Shown: in pieces, positions 1 to 45,419 of the stretch | How positions within the stretch are numbered: the stretch's first letter is position 1 | Layout: each line of letters starts with the position of its first letter | NCBI GenBank assembly: GCA_017405445.1 | Contig: JAFRAK010000009.1 | Span: forward strand, 1-45,419 | DNA length: 45,419 bases | Reading direction: 5' to 3' | From: Bacilli bacterium | GTDB lineage: Bacteria; Bacillota_I; Bacilli_A; RF39; UBA660 | The notes under the pieces: generated by a model | The model's input: the letters and a program-made list of their open reading frames with translations, nothing else | Databases searched by the model: none | What the model was told of the DNA's origin: nothing | Translations under genes and position numbers: made by a program

Positions 1-98
1 TAAGCTTTCTTTTCTCGTTTATTGTGTGATCCTATTTGTGCTAAATCAGGTATAGTCTTAATAGGTTCAACTCTTAATATTGCATAATTTAATTCCAT
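1..98 (-). CDS. MobV/Pre-type plasmid mobilization relaxase, N-terminal fragment (runs off the left edge)
   Basis: Reading leftward from an ATG at 98 gives about 32 codons, beginning MELNYAILRVEPIKT and containing HNKREKK, with no stop before the edge. An opening of the form NYAILRVxKIK followed about 20 residues later by HNxRE is typical of Pre/Mob (MobV) relaxases, which nick oriT and mobilize plasmids or integrated elements. HNxR is their N-terminal conserved motif. An AAGGAGAA ribosome binding site sits just upstream at about 104-111. Only the tip of the protein is visible, so catalytic residues beyond this motif cannot be checked. The gene marks the left part of the window as mobile DNA. 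Confidence 0.6.
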   Translation of the reverse strand, partial: MELNYAILRVEPIKTIPDLAQIGSHNKREKKA

Positions 99-167
99 AT
101 ATCATTTCTCCTTTCATTTTTACACAACAAAAAAGATATGTTGTTAAACATACCTTTAATAGTAAAA

Positions 168-196
168 TCAGTATGTAAGAAATCCTTACATACTGA
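168..196 (-). terminator. Hairpin downstream of the DUF4143 ATPase
   Basis: A perfect 12-bp inverted repeat, TCAGTATGTAAG (168-179) and CTTACATACTGA (185-196), has a 5-nt loop. On the minus strand it is followed by a short T stretch (TTTTACTATT). It lies about 20 nt past the stop of the upstream gene, as expected for a terminator, although the T-run is weak. Confidence 0.5.
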
Positions 197-216
197 CTAA
201 ATAAATATTTTTAAAT

Positions 217-1422
217 TTAGTTTTCTTTAGCCAACCAATTTGCTATATCAACTATTTGAATACCTTCATATTGATAATCATCGTGTTTTGTTCTAGCAAT
301 TACCATTTTAGGATAAGCATCTTTAATCTTTAATAATGGATCAACTTCACGTCTAAATGTATCATTATCAAAATCATCTCCAATATCACTTGATACTTGA
401 ATATAAATTTTCTCATTTCTTTTTGTAGCTACAAAGTCAATTTCTTTTTCATATAGAGTTCCAACATAAACTTCATATCCTCTTCTTAATAGTTCTATTG
501 CTACAATATTTTCATAAACTCGTCCATAATTAATATTTTTAGTTCCTAATTTAGCATATTTAAAAGAGTGATCAACTAAATAGTATTTATCTTGTGAAGA
601 TAAATATTTTTTACCTTGAATATCATATCTTCTTATTTTATAAAACAAAAATGCATTACACAAATAATTTATATATGAACTTACCGTTTTATGATTTATT
701 TTATCTTTATTGTTAGTTAGAGAGTCAGCTATATTTCTTATTGATGTTAAATTTGAAATATTATCCATTAAGAAATCATTAATCATATCAAGTAAATGGT
801 CTTTCTTAATTTTATATTTATTACAAATATCTCTTTTTATAAGTGTATTGTAAATATCGTTTACATAATTATATTTTTCTTCATTTTCTTTATATAAATA
901 TGCTCCTGATAATCCTCCCTCTAAGACATAATTATCAAACGCCTTATCACTATTTTCTATATTGTAATAATTTAAAAATTCTTTGTATGAAAACGGATAT
1001 ACCTTTATTTCAAATGTTCTTCCTGTAAATAGAGTTGCTAAATCACTACTCATTAAGAAAGCATTTGATCCAGTTATATATATATCAAATTTTTCTTCTG
1101 CATGAAAATTATTAATAGCCTTTTCAAAATCAATACACATTTGAACTTCATCTATTAGTAAAAAATTATGTTTGTTACTAATATAATTATTTTCAACATA
1201 TTCAATTAATTTATGATATTCTTTAAGATTTTCAAATTTGGTTAAATTGTAATTAATATGAATTATATTATAGTCTTTTTCATTGTTTATAACATAATTC
1301 TTAAATTCTTCTAGTAATTTTGATTTCCCAGCACGTCTAACTCCAGTTATTACTTTTATATCTGGAGTATTCATTGTATTAATTAATTTTTCTAAATAAA
1401 ATGTTCTTTGAATTAATTTCAT
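217..1422 (-). CDS. AAA family ATP-binding protein with C-terminal DUF4143 (AAA_14/DUF4143 type)
   Basis: This 401-aa protein has a P-loop GVRRAGKS at residues 27-34 and a Walker B strand FLLIDEVQ near residue 90. Its C-terminal part from about 305 contains GRVYENIVAIELLRRG and EIDFVATKRNEKIYIQVS, the pattern of the DUF4143/PD-(D/E)XK-like domain. Proteins of this family are common accessory ATPases in gut Firmicutes and archaea; their cellular role is poorly known. The ATG at 1422 is chosen because GGAGGGAATAAT lies directly before it. The longer frame to 1506 would need an unlikely lysine-rich leader. It sits alone in the mobile-looking left arm. DNA binding or nuclease activity is inference. 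Confidence 0.8.
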   Translation of the reverse strand: MKLIQRTFYLEKLINTMNTPDIKVITGVRRAGKSKLLEEFKNYVINNEKDYNIIHINYNLTKFENLKEYHKLIEYVENNYISNKHNFLLIDEVQMCIDFEKAINNFHAEEKFDIYITGSNAFLMSSDLATLFTGRTFEIKVYPFSYKEFLNYYNIENSDKAFDNYVLEGGLSGAYLYKENEEKYNYVNDIYNTLIKRDICNKYKIKKDHLLDMINDFLMDNISNLTSIRNIADSLTNNKDKINHKTVSSYINYLCNAFLFYKIRRYDIQGKKYLSSQDKYYLVDHSFKYAKLGTKNINYGRVYENIVAIELLRRGYEVYVGTLYEKEIDFVATKRNEKIYIQVSSDIGDDFDNDTFRREVDPLLKIKDAYPKMVIARTKHDDYQYEGIQIVDIANWLAKEN

Positions 1423-1586
1423 ATTATTCCCTCCAATAACATTATAACACATAATTCCCATAATTGATATTTTTTTCTTTTTGGGAAATAGAGTTTTACT
1501 TCCCAAAAATCAATTTTTTTTAATTTTGCGTAATGAAATAATTATTTTCATTATAAATATTTTGTGAGAAAACTTATTATTTTATG

Positions 1587-2582
1587 CTAAATATGACATA
1601 TATCATCACATTTCTTGTTATAATTACAATATTTTCTAATCTTACATCTTTCACATTTAGGATGTTCTCCACATATATTAGCAGACCTTAATAAACAAAA
1701 TTGTTGGATTATTGATTCTACAATTATCTCATCACAGTTATTTAATATTGCTATCTTTTTAATTATATTTAATACTTGTTGTTCTGTTGCATTAGCATTT
1801 TCTACAATTCCTAGTCTATGACTACCAAATAATCTTTCTAATTGAACGCTTTTTTTACAAGTATTAATACCAACTCGTTTTAAATAATCATAAGCAAAAG
1901 CTCGTCCAACTTGTATTAGTTTATATTTACCACTATTAAACATATTAGCAATATCATTAGGAGTTTCTTTTTTAACAAACTTGTCTAAACTTCCATAATC
2001 TTTTTCAATTCTTTCTAATACCATTATATTTTTAGATAATGCTTTCATCTGATTATTTATCATTGGGTTAGTGCAATGAATCTTCCTTAACTTATTAACT
2101 AAAATACTTGTATCAACTACCTTTAAATAATTCTTATCATAGTTATGAAAAATTTTATCAATAGTTTCCATATTTTCTCTTATATTATTATCTCCCCATC
2201 TATGATTTGAAAGTAGAGCAATAATTAATGCTTTTAAATGTTCTTCAAAAGAATATTTTTTACCTTTCTTTCTAGATTTAACATTATTTACTAAATCTTT
2301 AATATCTCTCATATAATCATAATTAATATAATCCATACTTTCTTTTATAAGAGGGTATATTTCTTTTAAATCTTTATCATCAAGTAAAGTAATATTTTTT
2401 ACCATTTCATAATTAGGATTATATATTACTTGGTTATCAATACAATCTTTTAATATTTCTATAACTTCTTCATTAGATAAATACTTAACTCTCTCAATAG
2501 GGAATATAACTTTATTTGCTTTAACATATTTTATCAGCAAAGGTATTAATTCATCTTTTTCTAAAATTTTCTCATTTTTCAT
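1587..2582 (-). CDS. HhH-GPD / endonuclease III-like protein with C-terminal Fe-S cluster motif
   Basis: This 331-aa mainly helical protein ends with CGEHPKCERCKIRKYC, a C-x5-C-x2-C-x5-C arrangement. Endonuclease III-type glycosylases have C-x6-C-x2-C-x5-C, so the first spacing is one residue shorter. The segment GRAFAYDYLKRVGINTCKKS followed by VQLERLFG resembles the helix and conserved region after the HhH motif in such glycosylases. A base-excision or DNA-modification role is therefore plausible. The N-terminal 150 residues are not recognised. The ATG at 2582 has GAAAGTGAG upstream at a good distance; the GTG at 2597 lies inside that ribosome binding site. The gene belongs to the mobile-looking arm, so it may be cargo rather than housekeeping repair. 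Confidence 0.5.
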   Translation of the reverse strand: MKNEKILEKDELIPLLIKYVKANKVIFPIERVKYLSNEEVIEILKDCIDNQVIYNPNYEMVKNITLLDDKDLKEIYPLIKESMDYINYDYMRDIKDLVNNVKSRKKGKKYSFEEHLKALIIALLSNHRWGDNNIRENMETIDKIFHNYDKNYLKVVDTSILVNKLRKIHCTNPMINNQMKALSKNIMVLERIEKDYGSLDKFVKKETPNDIANMFNSGKYKLIQVGRAFAYDYLKRVGINTCKKSVQLERLFGSHRLGIVENANATEQQVLNIIKKIAILNNCDEIIVESIIQQFCLLRSANICGEHPKCERCKIRKYCNYNKKCDDICHI

Positions 2583-2593
2583 AAAAAAATATC

Positions 2594-2630
2594 TCACTTT
2601 CTATAAATTAGTCTTTAACTAATAAAGTGA
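2594..2630. repeat. Nested inverted repeats in front of the HhH-GPD-like gene
   Basis: TCACTTT (2594-2600) pairs with AAAGTGA (2624-2630). Inside it, ATTAGT (2607-2612) pairs with ACTAAT (2618-2623) around CTTTA. The right arms are contiguous, while the left arms are separated by 6 nt. This lies in the leader or promoter of the gene that starts at 2582. It could be an operator or an RNA hairpin. Confidence 0.35.
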
Positions 2631-2685
2631 AATATTGTCTTTAGCCCTTATTTTATCGGCATTTATTTGTTTTTATATTTGGGTA

Positions 2686-3066
2686 TCACTTATTCAACAT
2701 CACCCATGGAGTTTTTACCATTCTAGGGCCATTTTCATCATTTGCTCCTTGAGCATTTTCTATCATATAACCAACACAATCAATTAGTTTTATATTACAA
2801 GTTACATCATCTATTTGTATTTTAGCTGTATTAGTTGGTACAAATTTAGGTTCTGTTGTCATAATTGTTTTTCCTGCAGCACTTTGAGGGATTTCATCTA
2901 AAGCTCTTTTTTTTTCAAATTCATCATCTATATTAGGTAAGATTAATGTTTCTACCATTCTTTTGATGAAAGTTGATTTTCCTGTTCTTACTGCGCCTAC
3001 TACTCCTAAATAAATGTCTCCACCACTTCTTTTGGCAATATTTTTTATTATTTCTTTTTTATTCAT
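2686..3066 (-). pseudogene. spoIVA: Stage IV sporulation protein A, N-terminal fragment only
   Basis: The 126-aa product matches the start of SpoIVA very closely by eye: GDIYLGVVGAVRTGKSTF (Walker A at residues 24-32), PQSAAGKTIMTTEPKFVP, LIDCVGYM and ENGPRMVKTPW. SpoIVA is the roughly 490-aa ATPase that polymerises on the forespore surface and is the base of the spore coat. Here similarity stops at Trp121 and five unrelated codons (VMLNK) lead to a stop, so the middle and C-terminal assembly domains are missing. AAGGAG precedes the ATG at 3066. The neighbours (19-repeat protein, SpoVIF-like) also fit a spore context. Either the gene is dead, or it is split by the adjoining mobile DNA and could be rejoined by excision. 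Confidence 0.85.
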
Positions 3067-3110
3067 ATAACTCTCCTTATTTCATTTAAATATATGTTTT
3101 AGACAAAAAA

Positions 3111-3130
3111 AAAGAACTAATTAGTTCTTT
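3111..3130. terminator. Bidirectional terminator after the 972-aa repeat gene
   Basis: AAAGAACTAA (3111-3120) and TTAGTTCTTT (3121-3130) form a perfect palindrome flanked by A- and T-runs on both sides. On the minus strand it follows the stop at 3129-3131 and runs into eight Ts. Confidence 0.75.
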
Positions 3131-6047
3131 ATTTTTTTGTTGGGATAATGTGTTTTAAATTAATATTTATATGACAATTAGCAGATTCTTTTTCTCTTAT
3201 TTGTTCTAACTCATCATTTGATATTTCAATATAGATATCTTTATTAACAATAATCTTATGATTACTCTTAACTCCCATATTTAATTCATTAAGCATAGAA
3301 ATTGGCATAAATAATACTCCATCTGCATCACATATTGTTATGTTGTATGTTTTTTCTTCATTGAAATCAACACTGATAATTATAATGTTTTTGTTTAGAG
3401 CATTTATTTCTTCCATATCTGATTCTGTATATTCCTTATTATCTATATTTTTTACTTCTTTTTCTGGATGTGATGAGTATTTGGTAGGAATATATAGTTT
3501 TTGTGTTAATTTATCTCTATAGATAAATACTTTTTCTTGTGCTTGAGTTCTTTCATAATGATTTTTTAATTCTTCTTTTAATTCTTGAATATTTACATTT
3601 TGATCTCCTAATAGTTTTACAAAATAATGTTCTGTTTCATTATTTAAGCATTTTAAAATGTCATTTTTTACTTTTTCTACGTCTACTTCAGGATTTCCTA
3701 GTAGTTTTACTAAATGTCTTTCAGTAGGTTCTTTCTTTAATTTACTTAGTAATTCAGATTGTATTTCTTTGATATTAACATTTTGATCTCCAAGTAATTT
3801 AACAATATTCTTTTCTGCTTTTCTTTCTACTTGACTCATTATTTCTTGTTTAATTTCTTGAATATCTACATTTTGATCTCCTAGTAGGACTACTAAATTT
3901 TTTGTTGTTTCCTGATCCATATAGCTTAATAGATTTTGTTTAATTTCTTGAATATTTATATTTTGATCTCCTAGTAATTTTACAATATATCTATCTGAAT
4001 CTTCTTCTAAGTGTTTATGAAGTTCTCTTTCAATTTCTTCTATATCTACGTTTTGATCACCAAGAAGTTTTACTATATGTCTTTCTTTTCCTTCTTCTAA
4101 ATGTTTTAATAATTCCTGTTCAATATAATTTAGGTCAACATTTTGAACACCAAGAAGTTTTACAAAGTGTTTTTCTGTTTCTTGATTAATGAAGCTATTT
4201 AAAGATAATTTAATATCTTCAATATCTACATTTGGATCTCCTAATAATTTTACTAGTTGTCTTTCTGTTCCTACTTCTATTTGTTTATTAATTTCTCTTT
4301 TAATATCTTCAATATTTACATTTTGATCTCCTAATAGTTTTACAAAATGTCTTTGTGTTTCTCCTTGTTGAATTTTTAATAAATCTTGTTTAATACCATT
4401 GATATCTACATTATGTTCTCCAAGAAGTTTTACAATATATCTTTTCTCTTCTTCTACTAAATGTTTTTCTAATTCTCTTTTAATTCTTTCTACATCTATG
4501 TTTGTAGAGCCAATATTTTTAACGATATATTTTTCTGCATTCATATCTAATTTCTTTAATAATTCTTCTTTGATTTCGTCAATATTAACATTTTGATCAC
4601 CAAGTAGAATTACAACTTTCTTTTCCTCATCATCATCGTTTAGATATGATTTTATTTCTTTTTTAATTAATTCAATATCAACATCTTGATCTTTTAATAG
4701 TTTTACTACATGTCTTTCTGCTTCAAAATTTAAATGCTCTTTTAGAGATTTTTTAATACTTTCAATATCTATATTCTGATCTCCTAATAATTTTACTACT
4801 TGTCTATCAGATTCTCTATCTAGATGGTCTCTTAAATCTTGTTTGATTTCTTCGATTTTTTCATGAGTATCTCCTAGTAGATCTTCAATATGTTTTTCAG
4901 ATTGATCACTAATTTTACTTAATAATTCTTTTTTAATAGATTCAATATCTACATTTTGATCTCCTACTAGTTTTACGATACATTTATTAGAATCTGTTTC
5001 AAGAGATTTTGCTAAAGCTTTTTTGATTCCTTCAAGATCTACATTTTGATCTCCTAGAAGTTTAACTTCTCCTTTTCTAACATATGGTGCAATTAAATCT
5101 TGTTTAATCTGTTCTATATCAACATTTTGATCTCCTAAAACTTTAACAATATTTATATTAGCAGCTTTTTCTAAAACTTTGTTAATTTTTTCTTTAATTT
5201 CTTGAATGTTAACATTTTGATCTCCTAAAAGTTTTACTACTTTCTTTTCGGTGTCATGATTTACTATTCCAAGAATTTCATTTTTTATTCTTTCTATATC
5301 CATTTTATTATCCCTTTCTATTACTCTTTTTTCATCTTTTTTTGGTTTAATAATTTTTTCTATTCCCTTTTGACCAGTTTTTTCTTCAATCTTTTTTAAT
5401 TGTTCTTCTGTAATGGAATAGCAATTTTTATTATTTATTACTTTTGAAATTCCTTCGACTTGTATTCCTAATCTTAAGGTTAATTCATAAATACTATAAT
5501 CTATATATGATTTTTTATCTTTTATATTAAAATAATAGATAAAAGTCGAAGTAGGAGGAGTTATTGGATGATTGAAGTGAACCATTTTGTATTTTTTTTG
5601 AAGAATTAGTTTATCTTTTTTTGTTTTTTCTTCTATTTGATTTATTTCTTCCTCTGATACTCTACTGTAAACAATTCCTTCAATATTTAGTTTATCTTTT
5701 ATTGGGATATCATACCTTTTACATATATTTTCAGCAATGTATAATGTGTTATTATTATCTAAGTCTACTATTACTGTAAATGATAGATGTAATTGTAGGT
5801 CAAAGTATGGTTTAATATTTGTTATTATTTCTATCCCTTTTTCTTTTGCTTTCTTATTTATTACATCAAGATCTTTTTCTTGAATCAGAAAACATGTCTT
5901 TTCTTTAATGTGTTTCTCTTCTTCATGATTTCCAATGTCATATTCATTACAAATATCATCCTCTAAATATAATCCATTTGGTGTTTTATATATGACATAT
6001 TCTAATATCATGAGAGAGTTTTTATCCCCTTCTAATTCCTCTTTCAT
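3129..6047 (-). CDS. Large cytoplasmic repeat protein: 19 x 30-aa GDQNVDIE repeats between end modules
   Basis: I do not recognise this 972-aa protein. Residues 13-80, 87-158 and 163-233 are three copies of an alpha/beta module with the pattern LYIxxxI..., YxIS, ELxxIExKT. Then come about 19 tandem repeats of roughly 30 residues, with consensus VKLLGDQNVDIEEIKxEL followed by an acidic, amphipathic helix-like half. The C-terminal 150 residues return to one or two diverged end modules (LYIPTKY; VLFMPISMLNEL; ISNDELEQIREKE). No signal peptide, membrane helix or cysteine motif is seen, so it should be cytosolic. GGGAGTG precedes the ATG at 6047. It lies between spoIVA and a spoVIF-like gene, all on the same strand. 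A spore-coat or mother-cell scaffold role is a guess from position. Confidence 0.8.
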   Translation of the reverse strand: MKEELEGDKNSLMILEYVIYKTPNGLYLEDDICNEYDIGNHEEEKHIKEKTCFLIQEKDLDVINKKAKEKGIEIITNIKPYFDLQLHLSFTVIVDLDNNNTLYIAENICKRYDIPIKDKLNIEGIVYSRVSEEEINQIEEKTKKDKLILQKKYKMVHFNHPITPPTSTFIYYFNIKDKKSYIDYSIYELTLRLGIQVEGISKVINNKNCYSITEEQLKKIEEKTGQKGIEKIIKPKKDEKRVIERDNKMDIERIKNEILGIVNHDTEKKVVKLLGDQNVNIQEIKEKINKVLEKAANINIVKVLGDQNVDIEQIKQDLIAPYVRKGEVKLLGDQNVDLEGIKKALAKSLETDSNKCIVKLVGDQNVDIESIKKELLSKISDQSEKHIEDLLGDTHEKIEEIKQDLRDHLDRESDRQVVKLLGDQNIDIESIKKSLKEHLNFEAERHVVKLLKDQDVDIELIKKEIKSYLNDDDEEKKVVILLGDQNVNIDEIKEELLKKLDMNAEKYIVKNIGSTNIDVERIKRELEKHLVEEEKRYIVKLLGEHNVDINGIKQDLLKIQQGETQRHFVKLLGDQNVNIEDIKREINKQIEVGTERQLVKLLGDPNVDIEDIKLSLNSFINQETEKHFVKLLGVQNVDLNYIEQELLKHLEEGKERHIVKLLGDQNVDIEEIERELHKHLEEDSDRYIVKLLGDQNINIQEIKQNLLSYMDQETTKNLVVLLGDQNVDIQEIKQEIMSQVERKAEKNIVKLLGDQNVNIKEIQSELLSKLKKEPTERHLVKLLGNPEVDVEKVKNDILKCLNNETEHYFVKLLGDQNVNIQELKEELKNHYERTQAQEKVFIYRDKLTQKLYIPTKYSSHPEKEVKNIDNKEYTESDMEEINALNKNIIIISVDFNEEKTYNITICDADGVLFMPISMLNELNMGVKSNHKIIVNKDIYIEISNDELEQIREKESANCHININLKHIIPTKK
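3540..5240 (-). repeat. Coding tandem repeat, about 19 units of about 90 bp
   Basis: The sequence ACATTTTGATCTCC followed by an AGTTTTAC-like block recurs about every 90 bp on the plus strand; it encodes the GDQNVD core on the minus strand. Two units differ by one codon, one unit is three codons short, and several cores have drifted (GSTNID, GDTHEK, GEHNVD). This indicates old duplication rather than a recent expansion. Confidence 0.9.
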
Positions 6048-6081
6048 AAATACACTCCCTATTATCTTCTATTATACAATA

Positions 6082-6107
6082 AAAAAGACTAAAGTCATAG
6101 TCTTTTT
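6082..6107. terminator. Terminator after the spoVIF-like gene
   Basis: AAAAAGACTA (6082-6091) pairs with TAGTCTTTTT (6098-6107) around a 6-nt loop. On the minus strand it overlaps the stop codon and ends in a T-run. Confidence 0.75.
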
Positions 6108-6345
6108 AAAATATTTTTTCAATATTTTTTGGTACTTCATCTTTTATAATTGAATTTATAATTTTTTCTTTTTTTTCTTCAGATACTTTTTTATTTGTTA
6201 TTTTGCTTATTTCATCAATAATTTCTCTAATTGTTTGTTCATTTTTCATATTATTATTTTGTAATTTTGCTGCGAGAGATAGAATCGTTTCTTTTTTGAT
6301 ATTCGTTTTATTTTCTATGTTTTTAAATAAATTATCTTTTAACAT
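6106..6345 (-). CDS. SpoVIF-like small sporulation protein
   Basis: This 79-aa helical protein has the layout FKNIENKTNI, AAKLQNNNMK, EQTIREIIDEIS, NKKVSEEKKEKI and SIIKDEVP. That matches what I recall of the SpoVIF (YjcC) family: about 85 residues, a mother-cell protein needed for coat assembly and late gene expression in Bacillus. The ATG at 6345 is chosen because GGGAGG lies 7 nt before it; an ATG at 6360 overlaps that ribosome binding site. The ribosome binding site is buried in the terminator hairpin of der, 31 nt downstream of the der stop. The link to spore formation fits the nearby spoIVA fragment. The family call rests on a short sequence. Confidence 0.6.
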   Translation of the reverse strand: MLKDNLFKNIENKTNIKKETILSLAAKLQNNNMKNEQTIREIIDEISKITNKKVSEEKKEKIINSIIKDEVPKNIEKIF

Positions 6346-6349
6346 AAAA

Positions 6350-6378
6350 AAACCTCCCATATATTATATGTGAGGTTT
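6350..6378 (-). terminator. der terminator that contains the spoVIF-like ribosome binding site
   Basis: AAACCTC (6350-6356) pairs with GAGGTTT (6372-6378), and CATATA/TATATG (6358-6370) extends the stem through one mismatch. On the minus strand the stem ends in GGGAGGTTTTTTT, a classic intrinsic terminator. The same GGGAGG is the ribosome binding site of the gene starting at 6345. Confidence 0.75.
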
Positions 6379-7687
6379 ATTCTTCATCATCACTTCTATT
6401 TTTAAATTGTAGAATAATTGGAGTTCCTTCAAAATCAAAGTTTTCTCTTATCTTATTTTCTAAATATCTTTCATAGGAAAAATGAACTAATCCTTTATTA
6501 TTGACACGAAATGTAAACTTAGGTGGTTTGATACCTGTTTGAGATGTAAAGTATATTTTTAATCTTTTTCCTTTATAAGAAGGAGGTAGATTTAGTTGAT
6601 AGGCATCTTGTATTACTTCATTTAGAGTTGATGTTTTAATTTCTTTTTTGATGTTTTCTTTTACTTTTACAATTTCTGGCATTAATGTATGAATTCTTTT
6701 TTTTGTTAATGCACTTAAGAATACAACTGGTGCATATGGAGCAAATTGAAATTCTGCTCTTATTAGTTTTTCAAAGTCTTGAATAGTAGTATCATCTACT
6801 TTATCCCATTTATTTACGACAATTATTAATCCTTTTCCTCTTTCAATAGCATATCCTGCGATATGTTTATCATGTTCCATAATTCCTTCTTCTGCATTGA
6901 TTACTACTAAACAAATATCAGAACGATCAATTGCTTTTAAGGAACGAAATAAACTATATTTTTCAATACTTTCAAATACTTTTCCTTTTTTTCTCATTCC
7001 TGCTGTATCTATTACGACATATTCTTCATTATTATACTTTAATACTGAATCAATAGAATCACGTGTTGTCCCTGCGATATCTGAAACGACTACTCTTTCT
7101 TCTTGTAGAAGAGCATTAGTTAGGGAACTTTTTCCTACATTAGGTCTTCCAATAATTGAGAATTTTACTCGATTATCTTCTTCTTTTTCTTTTTCACTAA
7201 AATCCTGTGTTATAGAATCTAATAATTCAATTAATCCTTGACTATGAATTCCACTGATTGGTAGATAGGTATCAAAACCTAATTCATAAAAATCATAAAT
7301 ATTATCTTTTGCTTCTTTTACATCCATTTTATTGATAGCAACAATTACTTTTTTGTCTGATTTTCTAAGAATTGATGCGATTGATTTATCATTTGGGGTT
7401 ATTCCTTCTTTTCCATCCACTATGAAAACTACAATATCTGCTTCTTGTATTGCAATTTCTGCTTGCATTTTAATTTCTTCATTAAAATCCATTTTTGTAG
7501 TGTCAATTCCACCAGTATCAATTAAATAAAATCTTTTATTATTATAAGAAGCTTCTTGATAGATACGATCTCTTGTTACTCCAGGAGTATCTTCTATAAT
7601 AGATATTTGCTTTCCTACAATTTTATTAAATAAAGTTGATTTTCCTACATTAGGTCTTCCTACTAAGGCAACTGTTGGTAGTTTCAT
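6377..7687 (-). CDS. der: Ribosome assembly GTPase Der (EngA)
   Basis: This 436-aa protein has two consecutive GTPase domains. The first shows GRPNVGKST (residues 9-17), DTPG and NKMD. The second shows GRPNVGKSS near residue 180, DTAGMRKKG and NKWD. A C-terminal KH-like domain ends the protein (LPPSYKGKRLKIYFTSQTG, FEGTPI). Der acts in maturation of the 50S subunit, and length and order are normal for the family. GGAGGGGAT precedes the ATG. An extended -10 at 7711-7719 gives a leader of under 25 nt. In Bacillus, der also lies in the spoIVA-hbs neighbourhood, and that order is still partly recognisable here. Confidence 0.97.
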   Translation of the reverse strand: MKLPTVALVGRPNVGKSTLFNKIVGKQISIIEDTPGVTRDRIYQEASYNNKRFYLIDTGGIDTTKMDFNEEIKMQAEIAIQEADIVVFIVDGKEGITPNDKSIASILRKSDKKVIVAINKMDVKEAKDNIYDFYELGFDTYLPISGIHSQGLIELLDSITQDFSEKEKEEDNRVKFSIIGRPNVGKSSLTNALLQEERVVVSDIAGTTRDSIDSVLKYNNEEYVVIDTAGMRKKGKVFESIEKYSLFRSLKAIDRSDICLVVINAEEGIMEHDKHIAGYAIERGKGLIIVVNKWDKVDDTTIQDFEKLIRAEFQFAPYAPVVFLSALTKKRIHTLMPEIVKVKENIKKEIKTSTLNEVIQDAYQLNLPPSYKGKRLKIYFTSQTGIKPPKFTFRVNNKGLVHFSYERYLENKIRENFDFEGTPIILQFKNRSDDEE

Positions 7688-7710
7688 AGTATCCCCTCCA
7701 ATCCAGCAAT

Positions 7711-7719
7711 ATTATAGCA
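7711..7719 (-). promoter_or_regulatory. Extended -10 promoter of der
   Basis: On the minus strand this reads TGCTATAAT, a perfect TGnTATAAT, about 25 nt before the der start. Confidence 0.6.
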
Positions 7720-7765
7720 TAAAGTTATAAATTTTTAAAGTTTTTTCTTCTTTTCAATTGATTAA

Positions 7766-7774
7766 TGATATAAT
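7766..7774 (+). promoter_or_regulatory. Extended -10 promoter of the 7798 membrane protein
   Basis: TGATATAAT lies 23 nt before the TTG start and is followed by the ribosome binding site AGGAAGGTGAT. Confidence 0.6.
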
Positions 7775-7797
7775 CTATTTAGGAAGGTGATGATAAT

Positions 7798-8619
7798 TTG
7801 GAAGAAAAAGAAAAAAAATTAAAATGGTATGATAATGCCAATACAATTACAAGTTTAATGATAGGAGTAATATTATTAATTGTTATCTGTAGTCAATCAT
7901 TTACTACGACAGAAAATAATTCTTTGTCTGTATTTAGTAGTATTATTAATCATAATTCTCTATATTTAGTTGTACTTGTATATTTTGTATTTTTAAAGAC
8001 TAAGAAAGGAAAACAATATTTTAATTATTTAAATACTTTTTTAGTATTTATCTATTTAATTACAACAATTACATCTTTACTTACTGTAATACAGTCTTTT
8101 TCTCTTAATACTGTATTAAGTCTTGCGGAAAATACAATCTTACTACTGTATATGATACATACTTTATTTAGAGATACTCTTATTTGGAAAGAATTTCGTT
8201 TAAATTATTCTCCATTTAATGAGATTACTAATGAGTCTTATTTTTATTCATTAATCGTAGTTGTCGTATTTATGTTAGTAGTTAATTTAATATCTACTGT
8301 AGTATTTAGAGGTCTATTAATTTCTTGCTTGGATGCAGTATATGTTGTTTTATTGGGAAGATATATCTACTTATATCGTGAATATTTAGATCTTCATCAA
8401 CTTGATTCTGATAATGAGGGAAATTTTGATGAGGTAAGAAAAGATATTCAAGAAGTATTAGATTCTACTACGATTGATGAAAAAGTAGTAGATGTTTATG
8501 AAAAAGTAAAGGAAGAAACAAAGAAGATTCTTCCTAAAGAAGAAAAAGTAGAAGAAGAAAAATCTAAGAGAAAGACTACTACTAAAAAAACTGTTAAAAA
8601 GAAAGGAGAAGATAAATAA
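7798..8619 (+). CDS. Multi-pass membrane protein with charged C-terminal tail, function unknown
   Basis: This 273-aa protein is not recognised. About six hydrophobic stretches lie between residues 17 and 200 (for example TSLMIGVILLIVICS and SLIVVVVFMLVVNLIS). A tail from about 205 is rich in Lys, Glu and Thr and ends with KRKTTTKKTVKKK. The start is TTG, placed after AGGAAGGTGATGATAAT; a nearby ATG at 7790 is out of frame. The next gene starts in its stop codon, so the two are translationally coupled and probably act together at the membrane. The basic tail could contact nucleic acid or acidic lipid, but nothing shows this directly. Confidence 0.75.
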   Translation: MEEKEKKLKWYDNANTITSLMIGVILLIVICSQSFTTTENNSLSVFSSIINHNSLYLVVLVYFVFLKTKKGKQYFNYLNTFLVFIYLITTITSLLTVIQSFSLNTVLSLAENTILLLYMIHTLFRDTLIWKEFRLNYSPFNEITNESYFYSLIVVVVFMLVVNLISTVVFRGLLISCLDAVYVVLLGRYIYLYREYLDLHQLDSDNEGNFDEVRKDIQEVLDSTTIDEKVVDVYEKVKEETKKILPKEEKVEEEKSKRKTTTKKTVKKKGEDK

Positions 8620-8963
8620 TGGGTTTATTTGATGAGGTTAGTAAAGCAAAACAAGAATTTCCAAAGAAAAAGACAATTGCAGAAGGAGTTTCTTCATTGC
8701 ACTTTAATTTTTATCAGATATTTGCACTTGGATTGTTTCTATTGTTCTTCTTTTTAGGAATCTTTTTAGGAAATTTATTTGCAACCTGTCAGGCTACTTC
8801 TTATTTTTATTCTAAGGCTTGTTTGGTTACAGAATTTAACTTTTCTTTAATGATTGCGATATGGTTTGTAGGGCTAATTTTATGCGTTTTTTTCTATTCA
8901 ATAGGACATATTATTGAATTGTTGACCAATATTAGTGACAAACTTAGTAAATTTCGCTTATAA
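8619..8963 (+). CDS. Small two-helix membrane protein, function unknown
   Basis: This 114-aa protein has a cytosolic-looking N-terminus (LFDEVSKAKQEFPKKK). Two hydrophobic helices follow, near residues 34-56 and 76-98, with two cysteines in the loop between them (CQATSYFYSKAC) that could form an extracellular disulfide. It overlaps the preceding stop (TAATG), so it is coupled to the larger membrane protein. No family was recognised. Confidence 0.7.
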   Translation: MGLFDEVSKAKQEFPKKKTIAEGVSSLHFNFYQIFALGLFLLFFFLGIFLGNLFATCQATSYFYSKACLVTEFNFSLMIAIWFVGLILCVFFYSIGHIIELLTNISDKLSKFRL

Positions 8964-9002
8964 TTCTTGCTTTTTATAATAATTCGTGTTAATTTTAATA
9001 TG

Positions 9003-9021
9003 TAAGCATAATATGTGCTTA
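9003..9021 (+). repeat. Small inverted repeat in the HU leader
   Basis: TAAGCA (9003-9008) and TGCTTA (9016-9021) flank TAATATG, about 26 nt before the HU start. This may be an operator or a 5'-UTR hairpin. Confidence 0.3.
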
Positions 9022-9046
9022 GTAATTTATAGGGAGGGAAATATAA

Positions 9047-9319
9047 ATGAAAAAAGTTGAATTAGTAGAAGCAGTTGCTAAAGCAACAGGCTTAACTAAA
9101 GCTGATTCTACAAGAGCAATCGATGCTACTTTTGCTGCTATTACAGGAGCATTAAAAAAAGGAGACAAGGTTCCTCTAGTAGGATTTGGAACTTTTGCAG
9201 TTTCTAAGAGAGCTGCTCGTGAAGGACGTAATCCAAGAACTGGTGAAGTTGTTAAGATTGCTGCTAGAAAAGCTGTTACTTTTAAAGCTGGATCTGCATT
9301 AAAAGATGCTGTAAACTAA
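9047..9319 (+). CDS. hup: DNA-binding protein HU
   Basis: The 90-aa product has the full HU fold: the helical dimerisation part (VEAVAKATGLTKADSTRAID), VPLVGFGTFAVSKRAAREGR, and the DNA-binding arm GRNPRTGEVVKIAARKAVTFK with the minor-groove proline. Length is exactly that of bacterial HU. It compacts the nucleoid as a homodimer. A strong GGGAGGG ribosome binding site precedes the ATG and a strong terminator follows, so it is a monocistronic, highly expressed gene. Its codon use (GCT, GGA, CGT) also looks more optimised than that of its neighbours. Confidence 0.97.
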   Translation: MKKVELVEAVAKATGLTKADSTRAIDATFAAITGALKKGDKVPLVGFGTFAVSKRAAREGRNPRTGEVVKIAARKAVTFKAGSALKDAVN

Positions 9320-9333
9320 TTTGTTAGTTTCGT

Positions 9334-9361
9334 AAAAAAAACCTATTCATAGGTTTTTTTT
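9334..9361 (+). terminator. HU terminator
   Basis: AAAAAAACCTAT pairs with ATAGGTTTTTTT around a 2-nt apex, and the T-run continues (TTTTTTTTTC). Confidence 0.85.
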
Positions 9362-9370
9362 TCTTACTTA

Positions 9371-9379
9371 TGATATAAT
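9371..9379 (+). promoter_or_regulatory. Extended -10 promoter of cca
   Basis: TGATATAAT ends 20 nt before the ATG at 9400. The predicted transcript start is almost at the ribosome binding site AGGTGG (9386-9391). Confidence 0.6.
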
Positions 9380-9399
9380 TTGATTAGGTGGTGTATCGG

Positions 9400-10497
9400 A
9401 TGTTAGAGACAGCTTTAAAACTATTAAAAGAGTTTTCTAATCATTCTTTTAAGGCATATATTGTAGGAGGATTTGTTAGAGATTATCTATTAGGGATAGA
9501 ATCTAATGATATTGATATTACAACAAATGCTACCCCTAAAGAAATAAAAGAAATCTTTCAAGATAGTTGTTTACCAAATGAAGATTATGGATCTGTTGTT
9601 GTGGTGATGAAAGGAATACATTTTGATATTACAACATTTCGTAAAGAAATACAGTATGAGAATAATCGTAGACCAATAGAAATAGAATATATTAATGATT
9701 TGTATCCTGATTTATTACGAAGAGATTTTGTAATTAATACAATATGCATGGATGAAAATGGTGATATTATTGATTATTTAGGGGGACAAGATGATCTCCA
9801 TAATCATATTATTCGTACTGTTGGAGATGCTAAATCTAGATTTGCTGAAGATAGTTTAAGAATGTTAAGAGCGATTCGTTTCGCAACAATTCTTAATTTT
9901 CAATTATCTGATGATTTAATTGATGCTATTAAGGAAGAAAAATACTTATTAAAAGAATTATCTTATTTTCGTAAAAAAGAAGAATTAGATAAAATTTTTA
10001 ATTGTTCTAATCGTGATTATGGAGTAAAACTATTAATTGATTTAGAAGTATATCAAGAATTAGAATTATATAATATTCATAAAATAGTAAATTGTGAAGT
10101 AGATAGTTCCATTGCGATATGGGCTTTACTTGATGTTTCAGAAAAATATCCATTTCAAAAGAATGAATTAGAGATTATGAAACAAATTAAAAAAGTTTTA
10201 AATTCTAATAATTTAGATCCAATGGTACTATATCAATATGGATTATATGTAAATAGTTGTGCGGGTAGAATTAAAGGAATAGATTTAAAAGATATTAATG
10301 AAGCTTATTCTAATCTAGTTATTCATAGTAGAGATGATATTTCAATTGATTCTAAAACAATTATGGAATTATTAAATAGAAAACCTGGAAAATATATCAA
10401 AGAAATCTATGGTGATGTAGAAAGAGAAATTTTATATAAGAGACTTCCTAATAAACTGGAGGATATTAAGAATTATATAAAAAAACATTATGAATAA
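9400..10497 (+). CDS. cca: CCA tRNA nucleotidyltransferase
   Basis: This 365-aa class II nucleotidyltransferase adds or repairs the 3' CCA of tRNAs. Visible motifs are VGGFVRDYLLG with DIDITTNATP (metal-binding DxD), the conserved RRDFVINTICMD segment, GGQDDLHNHIIRTVG and EDSLRMLRAIRFATIL. The C-terminal half is less conserved and somewhat short. The ATG at 9400 has AGGTGG at a proper distance; GTG codons at 9388 and 9391 overlap that site. The next gene starts close behind it (stop 10497, next ATG 10511), so the two form an operon. Confidence 0.93.
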   Translation: MLETALKLLKEFSNHSFKAYIVGGFVRDYLLGIESNDIDITTNATPKEIKEIFQDSCLPNEDYGSVVVVMKGIHFDITTFRKEIQYENNRRPIEIEYINDLYPDLLRRDFVINTICMDENGDIIDYLGGQDDLHNHIIRTVGDAKSRFAEDSLRMLRAIRFATILNFQLSDDLIDAIKEEKYLLKELSYFRKKEELDKIFNCSNRDYGVKLLIDLEVYQELELYNIHKIVNCEVDSSIAIWALLDVSEKYPFQKNELEIMKQIKKVLNSNNLDPMVLYQYGLYVNSCAGRIKGIDLKDINEAYSNLVIHSRDDISIDSKTIMELLNRKPGKYIKEIYGDVEREILYKRLPNKLEDIKNYIKKHYE

Positions 10498-10510
10498 TGA
10501 GGGTGATAAA

Positions 10511-11854
10511 ATGAAAAAATTTACTTTCGTATTATTATTTTTGTGGTTGTTTCCAATTACTACTTTTGCGACAGATTATAAAGAATTGGAATTAATTCCA
10601 ATTGAGAATCTTGCCTCTGTAGAAACAGCAGAATATGATTATCAAAATTTTACTTATCAAAATGAAGTAGAAAAGAAACCATATGGAATTATAAAATATG
10701 AACTTGTTGTTAATAAGAGTTCAGAAGAGAAACCACTAGCGGTAGATGTATTATTATTTGATAAAAGAAAAGAAAATATTGGGTTTGTTGCTTATTGTAC
10801 TACGAAAGATTTAAGAGGAGATTATGCTCAAATTAAAGTTAATGGAACAGGAGGGGCTTCTTTAGAAGTACCAGTAGATGATTCTTATATTGTCAAAGGA
10901 AAAACAAAAGATGATATTAGATATCTTGCAGTATTAGATGGTAATGGTAATTGTTTAGTAGGTGATTATGATAAATATATAGGATTAACAATAGAAGATA
11001 TTAGAGATGGAAAAGTTTCTCCAGAGTGGAATGAAAATAGTATTGTTAATATTTTCTCTTTTATTTTAAATGTAGGTCTTTATGCTTTTATCGCAATAAT
11101 GTTATTTATTATGACTTTATATGTTTTATTTGTTGCGATGCTTAATCATTTAAATAAAAATATGTTTGGGAAAAAACTATCATTACGTTATGTTCCTATT
11201 CTTAATATGTTTTATTCTATGAATATATCTTTTGGAAGAATAATTGCTGGAATTGGAATGGTTGGAATTATTGGTTCATTCTATTTAATGACGAAGAGTA
11301 ATTTTATTCTATTATATGTAATGTTAGGATTTTGTTTCTTTTCAATTGCAATTAATATTATTAAGTTTTTTACTAAGAATTATGATTTATTATTCTTTGA
11401 TCCATTTATTGTAAATGATGGAACAAATCCAGTTTATTTCTGGAAAAAGATTAAGATTACTGGACAAAAACAAGCTGAACATATCTTAGATTTAAATTAT
11501 TCTGAGAAGGATTTAAAAGAGAATATTCCTGAGGAAGTGGAAGCTTCTACTTCTATGGAATTTACTCCAATTGAAAATGTAGTTGAATCAAAAGAAGATA
11601 TTATAAATCGTATTGATGAAGGATTACAATCTACTGAAGAAGTAGAGCCTCAAACAAATGAAGTAGATTCAAAAGCAGTAGAAAAAGAGGAAGAAAAGAC
11701 TTCTATAGAAAAATTGGATACTGATGTTCCTAGTGAGTTAAATCCAGTTGAGAAAATGTTAAATGAAACAGAAGGAAAAGAGGAACTTACAGAAGAAGAA
11801 AAACTAGCAAAAGAAAAAAAAGAAAGGGAGAGTTTTATGGATATGTTCCAATAA
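10511..11854 (+). CDS. Secreted-domain membrane protein with acidic C-terminal tail, function unknown
   Basis: This 447-aa protein begins with a signal peptide (MKKFTFVLLFLWLFPITTFA). An extracytoplasmic beta-rich domain of about 155 residues with two cysteines follows, then about four membrane helices between residues 175 and 290. The C-terminal third is highly charged and Glu-rich (EEVEPQTNEVDSKAVEKEEE) and presumably cytosolic. AGGGTGAT precedes the ATG; an upstream ATG at 10490 overlaps cca and has no such site. It is co-transcribed with cca, but no functional link is evident. No family was recognised. Confidence 0.75.
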   Translation: MKKFTFVLLFLWLFPITTFATDYKELELIPIENLASVETAEYDYQNFTYQNEVEKKPYGIIKYELVVNKSSEEKPLAVDVLLFDKRKENIGFVAYCTTKDLRGDYAQIKVNGTGGASLEVPVDDSYIVKGKTKDDIRYLAVLDGNGNCLVGDYDKYIGLTIEDIRDGKVSPEWNENSIVNIFSFILNVGLYAFIAIMLFIMTLYVLFVAMLNHLNKNMFGKKLSLRYVPILNMFYSMNISFGRIIAGIGMVGIIGSFYLMTKSNFILLYVMLGFCFFSIAINIIKFFTKNYDLLFFDPFIVNDGTNPVYFWKKIKITGQKQAEHILDLNYSEKDLKENIPEEVEASTSMEFTPIENVVESKEDIINRIDEGLQSTEEVEPQTNEVDSKAVEKEEEKTSIEKLDTDVPSELNPVEKMLNETEGKEELTEEEKLAKEKKERESFMDMFQ

Positions 11855-11863
11855 TTCTCTTTT

Positions 11864-11892
11864 TTGATATTTTAATAAAATTATGTTAGTAT
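11864..11892 (+). promoter_or_regulatory. Sigma-A promoter of dnaD-nth
   Basis: -35 TTGATA (11864-11869), a 17-nt spacer and -10 TAGTAT (11887-11892) with TG upstream. The ribosome binding site AGGAGGAG follows. Confidence 0.65.
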
Positions 11893-11915
11893 AGAAGAAA
11901 TTAGGAGGAGATTTC

Positions 11916-12602
11916 ATGGATAGTTCTAAAATGATGGAAATGATTAAAGATGGTAATATTGTAGTACCTATTTATTTGTTGAAAAAATATAAAGAATTAA
12001 ATTTAGAATTATTAGAGTTTTTATTCTTAATGTACTTACAAAACTTTGGAAATAAGATTTTGTTTGATCCAGAGAAATTTTCAAACGATTTTCAATTATC
12101 TATAGAAGAAGTTATGGAATTAGTTGATCATTTAGCTGAAAAGGGTTTTGTTCAAGTAGAAGTATTAAAAAATGATAAAGGGATTATGGAAGATGTACTT
12201 TTACTTGATAATTTCTATAATAAATTAAAAGTGTTAATGGTTGGAGATATGCAAAAGAAAAGTTCTAGTGATGGAGAAGAAAGCTCTGTTTATTCTTATT
12301 TAGAACAGAAATTTGGTAGAACTTTAAGTTCTATTGATTATGAAATTGTTCATACTTGGTTTGATAATAATTATGATGAAGATTTAATTAAGAAGGCAGT
12401 AGATGAAGCTGTTGCGAATGGAGTTTCTACTTTAAAATATATTGATAAAATACTGTATGAGTGGGGGAAAAAGGGAATAGAAACAGTTGAAGATTTAGAT
12501 AAGAGTAATAAAATAAATAAGAAAAATACACAAGAAGAAAAGATGAGTAGTGATATTGATTTAGGATTAGTAGATTGGGATTGGTTAGATGAAGATGAAT
12601 AA
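11916..12602 (+). CDS. dnaD: DNA replication initiation protein DnaD
   Basis: This 228-aa protein has the winged-helix N-terminal DDBH1 domain (about residues 1-110). The C-terminal DDBH2 domain is clear in YSYLEQKFGRTLSSIDYEIV and in AVANGVSTLKYIDKILYEW, the YxxxIxxxW-type signature of DnaD. DnaD takes part in loading the replicative helicase at oriC and at restarted forks. The acidic C-terminal tail (DWDWLDEDE) overlaps the start of nth, the same gene pair as in Bacillus. AGGAGGAG lies before the ATG. Confidence 0.93.
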   Translation: MDSSKMMEMIKDGNIVVPIYLLKKYKELNLELLEFLFLMYLQNFGNKILFDPEKFSNDFQLSIEEVMELVDHLAEKGFVQVEVLKNDKGIMEDVLLLDNFYNKLKVLMVGDMQKKSSSDGEESSVYSYLEQKFGRTLSSIDYEIVHTWFDNNYDEDLIKKAVDEAVANGVSTLKYIDKILYEWGKKGIETVEDLDKSNKINKKNTQEEKMSSDIDLGLVDWDWLDEDE

Positions 12603-13212
12603 TATTGGAAATTACTTGGATGTTTTATTTCCTAATCCTAAATGTGAATTAGATTATCATACTGATTATGAATTATTAATGGCTATTGTATTAAGTGCTC
12701 AAACGACTGATAAAAGAGTAAATATGGTTACTCCTATATTATTTGGTAAATATCCTAGTTTAGAGTCTCTTAGTAAGGCTGAAATTGAAGATTTAGAGAG
12801 TATTTTACGTCCTATAGGATCTTTTCATAAAAAGGCTGAATATGTAAGAGAAATTGCTTTTCTATTAGATACAAAGTATCATGGAAAAGTACCAAGAGAT
12901 AGAGAAGAATTATTAAAACTACCTGGAGTAGGTAGAAAGACTATTAATGTGTTTTTAAGTGAATATTATCATGAACCTGCGATAGGAGTTGATACTCATG
13001 TAGAAAGAGTATCCAAAAGACTTGGGATTGCGAAGAAAAAAGACAATGTATTAAAAGTGGAAAAAAGACTTATGAAATATTTTTCAAAAGAAGAGTGGGG
13101 AAAAAGACATTTACAGCTGGTTTTATTTGGAAGATATTATTGTAAAGCAATAAAGCCAGAATGTGAGTCTTGTCGATTAAAAGATATTTGTATAGAAAAA
13201 AAGAAAAGATGA
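12589..13212 (+). CDS. nth: Endonuclease III (DNA glycosylase/AP lyase)
   Basis: This 207-aa enzyme removes oxidised pyrimidines and cleaves the AP site. It shows the HhH motif LPGVGRKT (residues 111-118) with catalytic Lys117, catalytic Asp135 in VDTHVERVSKRLG, and the 4Fe-4S motif C-x6-C-x2-C-x5-C (Cys185, 192, 195, 201). Length is typical. It starts inside the last codons of dnaD; ATG 12589 and ATG 12595 are both possible. The contrast with the glycosylase-like gene at 1587-2582 shows this one to be the housekeeping copy. Confidence 0.96.
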   Translation: MKMNNIGNYLDVLFPNPKCELDYHTDYELLMAIVLSAQTTDKRVNMVTPILFGKYPSLESLSKAEIEDLESILRPIGSFHKKAEYVREIAFLLDTKYHGKVPRDREELLKLPGVGRKTINVFLSEYYHEPAIGVDTHVERVSKRLGIAKKKDNVLKVEKRLMKYFSKEEWGKRHLQLVLFGRYYCKAIKPECESCRLKDICIEKKKR

Positions 13213-13228
13213 AATTTCATCTTTTTTT
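13204..13228 (+). terminator. nth terminator
   Basis: AAAAGATGAAA (13204-13214) and TTTCATCTTTT (13215-13225) form a near-perfect palindrome overlapping the stop, followed by Ts. It also lies just past the stop of the convergent gene at 13231. Confidence 0.75.
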
Positions 13229-13230
13229 GT

Positions 13231-14541
13231 TTAAAATGTATTTGATAGACGTAAATAGCGTCGATCTATGAAGTCTACCCATTCATTATAAGTATATTCT
13301 GGATATTCTGGATTGATATAATCCGCTGCAACAGCACTAGTTGTACTGCTAAGTGATGAAGACCAATAAACACCAGGGAGATCATCCTTATAAAATAATC
13401 CATAATTGTTTGCTTTTTCCACTGTTATATCTAATTCTCTAATAAATGCTTCCCATTCTTGTCGTGATGGAACAAACCAACCATCATTAGCTTTATATTG
13501 TACTTCTTCCCATATGTCATTTATATTATCTTCGTGTTCATTTTGAGAACCATATTCTTCATTAAGCCATGCTTCTAGTACATTTTCTGTATTATCTCTT
13601 CCACTACCAAAATCACTGGAAGTTAATGATTCTGGAACTCCAGATCCTCCATATCGACCGGCTGCTGAATACCAACAATAAATAGTTTCACCTGATGATG
13701 TTCCATCTGCATCCGTTAAAGCCATAATATAAAATCTTTCTGCTCCGGTAGAAGATGATGGTGATAGTACTGCATGGGTACCAAATGGCCCATTATATTC
13801 TTCTTGACTGACATGATATTCTTTTGCATTCGAAATTGTTGGAATTGTATATGAGTTTCCGTCTGTTGTTTTTCCAGCTAGTAAATCTGCATATATAATT
13901 CCGTCTACTATACCATCTTCTTCAATATCTGCATAATATCCCACAAAAGATGGTTTTATTATTTTAATTGCTGTATCATCTGCTTGAATATATTGTGTCT
14001 CTACGCTTGTTGTTATGGTAGTGGCAGCTCCAGGTAAATCTTCTACCTCAATATCTGTTTTAAATTCCAATCTTATTTTTAGAGTTTCTTTTTTTCCTTT
14101 TGCTAGTAAATGTTTTTCAAGAATTTCTGTATCATTTTCATAAGTAACTGAGTAATTTAAATAATCTGGTATTTCTGAAACAGTCACATTATTTACTTTT
14201 AATGTTTTGGTTAAGGTTCCAATCATGGCATCTATCGATCCATCATTTTCTACATCGACAGTAAATTCATAGAAGTCTCCTGGTGTTGATAGAGTTACTT
14301 CAAAATCAACCTTTAAAGGATTATTAGGGTCTATTGTTGCGCCAGTATCTCCCGTTCCAATTGGAACACTTCCTTTAGTTACTTGGATACTATCAAAATG
14401 AACATCCCAACTATTTTGAGTTATTTTAGTTGTACCATTAATTTGCAAATTAGCTTGTAATACAGAATAAACAACTCCTAATATTAGGATTAGACTAAAT
14501 AGAATGAAATAATTTGTAATTCTTTTATTTCTTTTGTTCAT
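13231..14541 (-). CDS. Membrane-anchored or secreted protein: TasA-like N-terminal half, lectin-like C-terminal half
   Basis: This 436-aa protein has an N-terminal hydrophobic segment (YFILFSLILILGVVYSVLQA) followed by LQINGTTKITQNSWDVHFDS, the style of SipW/TasA-type camelysin proteins. That beta domain runs to about residue 200. The C-terminal half has GGSGVPESLTSSDFGSG, DGWFVPSRQEWEAFIREL, YWSSSLSS and a final RYLRLSNTF. This pattern is seen in C-type-lectin-like or paralogous surface domains (WFxPSxxEW, YWSSS, xRL). It probably acts at the cell surface. It is separated by a terminator from the upstream PBP, and a -10-like TGATAGAAT (14564-14572, minus) gives it its own promoter. Function unknown. 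Confidence 0.7.
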   Translation of the reverse strand: MNKRNKRITNYFILFSLILILGVVYSVLQANLQINGTTKITQNSWDVHFDSIQVTKGSVPIGTGDTGATIDPNNPLKVDFEVTLSTPGDFYEFTVDVENDGSIDAMIGTLTKTLKVNNVTVSEIPDYLNYSVTYENDTEILEKHLLAKGKKETLKIRLEFKTDIEVEDLPGAATTITTSVETQYIQADDTAIKIIKPSFVGYYADIEEDGIVDGIIYADLLAGKTTDGNSYTIPTISNAKEYHVSQEEYNGPFGTHAVLSPSSSTGAERFYIMALTDADGTSSGETIYCWYSAAGRYGGSGVPESLTSSDFGSGRDNTENVLEAWLNEEYGSQNEHEDNINDIWEEVQYKANDGWFVPSRQEWEAFIRELDITVEKANNYGLFYKDDLPGVYWSSSLSSTTSAVAADYINPEYPEYTYNEWVDFIDRRYLRLSNTF

Positions 14542-14563
14542 GGAATCACTACCTTATATTATT

Positions 14564-14572
14564 ATTCTATCA
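14564..14572 (-). promoter_or_regulatory. Extended -10 for the 13231-14541 gene
   Basis: The minus strand reads TGATAGAAT about 23 nt before the ATG, one mismatch from TGnTATAAT. Confidence 0.4.
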
Positions 14573-14576
14573 TGAT

Positions 14577-14612
14577 TGAAAAAAAAAATAAGCATCTTAT
14601 TGATGCTTATTT
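14577..14612 (-). terminator. Terminator of the recU-PBP operon
   Basis: AATAAGCATC (14587-14596) pairs with GATGCTTATT (14602-14611) around TTATT. On the minus strand it follows the PBP stop and enters a run of about ten Ts. Confidence 0.85.
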
Positions 14613-17447
14613 ACATGTTTTTGACGTTTCATCATATGTTTTTGACTTGTCGTTACATTCACATTTTTTTGTTTCTGTATTTAGTGTTGCATCTTCTGGA
14701 CATGTAATTTCTTCTTCTTCACTTCCTGTTGGTGATGGTGGTGGAGTGGTTGGCTTTGGTTTTGGTTTTTTCAACTCAGTTGATGCCATTTCACTTTGAA
14801 CTTCTCCCCATCCTTTATATGTTGCCATTACACTATATGTTCCATAAATATTACCTGATGAATATGTATAAGATGTCTTATCTGTCCAATCAATTAAAGT
14901 ACCATCTTTATAAACATTATATCCAAATGCACCATGTGAAGAGTTTGCTAAGATGCTTGGATCTACAGCTGACCATGTTAATGTTACTTTTCCGTTTGAT
15001 TCTGTTGCTTTGAAGTTTCCTGGTGCAGGTAATTTATAATTTGATGTATCATATTCAGTTGGTTCAAATCCTTTTTTGAACAATTCAGTTATAGATTCTG
15101 TTCCTGGTACTGCAAGTTTTGGTGGATTTTGACCATTTGGTGAAACTTGTACACTTACAACACTTGATGGTTGTTGGAAAGGTTGTCTATCCCATTCCAT
15201 TGCGCCAGAATTAACTAATGCATTGAAGAAGTAATCTTTTGCGATAGTTGCAGGAATGTTATGTAAGATGTAACCTTGTTGAATTTGGTCATAAGTTAAA
15301 CTATCATATCCATACCACATAGCAATTGTTGTTTGTGTTGAATATCCAACAACCCATGAGTCTCTGACAGCATCCCAAGGCATATCATAATCATCCATTG
15401 TTTTATCATCGTAGTTTGTTGTTCCTGTTTTACAAGCTACATATTGTGGTGTACCACCAGATAAACTAACTTCTTGTAGAATACTTGAAATCATATATGC
15501 TGTTGCATCTGACATTACTTGTCTTTTGACTGTTTGTACTTCAGCTTCTTCTTTTGATTGTCTATATACAATTTTTGTTACAGAGTAAGGTTCATTATAA
15601 TATCCTCCATTTGAGAATGCAGAGTATGCTGCAGCCATCATTAATGGAGATACTCCAGTAAAGGCTCCAATAGCATGTGCTTCATGGATTCCTGTTGGAT
15701 CTACCATATCTGTTGAATCTTTTTCATTTACACATTTACCCAAGTCGTAATTGAATCCATATCCACTTCCACAGATTTCAGGTTCAATTCCTAATCCTGT
15801 TACAAATTCTCTAATTTTTGTATTGTCAACTGATTGGAATGCTTTTAATGCAGGAATATTTCTCGAATGCTTTAATGCTGTACGCATTGTCATAATTCCC
15901 CAATGTTCTCCATCCCAGTTCTTGATTGATCTTCCATTTGAATAAGTATATGGAGCATCATCAAATATTTGAGCTGTTGACCAGTTATTGTATTCAATAC
16001 CAGGACCATAATCAAATAATGGTTTTGCAGTTGATCCTGGTTGTCTTCTTATTTCTGTTGCAAAGTTAAATTGGTCTGCAACACTATTATCTCTATTTCT
16101 ACCATTACCTATAGCAAGTATTTTACCTGTTTGTGATTCTAAAACGGCAACTCCACCTTGTACTAAATCATCTTTCCAATCATAAGTTTCTCCATTCATA
16201 ACGGCTAATACAGCATCTTGTCTACCTCTATCTAAGTTTGTATAAACAAGTAATGGTGTAGTATATGGATTTACTCCGAATCTTTCTTTTAATTCATCTA
16301 CAACAGTATCTATATATCCTTGATATTTATTTGCAGATGGATTTGTTCCCGCATAAGCTAATTGAGTTACAGGTACTGCATTAGCAAGCGCCTCTTCTTC
16401 TTCTGTAATATATCCATGACGTCTCATTAATCTTAATACTGTTTTTCTTCTAGCAGCAGCATTTTCTGGATTAGTAGTTGGTTTATAAGCATTAGGGGAT
16501 TTAAACATTCCAGCTAATATTGCAGCTTCACTCAAGTTCAAGTCTGTTACACTTTTTCCAAAGTAAGCAATAGATGCTTCTTGAACACCATATGTATTAC
16601 CTCCAAGAAAGTGGTTATTAACATAATATTCGATTATTTCTTGCTTTGTATAATCTTTTTCTAGTTTAAATACAGCTAGATAAATATCTTCAAACTTACG
16701 AATGATACCTTCTTTTCCAGATGTTTTTTCTCCATATTTATCCGTAAAACTATTTTTAACAACTTGCATTGTTAGAGTAGAAGCACCACCTGCTCCAGCT
16801 TTATGAGTAAGTTGACCAATTGTTGCTTTTAAGAAACGAGGAGCATCAAATCCATTATGAGTAAAGAATCTTGAATCTTCTGTTGCGATAATTGCATCTA
16901 CAAGGACTTCAGGTAATTGATCATATTTTACTTTTTCACGATTTTCTTCTCCAATTTTAGCAAATTCTATTCCATCTTTATCATATAATCTAGATACTTC
17001 AATCGTATTTAATTTTGCATTTTCATATTTAGGCTCTGCTTTTTCTTTAATATATAACATGAATGCACAGAAAGCACTTAATACAACTATTCCACACATT
17101 AAGAATAATATCAATAAAATACTAATAATCTTTTTTCTTCGACCTTTATTCTTAATTAAACTTAGTAAGAATCCTATTCCTGCTACTACAAACATTAATA
17201 GTGCTACAGCAATTGTTAGTTCTACTCCAAGCATCATATAACTTAAGAATAATACTCCTGCTAAGATTAGTAATATTACTGCTCTAAGAATCCAAACTGT
17301 TGCATTTGCTTTTTTCTTTTCTTCTTTAACAGGATCATTTTCTTGATGTTTTATCTTAAATTTTGGTTTTAGTTTTGGCTTTAAAGTGGCAGTTTTACCA
17401 TCTTTTGTAATTATAACTTTTTTCTTTCCTTTTACTTCTTTTTTCAT
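14607..17447 (-). CDS. Class A penicillin-binding protein (PBP1A-type) with FN3 and Cys-rich tail
   Basis: This 946-aa peptidoglycan glycosyltransferase-transpeptidase has a basic cytosolic N-terminus and three hydrophobic stretches (about 51-71, 75-97 and 106-131) instead of the usual single anchor. The GT51 domain has ATEDSRFF with the catalytic Glu190, then GGASTLTMQVVKN and ARRKTVLRLM. The transpeptidase shows PGSTAKPL with Ser472, HSRN (Ser528) and KTGT (Lys673). After about residue 830 a fibronectin type III-like domain follows (GKVTLTWSAVDPS, GYNVYKDG), then a Pro/Lys hinge (KPKPKPTTPPPSPT) and a short tail with four cysteines. It lies 2 nt after recU, the same recU-ponA order as in Bacillus. 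Confidence 0.93.
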   Translation of the reverse strand: MKKEVKGKKKVIITKDGKTATLKPKLKPKFKIKHQENDPVKEEKKKANATVWILRAVILLILAGVLFLSYMMLGVELTIAVALLMFVVAGIGFLLSLIKNKGRRKKIISILLILFLMCGIVVLSAFCAFMLYIKEKAEPKYENAKLNTIEVSRLYDKDGIEFAKIGEENREKVKYDQLPEVLVDAIIATEDSRFFTHNGFDAPRFLKATIGQLTHKAGAGGASTLTMQVVKNSFTDKYGEKTSGKEGIIRKFEDIYLAVFKLEKDYTKQEIIEYYVNNHFLGGNTYGVQEASIAYFGKSVTDLNLSEAAILAGMFKSPNAYKPTTNPENAAARRKTVLRLMRRHGYITEEEEALANAVPVTQLAYAGTNPSANKYQGYIDTVVDELKERFGVNPYTTPLLVYTNLDRGRQDAVLAVMNGETYDWKDDLVQGGVAVLESQTGKILAIGNGRNRDNSVADQFNFATEIRRQPGSTAKPLFDYGPGIEYNNWSTAQIFDDAPYTYSNGRSIKNWDGEHWGIMTMRTALKHSRNIPALKAFQSVDNTKIREFVTGLGIEPEICGSGYGFNYDLGKCVNEKDSTDMVDPTGIHEAHAIGAFTGVSPLMMAAAYSAFSNGGYYNEPYSVTKIVYRQSKEEAEVQTVKRQVMSDATAYMISSILQEVSLSGGTPQYVACKTGTTNYDDKTMDDYDMPWDAVRDSWVVGYSTQTTIAMWYGYDSLTYDQIQQGYILHNIPATIAKDYFFNALVNSGAMEWDRQPFQQPSSVVSVQVSPNGQNPPKLAVPGTESITELFKKGFEPTEYDTSNYKLPAPGNFKATESNGKVTLTWSAVDPSILANSSHGAFGYNVYKDGTLIDWTDKTSYTYSSGNIYGTYSVMATYKGWGEVQSEMASTELKKPKPKPTTPPPSPTGSEEEEITCPEDATLNTETKKCECNDKSKTYDETSKTCK

Positions 17448-17449
17448 TT

Positions 17450-18037
17450 CTATTTACCTCCAATAAGATAGTCTACTATTTTTAAGTAGTCTATTCTTGG
17501 TCTATAACCATCTTTTAATAAATAAGCTTGATCTTGAAAGAAACTAATTGGGATAGATTTCTTATCACTAGTTTCAATATAATTCAAAAATTCTTTTGCT
17601 GGTAATAAATAGGTTTGATTTAAACTAGTAAATCTTACAATTAAGAAAGCAATTCCTCCGTTATCATATATATTCTTTAAATGATTAATTTGATGTGGAT
17701 GAATATTTTCTAATGCAAAGGATGTTTTGCTTTTTGTTTCTTTTGCTTCAAAATCAATATATTTTCCTTTATATAGGCCATTATAATCTGTAGTTGATGG
17801 TACTGTGAAGAAGGCCTCTTTTATAACGGCTTTATCACGGGACGGATAATCTACTTTTGTTATTTTAATAGGAGTAGGTTTTTTATATATATATGCTTTT
17901 TCTATCTCTCTATAATACTCATTAGAAATATTAATATCAGATTCTAAAGTCATACCCCTATTTTTATGACTTAATTTACTATCAACTATTACTTTGTCTT
18001 TTTGATTCTGTTTTTTAATTCCATTTGGATAGTTCAT
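17450..18037 (-). CDS. recU: Holliday junction resolvase RecU
   Basis: The 195-aa product has the RecU catalytic region TDYNGLYKGKYIDFEAKET, with Asp84, Asp95, Glu97 and Lys99 as metal-site and catalytic residues, and HPHQINHL with Gln116. RecU resolves four-way junctions in recombination and chromosome segregation. NRGMTLESDINISNEYY matches the N-terminal family region. AGGTGATGAA precedes the ATG. It forms an operon with the class A PBP, as in Bacillus and Staphylococcus. Confidence 0.94.
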   Translation of the reverse strand: MNYPNGIKKQNQKDKVIVDSKLSHKNRGMTLESDINISNEYYREIEKAYIYKKPTPIKITKVDYPSRDKAVIKEAFFTVPSTTDYNGLYKGKYIDFEAKETKSKTSFALENIHPHQINHLKNIYDNGGIAFLIVRFTSLNQTYLLPAKEFLNYIETSDKKSIPISFFQDQAYLLKDGYRPRIDYLKIVDYLIGGK

Positions 18038-18200
18038 TTCATCACCTATTTTTCATTATACTATAAAGTTTATTTTTTTGCCATACAAAATAATTAATTA
18101 TCATAATTAATAGTTTTTTGTAGAATTATTTTTTTATCTAGTTTTGTCTAAATACTTTTTTCTGTTTTTAACTTATATTAGTATTATAACGGTGAATGGA

Positions 18201-18323
18201 ATGAATTATATAGAAATTAATATTATTTTTAGTAAAATGATTGATAATACTAGATTGATTATGTTAGACTTAGAAGTATCTCATTTAAAGAGAGGGATAT
18301 CAATTGACAAAAATTCTCATTAA
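18201..18323 (+). CDS. Doubtful 40-aa open frame upstream of gpsB
   Basis: ATG at 18201 opens 40 codons, beginning MNYIEINIIFSKMIDNTRLI. The ribosome binding site is weak (GGTGAATGG), and a -10-like TATTAT lies around 18182. Its 3' end overlaps the gpsB -35. No family was recognised, and it may be noncoding. Confidence 0.2.
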   Translation: MNYIEINIIFSKMIDNTRLIMLDLEVSHLKRGISIDKNSH

Positions 18324-18332
18324 TGACATAAT
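18304..18332 (+). promoter_or_regulatory. Sigma-A promoter of gpsB-rnpB
   Basis: -35 TTGACA (18304-18309), an exact 17-nt spacer and -10 CATAAT (18327-18332). The -35 is a perfect consensus. The transcript would start near 18339. Confidence 0.7.
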
Positions 18333-18358
18333 ATTATCATAAGGGATTGGTGATATAT

Positions 18359-18733
18359 ATGTATCAGAATAAGATTTCTTTAACGCCTCAAGATATTCTT
18401 GATAAAGATTTTAAGATAGATACAAGAGGATACCGTTTAAAAGAAGTTGATCAATTTTTAGATATTGTCATTGGTGATTATGAGCAGTTCCTTGAAATCA
18501 TTAATAATTTAGAAAAAGAAAAAGCTGATTTATTAACTGAGATAATGAATTTAAAACAAGAATTGCGTAATTCAAAATTAAGTGTAGAAGTAGCTTCTAA
18601 TAATAGTTCTAGAAGTGAAGTTACGAATGTTGATGTTATTCGTAGATTATCACAATTAGAAAAGATGGTTTATGGATCTAAGAATAATGCTAATGACAAT
18701 GAAGATACCAATGAAAATAAAGAAAGCAATTAA
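18359..18733 (+). CDS. gpsB: Cell division regulator GpsB
   Basis: This 124-aa DivIVA-family protein has the membrane-binding N-terminal domain LTPQDILDKDFKIDTRGYRL followed by KEVDQFLDIVIGDYEQF. A coiled coil comes next (NLEKEKADLLTEIMNLKQEL), then an Asn/Ser-rich linker and a short C-terminal helix (VIRRLSQLEKMVYG). GpsB coordinates PBP1-type synthases between septum and side wall, which fits the PBP gene nearby. The ATG at 18359 is preferred to TTG 18347 and GTG 18350, which lie in the ribosome binding region. Its stop lies inside the P1 stem of rnpB. Confidence 0.92.
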   Translation: MYQNKISLTPQDILDKDFKIDTRGYRLKEVDQFLDIVIGDYEQFLEIINNLEKEKADLLTEIMNLKQELRNSKLSVEVASNNSSRSEVTNVDVIRRLSQLEKMVYGSKNNANDNEDTNENKESN

Positions 18734-19079
18734 TATATAGACAAACGCTGGAGTATTATTACTCTTGAGGAAAGTCCATGCTCGCACAATCTGAAATGAT
18801 TGTAGTGTTCGTGCCTAGGGAATAAATAACCTAGGGTAGCATATGCTAACGGAGGGTGATTTTCTAAGTCTTCGGATATGAAATAGCCTGTAAAGTGCCG
18901 CAGTGACGATGTTTTTCGAAAGAGAAAAGTGAAACGTGGTAAGCCCCGCGAGCGAGAAACCCAAAATTGGTAGGGGAGTCTTATCGAAGGAATCAAACGG
19001 AGATAAGGACTGAGTAATCAGTAGATAAATGTTTGTCTCTTGGAAACAGGAACAGAACATGGCTTATTTATATTTATTG
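18727..19079 (+). ncRNA. rnpB: RNase P RNA, type B
   Basis: The catalytic RNA of RNase P, which matures tRNA 5' ends. Conserved blocks are GAGGAAAGTCCATGCTCGCA near 18767, GAAACCCAAAATTGGTAGGG near 18955 and ACAGAACATGGCTTA near 19052; the last and first form P4. P2 is AGACAAAC (18739-18746) with GTTTGTCT (19031-19038). P1 can be drawn as CAATTAATATA (18727-18737) with TATATTTATTG (19069-19079), with one mismatch. The domain set and the position directly after gpsB are those of Bacilli (type B). The ends are uncertain by several nucleotides. No separate promoter was seen, so the RNA may be processed from the gpsB transcript. Confidence 0.93.
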
Positions 19080-19095
19080 TTGAATGAGGTGTTGT

Positions 19096-19581
19096 ATGAA
19101 AGAATTAGGGGATTATTTAAAAAGAGTTCGAATTAGTAATGGTGTAAATTTAACAGAAGCTTGTGAAGATTTGGGATTCTCTACTTCTCAACTAGAAAAT
19201 ATTGAAAGCGGAAATGTTAAAGCTTTCAAAGATGTATATGAACTGAGAGATTATGTTAAAAACTATTCAAAATATTTAGGTTTAAACCCTGATAAAATAG
19301 TAGATGAATTTAATGGATTCTTGTTTCAACATACTTCAAAAATATCTCTTGAAGATATTAAAGTAGCTCAAAAGAAAAAAGAAGAGTTATTAGAGAAGAA
19401 AGTAAAATCTCCTTATACTATGGAATATAAAGAAAAGGTCAGTATATGGCCTGTTATTTATATTACTTTGGGTATTTTTTTCTTGTCATTACTTGTTTAT
19501 GTTATATTAACAAATATCAATAAAGTACCTGAGAGAACAGATGAATTAAAAGGATTAGTAAAAGAGGAGTGTAGATTATGA
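19096..19581 (+). CDS. RodZ-like helix-turn-helix membrane protein
   Basis: This 161-aa protein has an N-terminal HTH of the RodZ type: LGDYLKRVRISNGVNLTEAC, then EDLGFSTSQLENIESGN and YVKNYSKYLGLNPDKIV. It is followed by a charged linker and one membrane helix at about residues 120-142 (VIYITLGIFFLSLLVYVIL). The extracellular part is only about 20 residues, so it is shorter than full RodZ, which links MreB to the cell-wall machinery. GAGGTG lies 5 nt before the ATG at 19096; the ATG at 19084 overlaps it. It is coupled to pgsA by an ATGA overlap, the same RodZ-pgsA order as in Bacillus. Confidence 0.75.
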   Translation: MKELGDYLKRVRISNGVNLTEACEDLGFSTSQLENIESGNVKAFKDVYELRDYVKNYSKYLGLNPDKIVDEFNGFLFQHTSKISLEDIKVAQKKKEELLEKKVKSPYTMEYKEKVSIWPVIYITLGIFFLSLLVYVILTNINKVPERTDELKGLVKEECRL

Positions 19582-20174
19582 ATTTACCAACAAAAATAAC
19601 AGTTTTAAGAATTATACTTACTATTTTTATTATTGTTTTATTATGTATACCATTTTCTTATTTTGGACTTACTTTTCCAAGATATGATTTTTATGGAGTA
19701 GGGCCTATTTATTTGAATCAATTATTAGCTGGAGTATTATTTATTATTGCAAGTATTACTGATTTCTTTGATGGTTATCTTGCTAGAAAGAACAATCAAG
19801 TTACTGATTTAGGGAAAATGTTAGATGCTATTGCAGATAAAATATTAGTTAATCCAGTATTAATTGCTTTAGCTGCTAATAATTCTATTCCTGTTGCTAT
19901 TGCAATTATTTATGTTACAAGAGATATAGTAGTTGATGCAATTAAGATGCAAGCTGCATCTCATGGAAAAGTACAGGCAGCAATTAAAACTGGTAAGTTT
20001 AAAACTGCATTTATGATGGTAGGATTATGTTTTGTATTTTTCTATAATATACCATTTGAATTTGTTAATGTTAGGGTGGATTTAGGACTATTAATTATAG
20101 CATGTATATTATCTATAGTTAGTGCTTTTGAATACTATCATATTAATAAAAAATATTTATTTGATGAAAATTAA
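19578..20174 (+). CDS. pgsA: CDP-diacylglycerol-glycerol-3-phosphate 3-phosphatidyltransferase
   Basis: This 198-aa integral membrane enzyme makes phosphatidylglycerol phosphate. The CDP-alcohol phosphotransferase signature DG-x2-AR-x8-G-x3-D-x3-D is complete, with Asp62, Asp65, Gly66, Ala69, Arg70, Gly79, Asp83 and Asp87. About five or six hydrophobic helices surround it. The ATG overlaps the stop of the RodZ-like gene. Length is normal. Confidence 0.93.
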   Translation: MNLPTKITVLRIILTIFIIVLLCIPFSYFGLTFPRYDFYGVGPIYLNQLLAGVLFIIASITDFFDGYLARKNNQVTDLGKMLDAIADKILVNPVLIALAANNSIPVAIAIIYVTRDIVVDAIKMQAASHGKVQAAIKTGKFKTAFMMVGLCFVFFYNIPFEFVNVRVDLGLLIIACILSIVSAFEYYHINKKYLFDEN

Positions 20175-20196
20175 TTTTTTAAGAATATAGTTACTT

Positions 20197-20227
20197 GAAA
20201 AAAGCCTTTTATTATAAGGCTTTTTTC
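20197..20227 (+). terminator. pgsA terminator
   Basis: GAAAAAAGCCTT (20197-20208) pairs perfectly with AAGGCTTTTTTC (20216-20227) around a 7-nt loop. Confidence 0.85.
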
Positions 20228-20258
20228 ATTTTTATTAATAATGCTTTATAAAAAAACA

Positions 20259-20272
20259 AAAACAAATGTTCG
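20259..20272 (+). promoter_or_regulatory. Candidate LexA (SOS) box of recA
   Basis: AAAACAAATGTTCG matches the Bacillus LexA consensus CGAACATATGTTCG at 11 of 14 positions, with a perfect right half. It lies directly upstream of the recA -35. Confidence 0.5.
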
Positions 20273-20280
20273 AAATAGTA

Positions 20281-20309
20281 TTGCAATTTTTAAAAAGGTA
20301 TTATACAAT
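20281..20309 (+). promoter_or_regulatory. Sigma-A promoter of recA
   Basis: -35 TTGCAA (20281-20286), a 17-nt spacer and -10 TACAAT (20304-20309). The AAGGAGGA ribosome binding site follows at about 20329. Confidence 0.65.
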
Positions 20310-20342
20310 GAATTTGTAAGTTATTTACAAGGAGGAAAATTG

Positions 20343-21383
20343 ATGGCTGTAAATAAAGAGATTTCTAAAGATAAAGCTTTAGAACAAGTATTAAATGATA
20401 TTGAAAAACAATTTGGTAAAGGTTCTATTATGAAACTTGGTGAGAATAAACATATGAAAGTAGATGTTGTATCTAGTGGTATTTTATCATTAGATATTGC
20501 ACTAGGTGTTGGAGGTTATCCTAAGGGTAGAATTATTGAAATATTTGGACCTGAATCAAGTGGTAAAACTACTTTTGCATTACAAGCAATTGCTGAACAT
20601 CAAAAATTAGGGGGAAGAGCTGCTTTTATTGATGCAGAACATGCATTAGACCCTGTTTATGCTGAAAAATTGGGAGTTGATATTGATAACTTATTATTAT
20701 CTCAACCAGATACAGGAGAACAGGCTCTTGAAATATGTGATGCTTTAGTTCGAAGTGAAGCAATTAGTATTATAGTTATCGATTCTGTTGCTGCTCTTGT
20801 TCCTCAAGCGGAAATTGATGGTGAGATGGGAGATTCTCATGTAGGATTACAGGCAAGACTTATGTCTCAAGCATTGCGTAAATTAAATGGTACGATTAGT
20901 AAAACAAATACTACTGTAATTTTTATTAACCAATTAAGAGAAAAAGTTGGAGTTATGTTTGGTAATCCCGAAACAACTACCGGAGGAAGAGCACTTAAAT
21001 TTTATGCTAGTGTACGTTTAGAGATTCGTCGTAGTGAACAATTAAAGATGGGTGATGGAATTGTTGGTAATAAAACTACTGTTAAAGTTGTTAAAAACAA
21101 AGTTGCTCCTCCATTTAAATCTTGTACAGTAGATATTATGTATGGAGAAGGAGTATCACGTGAAGGCGAACTTGTTGATTTAGCTGCAGAAGCAGGTATT
21201 GTTGATAAAACTGGTGCTTGGTATTCTTATAATGGTGAAAAACTTGGTCAAGGTAAAGAAAATGTCAAGTTATTATTAAAAGAAAATCAAGAGTTAAAAG
21301 ATGAATTAGAGAAGAAAGTAAGAGAATTCTACGATATTAGTATTTCAGATAATAAGAAAGAACAAACAAAAGGAGAAGAATAA
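20343..21383 (+). CDS. recA: Recombinase RecA
   Basis: This 346-aa recombinase forms filaments on single-stranded DNA, exchanges strands and triggers LexA cleavage. It shows Walker A GPESSGKT at residues 69-76, Walker B-like [10 protein letters not shown], loop L1 [20 protein letters not shown] and loop L2 [20 protein letters not shown]. The acidic C-terminal tail is normal. The ATG at 20343 follows AAGGAGGAAAATTG; the in-frame extension to 20241 runs through the LexA box and promoter and is not coding. The conserved length supports this start. Confidence 0.98.
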
Positions 21384-21432
21384 TTCTTCTTTTTCTTTTC
21401 TTTTTTTCATATAATATTATTGGAGGTATTCT

Positions 21433-22821
21433 ATGAAGAAAGTATCAGATTTATTACCTTGTTCTTATGATATTATAGTAAATGGTATTACGGATGATTC
21501 TAGAGATGTAAAAAAAGGATTCCTTTTTGTCGCAACGAAAGGCTTTCATGTTGATCATTTTGATTATATTGAGGATGCTATTAAAAGAGGATGTAGTTTT
21601 ATTGTATGTGATAGAAAATTAGAAAAAAACTTTCCACATTATGTTGTGGATAATCTTTTTGATGTATATATAGAATTGTGTAAAAAGTATTATCAAATAG
21701 ATTCTTCTTTTTTTCATTTGATTGGGGTTACAGGAACAGATGGTAAAACGACTACTACGACAATTATTAAGGAAATTATTGAAGATTGTGCTTATCTAGG
21801 TACGAATGGATTAATGGTTTCTGATAAAAATTATGATACTCATAATACTACTCCTTGTATTCCCGAGTTATATCATGATTTTTCAATTATAAAAAAGAAT
21901 CATTGTGAGAATATATCGATGGAAGTATCTAGTGAAGCATTATTACATAATAGAATATATGGATTAAAATATGATATTATTGGTTTTACAAATATTACAG
22001 GTGATCATTTAAATATTCATAAAACATTTGAAAATTATGTAGATTGTAAGCTATCTTTATTAAATTATTTAAAAGAGGATGGATATGTAGTTGTTAATGG
22101 AGATGATCCAATTCTTAAAAATATTAAACATCCTAATAGAATTACTTTTGGTTTTTCTAAAGAGAATGATTATGTTATAAATAAAGTAGATTATCATCAG
22201 AATGAGACAATAATTGAACTTGAATATAAAGATTATTCTTTTCAAATTCATTCTCCATTCTTTGGACAATATAATGTTTATAATGTCGTAGAAGCATTTA
22301 TCATTGGGAAACTCTTTGGAGTAGAAGACTCATTGCTACTGGAAAGAATTCATAAACTTGGTTGTATCAAAGGTAGATGTGAATTTATAGATTTTGGACA
22401 AAACTTTGATATTGTTTTAGATTATGCTCATACAATTAATGGAATTAAGAGTATATTAGAATCATTTAAAGACTATAAGAATATTATTGTAGTTACTGGA
22501 TGTGCCGGTGGAAGAGAAAAAGAAAAAAGAAGAGTTATTGGTGATTACATTATTCATCATTGTGATACTGCTATCTTTACGATGGATGATCCTAGATTTG
22601 AAGATGTAGATGATATTATTGATGAGATGGTTGGAGATGAAAAAGATTATTTTAGAATTGTTGATCGAGAAGATGCAATTCATTATGCTTTATCTATAGC
22701 TTCTCCTGGTTCTATTCTTTTAATACTTGGAAAAGGAAGAGATAATTATATGGCTATTCGAGATAAAAAAATTCATTATTCAGATTATGAAGTACTATCA
22801 AATTATTTTAGAGAGGACTAA
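21433..22821 (+). CDS. murE: MurE-type UDP-MurNAc-dipeptide ligase
   Basis: This 462-aa Mur ligase adds the third residue of the peptidoglycan stem peptide. It shows ITDDSRDVKKGFLFVATKG (UDP-MurNAc binding), the ATP loop GVTGTDGKTTT near residue 97, EVSSEALLHNRI, TNITGDHLNIH and VLDYAHTINGI. The region that reads the amino acid is DDPR (residues 385-388) rather than the DNPR of meso-diaminopimelate enzymes. The added residue is therefore uncertain; lysine is possible. It is a monocistron with its own terminator and lies between recA and rny rather than in a dcw cluster. Confidence 0.9.
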   Translation: MKKVSDLLPCSYDIIVNGITDDSRDVKKGFLFVATKGFHVDHFDYIEDAIKRGCSFIVCDRKLEKNFPHYVVDNLFDVYIELCKKYYQIDSSFFHLIGVTGTDGKTTTTTIIKEIIEDCAYLGTNGLMVSDKNYDTHNTTPCIPELYHDFSIIKKNHCENISMEVSSEALLHNRIYGLKYDIIGFTNITGDHLNIHKTFENYVDCKLSLLNYLKEDGYVVVNGDDPILKNIKHPNRITFGFSKENDYVINKVDYHQNETIIELEYKDYSFQIHSPFFGQYNVYNVVEAFIIGKLFGVEDSLLLERIHKLGCIKGRCEFIDFGQNFDIVLDYAHTINGIKSILESFKDYKNIIVVTGCAGGREKEKRRVIGDYIIHHCDTAIFTMDDPRFEDVDDIIDEMVGDEKDYFRIVDREDAIHYALSIASPGSILLILGKGRDNYMAIRDKKIHYSDYEVLSNYFRED

Positions 22822-22841
22822 TTTTGTAGGCTTCTCTTTTT
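22810..22841 (+). terminator. murE terminator
   Basis: AGAGAGGACTA (22810-22820) pairs with TAGGCTTCTCT (22827-22837), with one G-T wobble and one mismatch, followed by TTTTC. It includes the stop codon. Confidence 0.55.
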
Positions 22842-22842
22842 C

Positions 22843-22871
22843 TTGACATCGTTTTTAAATTTCACTACAAT
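22843..22871 (+). promoter_or_regulatory. Sigma-A promoter of rny
   Basis: -35 TTGACA (22843-22848), a 17-nt spacer and -10 TACAAT (22866-22871). It is one of the best promoter matches in the window. Confidence 0.75.
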
Positions 22872-22916
22872 AGAATTAGATTGGAAATAAAAAAATTCAA
22901 TCTAGATGGAGGATTT

Positions 22917-24470
22917 ATGGGAAGTACAGGAATCTCCATTTTACTTGTTGTAATTGGCCTAGTAGTAGGCTTTGGTTTATCTTTTTTAATTAATTACTTT
23001 CGTGGAAGTTTAGCTAATAAAAAAGCAGATCATTTAGTAGAACAAGCTAAAAAAGAAATTGAAAAATTAAAAAGAGATGCTGCTATTGAGCAAAAAGAAG
23101 AAGCTCATAAAGCAAAAATGGAATTAGATAAGGAAATTAAAGAAAAAAAAGATGAATTAAAAGAAAGTGAAAATAGATTATTACAACGTGAGTCTAATAT
23201 TGATAAAAGAGAAGAAATGTTCCAAAAAAGAGAACTTGCTTTAGATGAACGTGAAAGTAAACTATCAGAAAAACAAGATGAAATACAAGTTGAAAAAAGT
23301 AAAGTGGAGGAAATAAAAAAAGAACAACTTGAAATGCTTGAAAAGATATCCGGATTTAATAAGGATAAAGCTCGTGAAAAAGTTATGAGCATGGTAAAAG
23401 AAAATATGACAAAGGAAATATCAGAGTATATTCGTGAACGTGAAAATGAAGCTAAATTAGAAGCTGATAAACAAGCTCGTGAATTAATTGTTGCTTCTAT
23501 GCAAAAATATGCTGCTGATATAGCAAGTGATCAGACAATTACAGTTGTCGATTTACCTAATGATGAAATGAAAGGAAGAATCATTGGTCGTGAAGGTAGA
23601 AATATTCGTACAATTGAAGCTATTACAGGAGTTGACTTAATTATTGATGATACACCTGAAGCTGTTGTTTTATCTAGTTTTGATCCATTAAGAAGAGAGA
23701 TTGCTAGAGTAACACTTGAAACATTAATTAAGGATGGAAGAATTCATCCAACTCGTATTGAAGAATTATATGATAAAGTTTGTAAAGAGACAAAACAACA
23801 GATGATTCAAAGAGGACAAGATATTACTTTTGAATTAGGACTTACAAAGTTTGCGCCAGAGTTGATTGAAATTATTGGTAAATTACATTTTAGAACTAGT
23901 TATGGACAAAATGCTTTACAACATTCAAAAGAAGTTGCTGAATTATCTGGTATACTTGCAGGAGAATTAGGAGAAAATGTAACACTTGCTAAACGTGCGG
24001 GTCTTTTACATGATATTGGTAAAGCAATTGATCATGAAGTAGAAGGAAGCCATGTAGATATTGGCGTTGATATTGCTAAAAAATATCATGAAAATGAAGT
24101 TGTTATTAATGCAATAGCATCTCATCATGGAGATACTCCTGCTACTAGTGTAATTTCAACGATTGTTGCCATTGCTGATGCTTTATCTGCATCTCGTCCA
24201 GGAGCTAGAAATGATTCATTAGAAAACTATATTCAAAGACTTTCTCAACTAGAGCAAATTGGTAATGAAATTAAAGGTGTTGATAAGACATTTGCCGTTC
24301 AAGCAGGAAGAGAATTAAGAGTAATTGTTAAACCAGAAGAAGTAGATGATTTAGAATCTCATAGAATTGCTCGTGAAGTAAAAGAAAAAATTGAAGCAAA
24401 TCTAAAATATCCTGGTACAATTAAAATTACAGTTATTCGTGAAACAAGAGCACAAGAAGAAGCAAAATAA
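22917..24470 (+). CDS. rny: Ribonuclease Y
   Basis: This 517-aa membrane-bound endoribonuclease starts mRNA decay in Firmicutes. An N-terminal membrane helix ([20 protein letters not shown]) is followed by a long coiled coil (about residues 40-180), a KH domain ([20 protein letters not shown]) and the HD domain with [12 protein letters not shown] (His365, Asp366) and ASHHGDTP. The ATG at 22917 has GGAGG before it; the 12-codon upstream extension overlaps the leader. Length and domain order are normal. It has its own promoter and terminator. Confidence 0.97.
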
Positions 24471-24483
24471 TGCTTCTTTTTTG
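24457..24483 (+). terminator. rny terminator
   Basis: AAGAAGCA (24457-24464) pairs with TGCTTCTT (24471-24478) around AAATAA, followed by Ts; it includes the stop. Confidence 0.75.
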
Positions 24484-24502
24484 TTTGAAAATTATATATA
24501 CG

Positions 24503-24511
24503 TGCTATAAT
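24503..24511 (+). promoter_or_regulatory. Extended -10 promoter of the 24535 surface protein
   Basis: TGCTATAAT is an exact TGnTATAAT, 23 nt before the GTG start. Confidence 0.6.
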
Positions 24512-24534
24512 GATAATACGGGGATGTGAGTAAT

Positions 24535-27207
24535 GTGAAAAAAATTTTTAAATTATTACTTTTATTATTTATTCCTCTTTTCGTAAATGCAGAAGGGTGT
24601 AGTATAAATTCAATTTCAATTATTGGAGTTGAACCTCAAGAAGATTCTAATTATTCTAGTATTTCTAAAAGTATTATGATTGAAGATAATACAATTCATT
24701 TAGATATAAATATGTTCAATGTTGGAGATAGATTGTCATATAAAATAACACTTAAAAATGATTCTTTGGAGGATTATAGTATTAATAATCTTCATATTAA
24801 TTCAGAATCCGAATATCTTTCTTATCAATATGTACCAGAAGATCATTCTAATATTATAAAAGCACAATCTTCTAAAGTAGTATTATTGACTGTAGAGTAT
24901 GAAAATGAAATTCCAAAAGAGTTATTTGAATCAGGAAATTATGTAGATAGTCAAGAAGTGAAGATTACTGTTTCTAATGAAGTGCCATTTTCTGAAGAAA
25001 GTTCATTTTCCTCCATTATTAATCCAATTACAGGAAATGTGTTTTATGTTATTATATTTCTATTTATTATTTGTTCATTAATGTTTTCTTTATGCAAAGC
25101 AAAAAAGAATACTAATATTCATTTTTTATTAATTATGGTAATGTTGATTCCTATTGGAGTAAAGGCATTTTGTGATTATGAAATAGAGATTAATTCTAAT
25201 GTCAATATTATTATTCCTAGAAATCTATATGATGTTGTTACTGATGGTGCCATTATGGATAATATTAATTCGGAATTTGTTAATAATGATATTCCAGGTA
25301 TTGATTTTACTAAAAGTGCTTCTGATGAAAATGGTAAAGGTATTTATATTAAAAGTGATACTTCAGAAGATGATTATCCTATTTATTATTATCGTGGAGA
25401 TGTTTCCAATAATAATATTATATTTGCAGATAAATGTTGGAAAATAGTGAGAACAACAGATACTGGTGGAACGAAATTAATTTATAATGGAGAACAAAAA
25501 ATAGATTATAATCATTATCCGTTTAAGCAAAATAACTATCAAGATGTTGAAAGTAATACTGATTCTGTTTATAAGAATCCATTTATATATGATATGAATA
25601 CTAATGAATGGGTTTCAATTATAACTGATTATAATGATTCTGCTTTTGAATTCTCTATAAAGGAATCTGGAAGTTATAAATTAAAATTTCATTTTAAGAG
25701 TGGTTCTTCTACTGGTGGTTCTGCAAACTATTATTTAGATGGTGAAAAAATTGAATCTATATCTTTTGGTGGTGGATATGAAGTAGATAAAGAATATGAT
25801 ATATTTGTTGATGGCGTGAATAACAATATAAAGGTTGATTATTTCGGATCAGCAGATATTTCTAGTCCAATTGAATTGCATATTAGTGTCGAACAGAATG
25901 ATGTAAAACTTGATGAATCAAAATATAATGTTATTAGTAATGGCAATTATTTCTATCGTTTATATTATGATGAGAATGACAATTATTGGCATTATTCTTC
26001 TCCATATCATGTGAGTTCTACTATCTCTTTTCGTATATCTGAAGAAGGAGACTTTTTATTAAAAGTTCCTTCTTCTACTGGAGGACCAGTTTATTATAAA
26101 AAAAATGGTGTAGAATTATTAAGTACACAAGGTTTTATATTATTAAGTAATGTAAAAAAAACAGATGTATTTACAATTGAGTATTCACAATATTCTCCAG
26201 GAGTTGTGGATATGAGTTTTTCTATTGGAACATATTCTACAAAAATATATAGTCAATGTGGTTATGAAAACTATAAAAGTGTTATTGATTATCAACCTTT
26301 TAATGATAGTTATAATAGTATGTCTTATTGCCAATATAGTTATGGTAGAAATTATTCCTGGAATTTGGTTTCTCTTTCTTCTGGTGGTTATTGGGCTCAT
26401 GATGTTAATTATTCTGCTGATGGTTATTCTATGGTAGATTCTATATATAATAGAAACGGTTCTCCGTGGGATACAGATAGACATTATTTTCGAAATAATG
26501 CAACAAGCTTTACTTATTATTTTACAAGATCTTATGGAATTACTTTAACTGCTGGTAAAAAGATTGAGGATGTTTATAATGAAACATTTATTGATCCAAT
26601 TGGCGGAAATAAGTCGAAAATTAGAAGTATAGTGGAGGAATGGTATGAAAATAATAATGTCAATCAATATAATGATTATTTAGAAGATACAAAATGGTGT
26701 TTAGATAGGAGCATATATGATGATGTTGGCTGGAAATTGAATGATTCCTATCAAGGAACTTTTAAATTTAGTGCGCAAAAAAGGGTGGAAGATAATTTCT
26801 CAGAAGGTCCACAGATAAAGTGCTCTAACGAGAATGATTATTTGTCAGTAGAACAAGGACAATTAACATATCCTATTGCTTTATTAACTGCTGATGAAGT
26901 AGATTTAGCTGGTAATATTACTAGCAATAGTAAGAATAATTATCTTTCTAGTAGTTCATACTTTTGGTTGTTATCACCATCTCAAGCTTATAATGCTAGT
27001 ATTTGTACTTCCAATGGTTCTAATACAAATTGTGTTTCAGGCTATTATCCACTAGTGTTAATACATTATTCTAGTGGAGGAATAGGTTCCAACATAGTCC
27101 ATCAAACGGCTGGTGTTCGTCCAGTAATCTCTTTAGATAATTCTGTTATGATTTTAGATGGAGATGGAACGGGTGATAATCCATATCATGTATATTATGA
27201 ATCATAA
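24535..27207 (+). CDS. Large surface protein with internal NPITG anchor, second signal sequence and DUF6273-like domain
   Basis: This 890-aa protein starts with a signal peptide (KKIFKLLLLLFIPLFVNA) and a beta ectodomain (about residues 20-160). NPITG follows at 163-167, then a hydrophobic helix and KAKK: the layout of a sortase anchor. The frame continues into a second signal-like helix (FLLIMVMLIPIGVKA, about 196-212) and a second ectodomain of 675 residues. That part contains CWKIVRTTDTGG near 300, tyrosine/serine/asparagine-rich beta regions and a C-terminal end with YPIALLTADEV, FWLLSPS and GVRPVISL, resembling DUF6273. GTG at 24535 is preferred; GTG 24526 is possible. The 32205 gene has the same N-terminal design. 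Role unknown, presumably surface attachment. Confidence 0.75.
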   Translation: MKKIFKLLLLLFIPLFVNAEGCSINSISIIGVEPQEDSNYSSISKSIMIEDNTIHLDINMFNVGDRLSYKITLKNDSLEDYSINNLHINSESEYLSYQYVPEDHSNIIKAQSSKVVLLTVEYENEIPKELFESGNYVDSQEVKITVSNEVPFSEESSFSSIINPITGNVFYVIIFLFIICSLMFSLCKAKKNTNIHFLLIMVMLIPIGVKAFCDYEIEINSNVNIIIPRNLYDVVTDGAIMDNINSEFVNNDIPGIDFTKSASDENGKGIYIKSDTSEDDYPIYYYRGDVSNNNIIFADKCWKIVRTTDTGGTKLIYNGEQKIDYNHYPFKQNNYQDVESNTDSVYKNPFIYDMNTNEWVSIITDYNDSAFEFSIKESGSYKLKFHFKSGSSTGGSANYYLDGEKIESISFGGGYEVDKEYDIFVDGVNNNIKVDYFGSADISSPIELHISVEQNDVKLDESKYNVISNGNYFYRLYYDENDNYWHYSSPYHVSSTISFRISEEGDFLLKVPSSTGGPVYYKKNGVELLSTQGFILLSNVKKTDVFTIEYSQYSPGVVDMSFSIGTYSTKIYSQCGYENYKSVIDYQPFNDSYNSMSYCQYSYGRNYSWNLVSLSSGGYWAHDVNYSADGYSMVDSIYNRNGSPWDTDRHYFRNNATSFTYYFTRSYGITLTAGKKIEDVYNETFIDPIGGNKSKIRSIVEEWYENNNVNQYNDYLEDTKWCLDRSIYDDVGWKLNDSYQGTFKFSAQKRVEDNFSEGPQIKCSNENDYLSVEQGQLTYPIALLTADEVDLAGNITSNSKNNYLSSSSYFWLLSPSQAYNASICTSNGSNTNCVSGYYPLVLIHYSSGGIGSNIVHQTAGVRPVISLDNSVMILDGDGTGDNPYHVYYES

Positions 27208-27243
27208 AAACCTCGTTTCTATTTTGCCTAAGAAACGGGGTTT
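27208..27243 (+). terminator. Terminator after the 24535 gene
   Basis: AAACCTCGTTTCT (27208-27220) pairs with AGAAACGGGGTTT (27231-27243) with one T-G wobble. The stem is long; the T-run is short. Confidence 0.6.
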
Positions 27244-27309
27244 ATATCATTTTAAAGTTTTTTGTATTTCTTCTTTTTTAATCGAATAATATTATTGGGG
27301 GGTGAATTT

Positions 27310-27666
27310 ATTCATACAAAATTCAAAATATTATTTCTATGGAAGTTAGGTAAAAATGTACATGAAAGACAAAAATACTATGATAATATTTTTAAAAAAT
27401 ATGCTGATTATTTTTCTTATTGTTTTGGGAATAGTTTTTTATCTTATAGAGAAAATATTCATTTAATGGAAAAATTATATTTAAACTTTCCTATCTATTA
27501 TGAACAATTAGAAAATATTACTTGGGATCAATATCTTTTACTATTAGCTATTGAAGATAGGAAAGAAAGATATTTTTACTTTTATTTATCATTATTTTTT
27601 AAAAGTGATTATCAAGATACATTAGAATTCATTGATAATCATTATTATAAAAGATTATTTAATTAA
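27310..27666 (+). CDS. Small protein resembling the DUF1016 N-terminal (YhcG-N) domain alone
   Basis: About 118 residues. ILFLWKLGKNVHERQ, YADYFSYCFGNSFLSYRENI, LMEKLYLNFPIYYEQ and ITWDQYLLLLAIEDRKERYF match, by eye, the N-terminal winged-helix-like domain of DUF1016/YhcG proteins (LYWxIGxxI, LSxxFGxGFSxxNL, MxxFYxxYP, LxWSHYxxLL). The C-terminal PD-(D/E)XK nuclease half is absent. No ATG, GTG or TTG follows the strong GGGGGGTG site in frame. ATT at 27310 would be a rare start; TTG 27295 precedes the site. The frame could also have suffered a small shift. Role unknown. Confidence 0.45.
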   Translation: MHTKFKILFLWKLGKNVHERQKYYDNIFKKYADYFSYCFGNSFLSYRENIHLMEKLYLNFPIYYEQLENITWDQYLLLLAIEDRKERYFYFYLSLFFKSDYQDTLEFIDNHYYKRLFN

Positions 27667-27697
27667 AAAAAGAAAAGATTATTGATCTTTTCTTTTT
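27667..27697. terminator. Bidirectional terminator between the DUF1016-like gene and rnj
   Basis: AAAAAGAAAAGAT (27667-27679) pairs perfectly with ATCTTTTCTTTTT (27685-27697) around TATTG. Convergent genes end on both sides. Confidence 0.85.
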
Positions 27698-29364
27698 ATG
27701 TCTAATATGATAGGCAGAATAATTGGTTTTCTACCAGTTAGATTATTAATGAATGGATATAATGCTTCTGTAATATCTGTTTTTAATATCGCAAAAGTAG
27801 TTTTTGGATTTGCGAGATCTTGAACAATAATTTGTTCTGCTTTATTTTCTATTTTATGAATTAATTCTTCATTTTCATTTACTAATATAAATCCTCTTGT
27901 CGTAATATTTGGTTTGATTAATAATTCTCTTTTTTTCATATCTACATTAATAATTACAACAAGGATTCCATCTTTTGCCATTATTTTTCTATCTTTAATA
28001 ACAGCTCCACTTACTTCTCCAATTCTATTTCCATCTACATATATATCTGCACCTGGTTTAGAATCTCCTCTGGTAAGGATATGATTTTTTAAATCTAAAG
28101 TATCTCCATTCTTTAAAATAAATGTATTTTCTTTTGGAATACCACAAGCAATACCGATATTTGCTTGTTTTTTTAACATTCTATAATCTCCATGGAATGG
28201 CATTAAGTACTTTGGTTTAATTAATCGAATCATTAATTTAATTTCTTCTTCATTAGCATGTCCTGAAGTATGTAAATCTTCTAGAATACTATTTGTATAT
28301 ACTTTTACACCCTTTAAGTAAAGTTTATTAATTGTTTTTGATATGCTTAAAGCATTTCCTGGGATTGCAGATGATGAAAATATAACAACATCATCTGGTC
28401 TTAATTTTATTTGTTTATGAGTACCATTTGCAATCCTAGATAAAGCTGCAAGTGGTTCTCCTTGTGTACCAGTACATAAAATTGCGACTTCTTTTGGTTT
28501 TAATTGGTTAGCTTCTTCTGGAGTAACTAATAGTTCTTTATGATCAATATATCCTCCATTTAATGATATATTTATGTTATTCTCCATACTTCTACCAAAA
28601 ATACATATTTTTCTATTATGTTTATAACAAGTTTCAAAGATATGTTTTACACGATAAATATTTGATGCAAATGTAGCGATAATAATTCTAGAATTACTCC
28701 ATTTATCAAACATTTCTCCTAATGTTTCATCTACTACTGATTCACTATTTGAGAATCCTTCATTTAGTGCATTTGTTGAATCTCCTATTAATACATCTAC
28801 TCCTTGTTCTCCAAGAGATGCCATTTTATATAAATCAGCCATAGGACCAATTGGTGTAAGGTCAAATTTATAGTCTCCTGTAGTTACTATTCTACCATCT
28901 GGTGTATTAATACTTATTCCATGAGAATCTGGAATAGAGTGTGTGATTCTAAAAAATTCAACTTCTATTTCTTTAAATTTTAGTTTAGTTTGGTCGGTAT
29001 ACACAAACAAATTATCATATCTGATATTTCTATCTTGTAATTTTACGGCAATCAACTCTTTGGCATGATTTGGTGCATAAATTGCTGGTATGTTAACATT
29101 TTGTAGTAAGAATGGAATACCACCAATGTGATCTTCATGACCATGAGTAATTAAAAGAGCCTGAATTTTATCTTCATTTTCTTTTAGAAATGTAAAATCA
29201 GGTAAGACATAGTCTATACCCATTAGTTCTCCTTCTGGAAAACTAACCCCGGCATCAATAATAACAATTGCGTCGTTATGCATTACACAATACATATTCT
29301 TTCCGACTTCTCCTAAACCACCTAGAACAATAATCTTTGTTCCATTGGTTTCTTTTTTATTCAT
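27679..29364 (-). CDS. rnj: Ribonuclease J
   Basis: This 561-aa metallo-beta-lactamase/beta-CASP ribonuclease acts in 5'-3' decay and processing of RNA together with RNase Y. Visible motifs are GGLGEVGKNMY, the metal site HGHEDHIGG (His74, His76, Asp78, His79), TGDYKFDLTPIG, the beta-CASP region with CTGTQGEPLAALSRIANG and the late PFHGDYRML. AAGGAGTTATT lies before the ATG at 29364; the 16-codon extension upstream overlaps the leader. Only one RNase J gene is seen in the window, so J1 and J2 cannot be told apart. Confidence 0.96.
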   Translation of the reverse strand: MNKKETNGTKIIVLGGLGEVGKNMYCVMHNDAIVIIDAGVSFPEGELMGIDYVLPDFTFLKENEDKIQALLITHGHEDHIGGIPFLLQNVNIPAIYAPNHAKELIAVKLQDRNIRYDNLFVYTDQTKLKFKEIEVEFFRITHSIPDSHGISINTPDGRIVTTGDYKFDLTPIGPMADLYKMASLGEQGVDVLIGDSTNALNEGFSNSESVVDETLGEMFDKWSNSRIIIATFASNIYRVKHIFETCYKHNRKICIFGRSMENNINISLNGGYIDHKELLVTPEEANQLKPKEVAILCTGTQGEPLAALSRIANGTHKQIKLRPDDVVIFSSSAIPGNALSISKTINKLYLKGVKVYTNSILEDLHTSGHANEEEIKLMIRLIKPKYLMPFHGDYRMLKKQANIGIACGIPKENTFILKNGDTLDLKNHILTRGDSKPGADIYVDGNRIGEVSGAVIKDRKIMAKDGILVVIINVDMKKRELLIKPNITTRGFILVNENEELIHKIENKAEQIIVQDLANPKTTFAILKTDITEALYPFINNLTGRKPIILPIILDIKRKDQ

Positions 29365-29410
29365 AATAACTCCTTTCTTTTTAAAATATTTATAAAGAAC
29401 TAACCTAATC

Positions 29411-29439
29411 ATTATAGCTTATTTTACACTTTTTGTCTA
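29411..29439 (-). promoter_or_regulatory. Sigma-A promoter of rnj
   Basis: On the minus strand: -35 TAGACA (29434-29439), a 17-nt spacer and -10 TATAAT (29411-29416). The leader is about 40 nt. Confidence 0.6.
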
Positions 29440-29446
29440 GTTTTAC

Positions 29447-29476
29447 AAAAAAAGTTCACATCTTACGATGTAAACT
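29447..29476 (-). terminator. Terminator after the 29478 gene
   Basis: On the minus strand, AGTTTACATC, loop GTAA and GATGTGAACT (one wobble) are followed by seven Ts. Confidence 0.8.
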
Positions 29477-29477
29477 A

Positions 29478-30284
29478 TTACTTTCTTGTAAATTCTTTAA
29501 AGTAGTAATTTTCTCCATCTTTACTTTCAAATACATATGTAATGTGATGAAGTTCATTTTTATGTTCTTTAATGTAGTCAGTAAGTTTTTCCATAATTGT
29601 ATCAGAATCAGTTTCTTGATATTCTTCTAAAAGGGTCTCTACATTATGATTATTATATTCTTTATAGATTCCATCTGGTTTTGCAAAAGCATAGGTAGTA
29701 GTGATTTCTAATTTTTTATTGGTTGCATTGTAGTCAGTTACAAGATTTTTTGTAATGATGTCTGTCATTCCTCCACAACCTGTTTGAGAAAAATAACTTT
29801 CCTCATCTTCTTTATATGTATAATCTCCACATCCTAGATTGAATACTGTTTTTTCATAGCAATCTGGTCCATATACTTTTTCTACTGCTTGTTTAACATC
29901 AGTCTCTTTAATAACACTATGTGCATAGTCAGATGAATTTGTTTGGATTTCAAATACTAGATCTCCAATATATTCAATTTTTTCTCTAGCAGATAACTCT
30001 TCTGCTTCTATTTGATTTACTTCAAATAGTTTTTCAGATGGACCTATACTGATTGGATTTATGTAATCAACATATTCTTGTAGTTCTCTATCTGAAAATG
30101 TTACTTCTTCTTCTATTTCTTCAACAGGTTCTTTTGTTTTATTATCAAATATTTTATCTTTATTGAAATAGATAAATACTCCTAAACCAATGATAATTAA
30201 TAGAAGTAGTATAATTATTAATCCGGAACTCTTACTATCTTTTACATCGTTCCATTGTTCCATTTGCTTTTCATTTTTTTCCAT
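29478..30284 (-). CDS. Single-pass membrane protein with extracellular Cys-containing domain, function unknown
   Basis: This 268-aa protein has a short charged cytosolic N-terminus and one membrane helix at about residues 20-40 (SGLIIILLLLIIIGLGVFIYF). An acidic linker (EPVEEIEEEV) and an extracytoplasmic alpha/beta domain of about 200 residues follow. Three cysteines cluster within about 25 residues (CYEKTVFNLGCGDY and TGCGG). GAGAGGTAATT precedes the ATG. It is divergent from ftsY and is its own unit. No family was recognised. Confidence 0.7.
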   Translation of the reverse strand: MEKNEKQMEQWNDVKDSKSSGLIIILLLLIIIGLGVFIYFNKDKIFDNKTKEPVEEIEEEVTFSDRELQEYVDYINPISIGPSEKLFEVNQIEAEELSAREKIEYIGDLVFEIQTNSSDYAHSVIKETDVKQAVEKVYGPDCYEKTVFNLGCGDYTYKEDEESYFSQTGCGGMTDIITKNLVTDYNATNKKLEITTTYAFAKPDGIYKEYNNHNVETLLEEYQETDSDTIMEKLTDYIKEHKNELHHITYVFESKDGENYYFKEFTRK

Positions 30285-30381
30285 AATTACCTCTCTTTCA
30301 TCTTTTATTATAATATTATATTTCTTGTAGATAAAACTTTTTTATTCTCTTTTACGTTTTATTTACATCAATATTAAGATT

Positions 30382-30390
30382 TGCTATAAT
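30382..30390 (+). promoter_or_regulatory. Extended -10 promoter of ftsY
   Basis: TGCTATAAT, followed by a leader nearly identical to that of ffh (39991-40016): AAG.CATAGGTGATATT before the ATG. Confidence 0.65.
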
Positions 30391-30406
30391 AAGCATAGGT
30401 GATATT

Positions 30407-31837
30407 ATGGGACTATTTAGTAAAATTAAAAATATGTTTAAATCTTATCGAGAAGAAGAAAAAGAAGAAGTTGAAATAAAAGAAAAAACAGATGTAGAAG
30501 ATGAACCAGAAACAGTAGAAGAAGAATCTGAACTAGATGTAGAAGAAGAGACTACGGATGAAGTTGAGGAAAAGTCTGATGATGAAGAAAAAGAAGTTGA
30601 AGAAAAGTCTAATGATGAAGAAAAAGAAGTTGAGGAAGAACCTGAAACTGATGTAGAAGAGGAAATTCAGGATGAAGTTGAAGAAGAGTCTGATGATGAA
30701 GAATCCGAAGAAGTTGAGGATGAGTCTGATGATGAAGAATCCGAAGAAGTTGAGGATGAGTCTGATGCTGAAGAATCCGAAGAAGTTGAGGAAGAACCTG
30801 AAACTGATGTAGAAGAGGAAACTCAGGAAGAAGCAGAAGAAGTAGTGGTAGAAAAACCAAAAAAGGAAAAAAAAGGATTATTTCGTAAGAAAGATAAAAA
30901 AGAAGAAGAAAGAAAATCTGTTAAAGTATATGAAAAAGGATTATCAAAGTCAAGAGAAGGATTTGTCTCTAAACTTGCTAATCTTACAAATAAGTATCAT
31001 AAGATAACAGAAGAATACTTTGAAGAATTAGAAGAAATACTTATCATGGCGGATATTGGAGTTAACACTGTTATGAGTTTTATGGATAGACTTCGTGATA
31101 GAGTAAAGCAAGAGAATATTACAGATCCTTCTGAATTAAAAGAAATTATTGTTGATGAATTATTTATCATTTATGTTAATGATGAAGTATTAAGTACTCG
31201 TATTCAAATGAATGATAATGGACCTACTGTTATTCTATTTATTGGAGTAAATGGAGTTGGAAAGACTACTACGATTGGTAAGCTTGCACATAAGTTTATT
31301 GATGATGGTAAAAAAGTATTACTTGTTGGAGCTGATACTTTTAGAGCAGGTGCTGTAGAACAATTAAAAGAATGGGCAAATAGAGTGGATGCTGGATTTT
31401 ATGGAAAAGAAGAAAGTGATCCTGCTAGTGTTGTTTATGATGGAATTGAACTTGCAAAAAAAGAACACTATGATATTGTCTTAATAGATACTGCTGGAAG
31501 ACTTCAAAATAAAGTAAATTTAATGAAAGAATTAGAAAAAATTAATAAAGTTATCGATGGTTTAATTGATGGTGGTGCAAGTGAAACACTGTTGATTATT
31601 GATGCTACTACAGGACAAAATGGTGTAAGTCAAGCAAAAGCATTTCAAGAAATAACCAATATTACCGGTATTGTTTTAACAAAATTAGATGGTACTGCAA
31701 AAGGTGGAATTGTTCTTGCGATTAAAGAAGAAGTGGGAATTCCTGTAAAATATATTGGTCTAGGAGAAACAAAAGATGATCTACAACCATTTGATATTGA
31801 AAAATATATCTATGGATTGTTTAAAGATATGATGTAG
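30407..31837 (+). CDS. ftsY: Signal recognition particle receptor FtsY with long acidic repeat domain
   Basis: This 476-aa SRP receptor GTPase delivers ribosome-Ffh complexes to the membrane. The NG domain has GVNGVGKTT (residues 280-288), DTFRAGAVEQL, DTAGRLQNK and TKLDGTAKGG. It is preceded by an A-domain of about 150 residues made almost only of Glu, Asp, Val and Ser, built from 11-12-residue units such as EESEEVEDESDD. A basic stretch (KPKKEKKGLFRKKDKKEEE) joins it to the N domain. The A-domain is encoded by near-identical tandem DNA repeats, so its length may vary between strains. ylxM follows 8 nt later. Confidence 0.95.
   Translation: MGLFSKIKNMFKSYREEEKEEVEIKEKTDVEDEPETVEEESELDVEEETTDEVEEKSDDEEKEVEEKSNDEEKEVEEEPETDVEEEIQDEVEEESDDEESEEVEDESDDEESEEVEDESDAEESEEVEEEPETDVEEETQEEAEEVVVEKPKKEKKGLFRKKDKKEEERKSVKVYEKGLSKSREGFVSKLANLTNKYHKITEEYFEELEEILIMADIGVNTVMSFMDRLRDRVKQENITDPSELKEIIVDELFIIYVNDEVLSTRIQMNDNGPTVILFIGVNGVGKTTTIGKLAHKFIDDGKKVLLVGADTFRAGAVEQLKEWANRVDAGFYGKEESDPASVVYDGIELAKKEHYDIVLIDTAGRLQNKVNLMKELEKINKVIDGLIDGGASETLLIIDATTGQNGVSQAKAFQEITNITGIVLTKLDGTAKGGIVLAIKEEVGIPVKYIGLGETKDDLQPFDIEKYIYGLFKDMM
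30574..30799 (+). repeat. Tandem 33/36-bp repeats in the ftsY acidic domain
   Basis: A 36-bp unit beginning GATGATGAAGAATCC occurs at 30692-30727 and 30728-30763, and as a diverged copy at 30764-30799. A related 33-bp unit appears near 30574-30640. A larger block (GTTGAGGAAGAACC...) is also repeated near 30632 and 30785. Confidence 0.85.
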
Positions 31838-31845
31838 GTGATAAG

Positions 31846-32136
31846 ATGGAAGATGTTGTTTACTATAATGAGTTATATGACTTATATGGAGAATTACTTA
31901 CGGAAAAACAAAGACAATATTTTGAAGATTATTATTTTAATAATTTAAGTTTTTCTGAAATGGCAGAAGACTATGATGTGAGTCGTAACGCTGCTTTTAA
32001 ACAAATTCATATTGTGATAGAAAAACTAAAAGAGTATGAAAAAATCTTAAAGTTAAAACAAAAGAGAGATCAATTGTTTGAAATTTTGAATGATGTTCCA
32101 ACGGATATTAGGAAAAGGATAGAGGAAGTATTATAA
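31846..32136 (+). CDS. ylxM: YlxM/p13-like SRP-associated DNA-binding-type protein
   Basis: This 96-aa protein of the UPF0122 family has a sigma-region-4-like helix-turn-helix: LLTEKQRQYFEDYYFNNLSF, SEMAEDYDVSRNAAFKQIHI and VIEKLKEYE. YlxM is tied to the SRP pathway by gene order, usually next to ffh. Here it follows ftsY instead, 8 nt downstream with GGTGATAAG before the ATG, while ffh lies 8 kb away. Its exact role in SRP function is poorly known. Confidence 0.88.
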   Translation: MEDVVYYNELYDLYGELLTEKQRQYFEDYYFNNLSFSEMAEDYDVSRNAAFKQIHIVIEKLKEYEKILKLKQKRDQLFEILNDVPTDIRKRIEEVL

Positions 32137-32171
32137 TCTATTCTTTTTTTATAGTATTTAAAGTATTAGTT

Positions 32172-32180
32172 TGATATAAT
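32172..32180 (+). promoter_or_regulatory. Extended -10 promoter of the 32205 surface protein
   Basis: TGATATAAT lies 25 nt before the ATG and is followed by GGTAGGAGAG. Confidence 0.6.
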
Positions 32181-32204
32181 AATCTTATGGTAGGAGAGTT
32201 TGCT

Positions 32205-35200
32205 ATGAAGAAGATTTTTTTAATTCTATTGTCATTTTTCTTTTATTTGTTTTTATTAATCCCTACAGTATATGCAGAAGAGATTTCTTTTTCAGAAGTA
32301 ACCATAAAAGATAAAAGTGGAACTATTACAGTAGATGATATTGAGTTTAATAATAATACTATTTCCAGTAATATTACTTTTCGACAATTAAATGATTTTG
32401 TAACATTAGATGTATTAGTTAAAAATAATGATAATACACCTTTTGCTTTAGAATCTGTTAGTTTAAATCATAATGATTATTTATCTGTAGAATTTGAATA
32501 TGGAAAAATAGTTAGAGATCATTATTATGAACACTTTTTTATTACTTTAAAATATGACAAAGAATTGATTAATCAAGAAGAAGTTCATTTAGATAATTTA
32601 AAACTTAATATGAGTTTTAGTAATGATAATGCTCTTATAAATCCTGAAACTAAAAGTCCATTGCTTTTCATTGGATTTTGTTTAGGTATGTTTTTTGTTT
32701 TATTATTAGTGATTAAGAAAAAGAAAAAACTATTGTTGTTATTATTGTTTATTCCTTTTTTTGTAAGAGCATCAGAAGGTAGAAGTATTTCATTAGAGTT
32801 TTCTGATATTACAATAAAAGGAAGATTTTTAGAATATAATGTTTTAATTGATTATGGTAATGGTGATGTTGAGACAGTTGTTGTGACTTATGGAGATAAG
32901 ATAGAAGAATTACCGATTCCTGAAAAAGATGGGTATGATTTTATTAATTGGATTAATAAAGAAACTGAGGATGATTTGTCTTTAGAGGATACAGTTCAAG
33001 AAGATATAGAAATTATTCCTAAGTTTGAACCAATTACTTATCAACTTATGTATATGTTAGATGGTGGAACTTTATCTCAAAATAATCCAGAAACATATAA
33101 TATTGAAAGTGAAAGTTTTACTCTTAATAATCCAGAAAAAGTAGGATATAGTTTCTCTGGGTGGACAGAAGAAGATAGTGAGGAATTACAAACTAGTGTT
33201 ACTGTCTTTACTGGAAGTATGGGTAATAAAGTTTATACAGCTCATTTTTCACCGAATCAAAATACTACTTATACTGTTATTCATCAAAAACAAAATATTG
33301 ATGGAAATGGTTATACAACAGAAGAGACTCAACAATTAACTGGGACAACAGATACTGAAGTTACTCCTCAAAGAATGTCTTATACTGGATTCACGGCTCC
33401 TGTAGGTCAAACAAAAACAATTAATGGGGATGGGTCAACTGTCTTTACTTATCAATATACAAGAAATAAATATACGTTTAATATTAGTGATAGAACTTAT
33501 GTAACAGGAACAAGTAATGGATCATATTATTATGGATCAAATATATCAGTTACTGCACAATCAAGAGCAGGTTATACTTTTAAATGGAGTGATGGAACAA
33601 CTTCATTAACCAAGAGTTTTACTATTAGTGGTAATACTACATTAAGTGCTATTTATACAGCTAATACGAATACTCCTTATAAAGTTATTCATCAACAACA
33701 AAATTTAAATGATAATAATTATACAACTGTTGCAACAAATAATTTTACAGGGACAACAGGAACTACTGTAACACCAGCAGTAAACACTTATACAGGATTT
33801 ACTTCTCCAAGTACACAAACAAAAACAATATTAGGAGATGGTTCTTTAACAATCACTTATCAATATACAAGAAACTCTTATACTTTAACATTAACGGATA
33901 GTGAATATATTACTACAACGACTCCAAGTGGAACTTATAAATATGGAAAGAGTATTACTTTAACTGCTAATACAAGAGATGGATATACCTTTACTGGCTG
34001 GAGTGATGGAAATACTAATTCTACTTATACCTTTACATTAACTGGAAACAAAACAATAGGACCTAATTATGAACAAACCAGAGTAACTATTACTTTTAAT
34101 CCAAATGGAGGAGAAGTCACTCCAACTAGTAAAGAAATAGATTCAAATGATGAGATTGGTGACCTACCTATTCCTGTAAGAGAAGAATATACCTTTGTTG
34201 GATGGTATACGAATTTAACAGGAGGAGTAAAGGTAGAAGCAACGACAACATTTAATTCTACTACTTCGATTTATGCTAGATGGGAAGAAATACCAATTCT
34301 ATATAATGTCTTAAAACATGAAACAGAAGATGGAGGCCTTGCCAGAAAATATGAAGGAGAACATAAAGATTCTTTCACAGAAGAAGCTTCACATGATATT
34401 TATCACTGGTATGCAGAAAATGATACTCAAGGGACAGAAGTAACCAATAAAAATAATGTCATATTTGGAAATCATTGTTGGAAAATACTTAGGACAACAG
34501 ATACTGGAGGAGTTAAGCTCTGGTATAATGGTGAAACTGAAAATAATCAGTGCCTAGAAACTCGACAAAGACATCCAGGATATAGTAATAGAGAATATCT
34601 AAGCTTAAATAGTAGTTATTGGTATGGGACAGATTATACTTATGATGTTTCAACTAAAAAATTTTCTGTTTCTGGATTAACTGAACAAGTTACGTGGAAT
34701 GCTACAACAGGACCTAGTTTAGTTGGAAAATATACATGTAAAGGAACTAGCGAAACATCTACTTGTGATAAGATTTATTTGATACATACTTATGCTAGTG
34801 CTTCAGGGGGATATGCCTTATCAATTAGTTCAAATGAATCTTACTCAATTTATGGTAATTTACCTTATAGTCCATCTGCAAATTCTATTGCATATGTTGG
34901 TTATAAGTATGGAACTGTTTATCCTGTTAATAAAAAAATGATGTATAATACTACTCATGCTAATAAGTATTATACTTTGTTAAATTCTCTAACATTTAAT
35001 GCCAATTATTGGTATGCTGATTCTATTTCATATGATTCCAGTACAAATAAATATTCTCTTAATAATCCTTACCAAGTAGACAATAATAGTGATTTATCTG
35101 GAAAATATACTTTGAATCAATCTAATCAATTTGCTAGTACATCAAATGCATATTATATCGTTACAGTAGATGGAACAAAAATAATAGAGAAAACATTGAG

Positions 35201-37151
35201 TTCTGGATATGATTATAATTATTATAATCCAGTAGGAGTTGGAGAAACTATTGTAGATAATGAAAATGGTACGTATACTATTAGTGATGTTGAATATCGT
35301 AATTTGTCAGATTGGTACTGGGATAATAAAAACTCTAATGATAATTATAAAAGATTATATGTTTGCAATTACTATACTGATACTTGTTCAGATCCTAAAG
35401 TTTCAATCTATCCTACTTCTACTACTTACAGTTATACGAGTGTCAATAATAAAATAGTAGTTGCTAAAAGACATGATGGACTTCAACTATTAGATACTAA
35501 AATTGTCGGTGGGGATGATATGTACTTTCGTACTGAAGAATTGTCTGATTATAAGTACACTTGTGGAACAACTAGTGATGTTTGTACTCCAACTAATTTG
35601 AAGAGAATAGTAAAGTTTAGTGGTGGTTATTATGAATATATAATTAATCATTATTATGGTTCTGATGTTACGTGGGATGGAACTCAGTATACACTTGTTG
35701 ACCCAATTGATTTTGATAATTATTTTGATGATCAAAAAATGAATACTCATCATTACTTTTGCATTTCTGAGGGAGTTACAACATGTACAAGTGTCGGATT
35801 TTTTGTTAGAATTGATAAGGAACAATCCTATTTATATACATTTTATATTACATTATCTAATGGAAAAAAATTCGAAGATGCTATGAGGGAAATGCTAGAA
35901 GATAATTCAACAGACTCTGTAATAAAATTTGGTGTAGATAATTGGTATAAAAAATATATGTTAAATTATTCTGAATATTTGGAAGATACTATTTTTTGTA
36001 ATAATCGGGTAATAGATATTGAAAATAATGGTTGGGATAAAAATGGCAATTTAAATCTTGATTATTCTAATTTTTCTGCAAGAACAGTAACTGGAGATTT
36101 AAGCTGTGAAAAAGAAACTGATCAATTCAGTGTTTCAAATAATAAAGCCAAACTGATTTATCCTGTTGGATTGTTAACAAGTAATGAAGTTTATTTATTT
36201 AATAATAATAATGCACGAAAAATAGATTACCCTTGGTTGATTACTCCTTCTTTATATAATGCAGATAATCATGTTGACAATTATGCTTATAATCAAACTG
36301 TATATGGTTCTGGTTCTATTGCTTCTTTTGCATTTATAAGTGGAGGTAATTATACAGGAATGGGTGTTGTTCCAGTTATTTCCTTAGTTTCTGATATACG
36401 TTATTCGGCTGGAGATGGAAGTTTGACAACGCCATATTACATTGGAAATATGTATAATATTGATATTGATTCTTCTTCCTTTGTTGTTAAGGAAAAATCT
36501 CCTTCTGGATGGGAAGTTAAAATTGAAAATAATCATAATTATATAATTACTTCATTTAAGTTAAATGGTACTTTGATTGAAGGGGATACGTTTATAATGC
36601 CAGAGGAAAATGTTCATATTACGGATATTCAATATGTTAATGAATATTATTCTATTACTATTAGTGATGCTGATATCAGCGTTCCAAGTAGAGGAAGAGT
36701 TGGTTCTACTATTTCTTTGGAATCTAATAACTTTAGAGTTACATCTTTTAAATTGAATGGCACTTTGATAGAAGGAGATTCTTTTGAAATGCCTCTTGAA
36801 GATGTAGTGATTACTGATATTCAAAAAATTGCAATAGTAATTGTTGAAAGTGCACATAATCCGTATGCAAATAGTATAAATAATGTAGTATATTATGAAA
36901 ATACATTTGAAGATGCTACTTCTCTAACAGTAGAATTAACATATCAAACAGAAAGTACTACTTATGATTGGATTTACTTATATGATACTTTGGGAAGTAC
37001 AACTCCTTATGGTAATAAAAAATATGGAGGAAGTACTTTAAGAACAGAAACACTTACCATTAATAGTAATTATCTGAAAATTGTTTTTAAAACAGATGGA
37101 AGTGTAAATAATTATTATGGATTTAAAGCTGTTATCATACCAAATTATTAA
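32205..37151 (+). CDS. Giant surface protein: internal NPETK anchor-like segment, InlB-type repeats, DUF6273-like region, CUB-like end
   Basis: This 1648-aa protein starts with a signal peptide (KKIFLILLSFFFYLFLLIPT) and a beta ectodomain. NPETK (146-150), a hydrophobic helix and KKKKK follow, then a second signal-like stretch (LLLLLLFIPFFVRA). From about 210 to 695 come InlB/List-Bact and MucBP-like repeats (GYDFINW, GYSFSGWTEED, EYTFVGWYTNLTGG). CWKILRTTDTGG near 758 opens a long DUF6273-like region with recurring disulfide-hairpin units (YTCKGTSETSTC, YVCNYYTDTC, YTCGTTSDVC, YFCISEGVTTC). Two copies of FKLNGTLIEGDxFxMP and a CUB-like domain (YDWIYLYDTLG, KYGGSTLR) end it. ATG 32205 follows GGTAGGAGAG. 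It is likely an adhesin-like surface protein. Confidence 0.8.
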   Translation: MKKIFLILLSFFFYLFLLIPTVYAEEISFSEVTIKDKSGTITVDDIEFNNNTISSNITFRQLNDFVTLDVLVKNNDNTPFALESVSLNHNDYLSVEFEYGKIVRDHYYEHFFITLKYDKELINQEEVHLDNLKLNMSFSNDNALINPETKSPLLFIGFCLGMFFVLLLVIKKKKKLLLLLLFIPFFVRASEGRSISLEFSDITIKGRFLEYNVLIDYGNGDVETVVVTYGDKIEELPIPEKDGYDFINWINKETEDDLSLEDTVQEDIEIIPKFEPITYQLMYMLDGGTLSQNNPETYNIESESFTLNNPEKVGYSFSGWTEEDSEELQTSVTVFTGSMGNKVYTAHFSPNQNTTYTVIHQKQNIDGNGYTTEETQQLTGTTDTEVTPQRMSYTGFTAPVGQTKTINGDGSTVFTYQYTRNKYTFNISDRTYVTGTSNGSYYYGSNISVTAQSRAGYTFKWSDGTTSLTKSFTISGNTTLSAIYTANTNTPYKVIHQQQNLNDNNYTTVATNNFTGTTGTTVTPAVNTYTGFTSPSTQTKTILGDGSLTITYQYTRNSYTLTLTDSEYITTTTPSGTYKYGKSITLTANTRDGYTFTGWSDGNTNSTYTFTLTGNKTIGPNYEQTRVTITFNPNGGEVTPTSKEIDSNDEIGDLPIPVREEYTFVGWYTNLTGGVKVEATTTFNSTTSIYARWEEIPILYNVLKHETEDGGLARKYEGEHKDSFTEEASHDIYHWYAENDTQGTEVTNKNNVIFGNHCWKILRTTDTGGVKLWYNGETENNQCLETRQRHPGYSNREYLSLNSSYWYGTDYTYDVSTKKFSVSGLTEQVTWNATTGPSLVGKYTCKGTSETSTCDKIYLIHTYASASGGYALSISSNESYSIYGNLPYSPSANSIAYVGYKYGTVYPVNKKMMYNTTHANKYYTLLNSLTFNANYWYADSISYDSSTNKYSLNNPYQVDNNSDLSGKYTLNQSNQFASTSNAYYIVTVDGTKIIEKTLSSGYDYNYYNPVGVGETIVDNENGTYTISDVEYRNLSDWYWDNKNSNDNYKRLYVCNYYTDTCSDPKVSIYPTSTTYSYTSVNNKIVVAKRHDGLQLLDTKIVGGDDMYFRTEELSDYKYTCGTTSDVCTPTNLKRIVKFSGGYYEYIINHYYGSDVTWDGTQYTLVDPIDFDNYFDDQKMNTHHYFCISEGVTTCTSVGFFVRIDKEQSYLYTFYITLSNGKKFEDAMREMLEDNSTDSVIKFGVDNWYKKYMLNYSEYLEDTIFCNNRVIDIENNGWDKNGNLNLDYSNFSARTVTGDLSCEKETDQFSVSNNKAKLIYPVGLLTSNEVYLFNNNNARKIDYPWLITPSLYNADNHVDNYAYNQTVYGSGSIASFAFISGGNYTGMGVVPVISLVSDIRYSAGDGSLTTPYYIGNMYNIDIDSSSFVVKEKSPSGWEVKIENNHNYIITSFKLNGTLIEGDTFIMPEENVHITDIQYVNEYYSITISDADISVPSRGRVGSTISLESNNFRVTSFKLNGTLIEGDSFEMPLEDVVITDIQKIAIVIVESAHNPYANSINNVVYYENTFEDATSLTVELTYQTESTTYDWIYLYDTLGSTTPYGNKKYGGSTLRTETLTINSNYLKIVFKTDGSVNNYYGFKAVIIPNY

Positions 37152-37175
37152 TTCTATTGAAAAAAAGGAGTTATT

Positions 37176-37655
37176 ATGAAAAAAGAGATTAATAAAAAGA
37201 TTTGTTTTTGTATTGCTTTTGTTTTTCTTGTTTTACTTTCTTTATTACTTATTTTTGGTAAACATACAACTGTATGTACATTAAAATCTGATCAATCGAT
37301 AAATGAATATGTTTTAAATACAACTTATACGATTATATATCAGAGAAATATTGTTAAAAAGATAAAAATACATGAAGTTGTTCAAGGAGATAGTGATACT
37401 GTTTTAAATCGTTTTGAGACTGAATGGAAAGATAATTATGAGTATTTGAATAAAAGTTTCGGTGGTTATACGTATAAAATTACTAAAAAGAATAAGAAAA
37501 TTATTTCTGATGTTGTTGTTGATTATGAGAAATTAAATTTAAAAAAATTTTTACGTATTAATGAAGCAATGAAAGAATTTTCTAATGAGAAAGGGCAAAT
37601 TACTATTAAAGGTATTAAATCTATGTATGAACAGTCTGGTGCTGTTTGTAAATAG
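37176..37655 (+). CDS. Small membrane-anchored or secreted protein, function unknown
   Basis: This 159-aa protein has an N-terminal hydrophobic stretch (ICFCIAFVFLVLLSLLLIFG) with no clear lipobox. An extracytoplasmic domain of about 125 residues follows. The domain begins CTLKSDQSINEYVLNTTYTI and ends in a final CK, so a disulfide is possible. The layout recalls DUF1307/YehR-like lipoproteins, but I am not sure. AAAGGAG precedes the ATG. It lies 24 nt after the giant surface protein and shares its transcript, so it may help its export or folding. Confidence 0.6.
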   Translation: MKKEINKKICFCIAFVFLVLLSLLLIFGKHTTVCTLKSDQSINEYVLNTTYTIIYQRNIVKKIKIHEVVQGDSDTVLNRFETEWKDNYEYLNKSFGGYTYKITKKNKKIISDVVVDYEKLNLKKFLRINEAMKEFSNEKGQITIKGIKSMYEQSGAVCK

Positions 37656-37658
37656 ATG

Positions 37659-37687
37659 GGATAGATAATTTAATCTATCCTTTTTTC
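37659..37687 (+). terminator. Terminator after the 37176 gene
   Basis: GGATAGAT (37659-37666) pairs with ATCTATCC (37673-37680) around AATTTA, followed by TTTTTTC. Confidence 0.85.
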
Positions 37688-37754
37688 TTGTAATATTTTT
37701 GATTTAACGTTATAATTACCATAGAGTAGATAAAAAGAATAAAGAGGAATGTTT

Positions 37755-39941
37755 ATGTTTGATAAGATAACTTATATGAGCAATAGTGAATGTCATTTGC
37801 ATATTAAGAGTTCTGTTAATGTTGCGATGAACTTAATGAATATGCATTTTGTTTTTGAAGACGGAGAAAAGAAAATATTAGGGGAAATCAATGATTTAGA
37901 TGGAGATATTCTAAAAGTTAAATTTTTAGGAGAAATTCAAGAAGATCGTTTTATTAGTGGTACTATTCGTAAGCCAAATCTTAATTCTCAGGTTCGTTTT
38001 ATTAGTGCAGAAGAAATTCCTCTTATTATGGGTAAGAATGAAAAGGGTTATTTAAAACTAGGAAATAGTCCTTTATATACTGATTCTTCTATTTATTTAC
38101 CAATTAATGCTTTCTTTAGTAATCATTTTGCTATATTTGGTAATACTGGATCAGGTAAATCTTGTGGAGTATCTAGAATATTTCAAAATATGTTTCATGA
38201 TCCTAATGTTAAACCTTATCAGGCTAATATTTTTCTATTTGACTCATCAGGAGAATATTATAATGCATTCTCTAATTTGTCTCAGATAGATCCAAAATTT
38301 CATTATCGTTTTATTAGCACCAATGAAAAAGATCGATTAGGAGAAGCATTAAGAATACCTGTTTATTTGTTAAATAGAGATGATATAGCATTATTACTAC
38401 AGTGTAATTCTCATACTCAATTACCAATCATTGAAAGAATGCTTAAACTTGCGGCAATCTTTGGTAAAAATGATGAAGTATCTGTTGCTTATAAGAATTA
38501 TTTAATTGCGAAAGCTATTATGACACTTCTTTATACTAATGAAACTGCTGCAAATAAAAGAAATGAGATATTTTCTATTATAGCTAGTTGTTCTACTAAT
38601 GAGTTTAATTTAGAAGCTCCTCTTCGTGGAATTGGCTATGTACGTAAATTTAGAGAATGTTTTTTAATTGATAATAGTGGTAATTTTACTGAAAGTGTTT
38701 TATTAACAGAATATGTTAGTTCATTTATAAAAGAAGAGTTTGAAAAATATGAACCTAGTATGGAAAATGCTTTCTATAACCTAGATACTTTAGAAAAGGC
38801 TCTTAATTTTACCTTGATTAGTGAAGGTTGGTTAAGGAATGAACAAACTTATGCAGATGCTGTTACAATTCGAGTAAGACTTCATTCTTTAATTGTAGGA
38901 AATAATGCTAAATACTTTAATGTTACTAATTATATTCCTATGGAGAATTATATTCAGTCTTTTACTCATGCTAATGGAGCTAGATATCAAATTATTAATA
39001 TTAATTTGAATGATATTGATGATGAACTAGCTAAAACAATTACTAAAGTATTTTCTAGAATGATATTTGATTATACAAAAGATTTAGAACAAAGAGCTAG
39101 TGTACCATTCCATATTGTATTAGAAGAGGCACATCGATATGTTCAACAGGATTTAGATCGTTTCTTGTTTGGTTATAATATATTTGAAAGAATTGCTAAA
39201 GAAGGACGTAAATATGGTACAATTCTAGGATTAATATCTCAAAGACCTGGAGAAATATCTGATACAGTTATTTCTCAATGTGGAAATTTCTTAATCTTCA
39301 AGTTAAATCATCCAACTGATTTAAAATATTTAAGAGAAATGGTTCCACATATTACAGATGAAATCATTGAAAAACAAAAAGCATTACAACCTGGTACTTG
39401 TTTAGGGTTTGGATTAGCATTTAAAATTCCATTAATTACTCAAATGGAAATGCCTGATCCTTCTCCATTATCAAGTAATAGTGATATTGTTTCATTATGG
39501 GATGGGGAAGATGCAACTCCTGCAGAAAAAGTAATTCCAAATACAGTTCCTACTCAACCAGCAGAAGTTCCAAATAATGTTGTAGAAAACATACCAGAAC
39601 AGGTTCCAAATAATATTCAACAAGATATACCTAAAACTATTCCAGAAGGAATTCCGGAAATTGTTCCTAATAAGATTGTTCCAACACAAAATATTGTAGG
39701 GGCTCAGCAGGAAGTTGAAAATGAGGTGCCTATGACAATCGTTGAACCTCCTGGAATGGATAATGTGGGGCCTGTTGTAGATGTTAATGCTGATAATTTT
39801 GTTCCTCATACTGTTTCTCCAAGTCTTGATCCAGATGAACCTATGAGAAATGAACAAGATTCTGCTCCACCTTCTGCAGTAGATTCTTTGTTAGGGGCAT
39901 CTTATGGATTAAATCCTGCAATTAGTAAATTAGATTCTTAA
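37755..39941 (+). CDS. HerA-like hexameric DNA translocase ATPase with Pro/Val-rich C-terminal tail
   Basis: This 728-aa protein has an N-terminal beta HAS-barrel-like domain (about residues 1-105) and a HerA/FtsK RecA-fold core. Motifs are Walker A GNTGSGKS (129-136), IFLFDSSGEYYNAF, Walker B IVLEEAHRYVQQD, SQRPGEISDTVISQCGNF and NHPTDLKYL. HerA normally works with the NurA nuclease in end resection, or with effector nucleases in defence islands; no NurA is visible here. The C-terminal 150 residues are low-complexity, with recurring VPxx(V/I)P steps (VPNNVVENIPEQVPNNIQQ). ATG 37755 follows AGAGGA; ATG 37749 is too close to it. It sits among housekeeping genes. Confidence 0.8.
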   Translation: MFDKITYMSNSECHLHIKSSVNVAMNLMNMHFVFEDGEKKILGEINDLDGDILKVKFLGEIQEDRFISGTIRKPNLNSQVRFISAEEIPLIMGKNEKGYLKLGNSPLYTDSSIYLPINAFFSNHFAIFGNTGSGKSCGVSRIFQNMFHDPNVKPYQANIFLFDSSGEYYNAFSNLSQIDPKFHYRFISTNEKDRLGEALRIPVYLLNRDDIALLLQCNSHTQLPIIERMLKLAAIFGKNDEVSVAYKNYLIAKAIMTLLYTNETAANKRNEIFSIIASCSTNEFNLEAPLRGIGYVRKFRECFLIDNSGNFTESVLLTEYVSSFIKEEFEKYEPSMENAFYNLDTLEKALNFTLISEGWLRNEQTYADAVTIRVRLHSLIVGNNAKYFNVTNYIPMENYIQSFTHANGARYQIININLNDIDDELAKTITKVFSRMIFDYTKDLEQRASVPFHIVLEEAHRYVQQDLDRFLFGYNIFERIAKEGRKYGTILGLISQRPGEISDTVISQCGNFLIFKLNHPTDLKYLREMVPHITDEIIEKQKALQPGTCLGFGLAFKIPLITQMEMPDPSPLSSNSDIVSLWDGEDATPAEKVIPNTVPTQPAEVPNNVVENIPEQVPNNIQQDIPKTIPEGIPEIVPNKIVPTQNIVGAQQEVENEVPMTIVEPPGMDNVGPVVDVNADNFVPHTVSPSLDPDEPMRNEQDSAPPSAVDSLLGASYGLNPAISKLDS

Positions 39942-39942
39942 T

Positions 39943-39970
39943 AAAAATAGTGTTATCACTATTTTTTTTC
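39943..39970 (+). terminator. Terminator after the HerA-like gene
   Basis: AAAAATAGTG (39943-39952) pairs with CACTATTTTT (39957-39966) around TTAT and continues as Ts. Confidence 0.8.
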
Positions 39971-39990
39971 TTTTTTCATACCTATAATCA

Positions 39991-39999
39991 TGTTATAAT
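39991..39999 (+). promoter_or_regulatory. Extended -10 promoter of ffh
   Basis: TGTTATAAT, followed by the same leader as ftsY except for one extra T (AAGTCATAGGTGATATT). Confidence 0.65.
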
Positions 40000-40016
40000 A
40001 AGTCATAGGTGATATT

Positions 40017-41324
40017 ATGTTTGAAAGTTTAGGAGACCGTTTACAAAATGCTCTTCATAAGATTAAAGGTTATGGAAAAATAACAGAAGATAATATTTCT
40101 GATATGATGAGAGAAATACGTCTTGCTTTATTAGAAGCAGATGTTAATTATAAAGTAGTTAAAGAATTTACCAATAATGTTAAAGAAAAAGCATTAGGAG
40201 AAGAAGTTGCTTCTAGTATTAATCCTGGAGATTTGTTTGTAAAGATTGTTAAAGATGAACTTACTGAATTATTAGGAGGGGAGAGTGAACCTCTTAATAT
40301 GAAAGGAGATCCCGCAATCTTAATGCTTGTAGGTTTACAAGGTTCAGGTAAAACTACTACTGCAGGAAAGTTAGCTAATTATTTAAGAAAGAAGCATAGT
40401 AAGAAACCATTACTTGTTGCATGCGATGTTTATCGTCCTGCAGCGATTGATCAATTAGTTCAACTTGGTAAACAATTAAATATAGAAGTATATGAAGAAG
40501 GCAAAAAAGATCCTGTTGAGATAGCAGAAAATGCCATTCAATATGCTAAAGATAATAAGTTTGATTATGTATTATTAGATACTGCAGGTAGACTTCATAT
40601 TGATGAAGATTTAATGAATGAACTTGATAATATTGAGAAGAAGACGCATCCTCAAGAAGTATTGTTAGTCATTGATGCAATGATGGGACAAGATGCTATT
40701 AATGTTATTACCGGATTTCATGATCAATTACCATTAACAGGTGTTATTTTAACTAAGTTAGATGGAGATACTCGTGGAGGTGTAGCACTTTCTGTTAGAC
40801 ATTTGACTAATGTTCCAATTAAATTCATTGGTGTATCTGAAAAATTAGATGGACTTGATTCCTTTGATCCAGAACGAATGGCTGGAAGAATATTAGGAAT
40901 GGGAGATATTATTTCATTAGTTGAAAAAGCAACAGAAACAATTGATGAAAAAGAAGCAGAAAGAACTGCTCAAAGGATGCAACAAGGAAAGTTTGATTTA
41001 GAAGATTTTTTATCAACCATGAAACAAATGAAAAAATTAGGGCCTTTAGAAAATATTATAAAGATGTTACCTGGTGCTAAAAAAATGGGATTAACAGATG
41101 TTAAAATTGATCCAAAACAAATGGCTCATATTGAGGCAATTGTGTTGTCTATGACACCAAAGGAAAGAAAAAATCCTGATATTATAAAAGCTAGTAGAAA
41201 AACTAGAATTGCGAATGGTTCAGGAACTTCTGTTCAGGAAGTTAATAAACTACTACAGCAATTTGATCAGATGAAGAAAATGATGAAACAAATATCAAAT
41301 GGTAATATGAAATTACCATTCTAA
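40017..41324 (+). CDS. ffh: Signal recognition particle protein Ffh
   Basis: This 435-aa SRP54 GTPase binds SRP RNA and signal sequences on the ribosome. The NG domain has GLQGSGKTT (residues 106-114), CDVYRPAAIDQL, DTAGRLHIDEDLM and TKLDGDTRGG. The methionine-rich M domain has MKQMKKLGPLENIIKMLPG, SMTPKERKNPDI and RIANGSGTSVQEVNKLL. All parts are present and of normal length. AGGTGAT precedes the ATG. Unlike in Bacillus, ylxM does not lie beside it. Confidence 0.97.
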   Translation: MFESLGDRLQNALHKIKGYGKITEDNISDMMREIRLALLEADVNYKVVKEFTNNVKEKALGEEVASSINPGDLFVKIVKDELTELLGGESEPLNMKGDPAILMLVGLQGSGKTTTAGKLANYLRKKHSKKPLLVACDVYRPAAIDQLVQLGKQLNIEVYEEGKKDPVEIAENAIQYAKDNKFDYVLLDTAGRLHIDEDLMNELDNIEKKTHPQEVLLVIDAMMGQDAINVITGFHDQLPLTGVILTKLDGDTRGGVALSVRHLTNVPIKFIGVSEKLDGLDSFDPERMAGRILGMGDIISLVEKATETIDEKEAERTAQRMQQGKFDLEDFLSTMKQMKKLGPLENIIKMLPGAKKMGLTDVKIDPKQMAHIEAIVLSMTPKERKNPDIIKASRKTRIANGSGTSVQEVNKLLQQFDQMKKMMKQISNGNMKLPF

Positions 41325-41336
41325 AGGAGAATAAAT

Positions 41337-41861
41337 ATGAGATTAGTTGATATTAATTTTAATGAAATGGATGAAATTGATCCAATCTTTACTTTAAAAA
41401 AGTTGTATGATGCAACTGGAAATTGTTTTGAAAATGGTTTTTTAGGAGAAAATTTTACTTATTTTAATTTTGATGATAATCATATATTTGAGTTTGCTAC
41501 TAAATGTGATAAAAAAGGAAGTGTTGTAGAGTCTAGAGGAGCTTCTTTAATGGATAGTGTATTAGTGAAACAAACTCAAACAAATGATGATCTTATTTCT
41601 TACTACTTATATTCTTGGGATACCAATAAAAATGTTTATACGGTATTAACAGTAGAAAATGAATACTATCTTAATCAATATTATGATCAGATGAAAAAAA
41701 TGAATGTCAACTTATGTGATGGGGATATCTCTTTAAATTTTGAAAAAATGGGATTAACTTTTGATGGAGTTCATAAAGTATTATTAAATCAAACTTTTAA
41801 TCCAATGGATTCTTTCTTTGAAGATGATGAGAAAGAAGAGTATAATAATTTTAGAAAATAG
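41337..41861 (+). CDS. Hypothetical protein downstream of ffh
   Basis: This 174-aa acidic, soluble protein has no signal peptide or membrane helix. It is rich in Asp, Asn and Phe and appears alpha/beta (LYDATGNCFENGFLGENFTY, YYLYSWDTNKNVYTVLTVEN). AAAGGAG precedes the ATG, and it lies 12 nt after ffh on the same transcript. No family was recognised. Its 3' end overlaps the following terminator. Confidence 0.7.
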   Translation: MRLVDINFNEMDEIDPIFTLKKLYDATGNCFENGFLGENFTYFNFDDNHIFEFATKCDKKGSVVESRGASLMDSVLVKQTQTNDDLISYYLYSWDTNKNVYTVLTVENEYYLNQYYDQMKKMNVNLCDGDISLNFEKMGLTFDGVHKVLLNQTFNPMDSFFEDDEKEEYNNFRK

Positions 41862-41882
41862 ATGCTTAGGCATCTTTTTTTG
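41860..41882 (+). terminator. ffh operon terminator
   Basis: AGATGC (41860-41865), loop TTAG, GCATCT (41870-41875), then TTTTTTTG. Confidence 0.75.
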
Positions 41883-41902
41883 TAGAGTTTATTTCCTTTT
41901 TA

Positions 41903-41911
41903 CATACATTA
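41903..41911 (+). promoter_or_regulatory. Mother-cell sigma (SigE/SigK)-like -10 before the cotD-like gene
   Basis: CATACATTA fits the -10 consensus of SigK (CATAnnnTA) and that of SigE (CATAcanT). It lies 18 nt before the ATG. No clear matching -35 is seen, so this is tentative. Confidence 0.35.
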
Positions 41912-41928
41912 TTTTAGGAGGTATCAAT

Positions 41929-42240
41929 ATGTATAATAGTGAATATTTTCAAAATACAAATGATATGAATGTTACAGGAAATAATAATACTGTTAATCAG
42001 GAAATGGATGTTAATGTCAATATGAATAATATGAATCCAAATATGATGAATAATACTAGTGGAGTACAAGAAAGAGTTATTCATAGAACTTTTGTCCATG
42101 AAGTTCCACATACTTGTCCAATTCATACCAAGATTGTTAATCATCATGTTTATAAACATACTTATAGACCAGTATATACTTGTAGTGAAGAAAATGTTTG
42201 TAGTAATGTACAATGTGGATCTTGCTGTCAATTTCAATAA
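41929..42240 (+). CDS. CotD-like spore coat protein
   Basis: This 103-aa protein has an Asn/Met-rich first half (GNNNTVNQEMDVNVNMNNMN). The second half is rich in His and Cys: HRTFVHEVPHTCPIHTKIVN, HHVYKHTYRP and a final CSNVQCGSCCQF. CotD of Bacillus is a small inner-coat protein with the same His-Pro-x-His-T, VNHHVY and Cys-tail style, so I call it CotD-like. AGGAGGTATCAAT precedes the ATG; the longer upstream frame runs through the ffh terminator. The mother-cell-sigma-like -10 fits a coat role. The composition bias makes the family call moderate. Confidence 0.55.
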   Translation: MYNSEYFQNTNDMNVTGNNNTVNQEMDVNVNMNNMNPNMMNNTSGVQERVIHRTFVHEVPHTCPIHTKIVNHHVYKHTYRPVYTCSEENVCSNVQCGSCCQFQ

Positions 42241-42267
42241 ATCACATCAAATGATGTGATTTTTTTG
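42238..42267 (+). terminator. Terminator of the cotD-like gene
   Basis: ATCACATC (42241-42248) pairs with GATGTGAT (42253-42260) around AAAT, then seven Ts. Confidence 0.85.
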
Positions 42268-42349
42268 TAAATAAAATTGTCTACTTTTGTCAATTGACTT
42301 GTTATTTTACAAATGAAGGTTTATTCTAATAATAGGGAGTGTGATATTC

Positions 42350-42550
42350 GTGATATATCCTTCAATAGACAAATTATTAAATGTTGTTGATTCAAAATAT
42401 GAGCTTGTTCATATTGCTGCTAGAAGAAGTAAACAAATTACTAAAACGGGATATCTACAAATGCCTGAATCCGAGTACAAGAGCAAAAAGAATATTGGAA
42501 GGGCACTTGAAGAGGTTGCTGAGGGCCTTATCGAGGTAAAAAGAGGATAA
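42350..42550 (+). CDS. rpoZ: RNA polymerase omega subunit
   Basis: The 66-aa product begins MIYPSIDKLLNVVDSKYELV and continues HIAARRSKQI and NIGRALEEVAEGLI, the signature of omega, which aids assembly of RNA polymerase around beta'. Start GTG 42350 is chosen by family N-terminus and by GGGAG about 10 nt before it; GTG 42341 is an alternative. It is monocistronic here rather than following gmk as in Bacillus. Confidence 0.9.
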   Translation: MIYPSIDKLLNVVDSKYELVHIAARRSKQITKTGYLQMPESEYKSKKNIGRALEEVAEGLIEVKRG

Positions 42551-42565
42551 TTTTATCCTCTTTTT
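42538..42565 (+). terminator. rpoZ terminator
   Basis: AAAAAGAGGATAA (42538-42550) pairs perfectly with TTATCCTCTTTTT (42553-42565); the loop is tight. Confidence 0.85.
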
Positions 42566-42574
42566 ATTATTTTT

Positions 42575-42583
42575 TGTTATAAT
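42575..42583 (+). promoter_or_regulatory. Extended -10 promoter of the synthase-GH5 gene
   Basis: TGTTATAAT lies 23 nt before the ATG and is followed by ATAGGGAG. Confidence 0.6.
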
Positions 42584-42605
42584 AATTTCTATAGGGAGTT
42601 TATTT

Positions 42606-45260
42606 ATGAAAGATTCAAGATTTAAACGATTTATTTATATATTATCTTTTATTGCGACAGTAGTTTATATCTTCTATCGTATTTTTTATACAATACCTAG
42701 TGATAGTATGATTACTTTTGTAATTGCTATACTTGTTTTACTTGCGGAGTTTTTTGATGCATTCTTTTATGGGATATATGTTTTTAATATTCTAATTTAT
42801 AAAAAAGATGCTCCTCCTAAGGCAAATCCTAAGAGTAAGATATATCCTGAAGTAGATGTTTTTATTGCGACTTATAATGAAGATGCAGAACTACTTGAAA
42901 AAACAATACTTGCTTGTAAAGAGATGGATTATCCTAATAAAGCAAATGTACATATTTATTTATGTGATGATGGATCTAGACTTGAAATGAAGAAGTTAGC
43001 TGAAAAGTTAAAGATTCGTTATATTACAAGAGACAATAATAATGATGCGAAAGCAGGTAATTATAATAATGCATTAAATCATACAAAGTCTCCTTTTATT
43101 GCAACATTTGATGCAGATATGAAACCAAATAAAGATTTTCTTATGAAAACAGTTCCTTACTTTATGGAAGATAAGAATGTTGGTTTTGTACAATTACCTC
43201 AATGTTTTAAAGATTATGATATTTTTCAATCAAAATTAAAAGTATTTCATAAGATACCATTTGAACAATATTATTTTTATCATCATATACAAATGGCTAA
43301 AAATAAAACAAATAGTGTAGTCAATTGTGGAACGAATGTTATTTTTTCTAGAAATGCATTAAAAAAAGTAGGAGGATTTGCGACTAAGACTATTACAGAA
43401 GATATTGCGACAGGTCTTATGATTGAATCTTGTGGATATAAGGCAATTGCTCTACCTGAAGATGAAGTTTATGGAGAAACAGTACATGATATTGATTCTT
43501 TGTTAAAACAAAGATCTAGATGGTGTAGGGGATGTATTCAAACTTATAAATCTTATATTTTTGGTAATCATAAATTAAATTTAAAACAAAAATTAGATTA
43601 TATTTCTGCAATCTATTATTGGTCTTTTGGAGTAAGAACAATATTCTATTTATTAGTTCCTTTATTATTTAGTATTTTTGATAAAAGAATTATTCAAGGA
43701 CAAGTATATTTATTCTTCTTATTATTCTTTATTCAATATATTTTAAAAAGATTTATTATTGATCGATTAGAGAAAAAACATACATCATCTGCTTGGAATA
43801 GAATCTATGAGACAATTCTTGCACCTATTATTTCTATCGAATCAATTCGTGAAATTATTGGTTTAGGAAATAAGAAATTTGATGTTACTTCTAAAAAAGA
43901 TGTTAAAAAGAAAAAATCTTGGAGAGTATTTTATTTATATCTATGTCATTTAATACTTTTCTTATTAACATTATCAGGTATTATTATTTCTCTTTATAAA
44001 GGATTTTTACTTGGATTTAAACATTTTATTATTCCATTATTCTGGTTGTGTTCTAATCTGATTTATTTAGGTATTGCCTTAATATTTGATTGTAGTGTTA
44101 GTACTCCAAAGATTGATCAGAATCAGGAAAATGATGCTTCTAAATATCAACATTTTTCTATTGGTTCGATTTTTACTAGATTTTTTAAATATGAATTTCA
44201 TTGGAAAGAGATTTTATCAGGATGTGTTTGTTGCTTTTTCTTATTTGGTTTTTTATATAATGATTTTTATCAAGTTCAAAGAATTAATTATCAATTAGTA
44301 TCTTATAATCAACAATTACAGATTAAAAAAGGTTCTTTAGTAAATCATTTAGGAGAAAAAATATCATTAAGGGGAGTTAGTTCTCATAACTTATATTATT
44401 TTGGAGATAATTATTCTTATGATAATTTGAAAAAGTTAGTAAAGACTTGGAAGATTAATGTTTTTCGAGTTGCGTTATATACAGATCCTAATGCTGAAGG
44501 ATATATTAAACATCCAGAGTTATTAGAAAAGTTAGAAAAAATCGTAGATGATTGTATTGACCTAGATTTATATGTTGTAGTTGATTGGCATATTTTAGAA
44601 GATAATAATCCAAATATTTATAAAGAAGAAGCAATTGAGTTTTTTGATACAGTTTCTAAAAAATATAAAGATGTTCCTAATGTTTTATATGAAATTTGTA
44701 ATGAACCTAATGGGAATGTTAGTTGGGATCAAGATATTAAACCTTATGCAGAAGAAGTGATTCAAACTATTCGAAAGAATTCTAAAGATGCTTTGGTTTT
44801 AGTAGGTACTCCAAAATGGAGTAAAGATATGAAGTCTGTTCTAGAGAATCCGATTACTGACGATGATAAAGTGATGTATGTCGTTCATTACTATCCGGGA
44901 GATGAATATGCCAGAATCAACTATGAGATGGTTAGTGCGATTGCGGAAGATATACCAATGATTGTGACTGAAACTGCTCTTACAAATGCTACTGGAGATG
45001 GAGCATTATTTGAATCAGAATTTAAAGATTGGATTAGTTTCTTAGAATCAAATCATATTAGTTGGATTGTATGGCAATTTTCTGATAAAAATGAAGCTTG
45101 TTCATTGTTAGTTCCAAAAGAAAAGAAATGGAATGAGTGGATTCAGTCTGGAAAGAAGACAAAAAAACAACTAGAAAAAGGAACATATGATTTTAATGAC
45201 TATATATCAGAATCTGGAAAGATTGTGAAAGAGACAATCTTAGAAAAGGTTAAAAAATAA
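42606..45260 (+). CDS. Fused cellulose-synthase-type GT2 glycosyltransferase and GH5 glycoside hydrolase
   Basis: This 884-aa membrane enzyme begins with two helices. The processive GT2 domain follows: CDDGS (Asp121/122), DAD (Asp169/171), TED (Asp266) and QRSRW (302-306), as in BcsA-type synthases. Membrane helices lie near 335-400 and 440-500, and no PilZ domain is seen. A further helix at about 535-555 leads to an extracytoplasmic GH5-like domain from about 575: ISLRGVSSHNLYYFG, NVFRVALYTD, YVVVDWHILEDNNP, CNEPNG with acid/base Glu700, and VTETAL with nucleophile Glu789. BcsZ/CcsZ-type cellulases are normally separate proteins. The product is probably a beta-glucan such as cellulose; the exact substrate is not proven. 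Confidence 0.88.
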   Translation: MKDSRFKRFIYILSFIATVVYIFYRIFYTIPSDSMITFVIAILVLLAEFFDAFFYGIYVFNILIYKKDAPPKANPKSKIYPEVDVFIATYNEDAELLEKTILACKEMDYPNKANVHIYLCDDGSRLEMKKLAEKLKIRYITRDNNNDAKAGNYNNALNHTKSPFIATFDADMKPNKDFLMKTVPYFMEDKNVGFVQLPQCFKDYDIFQSKLKVFHKIPFEQYYFYHHIQMAKNKTNSVVNCGTNVIFSRNALKKVGGFATKTITEDIATGLMIESCGYKAIALPEDEVYGETVHDIDSLLKQRSRWCRGCIQTYKSYIFGNHKLNLKQKLDYISAIYYWSFGVRTIFYLLVPLLFSIFDKRIIQGQVYLFFLLFFIQYILKRFIIDRLEKKHTSSAWNRIYETILAPIISIESIREIIGLGNKKFDVTSKKDVKKKKSWRVFYLYLCHLILFLLTLSGIIISLYKGFLLGFKHFIIPLFWLCSNLIYLGIALIFDCSVSTPKIDQNQENDASKYQHFSIGSIFTRFFKYEFHWKEILSGCVCCFFLFGFLYNDFYQVQRINYQLVSYNQQLQIKKGSLVNHLGEKISLRGVSSHNLYYFGDNYSYDNLKKLVKTWKINVFRVALYTDPNAEGYIKHPELLEKLEKIVDDCIDLDLYVVVDWHILEDNNPNIYKEEAIEFFDTVSKKYKDVPNVLYEICNEPNGNVSWDQDIKPYAEEVIQTIRKNSKDALVLVGTPKWSKDMKSVLENPITDDDKVMYVVHYYPGDEYARINYEMVSAIAEDIPMIVTETALTNATGDGALFESEFKDWISFLESNHISWIVWQFSDKNEACSLLVPKEKKWNEWIQSGKKTKKQLEKGTYDFNDYISESGKIVKETILEKVKK

Positions 45261-45292
45261 AAAGAGTTCAATTTTAAGTGAAGTTGTAAGAT

Positions 45293-45326
45293 AAAAGTGG
45301 ACATAAAAAAAGATGTTCCACTTTTT
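45293..45326 (+). terminator. Hairpin at the insertion-sequence end
   Basis: AAAAGTGGACAT (45293-45304) pairs with ATGTTCCACTTTT (45313-45325), with one bulged base, followed by a T-run. It may stop transcription entering the element from the synthase-GH5 gene. Confidence 0.55.
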
Positions 45327-45330
45327 CATT

Positions 45331-45339
45331 TGTTATAAT
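45331..45339 (+). promoter_or_regulatory. Extended -10 of the transposase gene
   Basis: TGTTATAAT, 20 nt before the ATG, with AAAGGAG following. Confidence 0.5.
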
Positions 45340-45359
45340 TTAATAAAGGAGTTGATAAT

Positions 45360-45419
45360 ATGGCTAGGAAGGGTCAAAAATATAAAAAATGGACAGCAGA
45401 AGAAAAATATAAGATAATA
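45360..45419 (+). CDS. IS3-type transposase OrfA, N-terminal fragment
   Basis: Twenty codons remain before the edge, starting MARKGQKYKKWTAEEKY. Small basic openings of this kind (MAKKGQKFKKYSxEEKxxI) are usual for the helix-turn-helix OrfA protein of IS3/IS150-like elements. AAAGGAG precedes the ATG. The rest lies outside the window. Confidence 0.55.
   Translation, partial: MARKGQKYKKWTAEEKYKII

Follow-up and report, generated by a model that had tools for sequence, protein, structure and literature searches.

The window, the whole stretch of 45,419 nucleotides analysed here, is contig 1 (C1) of the draft genome (57 contigs, 71.6% complete) of a Bacilli bacterium of the order RF39, a group predicted to form spores (PMC10868615). 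Small genomes, a gut habitat and a large uncultured family in Bacilli fit this order. The first 3,066 positions comprise the 5' part of spoIVA and, adjoining it, the left part of an element that interrupts this gene:

2704-3066, minus strand: 5' part of spoIVA, codons 1-121, with TGG (Trp) as the last codon (PF09547 positions 1-123, E 2e-56)
2704-2706, minus strand: core TGG, common to both junctions, crossover region at attL (the last shared bases in all split genomes)
2686-2703, minus strand: tail of the truncated spoIVA frame, VMLNK, derived from the element, with the stop at 2686
2682-2689, minus strand: left arm of the element attachment site, GTGATACC, conserved at nearly all left ends
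1-2703, no strand assigned: left part of the spoIVA-intervening element, running off the contig (96% DNA identity to the left end of the G432 element, measured over window positions 1611-2706)
1587-2597, minus strand: left-end cargo gene, 336 aa, with correspondingly placed homologues in G372 and G432
217-1506, minus strand: cargo gene for an AAA_14/DUF4143 ATPase (Pfam AAA_14, E 2e-28, and DUF4143)
1-98, minus strand: beginning of a MobV relaxase gene, truncated at the contig edge (homology to the G432 element)

The similarity to SpoIVA is lost directly past Trp121 (TGG at 2706-2704, minus strand), in agreement with the earlier note, which had described an abrupt stop at a Trp codon after 121 residues and, beyond it, a MobV-type relaxase start with cargo-like genes (the last three features listed). 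Positions 1-161, with the MobV start region, are 95% identical in DNA to the G432 element, and the complete MobV homologue in G372 matches Mob_Pre with E 5.5e-30 and scores above the NCBIfam MobV cut-off. The AAA_14/DUF4143 ATPase corresponds to the PADLOC family PDC-S01, a candidate defence family (E 9e-143). The 336-residue cargo protein gave no match in Pfam, PADLOC or NCBIfam; its Cys-rich C-terminus weakly resembles a 4Fe-4S DNA glycosylase motif, and its PDB match is weak (E 0.12).

It had also been proposed in the earlier note to look for the 3' piece of the gene, a site-specific recombinase gene, a short repeat shared by the junctions, and relatives with an empty, intact spoIVA, and all four were found. 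A search of the same genome with the SpoIVA_ATPase model located codons 121-487 on the minus strand of contig C41 (L004; 6.8 kb), at 5081-6184. Positions 6185-6800 of C41 are the right end of the element (97% DNA identity to the complete G432 element at its right end), in which a gene for a large serine recombinase (LSR) abuts the spoIVA 3' half; its last 181 codons are present, 68 bases upstream of the junction, and the rest is cut by the contig end. The left arm GTGATACC is mirrored by GGTATCAC at the right ends, at equal distance from the TGG, and the TGG flanked by these inverted arms marks both junctions. When the halves are joined in silico at the shared TGG, they yield, in frame, a SpoIVA of 487 residues with complete ATPase, middle and C-terminal domains (487-504 residues in the intact genus-mates compared). 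The HMM matches of the two halves seem to overlap (positions 96-123), which was rejected as a true overlap: the match over-extends into the element, and the 3' frame starts at 122. In the intact relative G012 the gene order is conserved, ack-DHH-EngB-spoIVA-Der, and equals that of C41 followed by the window, which makes the two contigs neighbours when the element is absent.

The fragmentation of the draft and the location of the halves on different contigs would fit an assembly or binning artefact, that is, halves from different organisms or a chimeric contig with a false junction. Such an origin is improbable in the extreme, as the closest relatives of both halves are genus-mates, the contigs are syntenic neighbours in G012, identical breakpoints occur in many independent assemblies, and whole elements lie inside single contigs.

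A split of spoIVA at this very codon, with the adjoining element DNA available, is seen in 23 genomes (19 genera, one family). Of these, 22 (19 genera) come from a 386-genome sample of the family, in which SpoIVA scores above the cut-off in 333 genomes; the other is G033, a second species of the window's genus with an identical split, whereas many others among 59 relatives have the gene intact. Sister species of split genomes also carry intact spoIVA. Four further genomes (G060, G198, G247 and G348) have contigs that end exactly at the TGG. Seeming splits in G339, G068 and G275 were rejected, with contig breaks away from the TGG, and G211 and G324, whose contigs stop before it, were left out of the count. 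Chance is excluded by the recurrence of the identical breakpoint in more than 20 other genomes, and the integration of a site-specific LSR element in spoIVA is practically certain.

Eight distinct complete elements were found inside single contigs, ranging from 3.1 to 13.9 kb: G372 (13,866 bp), G432 (13,449 bp), G226 (11,102 bp), G215 (5,196 bp), G294 (3,607 bp), L161 (3,507 bp), L163 (3,328 bp) and L160 (3,141 bp). In all eight, the reconstructed attP shows the arms GTATCAC (GTATCAT in G294) and GTGATAC with their midpoint on the TGG; this layout, with inverted arms centred on the TGG, matches that of an LSR attP site. The rebuilt attB of all eight reads ..TPW(Y/F)..PF.. in frame, the insertion point being the conserved Trp codon in the motif KTPW/YxEEIPF (the slash marks the insertion). 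The genes constant across the elements are the LSR gene and, directly upstream, a gene for a small protein. The larger elements also carry MobV, Fic (SoFic-like), AAA_14/DUF4143, glycosyltransferase and HTH regulator genes. The MobV relaxase is present in several elements and absent from those of 3.1-3.6 kb; in L161 and L163 the Fic-like gene is reduced to a remnant, with an intact LSR module.

Most known intervening elements of spore genes are prophage-like, and the HTH repressors and a GtrB-like gene of the G372 element match phage protein families, as they might in a defective prophage resembling the skin of B. subtilis. This origin is very doubtful: no phage structural, packaging or lysis gene was matched among the ten proteins of the 13.9-kb G372 element, a MobV relaxase is present, several complete elements (3.1-3.6 kb) are too small, and a search of IMG/VR returned no LSR above 44% identity. 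The view of the earlier note, that of a mobilizable element rather than a prophage, is upheld by the relaxase and by the lack of phage structural gene matches.

The LSR consists of the Resolvase (catalytic), Recombinase and zinc-ribbon domains, and its gene ends 50-69 bases from the TGG. There are two main types, A and B, with ~70% identity between them and with the attachment-site arms in common. With the LSR of G372 as the query against the named genomes, 80 loci were obtained: all those of at least 58% identity (within L140-L178) whose downstream sequence is long enough continue into the 3' half of spoIVA, and those of 45% identity or below are sited elsewhere. In the phylogenetic tree, the spoIVA-site LSRs are grouped together by a branch that has 100/100 support. 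Among 72 genomes, the sole occurrence of this clade outside the carriers is a 4-kb contig of G066, in which spoIVA is intact; the other intact and the spoIVA-less genomes tested lack it. On plasmids, the search gave short, weak matches only. The LSR thus appears, from sequence, to be specific for this codon of spoIVA.

Wherever the DNA upstream of an LSR gene was read, it encodes the small protein, which has a conserved N-terminus of about MYExxEFYxxDGxDLKExLKSCIYxYY. Its predicted structure is a weak model (pLDDT 66) with one confident helix, and a comparison with known excision factors (RDF) gave no homology. Since LSRs with other targets also have a small protein of like size and layout just upstream, it would fit better as a directionality factor than as a spore-specific regulator.

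The right ends of the elements in G325, G109, G402 and G146 are 99.9-100% identical over 3.5 kb, and the left ends in G325, G109 and G402 are identical over 1.5 kb, whereas the spoIVA flanks of these hosts are only about 67-75% identical between genera. As read from sequence, this points to an element that is spreading between genera now. The assemblies that share identical elements belong to projects with different names (SUG, BRZ, Lapin). For L168, L169 and L174 the LSR dS is 0.003-0.007 versus a spoIVA dS of 0.34-0.75, and in most closely related pairs the LSR dS is far below the spoIVA dS, so most insertions are young; near-identical elements in diverged spoIVA genes therefore represent recent, recurrent insertions at one codon. 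The only pair that clearly fits co-inheritance of element and spoIVA is L165/L170, collinear over 6.7 kb at 80% identity (LSR dS 0.85, spoIVA dS 0.73, spoIVA dN/dS 0.076). The divergence of this single pair would accord with an element and a gene that have long evolved together under selection. The spoIVA dN/dS was discarded as proof that the gene works although split: with the LSR dS far below the spoIVA dS and insertions mostly young, it is indecisive.

The preferred explanation, to which we assign a probability of roughly 0.7, is a skin-like element that is integrated and excised by its LSR at the TGG, with excision in the mother cell restoring spoIVA, and that is also mobile between cells. 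The LSR would integrate the circular element into attB inside spoIVA. Once the small companion protein is made, the LSR would recombine attL with attR at the TGG, releasing the element as a circle and leaving spoIVA uninterrupted again (487 codons here). With excision in the mother cell, which alone requires spoIVA and whose DNA is not inherited, the host would complete its spore and the forespore genome would keep the element. Transfer between cells could take place by the element's own MobV or by mobilisation in trans, and such movement would account for identical elements in different genera. The timing of excision, the role of the companion protein as a directionality factor and the restriction to the mother cell are what we infer.

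Signs of excision may be seen at the contig ends. G060 and G247 each have a left contig that stops at the TGG and a right contig that starts with it, and in G348 and G198 the right contig starts with the TGG. The left contig of G198 spans the joined site; its overlap with the right contig is exactly 141 bases, which is probably the k-mer length of the assembler. The contig breaks at the TGG suggest that joined and unjoined forms coexist in the reads, and this could be due to excision or to a mixed population in which some strains have the element and others lack it. A circular attP form was not found among the viral contigs of IMG/VR.

The main rival is plain insertional inactivation, in which spoIVA is simply the attB, carriers are sporeless, and excision is rare and serves transfer instead of development. 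Insertions that are mostly young agree with it, as the intact halves could be not yet decayed, and so do the movement of elements between genera and the damaged 3' half of one carrier (G402), which has lost its C-terminal part. On the other hand, the frame is open in 35 of 36 complete 3' halves, and the 5' halves are uniform in length. SpoVAC is kept in 24 of 27 split and 25 of 27 intact genomes but in 5 of 16 genomes that lack spoIVA; Spo0A is present in 26 of the 27 split genomes, nearly always at full strength, whereas many of the spoIVA-less genomes score much lower. Carriers thus retain these genes at the rate of uninterrupted genomes. SpoIIID was dropped as a sporulation marker because it is lineage-dependent, giving no match over the cut-off in the window's genus even with an intact spoIVA. 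In L165/L170 the element and spoIVA have diverged to a similar degree, as expected if the gene is functional while interrupted, and the LSR module is undamaged in the small elements whose cargo has decayed. Simple inactivation that ends sporulation, the alternative named in the earlier note, is disfavoured by the open 3' halves and the retained sporulation genes and seems unlikely, and reversible, skin-like developmental excision is the probable state of the carriers.

Across the family, the start codon of spoIVA is preceded at about 30-41 bases by a conserved CATAnnnTT, which resembles the -10 element of sigma-E/K promoters. Most modules have a similar CATA-type -10 ahead of the small-protein gene, at a distance of about 26-33 bases; it is strongly enriched (median score 8.9 vs -4.4 for background genes), but a search for a -35 gave no clear one. 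The same -10 motif occurs to an equal extent in 23 related LSR modules with other targets (median score 8.1), and a sigma-E promoter was therefore rejected as a specific sign of development. Either the sigma-E-like -10 is a habit shared more broadly in this LSR family, or it has no developmental role.

Intervening elements of sporulation have been published in sigK, spsM, spoVFB, gerE and yabG (PMC5025042, PMC5595907, PMC10747680, PMC4191935), and a full-text search of the open-access literature found no report of one in spoIVA. The element described here resembles skin in sigK (B. subtilis SpoIVCA; C. difficile CD1231) in that a mother-cell gene is split by an LSR-encoding element; in C. difficile, CD1231 works together with a small excision factor (RDF), CD1234 (PMC5025042). 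The frame of sigK is rebuilt by precise excision, whereas that of spoIVA was rebuilt in silico. The target of skin is a sigma factor gene and here it is an early structural ATPase; unlike skin, the spoIVA element is small, non-viral and mobilizable, with identical copies in different genera. Closest in anatomy is gin in gerE of Bacillus cereus ATCC10987, a non-phage intervening element of 28.6 kb with an LSR and an RDF and three serine recombinases (PMC5595907). It differs from the element described here, which has a size of 3-14 kb and a single LSR at the junction, and occurs in a different gene and host group and in many genera. The elements yin in yabG of C. botulinum (with a predicted RDF of 72 aa), vfbin in spoVFB and SPbeta in spsM (PMC10747680, PMC4191935) likewise bear a recombinase and split a spore gene, but they are prophage-like and interrupt different genes.

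Integrative mobilizable elements with LSR and MobV share the relaxase, the integration by LSR and the cargo (AAA_14/DUF4143, Fic, glycosyltransferases), whereas the target here is, in every case seen, one codon inside a developmental gene. The LSR also has a distant family match to XisF, the excision recombinase of the cyanobacterial fdxN element (E 1.5e-29), but its score of 103 against a cut-off of 375 does not make it a member, and the gene and the organism are different. XisF-type excision of the fdxN element occurs in terminally differentiating cells.

In general, the known intervening elements are mostly degenerate prophages, whereas the spoIVA element is non-viral, in part mobilizable and apparently still spreading between genera, and it adds a new target gene, that of the ATPase upon which the spore coat is assembled. 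The element also yields a clade of LSRs with a well-defined attB. Predictions of spore formation that are based on spoIVA can misread carriers among gut genomes as non-sporulators. A further-reaching reading, which we hold tentatively and at somewhat less than even odds, is that of a contagious developmental switch, in which one clade of mobilizable elements, all entering at one codon of spoIVA, spreads among the members of a large family of uncultured gut bacteria, and in each new host spore assembly would come to depend on the recombinase of the element in the mother cell. The sigma-E-like element is shared with the modules of other targets, and mother-cell excision may be a general habit. 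The insertions, being of different ages, offer a natural series for testing how a parasite becomes a developmental switch.

AAA_14/DUF4143 ATPases are a recurrent cargo of both types of spoIVA-intervening element, and the best PDC-S01 model in PADLOC differs among them:

Window, 217-1506, minus strand: AAA_14/DUF4143 ATPase (PADLOC candidate PDC-S01)
Locus L101, 3086-4441, minus strand: AAA_14/DUF4143 ATPase (PADLOC candidate PDC-S01)
Locus L104: AAA_14/DUF4143 ATPase (PADLOC candidate PDC-S01)

The cargo of the element in G226 includes a protein of ~2,317 residues (L102, 4447-11397, minus strand), for which the Pfam search returned no match. Between spoIVA and der in the window genome lies a 972-residue protein (3129-6047, minus strand), built from many ~30-residue repeats (KLLGDQNVDIEEIK...) and with marginal Pfam matches only.

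The sole damaged 3' half of spoIVA is found in the carrier G402 (L123, contig C70), in which unrelated sequence takes the place of the C-terminal ~88 residues; this loss reflects either a real deletion or a chimeric contig. A third, divergent type of left end is present in G227 (L246, contig C5), where the TGG core is followed on the element side by GGTGTTATATAAAAATGGATACC and then by ~9.9 kb of cargo; no large serine recombinase (LSR) of the spoIVA-site clade was found in this genome. In G066 (L260 on contig C24, L270 on C18), spoIVA is intact and an LSR module of that clade is located on a separate 4.1-kb contig, which may reflect either an excised or mixed population or a misbinned contig.

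In a related LSR clade, at about 42% identity (L180, L188, L209, L213, L217 and L218), the LSR runs straight into a LysM-repeat-like coding sequence directly downstream, and thus this clade may interrupt LysM genes as spoIVA is interrupted. In loci L179-L219, whose LSR modules sit outside spoIVA, the small gene that lies upstream of the LSR is preceded, at a distance of about 22-29 bases, by CATA-type -10 elements resembling those of spoIVA promoters. Response to sporulation is possibly a general trait of these LSR elements.

Follow-up and report, generated by a model that had tools for sequence, protein, structure and literature searches.

Here we show that a BcsA-like processive GT2 synthase and a Cel5A-like GH5 cellulase are joined in one membrane protein of a Bacilli family, and that this fusion is real, maintained, and convergent. 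From motif content and a structure model, the protein is probably a one-chain, c-di-GMP-independent surface secretor of a cellulose-like beta-glucan, with a trimming cellulase tethered near the exit. What is new is the ancestry of the fusion, which lies inside a clade of short-form, GH5-linked synthases. What the accompanying cellulase does for bacterial cellulose synthases is an unsettled question in the available text of PMC11379886. Together, the one-chain form, its overlapping two-gene relatives, and a fusion in the reverse order offer a naturally occurring test case: cutting can be abolished by changing one residue while the partner is kept, so that the coupling of cutting to secretion becomes directly testable.

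Methods

The window analysed is a stretch of 45,419 nt of contig JAFRAK010000009.1 from the metagenome-assembled genome (MAG) GCA_017405445.1. Genome contigs were scanned with an alignment query and the best 80 of 206 related loci were taken; counts of loci cover these nearest ones. A contig scan with a single protein as query gave no match. In the family sample of 291 genomes, at most three candidates were scored per genome. Ten loci were skipped as repeats of the same contigs, and L020 was used in the trees in place of L006. All trees were quick trees with SH-aLRT support and without bootstrap. The synthase tree omitted 30 of 91 rows (duplicates L097 and L100, short or broken L036 and L047, and 26 long-form synthases). 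The first GH5 tree omitted L097 and L115, the GH5 AU test omitted L061 too, and the last GH5 tree omitted L097, L115, L061, L078, L037, L022, L047, L020, and L128. Motif conservation was read from a 58-row alignment, in which the 12 unfused short-form rows comprise 11 with a GH5 gene and L033. This alignment also served for an AlphaFold2 model, which superseded an earlier one (pLDDT 65). Adhesive domains were those of PF20597 (pAdhesive_15) and TIGR04215 (choice-of-anchor A), for which examples were scanned. In reading neighbours, L020 offered no upstream sequence, L022 and L023 offered less than 70 nt and so are uninformative, and neither the upstream 130-residue frame at L035 nor the short downstream frames at several loci entered the count of surface proteins.

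Table 1. Positions in the window of the fused gene, its domains, its motifs and its upstream neighbour, with two groups of related loci.
Feature	Position or loci	Strand	Basis or remark
Fused GT2 synthase-TM-GH5 gene	42606..45260	+	single intact ORF, 884 aa, ATG start
BcsA-like processive GT2 core, six membrane helices, residues 1-494	42606..44087	+	Pfam, profile, sequence and structure match
Cytosolic linker and extra TM helix, residues 495-562 (helix 534-561)	44088..44291	+	occupies the PilZ position of BcsA; low confidence at 555-559
GH5 cellulase domain, Cel5A-like, residues 563-884	44292..45257	+	Pfam, sequence and structure match
DDG motif, residues 121-123	42966..42974	+	motif alignment
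DAD motif, residues 169-171	43110..43118	+	motif alignment
TED motif with catalytic base, residues 264-266	43395..43403	+	motif alignment
QRSRW motif, residues 302-306 (Q302xxR305W306)	43509..43523	+	motif alignment
Gating-loop motif FDVTSK, residues 425-430	43878..43895	+	motif alignment
E700, acid/base glutamate of NEP motif	44703..44705	+	motif alignment
E789, nucleophile glutamate	44970..44972	+	motif alignment
RNA polymerase omega-like gene (by eye), directly upstream of the fusion	42341..42550	+	
Reverse-order GH5-TM-GT2 loci	L083, L086, L072, L078, L089, L094		
Pairs with upstream large surface protein	L025 (cut by contig end), L026, L028, L030, L031, L032, L037, L050		

Results

Domains and structure of the fused protein

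Pfam placed GT2 families at residues 81-357 and PF00150 (Cellulase) at residues 581-828 (E 2e-54; 185.3 bits against a cut-off of 23.5 bits). The hydrolase is thus PF00150, and a GH17 match was absent from the fused protein, as was PilZ (PF07238), whose absence from the chain the initial annotation had already noted. Residues 5-492 match BcsA of E. coli (E 1e-71) and Rhodobacter (E 1e-60) across the whole core. TIGR03030 (BcsA, UDP-forming) scored 352 bits, half of its NCBIfam cut-off of 699.1, a shortfall that leaves room for a product other than plain cellulose. Towards the C terminus, residues 561-849 align with Bacillus-type Cel5A (E 1e-77 and better), and the GH5 domain scored 273.7 bits to the Cel5A type versus 46.6 bits to the solved GH5 6uje, which we take to be the CcsZ structure; GH5 genes near other synthases gave just 44-75 bits. 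As judged by sequence comparison, the fused GH5 is Cel5A-like, not CcsZ-like.

The model (mean pLDDT 91.4, pTM 0.67) joins a BcsA fold to a Cel5A fold in a single chain. Superposition of the N-terminal region on E. coli BcsA gave Z 37.9 and rmsd 2.2 (522 aligned residues); for the C-terminal region, Z was 46.8 with 4xzb and 46.4 with Cel5A 1a3h (rmsd 1.2, 295 aligned). The pLDDT denotes confidence inside domains, whereas the pTM gives none in the placement of one domain against another, including that of the cleft relative to the channel exit. We assigned the synthase-core helices from the model to residues 4-28, 35-63, 326-358, 367-388, 439-469, and 475-496; the linker is poorly resolved and a seventh helix (534-561) precedes GH5. 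Given a cytosolic N terminus, this helix count predicts that GH5 lies outside the cell, in agreement with the external hydrolase proposed earlier. The first residue of the model aligns with residues 58-59 of R. sphaeroides BcsA, indicating that the fused protein is without the initial stretch of BcsA.

Catalytic motifs and selection

The initial annotation had described a single membrane protein bearing all GT2 motifs and both GH5 glutamates, and both catalytic sets are indeed complete. The GT2 signature comprises D121/D122, D169/D171, TED 264-266, QxxRW, and FxVTxK, and the GH5 set comprises R621, H662, N699, E700, H761, Y763, E789, and W823, the eight conserved active-site positions of the family. 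Both sets are invariant in 7/7 fused copies examined, except that T428 is S in three of them; the loss of the glutamates in relatives, which would have told against the earlier description, is not seen, since E700 and E789 are kept in all seven. Across the 58-row alignment, DD, DAD, ED, QxxRW, FxV, and K430 are kept in 7/7 fused and 12/12 unfused short-form synthases. The same GT2 motifs are kept in 17/17 other synthases apart from one V-to-I at 427, and 11 of the 12 unfused short-form synthases have A or S in place of the T of TED. The eight GH5 positions are likewise kept in that alignment (7/7 fused, 11/11 paired, 8/8 other GH5, and 3/3 reverse-fused). For four pairs of fused genes (NG86), dN/dS was 0.19, 0.15, 0.06, and 0.04 in the GT2 half and 0.09, 0.12, 0.09, and 0.16 in the GH5 half, with looser values (0.07 to 0.94) in the linker. 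Low dN/dS in both halves indicates that the fused frame is maintained, with purifying selection on each.

Distribution and genomic site of the fusion

The source genome (1.74 Mb, 57 contigs, 71.6% complete) carries a second copy of the fusion, 54% identical, beside an adhesin of the choice-of-anchor A type (G000:C46, L002:1450-4134). A search for the same fusion in other genomes, as had been suggested, recovered it in 5/39 genus genomes (seven copies in all) and in two other genera belonging to its family, and the fused frame was assembled independently in several MAGs. In the family sample, 24 of the 291 genomes gave a match at E 1e-80, 21 with a GH5 match only and three with the fusion; the latter belong to three genera (the window genome, the complete G735, and G693, in which the gene is cut by a contig end). 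Samples of the class (395 genomes) and phylum (392 genomes) contained the fusion in the window genome only. Viral and plasmid cargo were rejected as descriptions of the gene: no relative was found among viral contigs, and 0/483 matching plasmid records cover 80% of the query.

The site of the omega-like gene directly upstream (Table 1) was readable in 13 of 15 fetched relatives, none of which has the fusion there. A conserved frame of ~250 residues (RecX-like by eye) starts within 80 nt in 12 of these 13, L154 having another ORF in between. The fusion in the window is thus an inserted, accessory gene. It lies at the contig end with 162 bases left, and a partial ORF with a transposase-like start (by eye) is cut by that end (45360-45419). 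Elsewhere in the window are a 1654-aa secreted protein with InlB-type (Flg_new) repeats (32187-37151), which ends ~5.5 kb upstream of the fusion, and a HerA-like ATPase with a long proline-rich tail (37749-39941) that scores below the cut-offs of the HerA antiphage models.

Two-gene pairs and reverse fusions

Three ARRANGEMENTS of synthase and GH5 were found: (A) GT2-TM-GH5 in one ORF, (B) two genes, and (C) the reverse order. Arrangement A occurs, among the best 80 of 206 loci, in MAGs of the window's family only. Arrangement B joins a short synthase of ~535 residues with a GH5 of ~330-370 residues that has an N-terminal hydrophobic helix, and was found at 18 of these loci (14 under a Saccharibacteria title, and one each from a 'bacterium', Lachnospira, Bacillales, and Clostridia MAG). 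The paired genes overlap by 4 nt in 13/18, by 1 nt in 2/18 (for L032, as taken from the printed sequence), and by 13-17 nt in 2/18, and are ~380 nt apart in L021; in L047, which is of the 13-17 nt class, the synthase frame is broken between two ORFs (L047:2015-3675) and the GH5 is intact.

The Saccharibacteria pairs (L022-L025, L027-L032, L034, L036, L037, and L050) often have a giant surface protein upstream. Two of them, L024 and L029, lie on contigs of 138 and 190 kb whose other genes include, by eye, tsaD-, ftsK-, and efp-like ones, so a stray from binning does not account for the pair at these two loci. In 199 genomes sampled from that Saccharibacteria family, five had a synthase match above 640 bits with an adjoining GH5, and six more had a weak synthase match only. 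If active, these pairs would give reduced bacteria a glucan of their own.

Arrangement C, found at 6 loci, consists of a signal, GH5, TM, GT2, and a long C-terminal part (~1050 aa). Its hosts are Fibrobacter (four, one cut), Treponema sp. C6A8 (a record without MAG in its title), and Clostridiales UBA1763. The C-terminal part is PilZ-sized, yet Pfam recognised no PilZ in the two proteins scanned. The window's family also has stand-alone GH5 genes, anchored or lipoprotein-like, which are spread over many genera and have differing neighbours (L105, L130-L141).

Surface-protein neighbours

A protein with adhesive domains adjoins six of the eight fused loci and a ninth locus, L129 (by eye), that is 7/9, and the same kind of protein lies upstream of the L026 pair. 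No adhesin adjoins the window copy, which we count against the preferred explanation. At 8/18 pairs (Table 1), a large surface protein with a C-terminal hydrophobic segment ends within 75 nt of the synthase frame. The six surface neighbours scanned comprised three of BspA-type LRR_5 (L030, L037, and L050), one MucBP (L033), and two pAdhesive_15 (one with Cna_B). The occurrence of different adhesin families at the same position suggests a surface role. From the frequency of adhesins nearby, the glucan may serve surface attachment.

Phylogeny and co-inheritance

The synthase tree, of 61 rows, groups all 8 fused rows in a single clade (SH-aLRT 100), which is nested with 14 pairs in a set of 22 rows (SH-aLRT 98). 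This set falls within a 25-row short-form clade in which 24 of 25 members have a linked GH5, the exception being L033, whose locus has no GH5; this too weighs against the preferred explanation. In the GH5 tree that includes the stand-alone GH5s of the family (50 rows), the fused rows again form one clade (SH-aLRT 99) and, with 14 pairs, a clade of 22 rows (SH-aLRT 98), with the L035 pair outside and the stand-alone GH5s adjoining. Synthase and GH5 patristic distances are correlated (r 0.91 over 23 loci, permutation p 0.0001), also among the 13 Saccharibacteria loci (0.75, p 0.0001). Matching trees and distances indicate that synthase and hydrolase travelled together.

These trees place a single origin of the fusion in the window's Bacilli family, from a pair of synthase and anchored GH5 related to that of the Saccharibacteria, and the fusion is, on this phylogeny, a derived form of the two-gene unit. 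The reverse fusions form a separate clade among long-form synthases (SH-aLRT 100) and by the same reasoning arose independently, once. A single origin of both orders was rejected by AU tests (p 1e-63 for GT2 and p 1.6e-4 for GH5), whose groups were defined once the first trees had been seen.

Cyclic di-GMP, BcsB, and UDP-glucose supply

PilZ was found neither in the 5/5 fusion-bearing genus genomes nor in 6/6 Saccharibacteria genomes with the pair; it was present in the Lachnospira and Treponema genomes (2/15 searched). BcsB was found in 0/39 genus genomes, the window genome included, in a search whose control recovered it in E. coli. GGDEF matches occurred in 37/39 genus genomes, and the window genome has two, one with an intact and one with a degenerate motif. 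The earlier view that c-di-GMP control is unlikely within this chain holds, as the chain has no PilZ. With an intact GGDEF ORF present, the cell itself may contain c-di-GMP, with no PilZ reader found. No GalU (a source of UDP-glucose) above cut-off was found in the 71.6%-complete genome, and this is likewise a point against the preferred explanation.

Discussion

Proposed mechanism and its alternatives

Judging from its motifs and BcsA fold, the GT2 core would polymerise UDP-glucose in the cytosol and thread the chain through its own membrane channel. Without PilZ and a BcsB partner, it should run free of direct c-di-GMP gating. The seventh helix would take the C-terminal part outside, where, by helix count and model, a Cel5A-like endoglucanase would be tethered. 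Most likely, this hydrolase cuts the emerging glucan, acting on chain length, chain release, or the clearing of stalled chains. In E. coli, cellulose export needs cellulase activity and unrelated cellulases can substitute, according to the available part of PMC11379886, which makes the tethering of any endoglucanase a plausible gain. Fusion would fix one cutter per synthase, replacing the translational coupling of overlapping genes.

An artefact of assembly, which had been named as a possible refutation, or of annotation is scarcely conceivable: MAG contigs are the source of the window and of most relatives, and the gene sits at a contig end, but several assemblies, two diverged copies in the window genome, and purifying selection on both halves rule it out. 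It is unlikely, if less so, that the fusion only anchors GH5 as a scavenging cellulase for plant cellulose in the gut while the synthase makes an unrelated coat polymer. That 21/291 family genomes have a GH5 match and no synthase match at threshold means that the window GH5 could serve foreign cellulose; moreover, all 12 stand-alone GH5 loci read have an N-terminal hydrophobic or lipoprotein-like segment, and a herbivore gut is named for several sources. However, GH5s linked to a synthase group together in the tree, separately from the stand-alone ones (SH-aLRT 98, 22 rows), the pair is kept together across phyla with matching trees, and domains of these two kinds were also fused in another, unrelated lineage.

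Retaining GH5 chemistry permits transglycosylation, and the domain could instead join new glucan to an acceptor (an adhesin, the wall, or the glucan itself). The adhesin genes at 7/9 fused loci and the large surface proteins directly upstream in 8/18 pairs would fit such a role, for which the pseudomonad GH17-GT2 proteins, as proposed in the accessible text of PMC10237404, offer a precedent; since plain endoglucanases (Cel5A) are the nearest match to the domain, we consider this role improbable, more so than scavenging. Somewhat better placed, if still doubtful, is a variant in which the product is a mixed-linkage or other beta-glucan and GH5 cuts its 1,4 linkages. It overlaps the preferred explanation, and the likelihoods of the two are not additive. 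The weak TIGR03030 score points towards it, as does a Gram-positive BcsA-like enzyme that makes mixed-linkage glucan (PMC10374906, in the part available), yet no linkage marker was found either way, and motifs and fold fit cellulose equally. Beyond the preferred trimming secretor, one may speculate on an unrecognised module of adhesin, c-di-GMP-free synthase, and tethered endoglucanase, spread horizontally among gut Bacilli, clostridia, and Saccharibacteria. Its hydrolase would finish the glucan at the exit and might link it to the adhesin, and the two fusions in opposite orders would reflect selection for a single cutter on each synthase; we hold this broader proposal to be unlikely as a whole.

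Comparison with known systems

In open-licence literature, judged by title and the start of the abstract and partly by exact-wording match, no report of a GT2-GH5 fusion was found; nor was a paper on a Saccharibacteria glucan synthase or cellulase found in that literature. The statement that synthase and BcsZ or CcsZ are separate in described cellulose systems agrees with the available portions of PMC7710045 and PMC11379886. BcsA and BcsZ, as presented in the latter, resemble the window protein in synthase fold and motifs and in a partner cellulase activity that supports secretion, but are separate proteins with a GH8-fold cellulase, PilZ, BcsB, and outer-membrane parts; BcsZ is there called a cellulase of unknown biological function. 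CcsA and CcsZ share the Gram-positive (clostridial) setting and a GH5 partner, but are encoded by separate genes in the text seen of PMC7710045, whereas the window GH5 is fused and of Cel5A type. RiGT2 of Romboutsia ilealis, the mixed-linkage glucan synthase mentioned above, is likewise a Gram-positive BcsA-like enzyme that is not clustered with BcsB and is active without c-di-GMP. In contrast, it has no fused hydrolase and has a PilZ domain whose removal abolished activity (PMC10374906, same part), whereas the window clade naturally ends before PilZ.

Closest in plan are the pseudomonad 'Orphan'/NdvB proteins (GH17-TM-GT2), which the consulted section of PMC10237404 proposes to cleave and cyclise beta-1,3-glucan. 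Like the window protein, they consist of a single chain in which a BcsA-like GT2 lacking PilZ is joined to an external glycoside hydrolase, with the difference that their GH17 is N-terminal and their hosts Gram-negative, while the window protein carries a Cel5A-like GH5 at its C terminus on an extra helix. As far as that source goes, they are a precedent for a synthase and a hydrolase in one chain.
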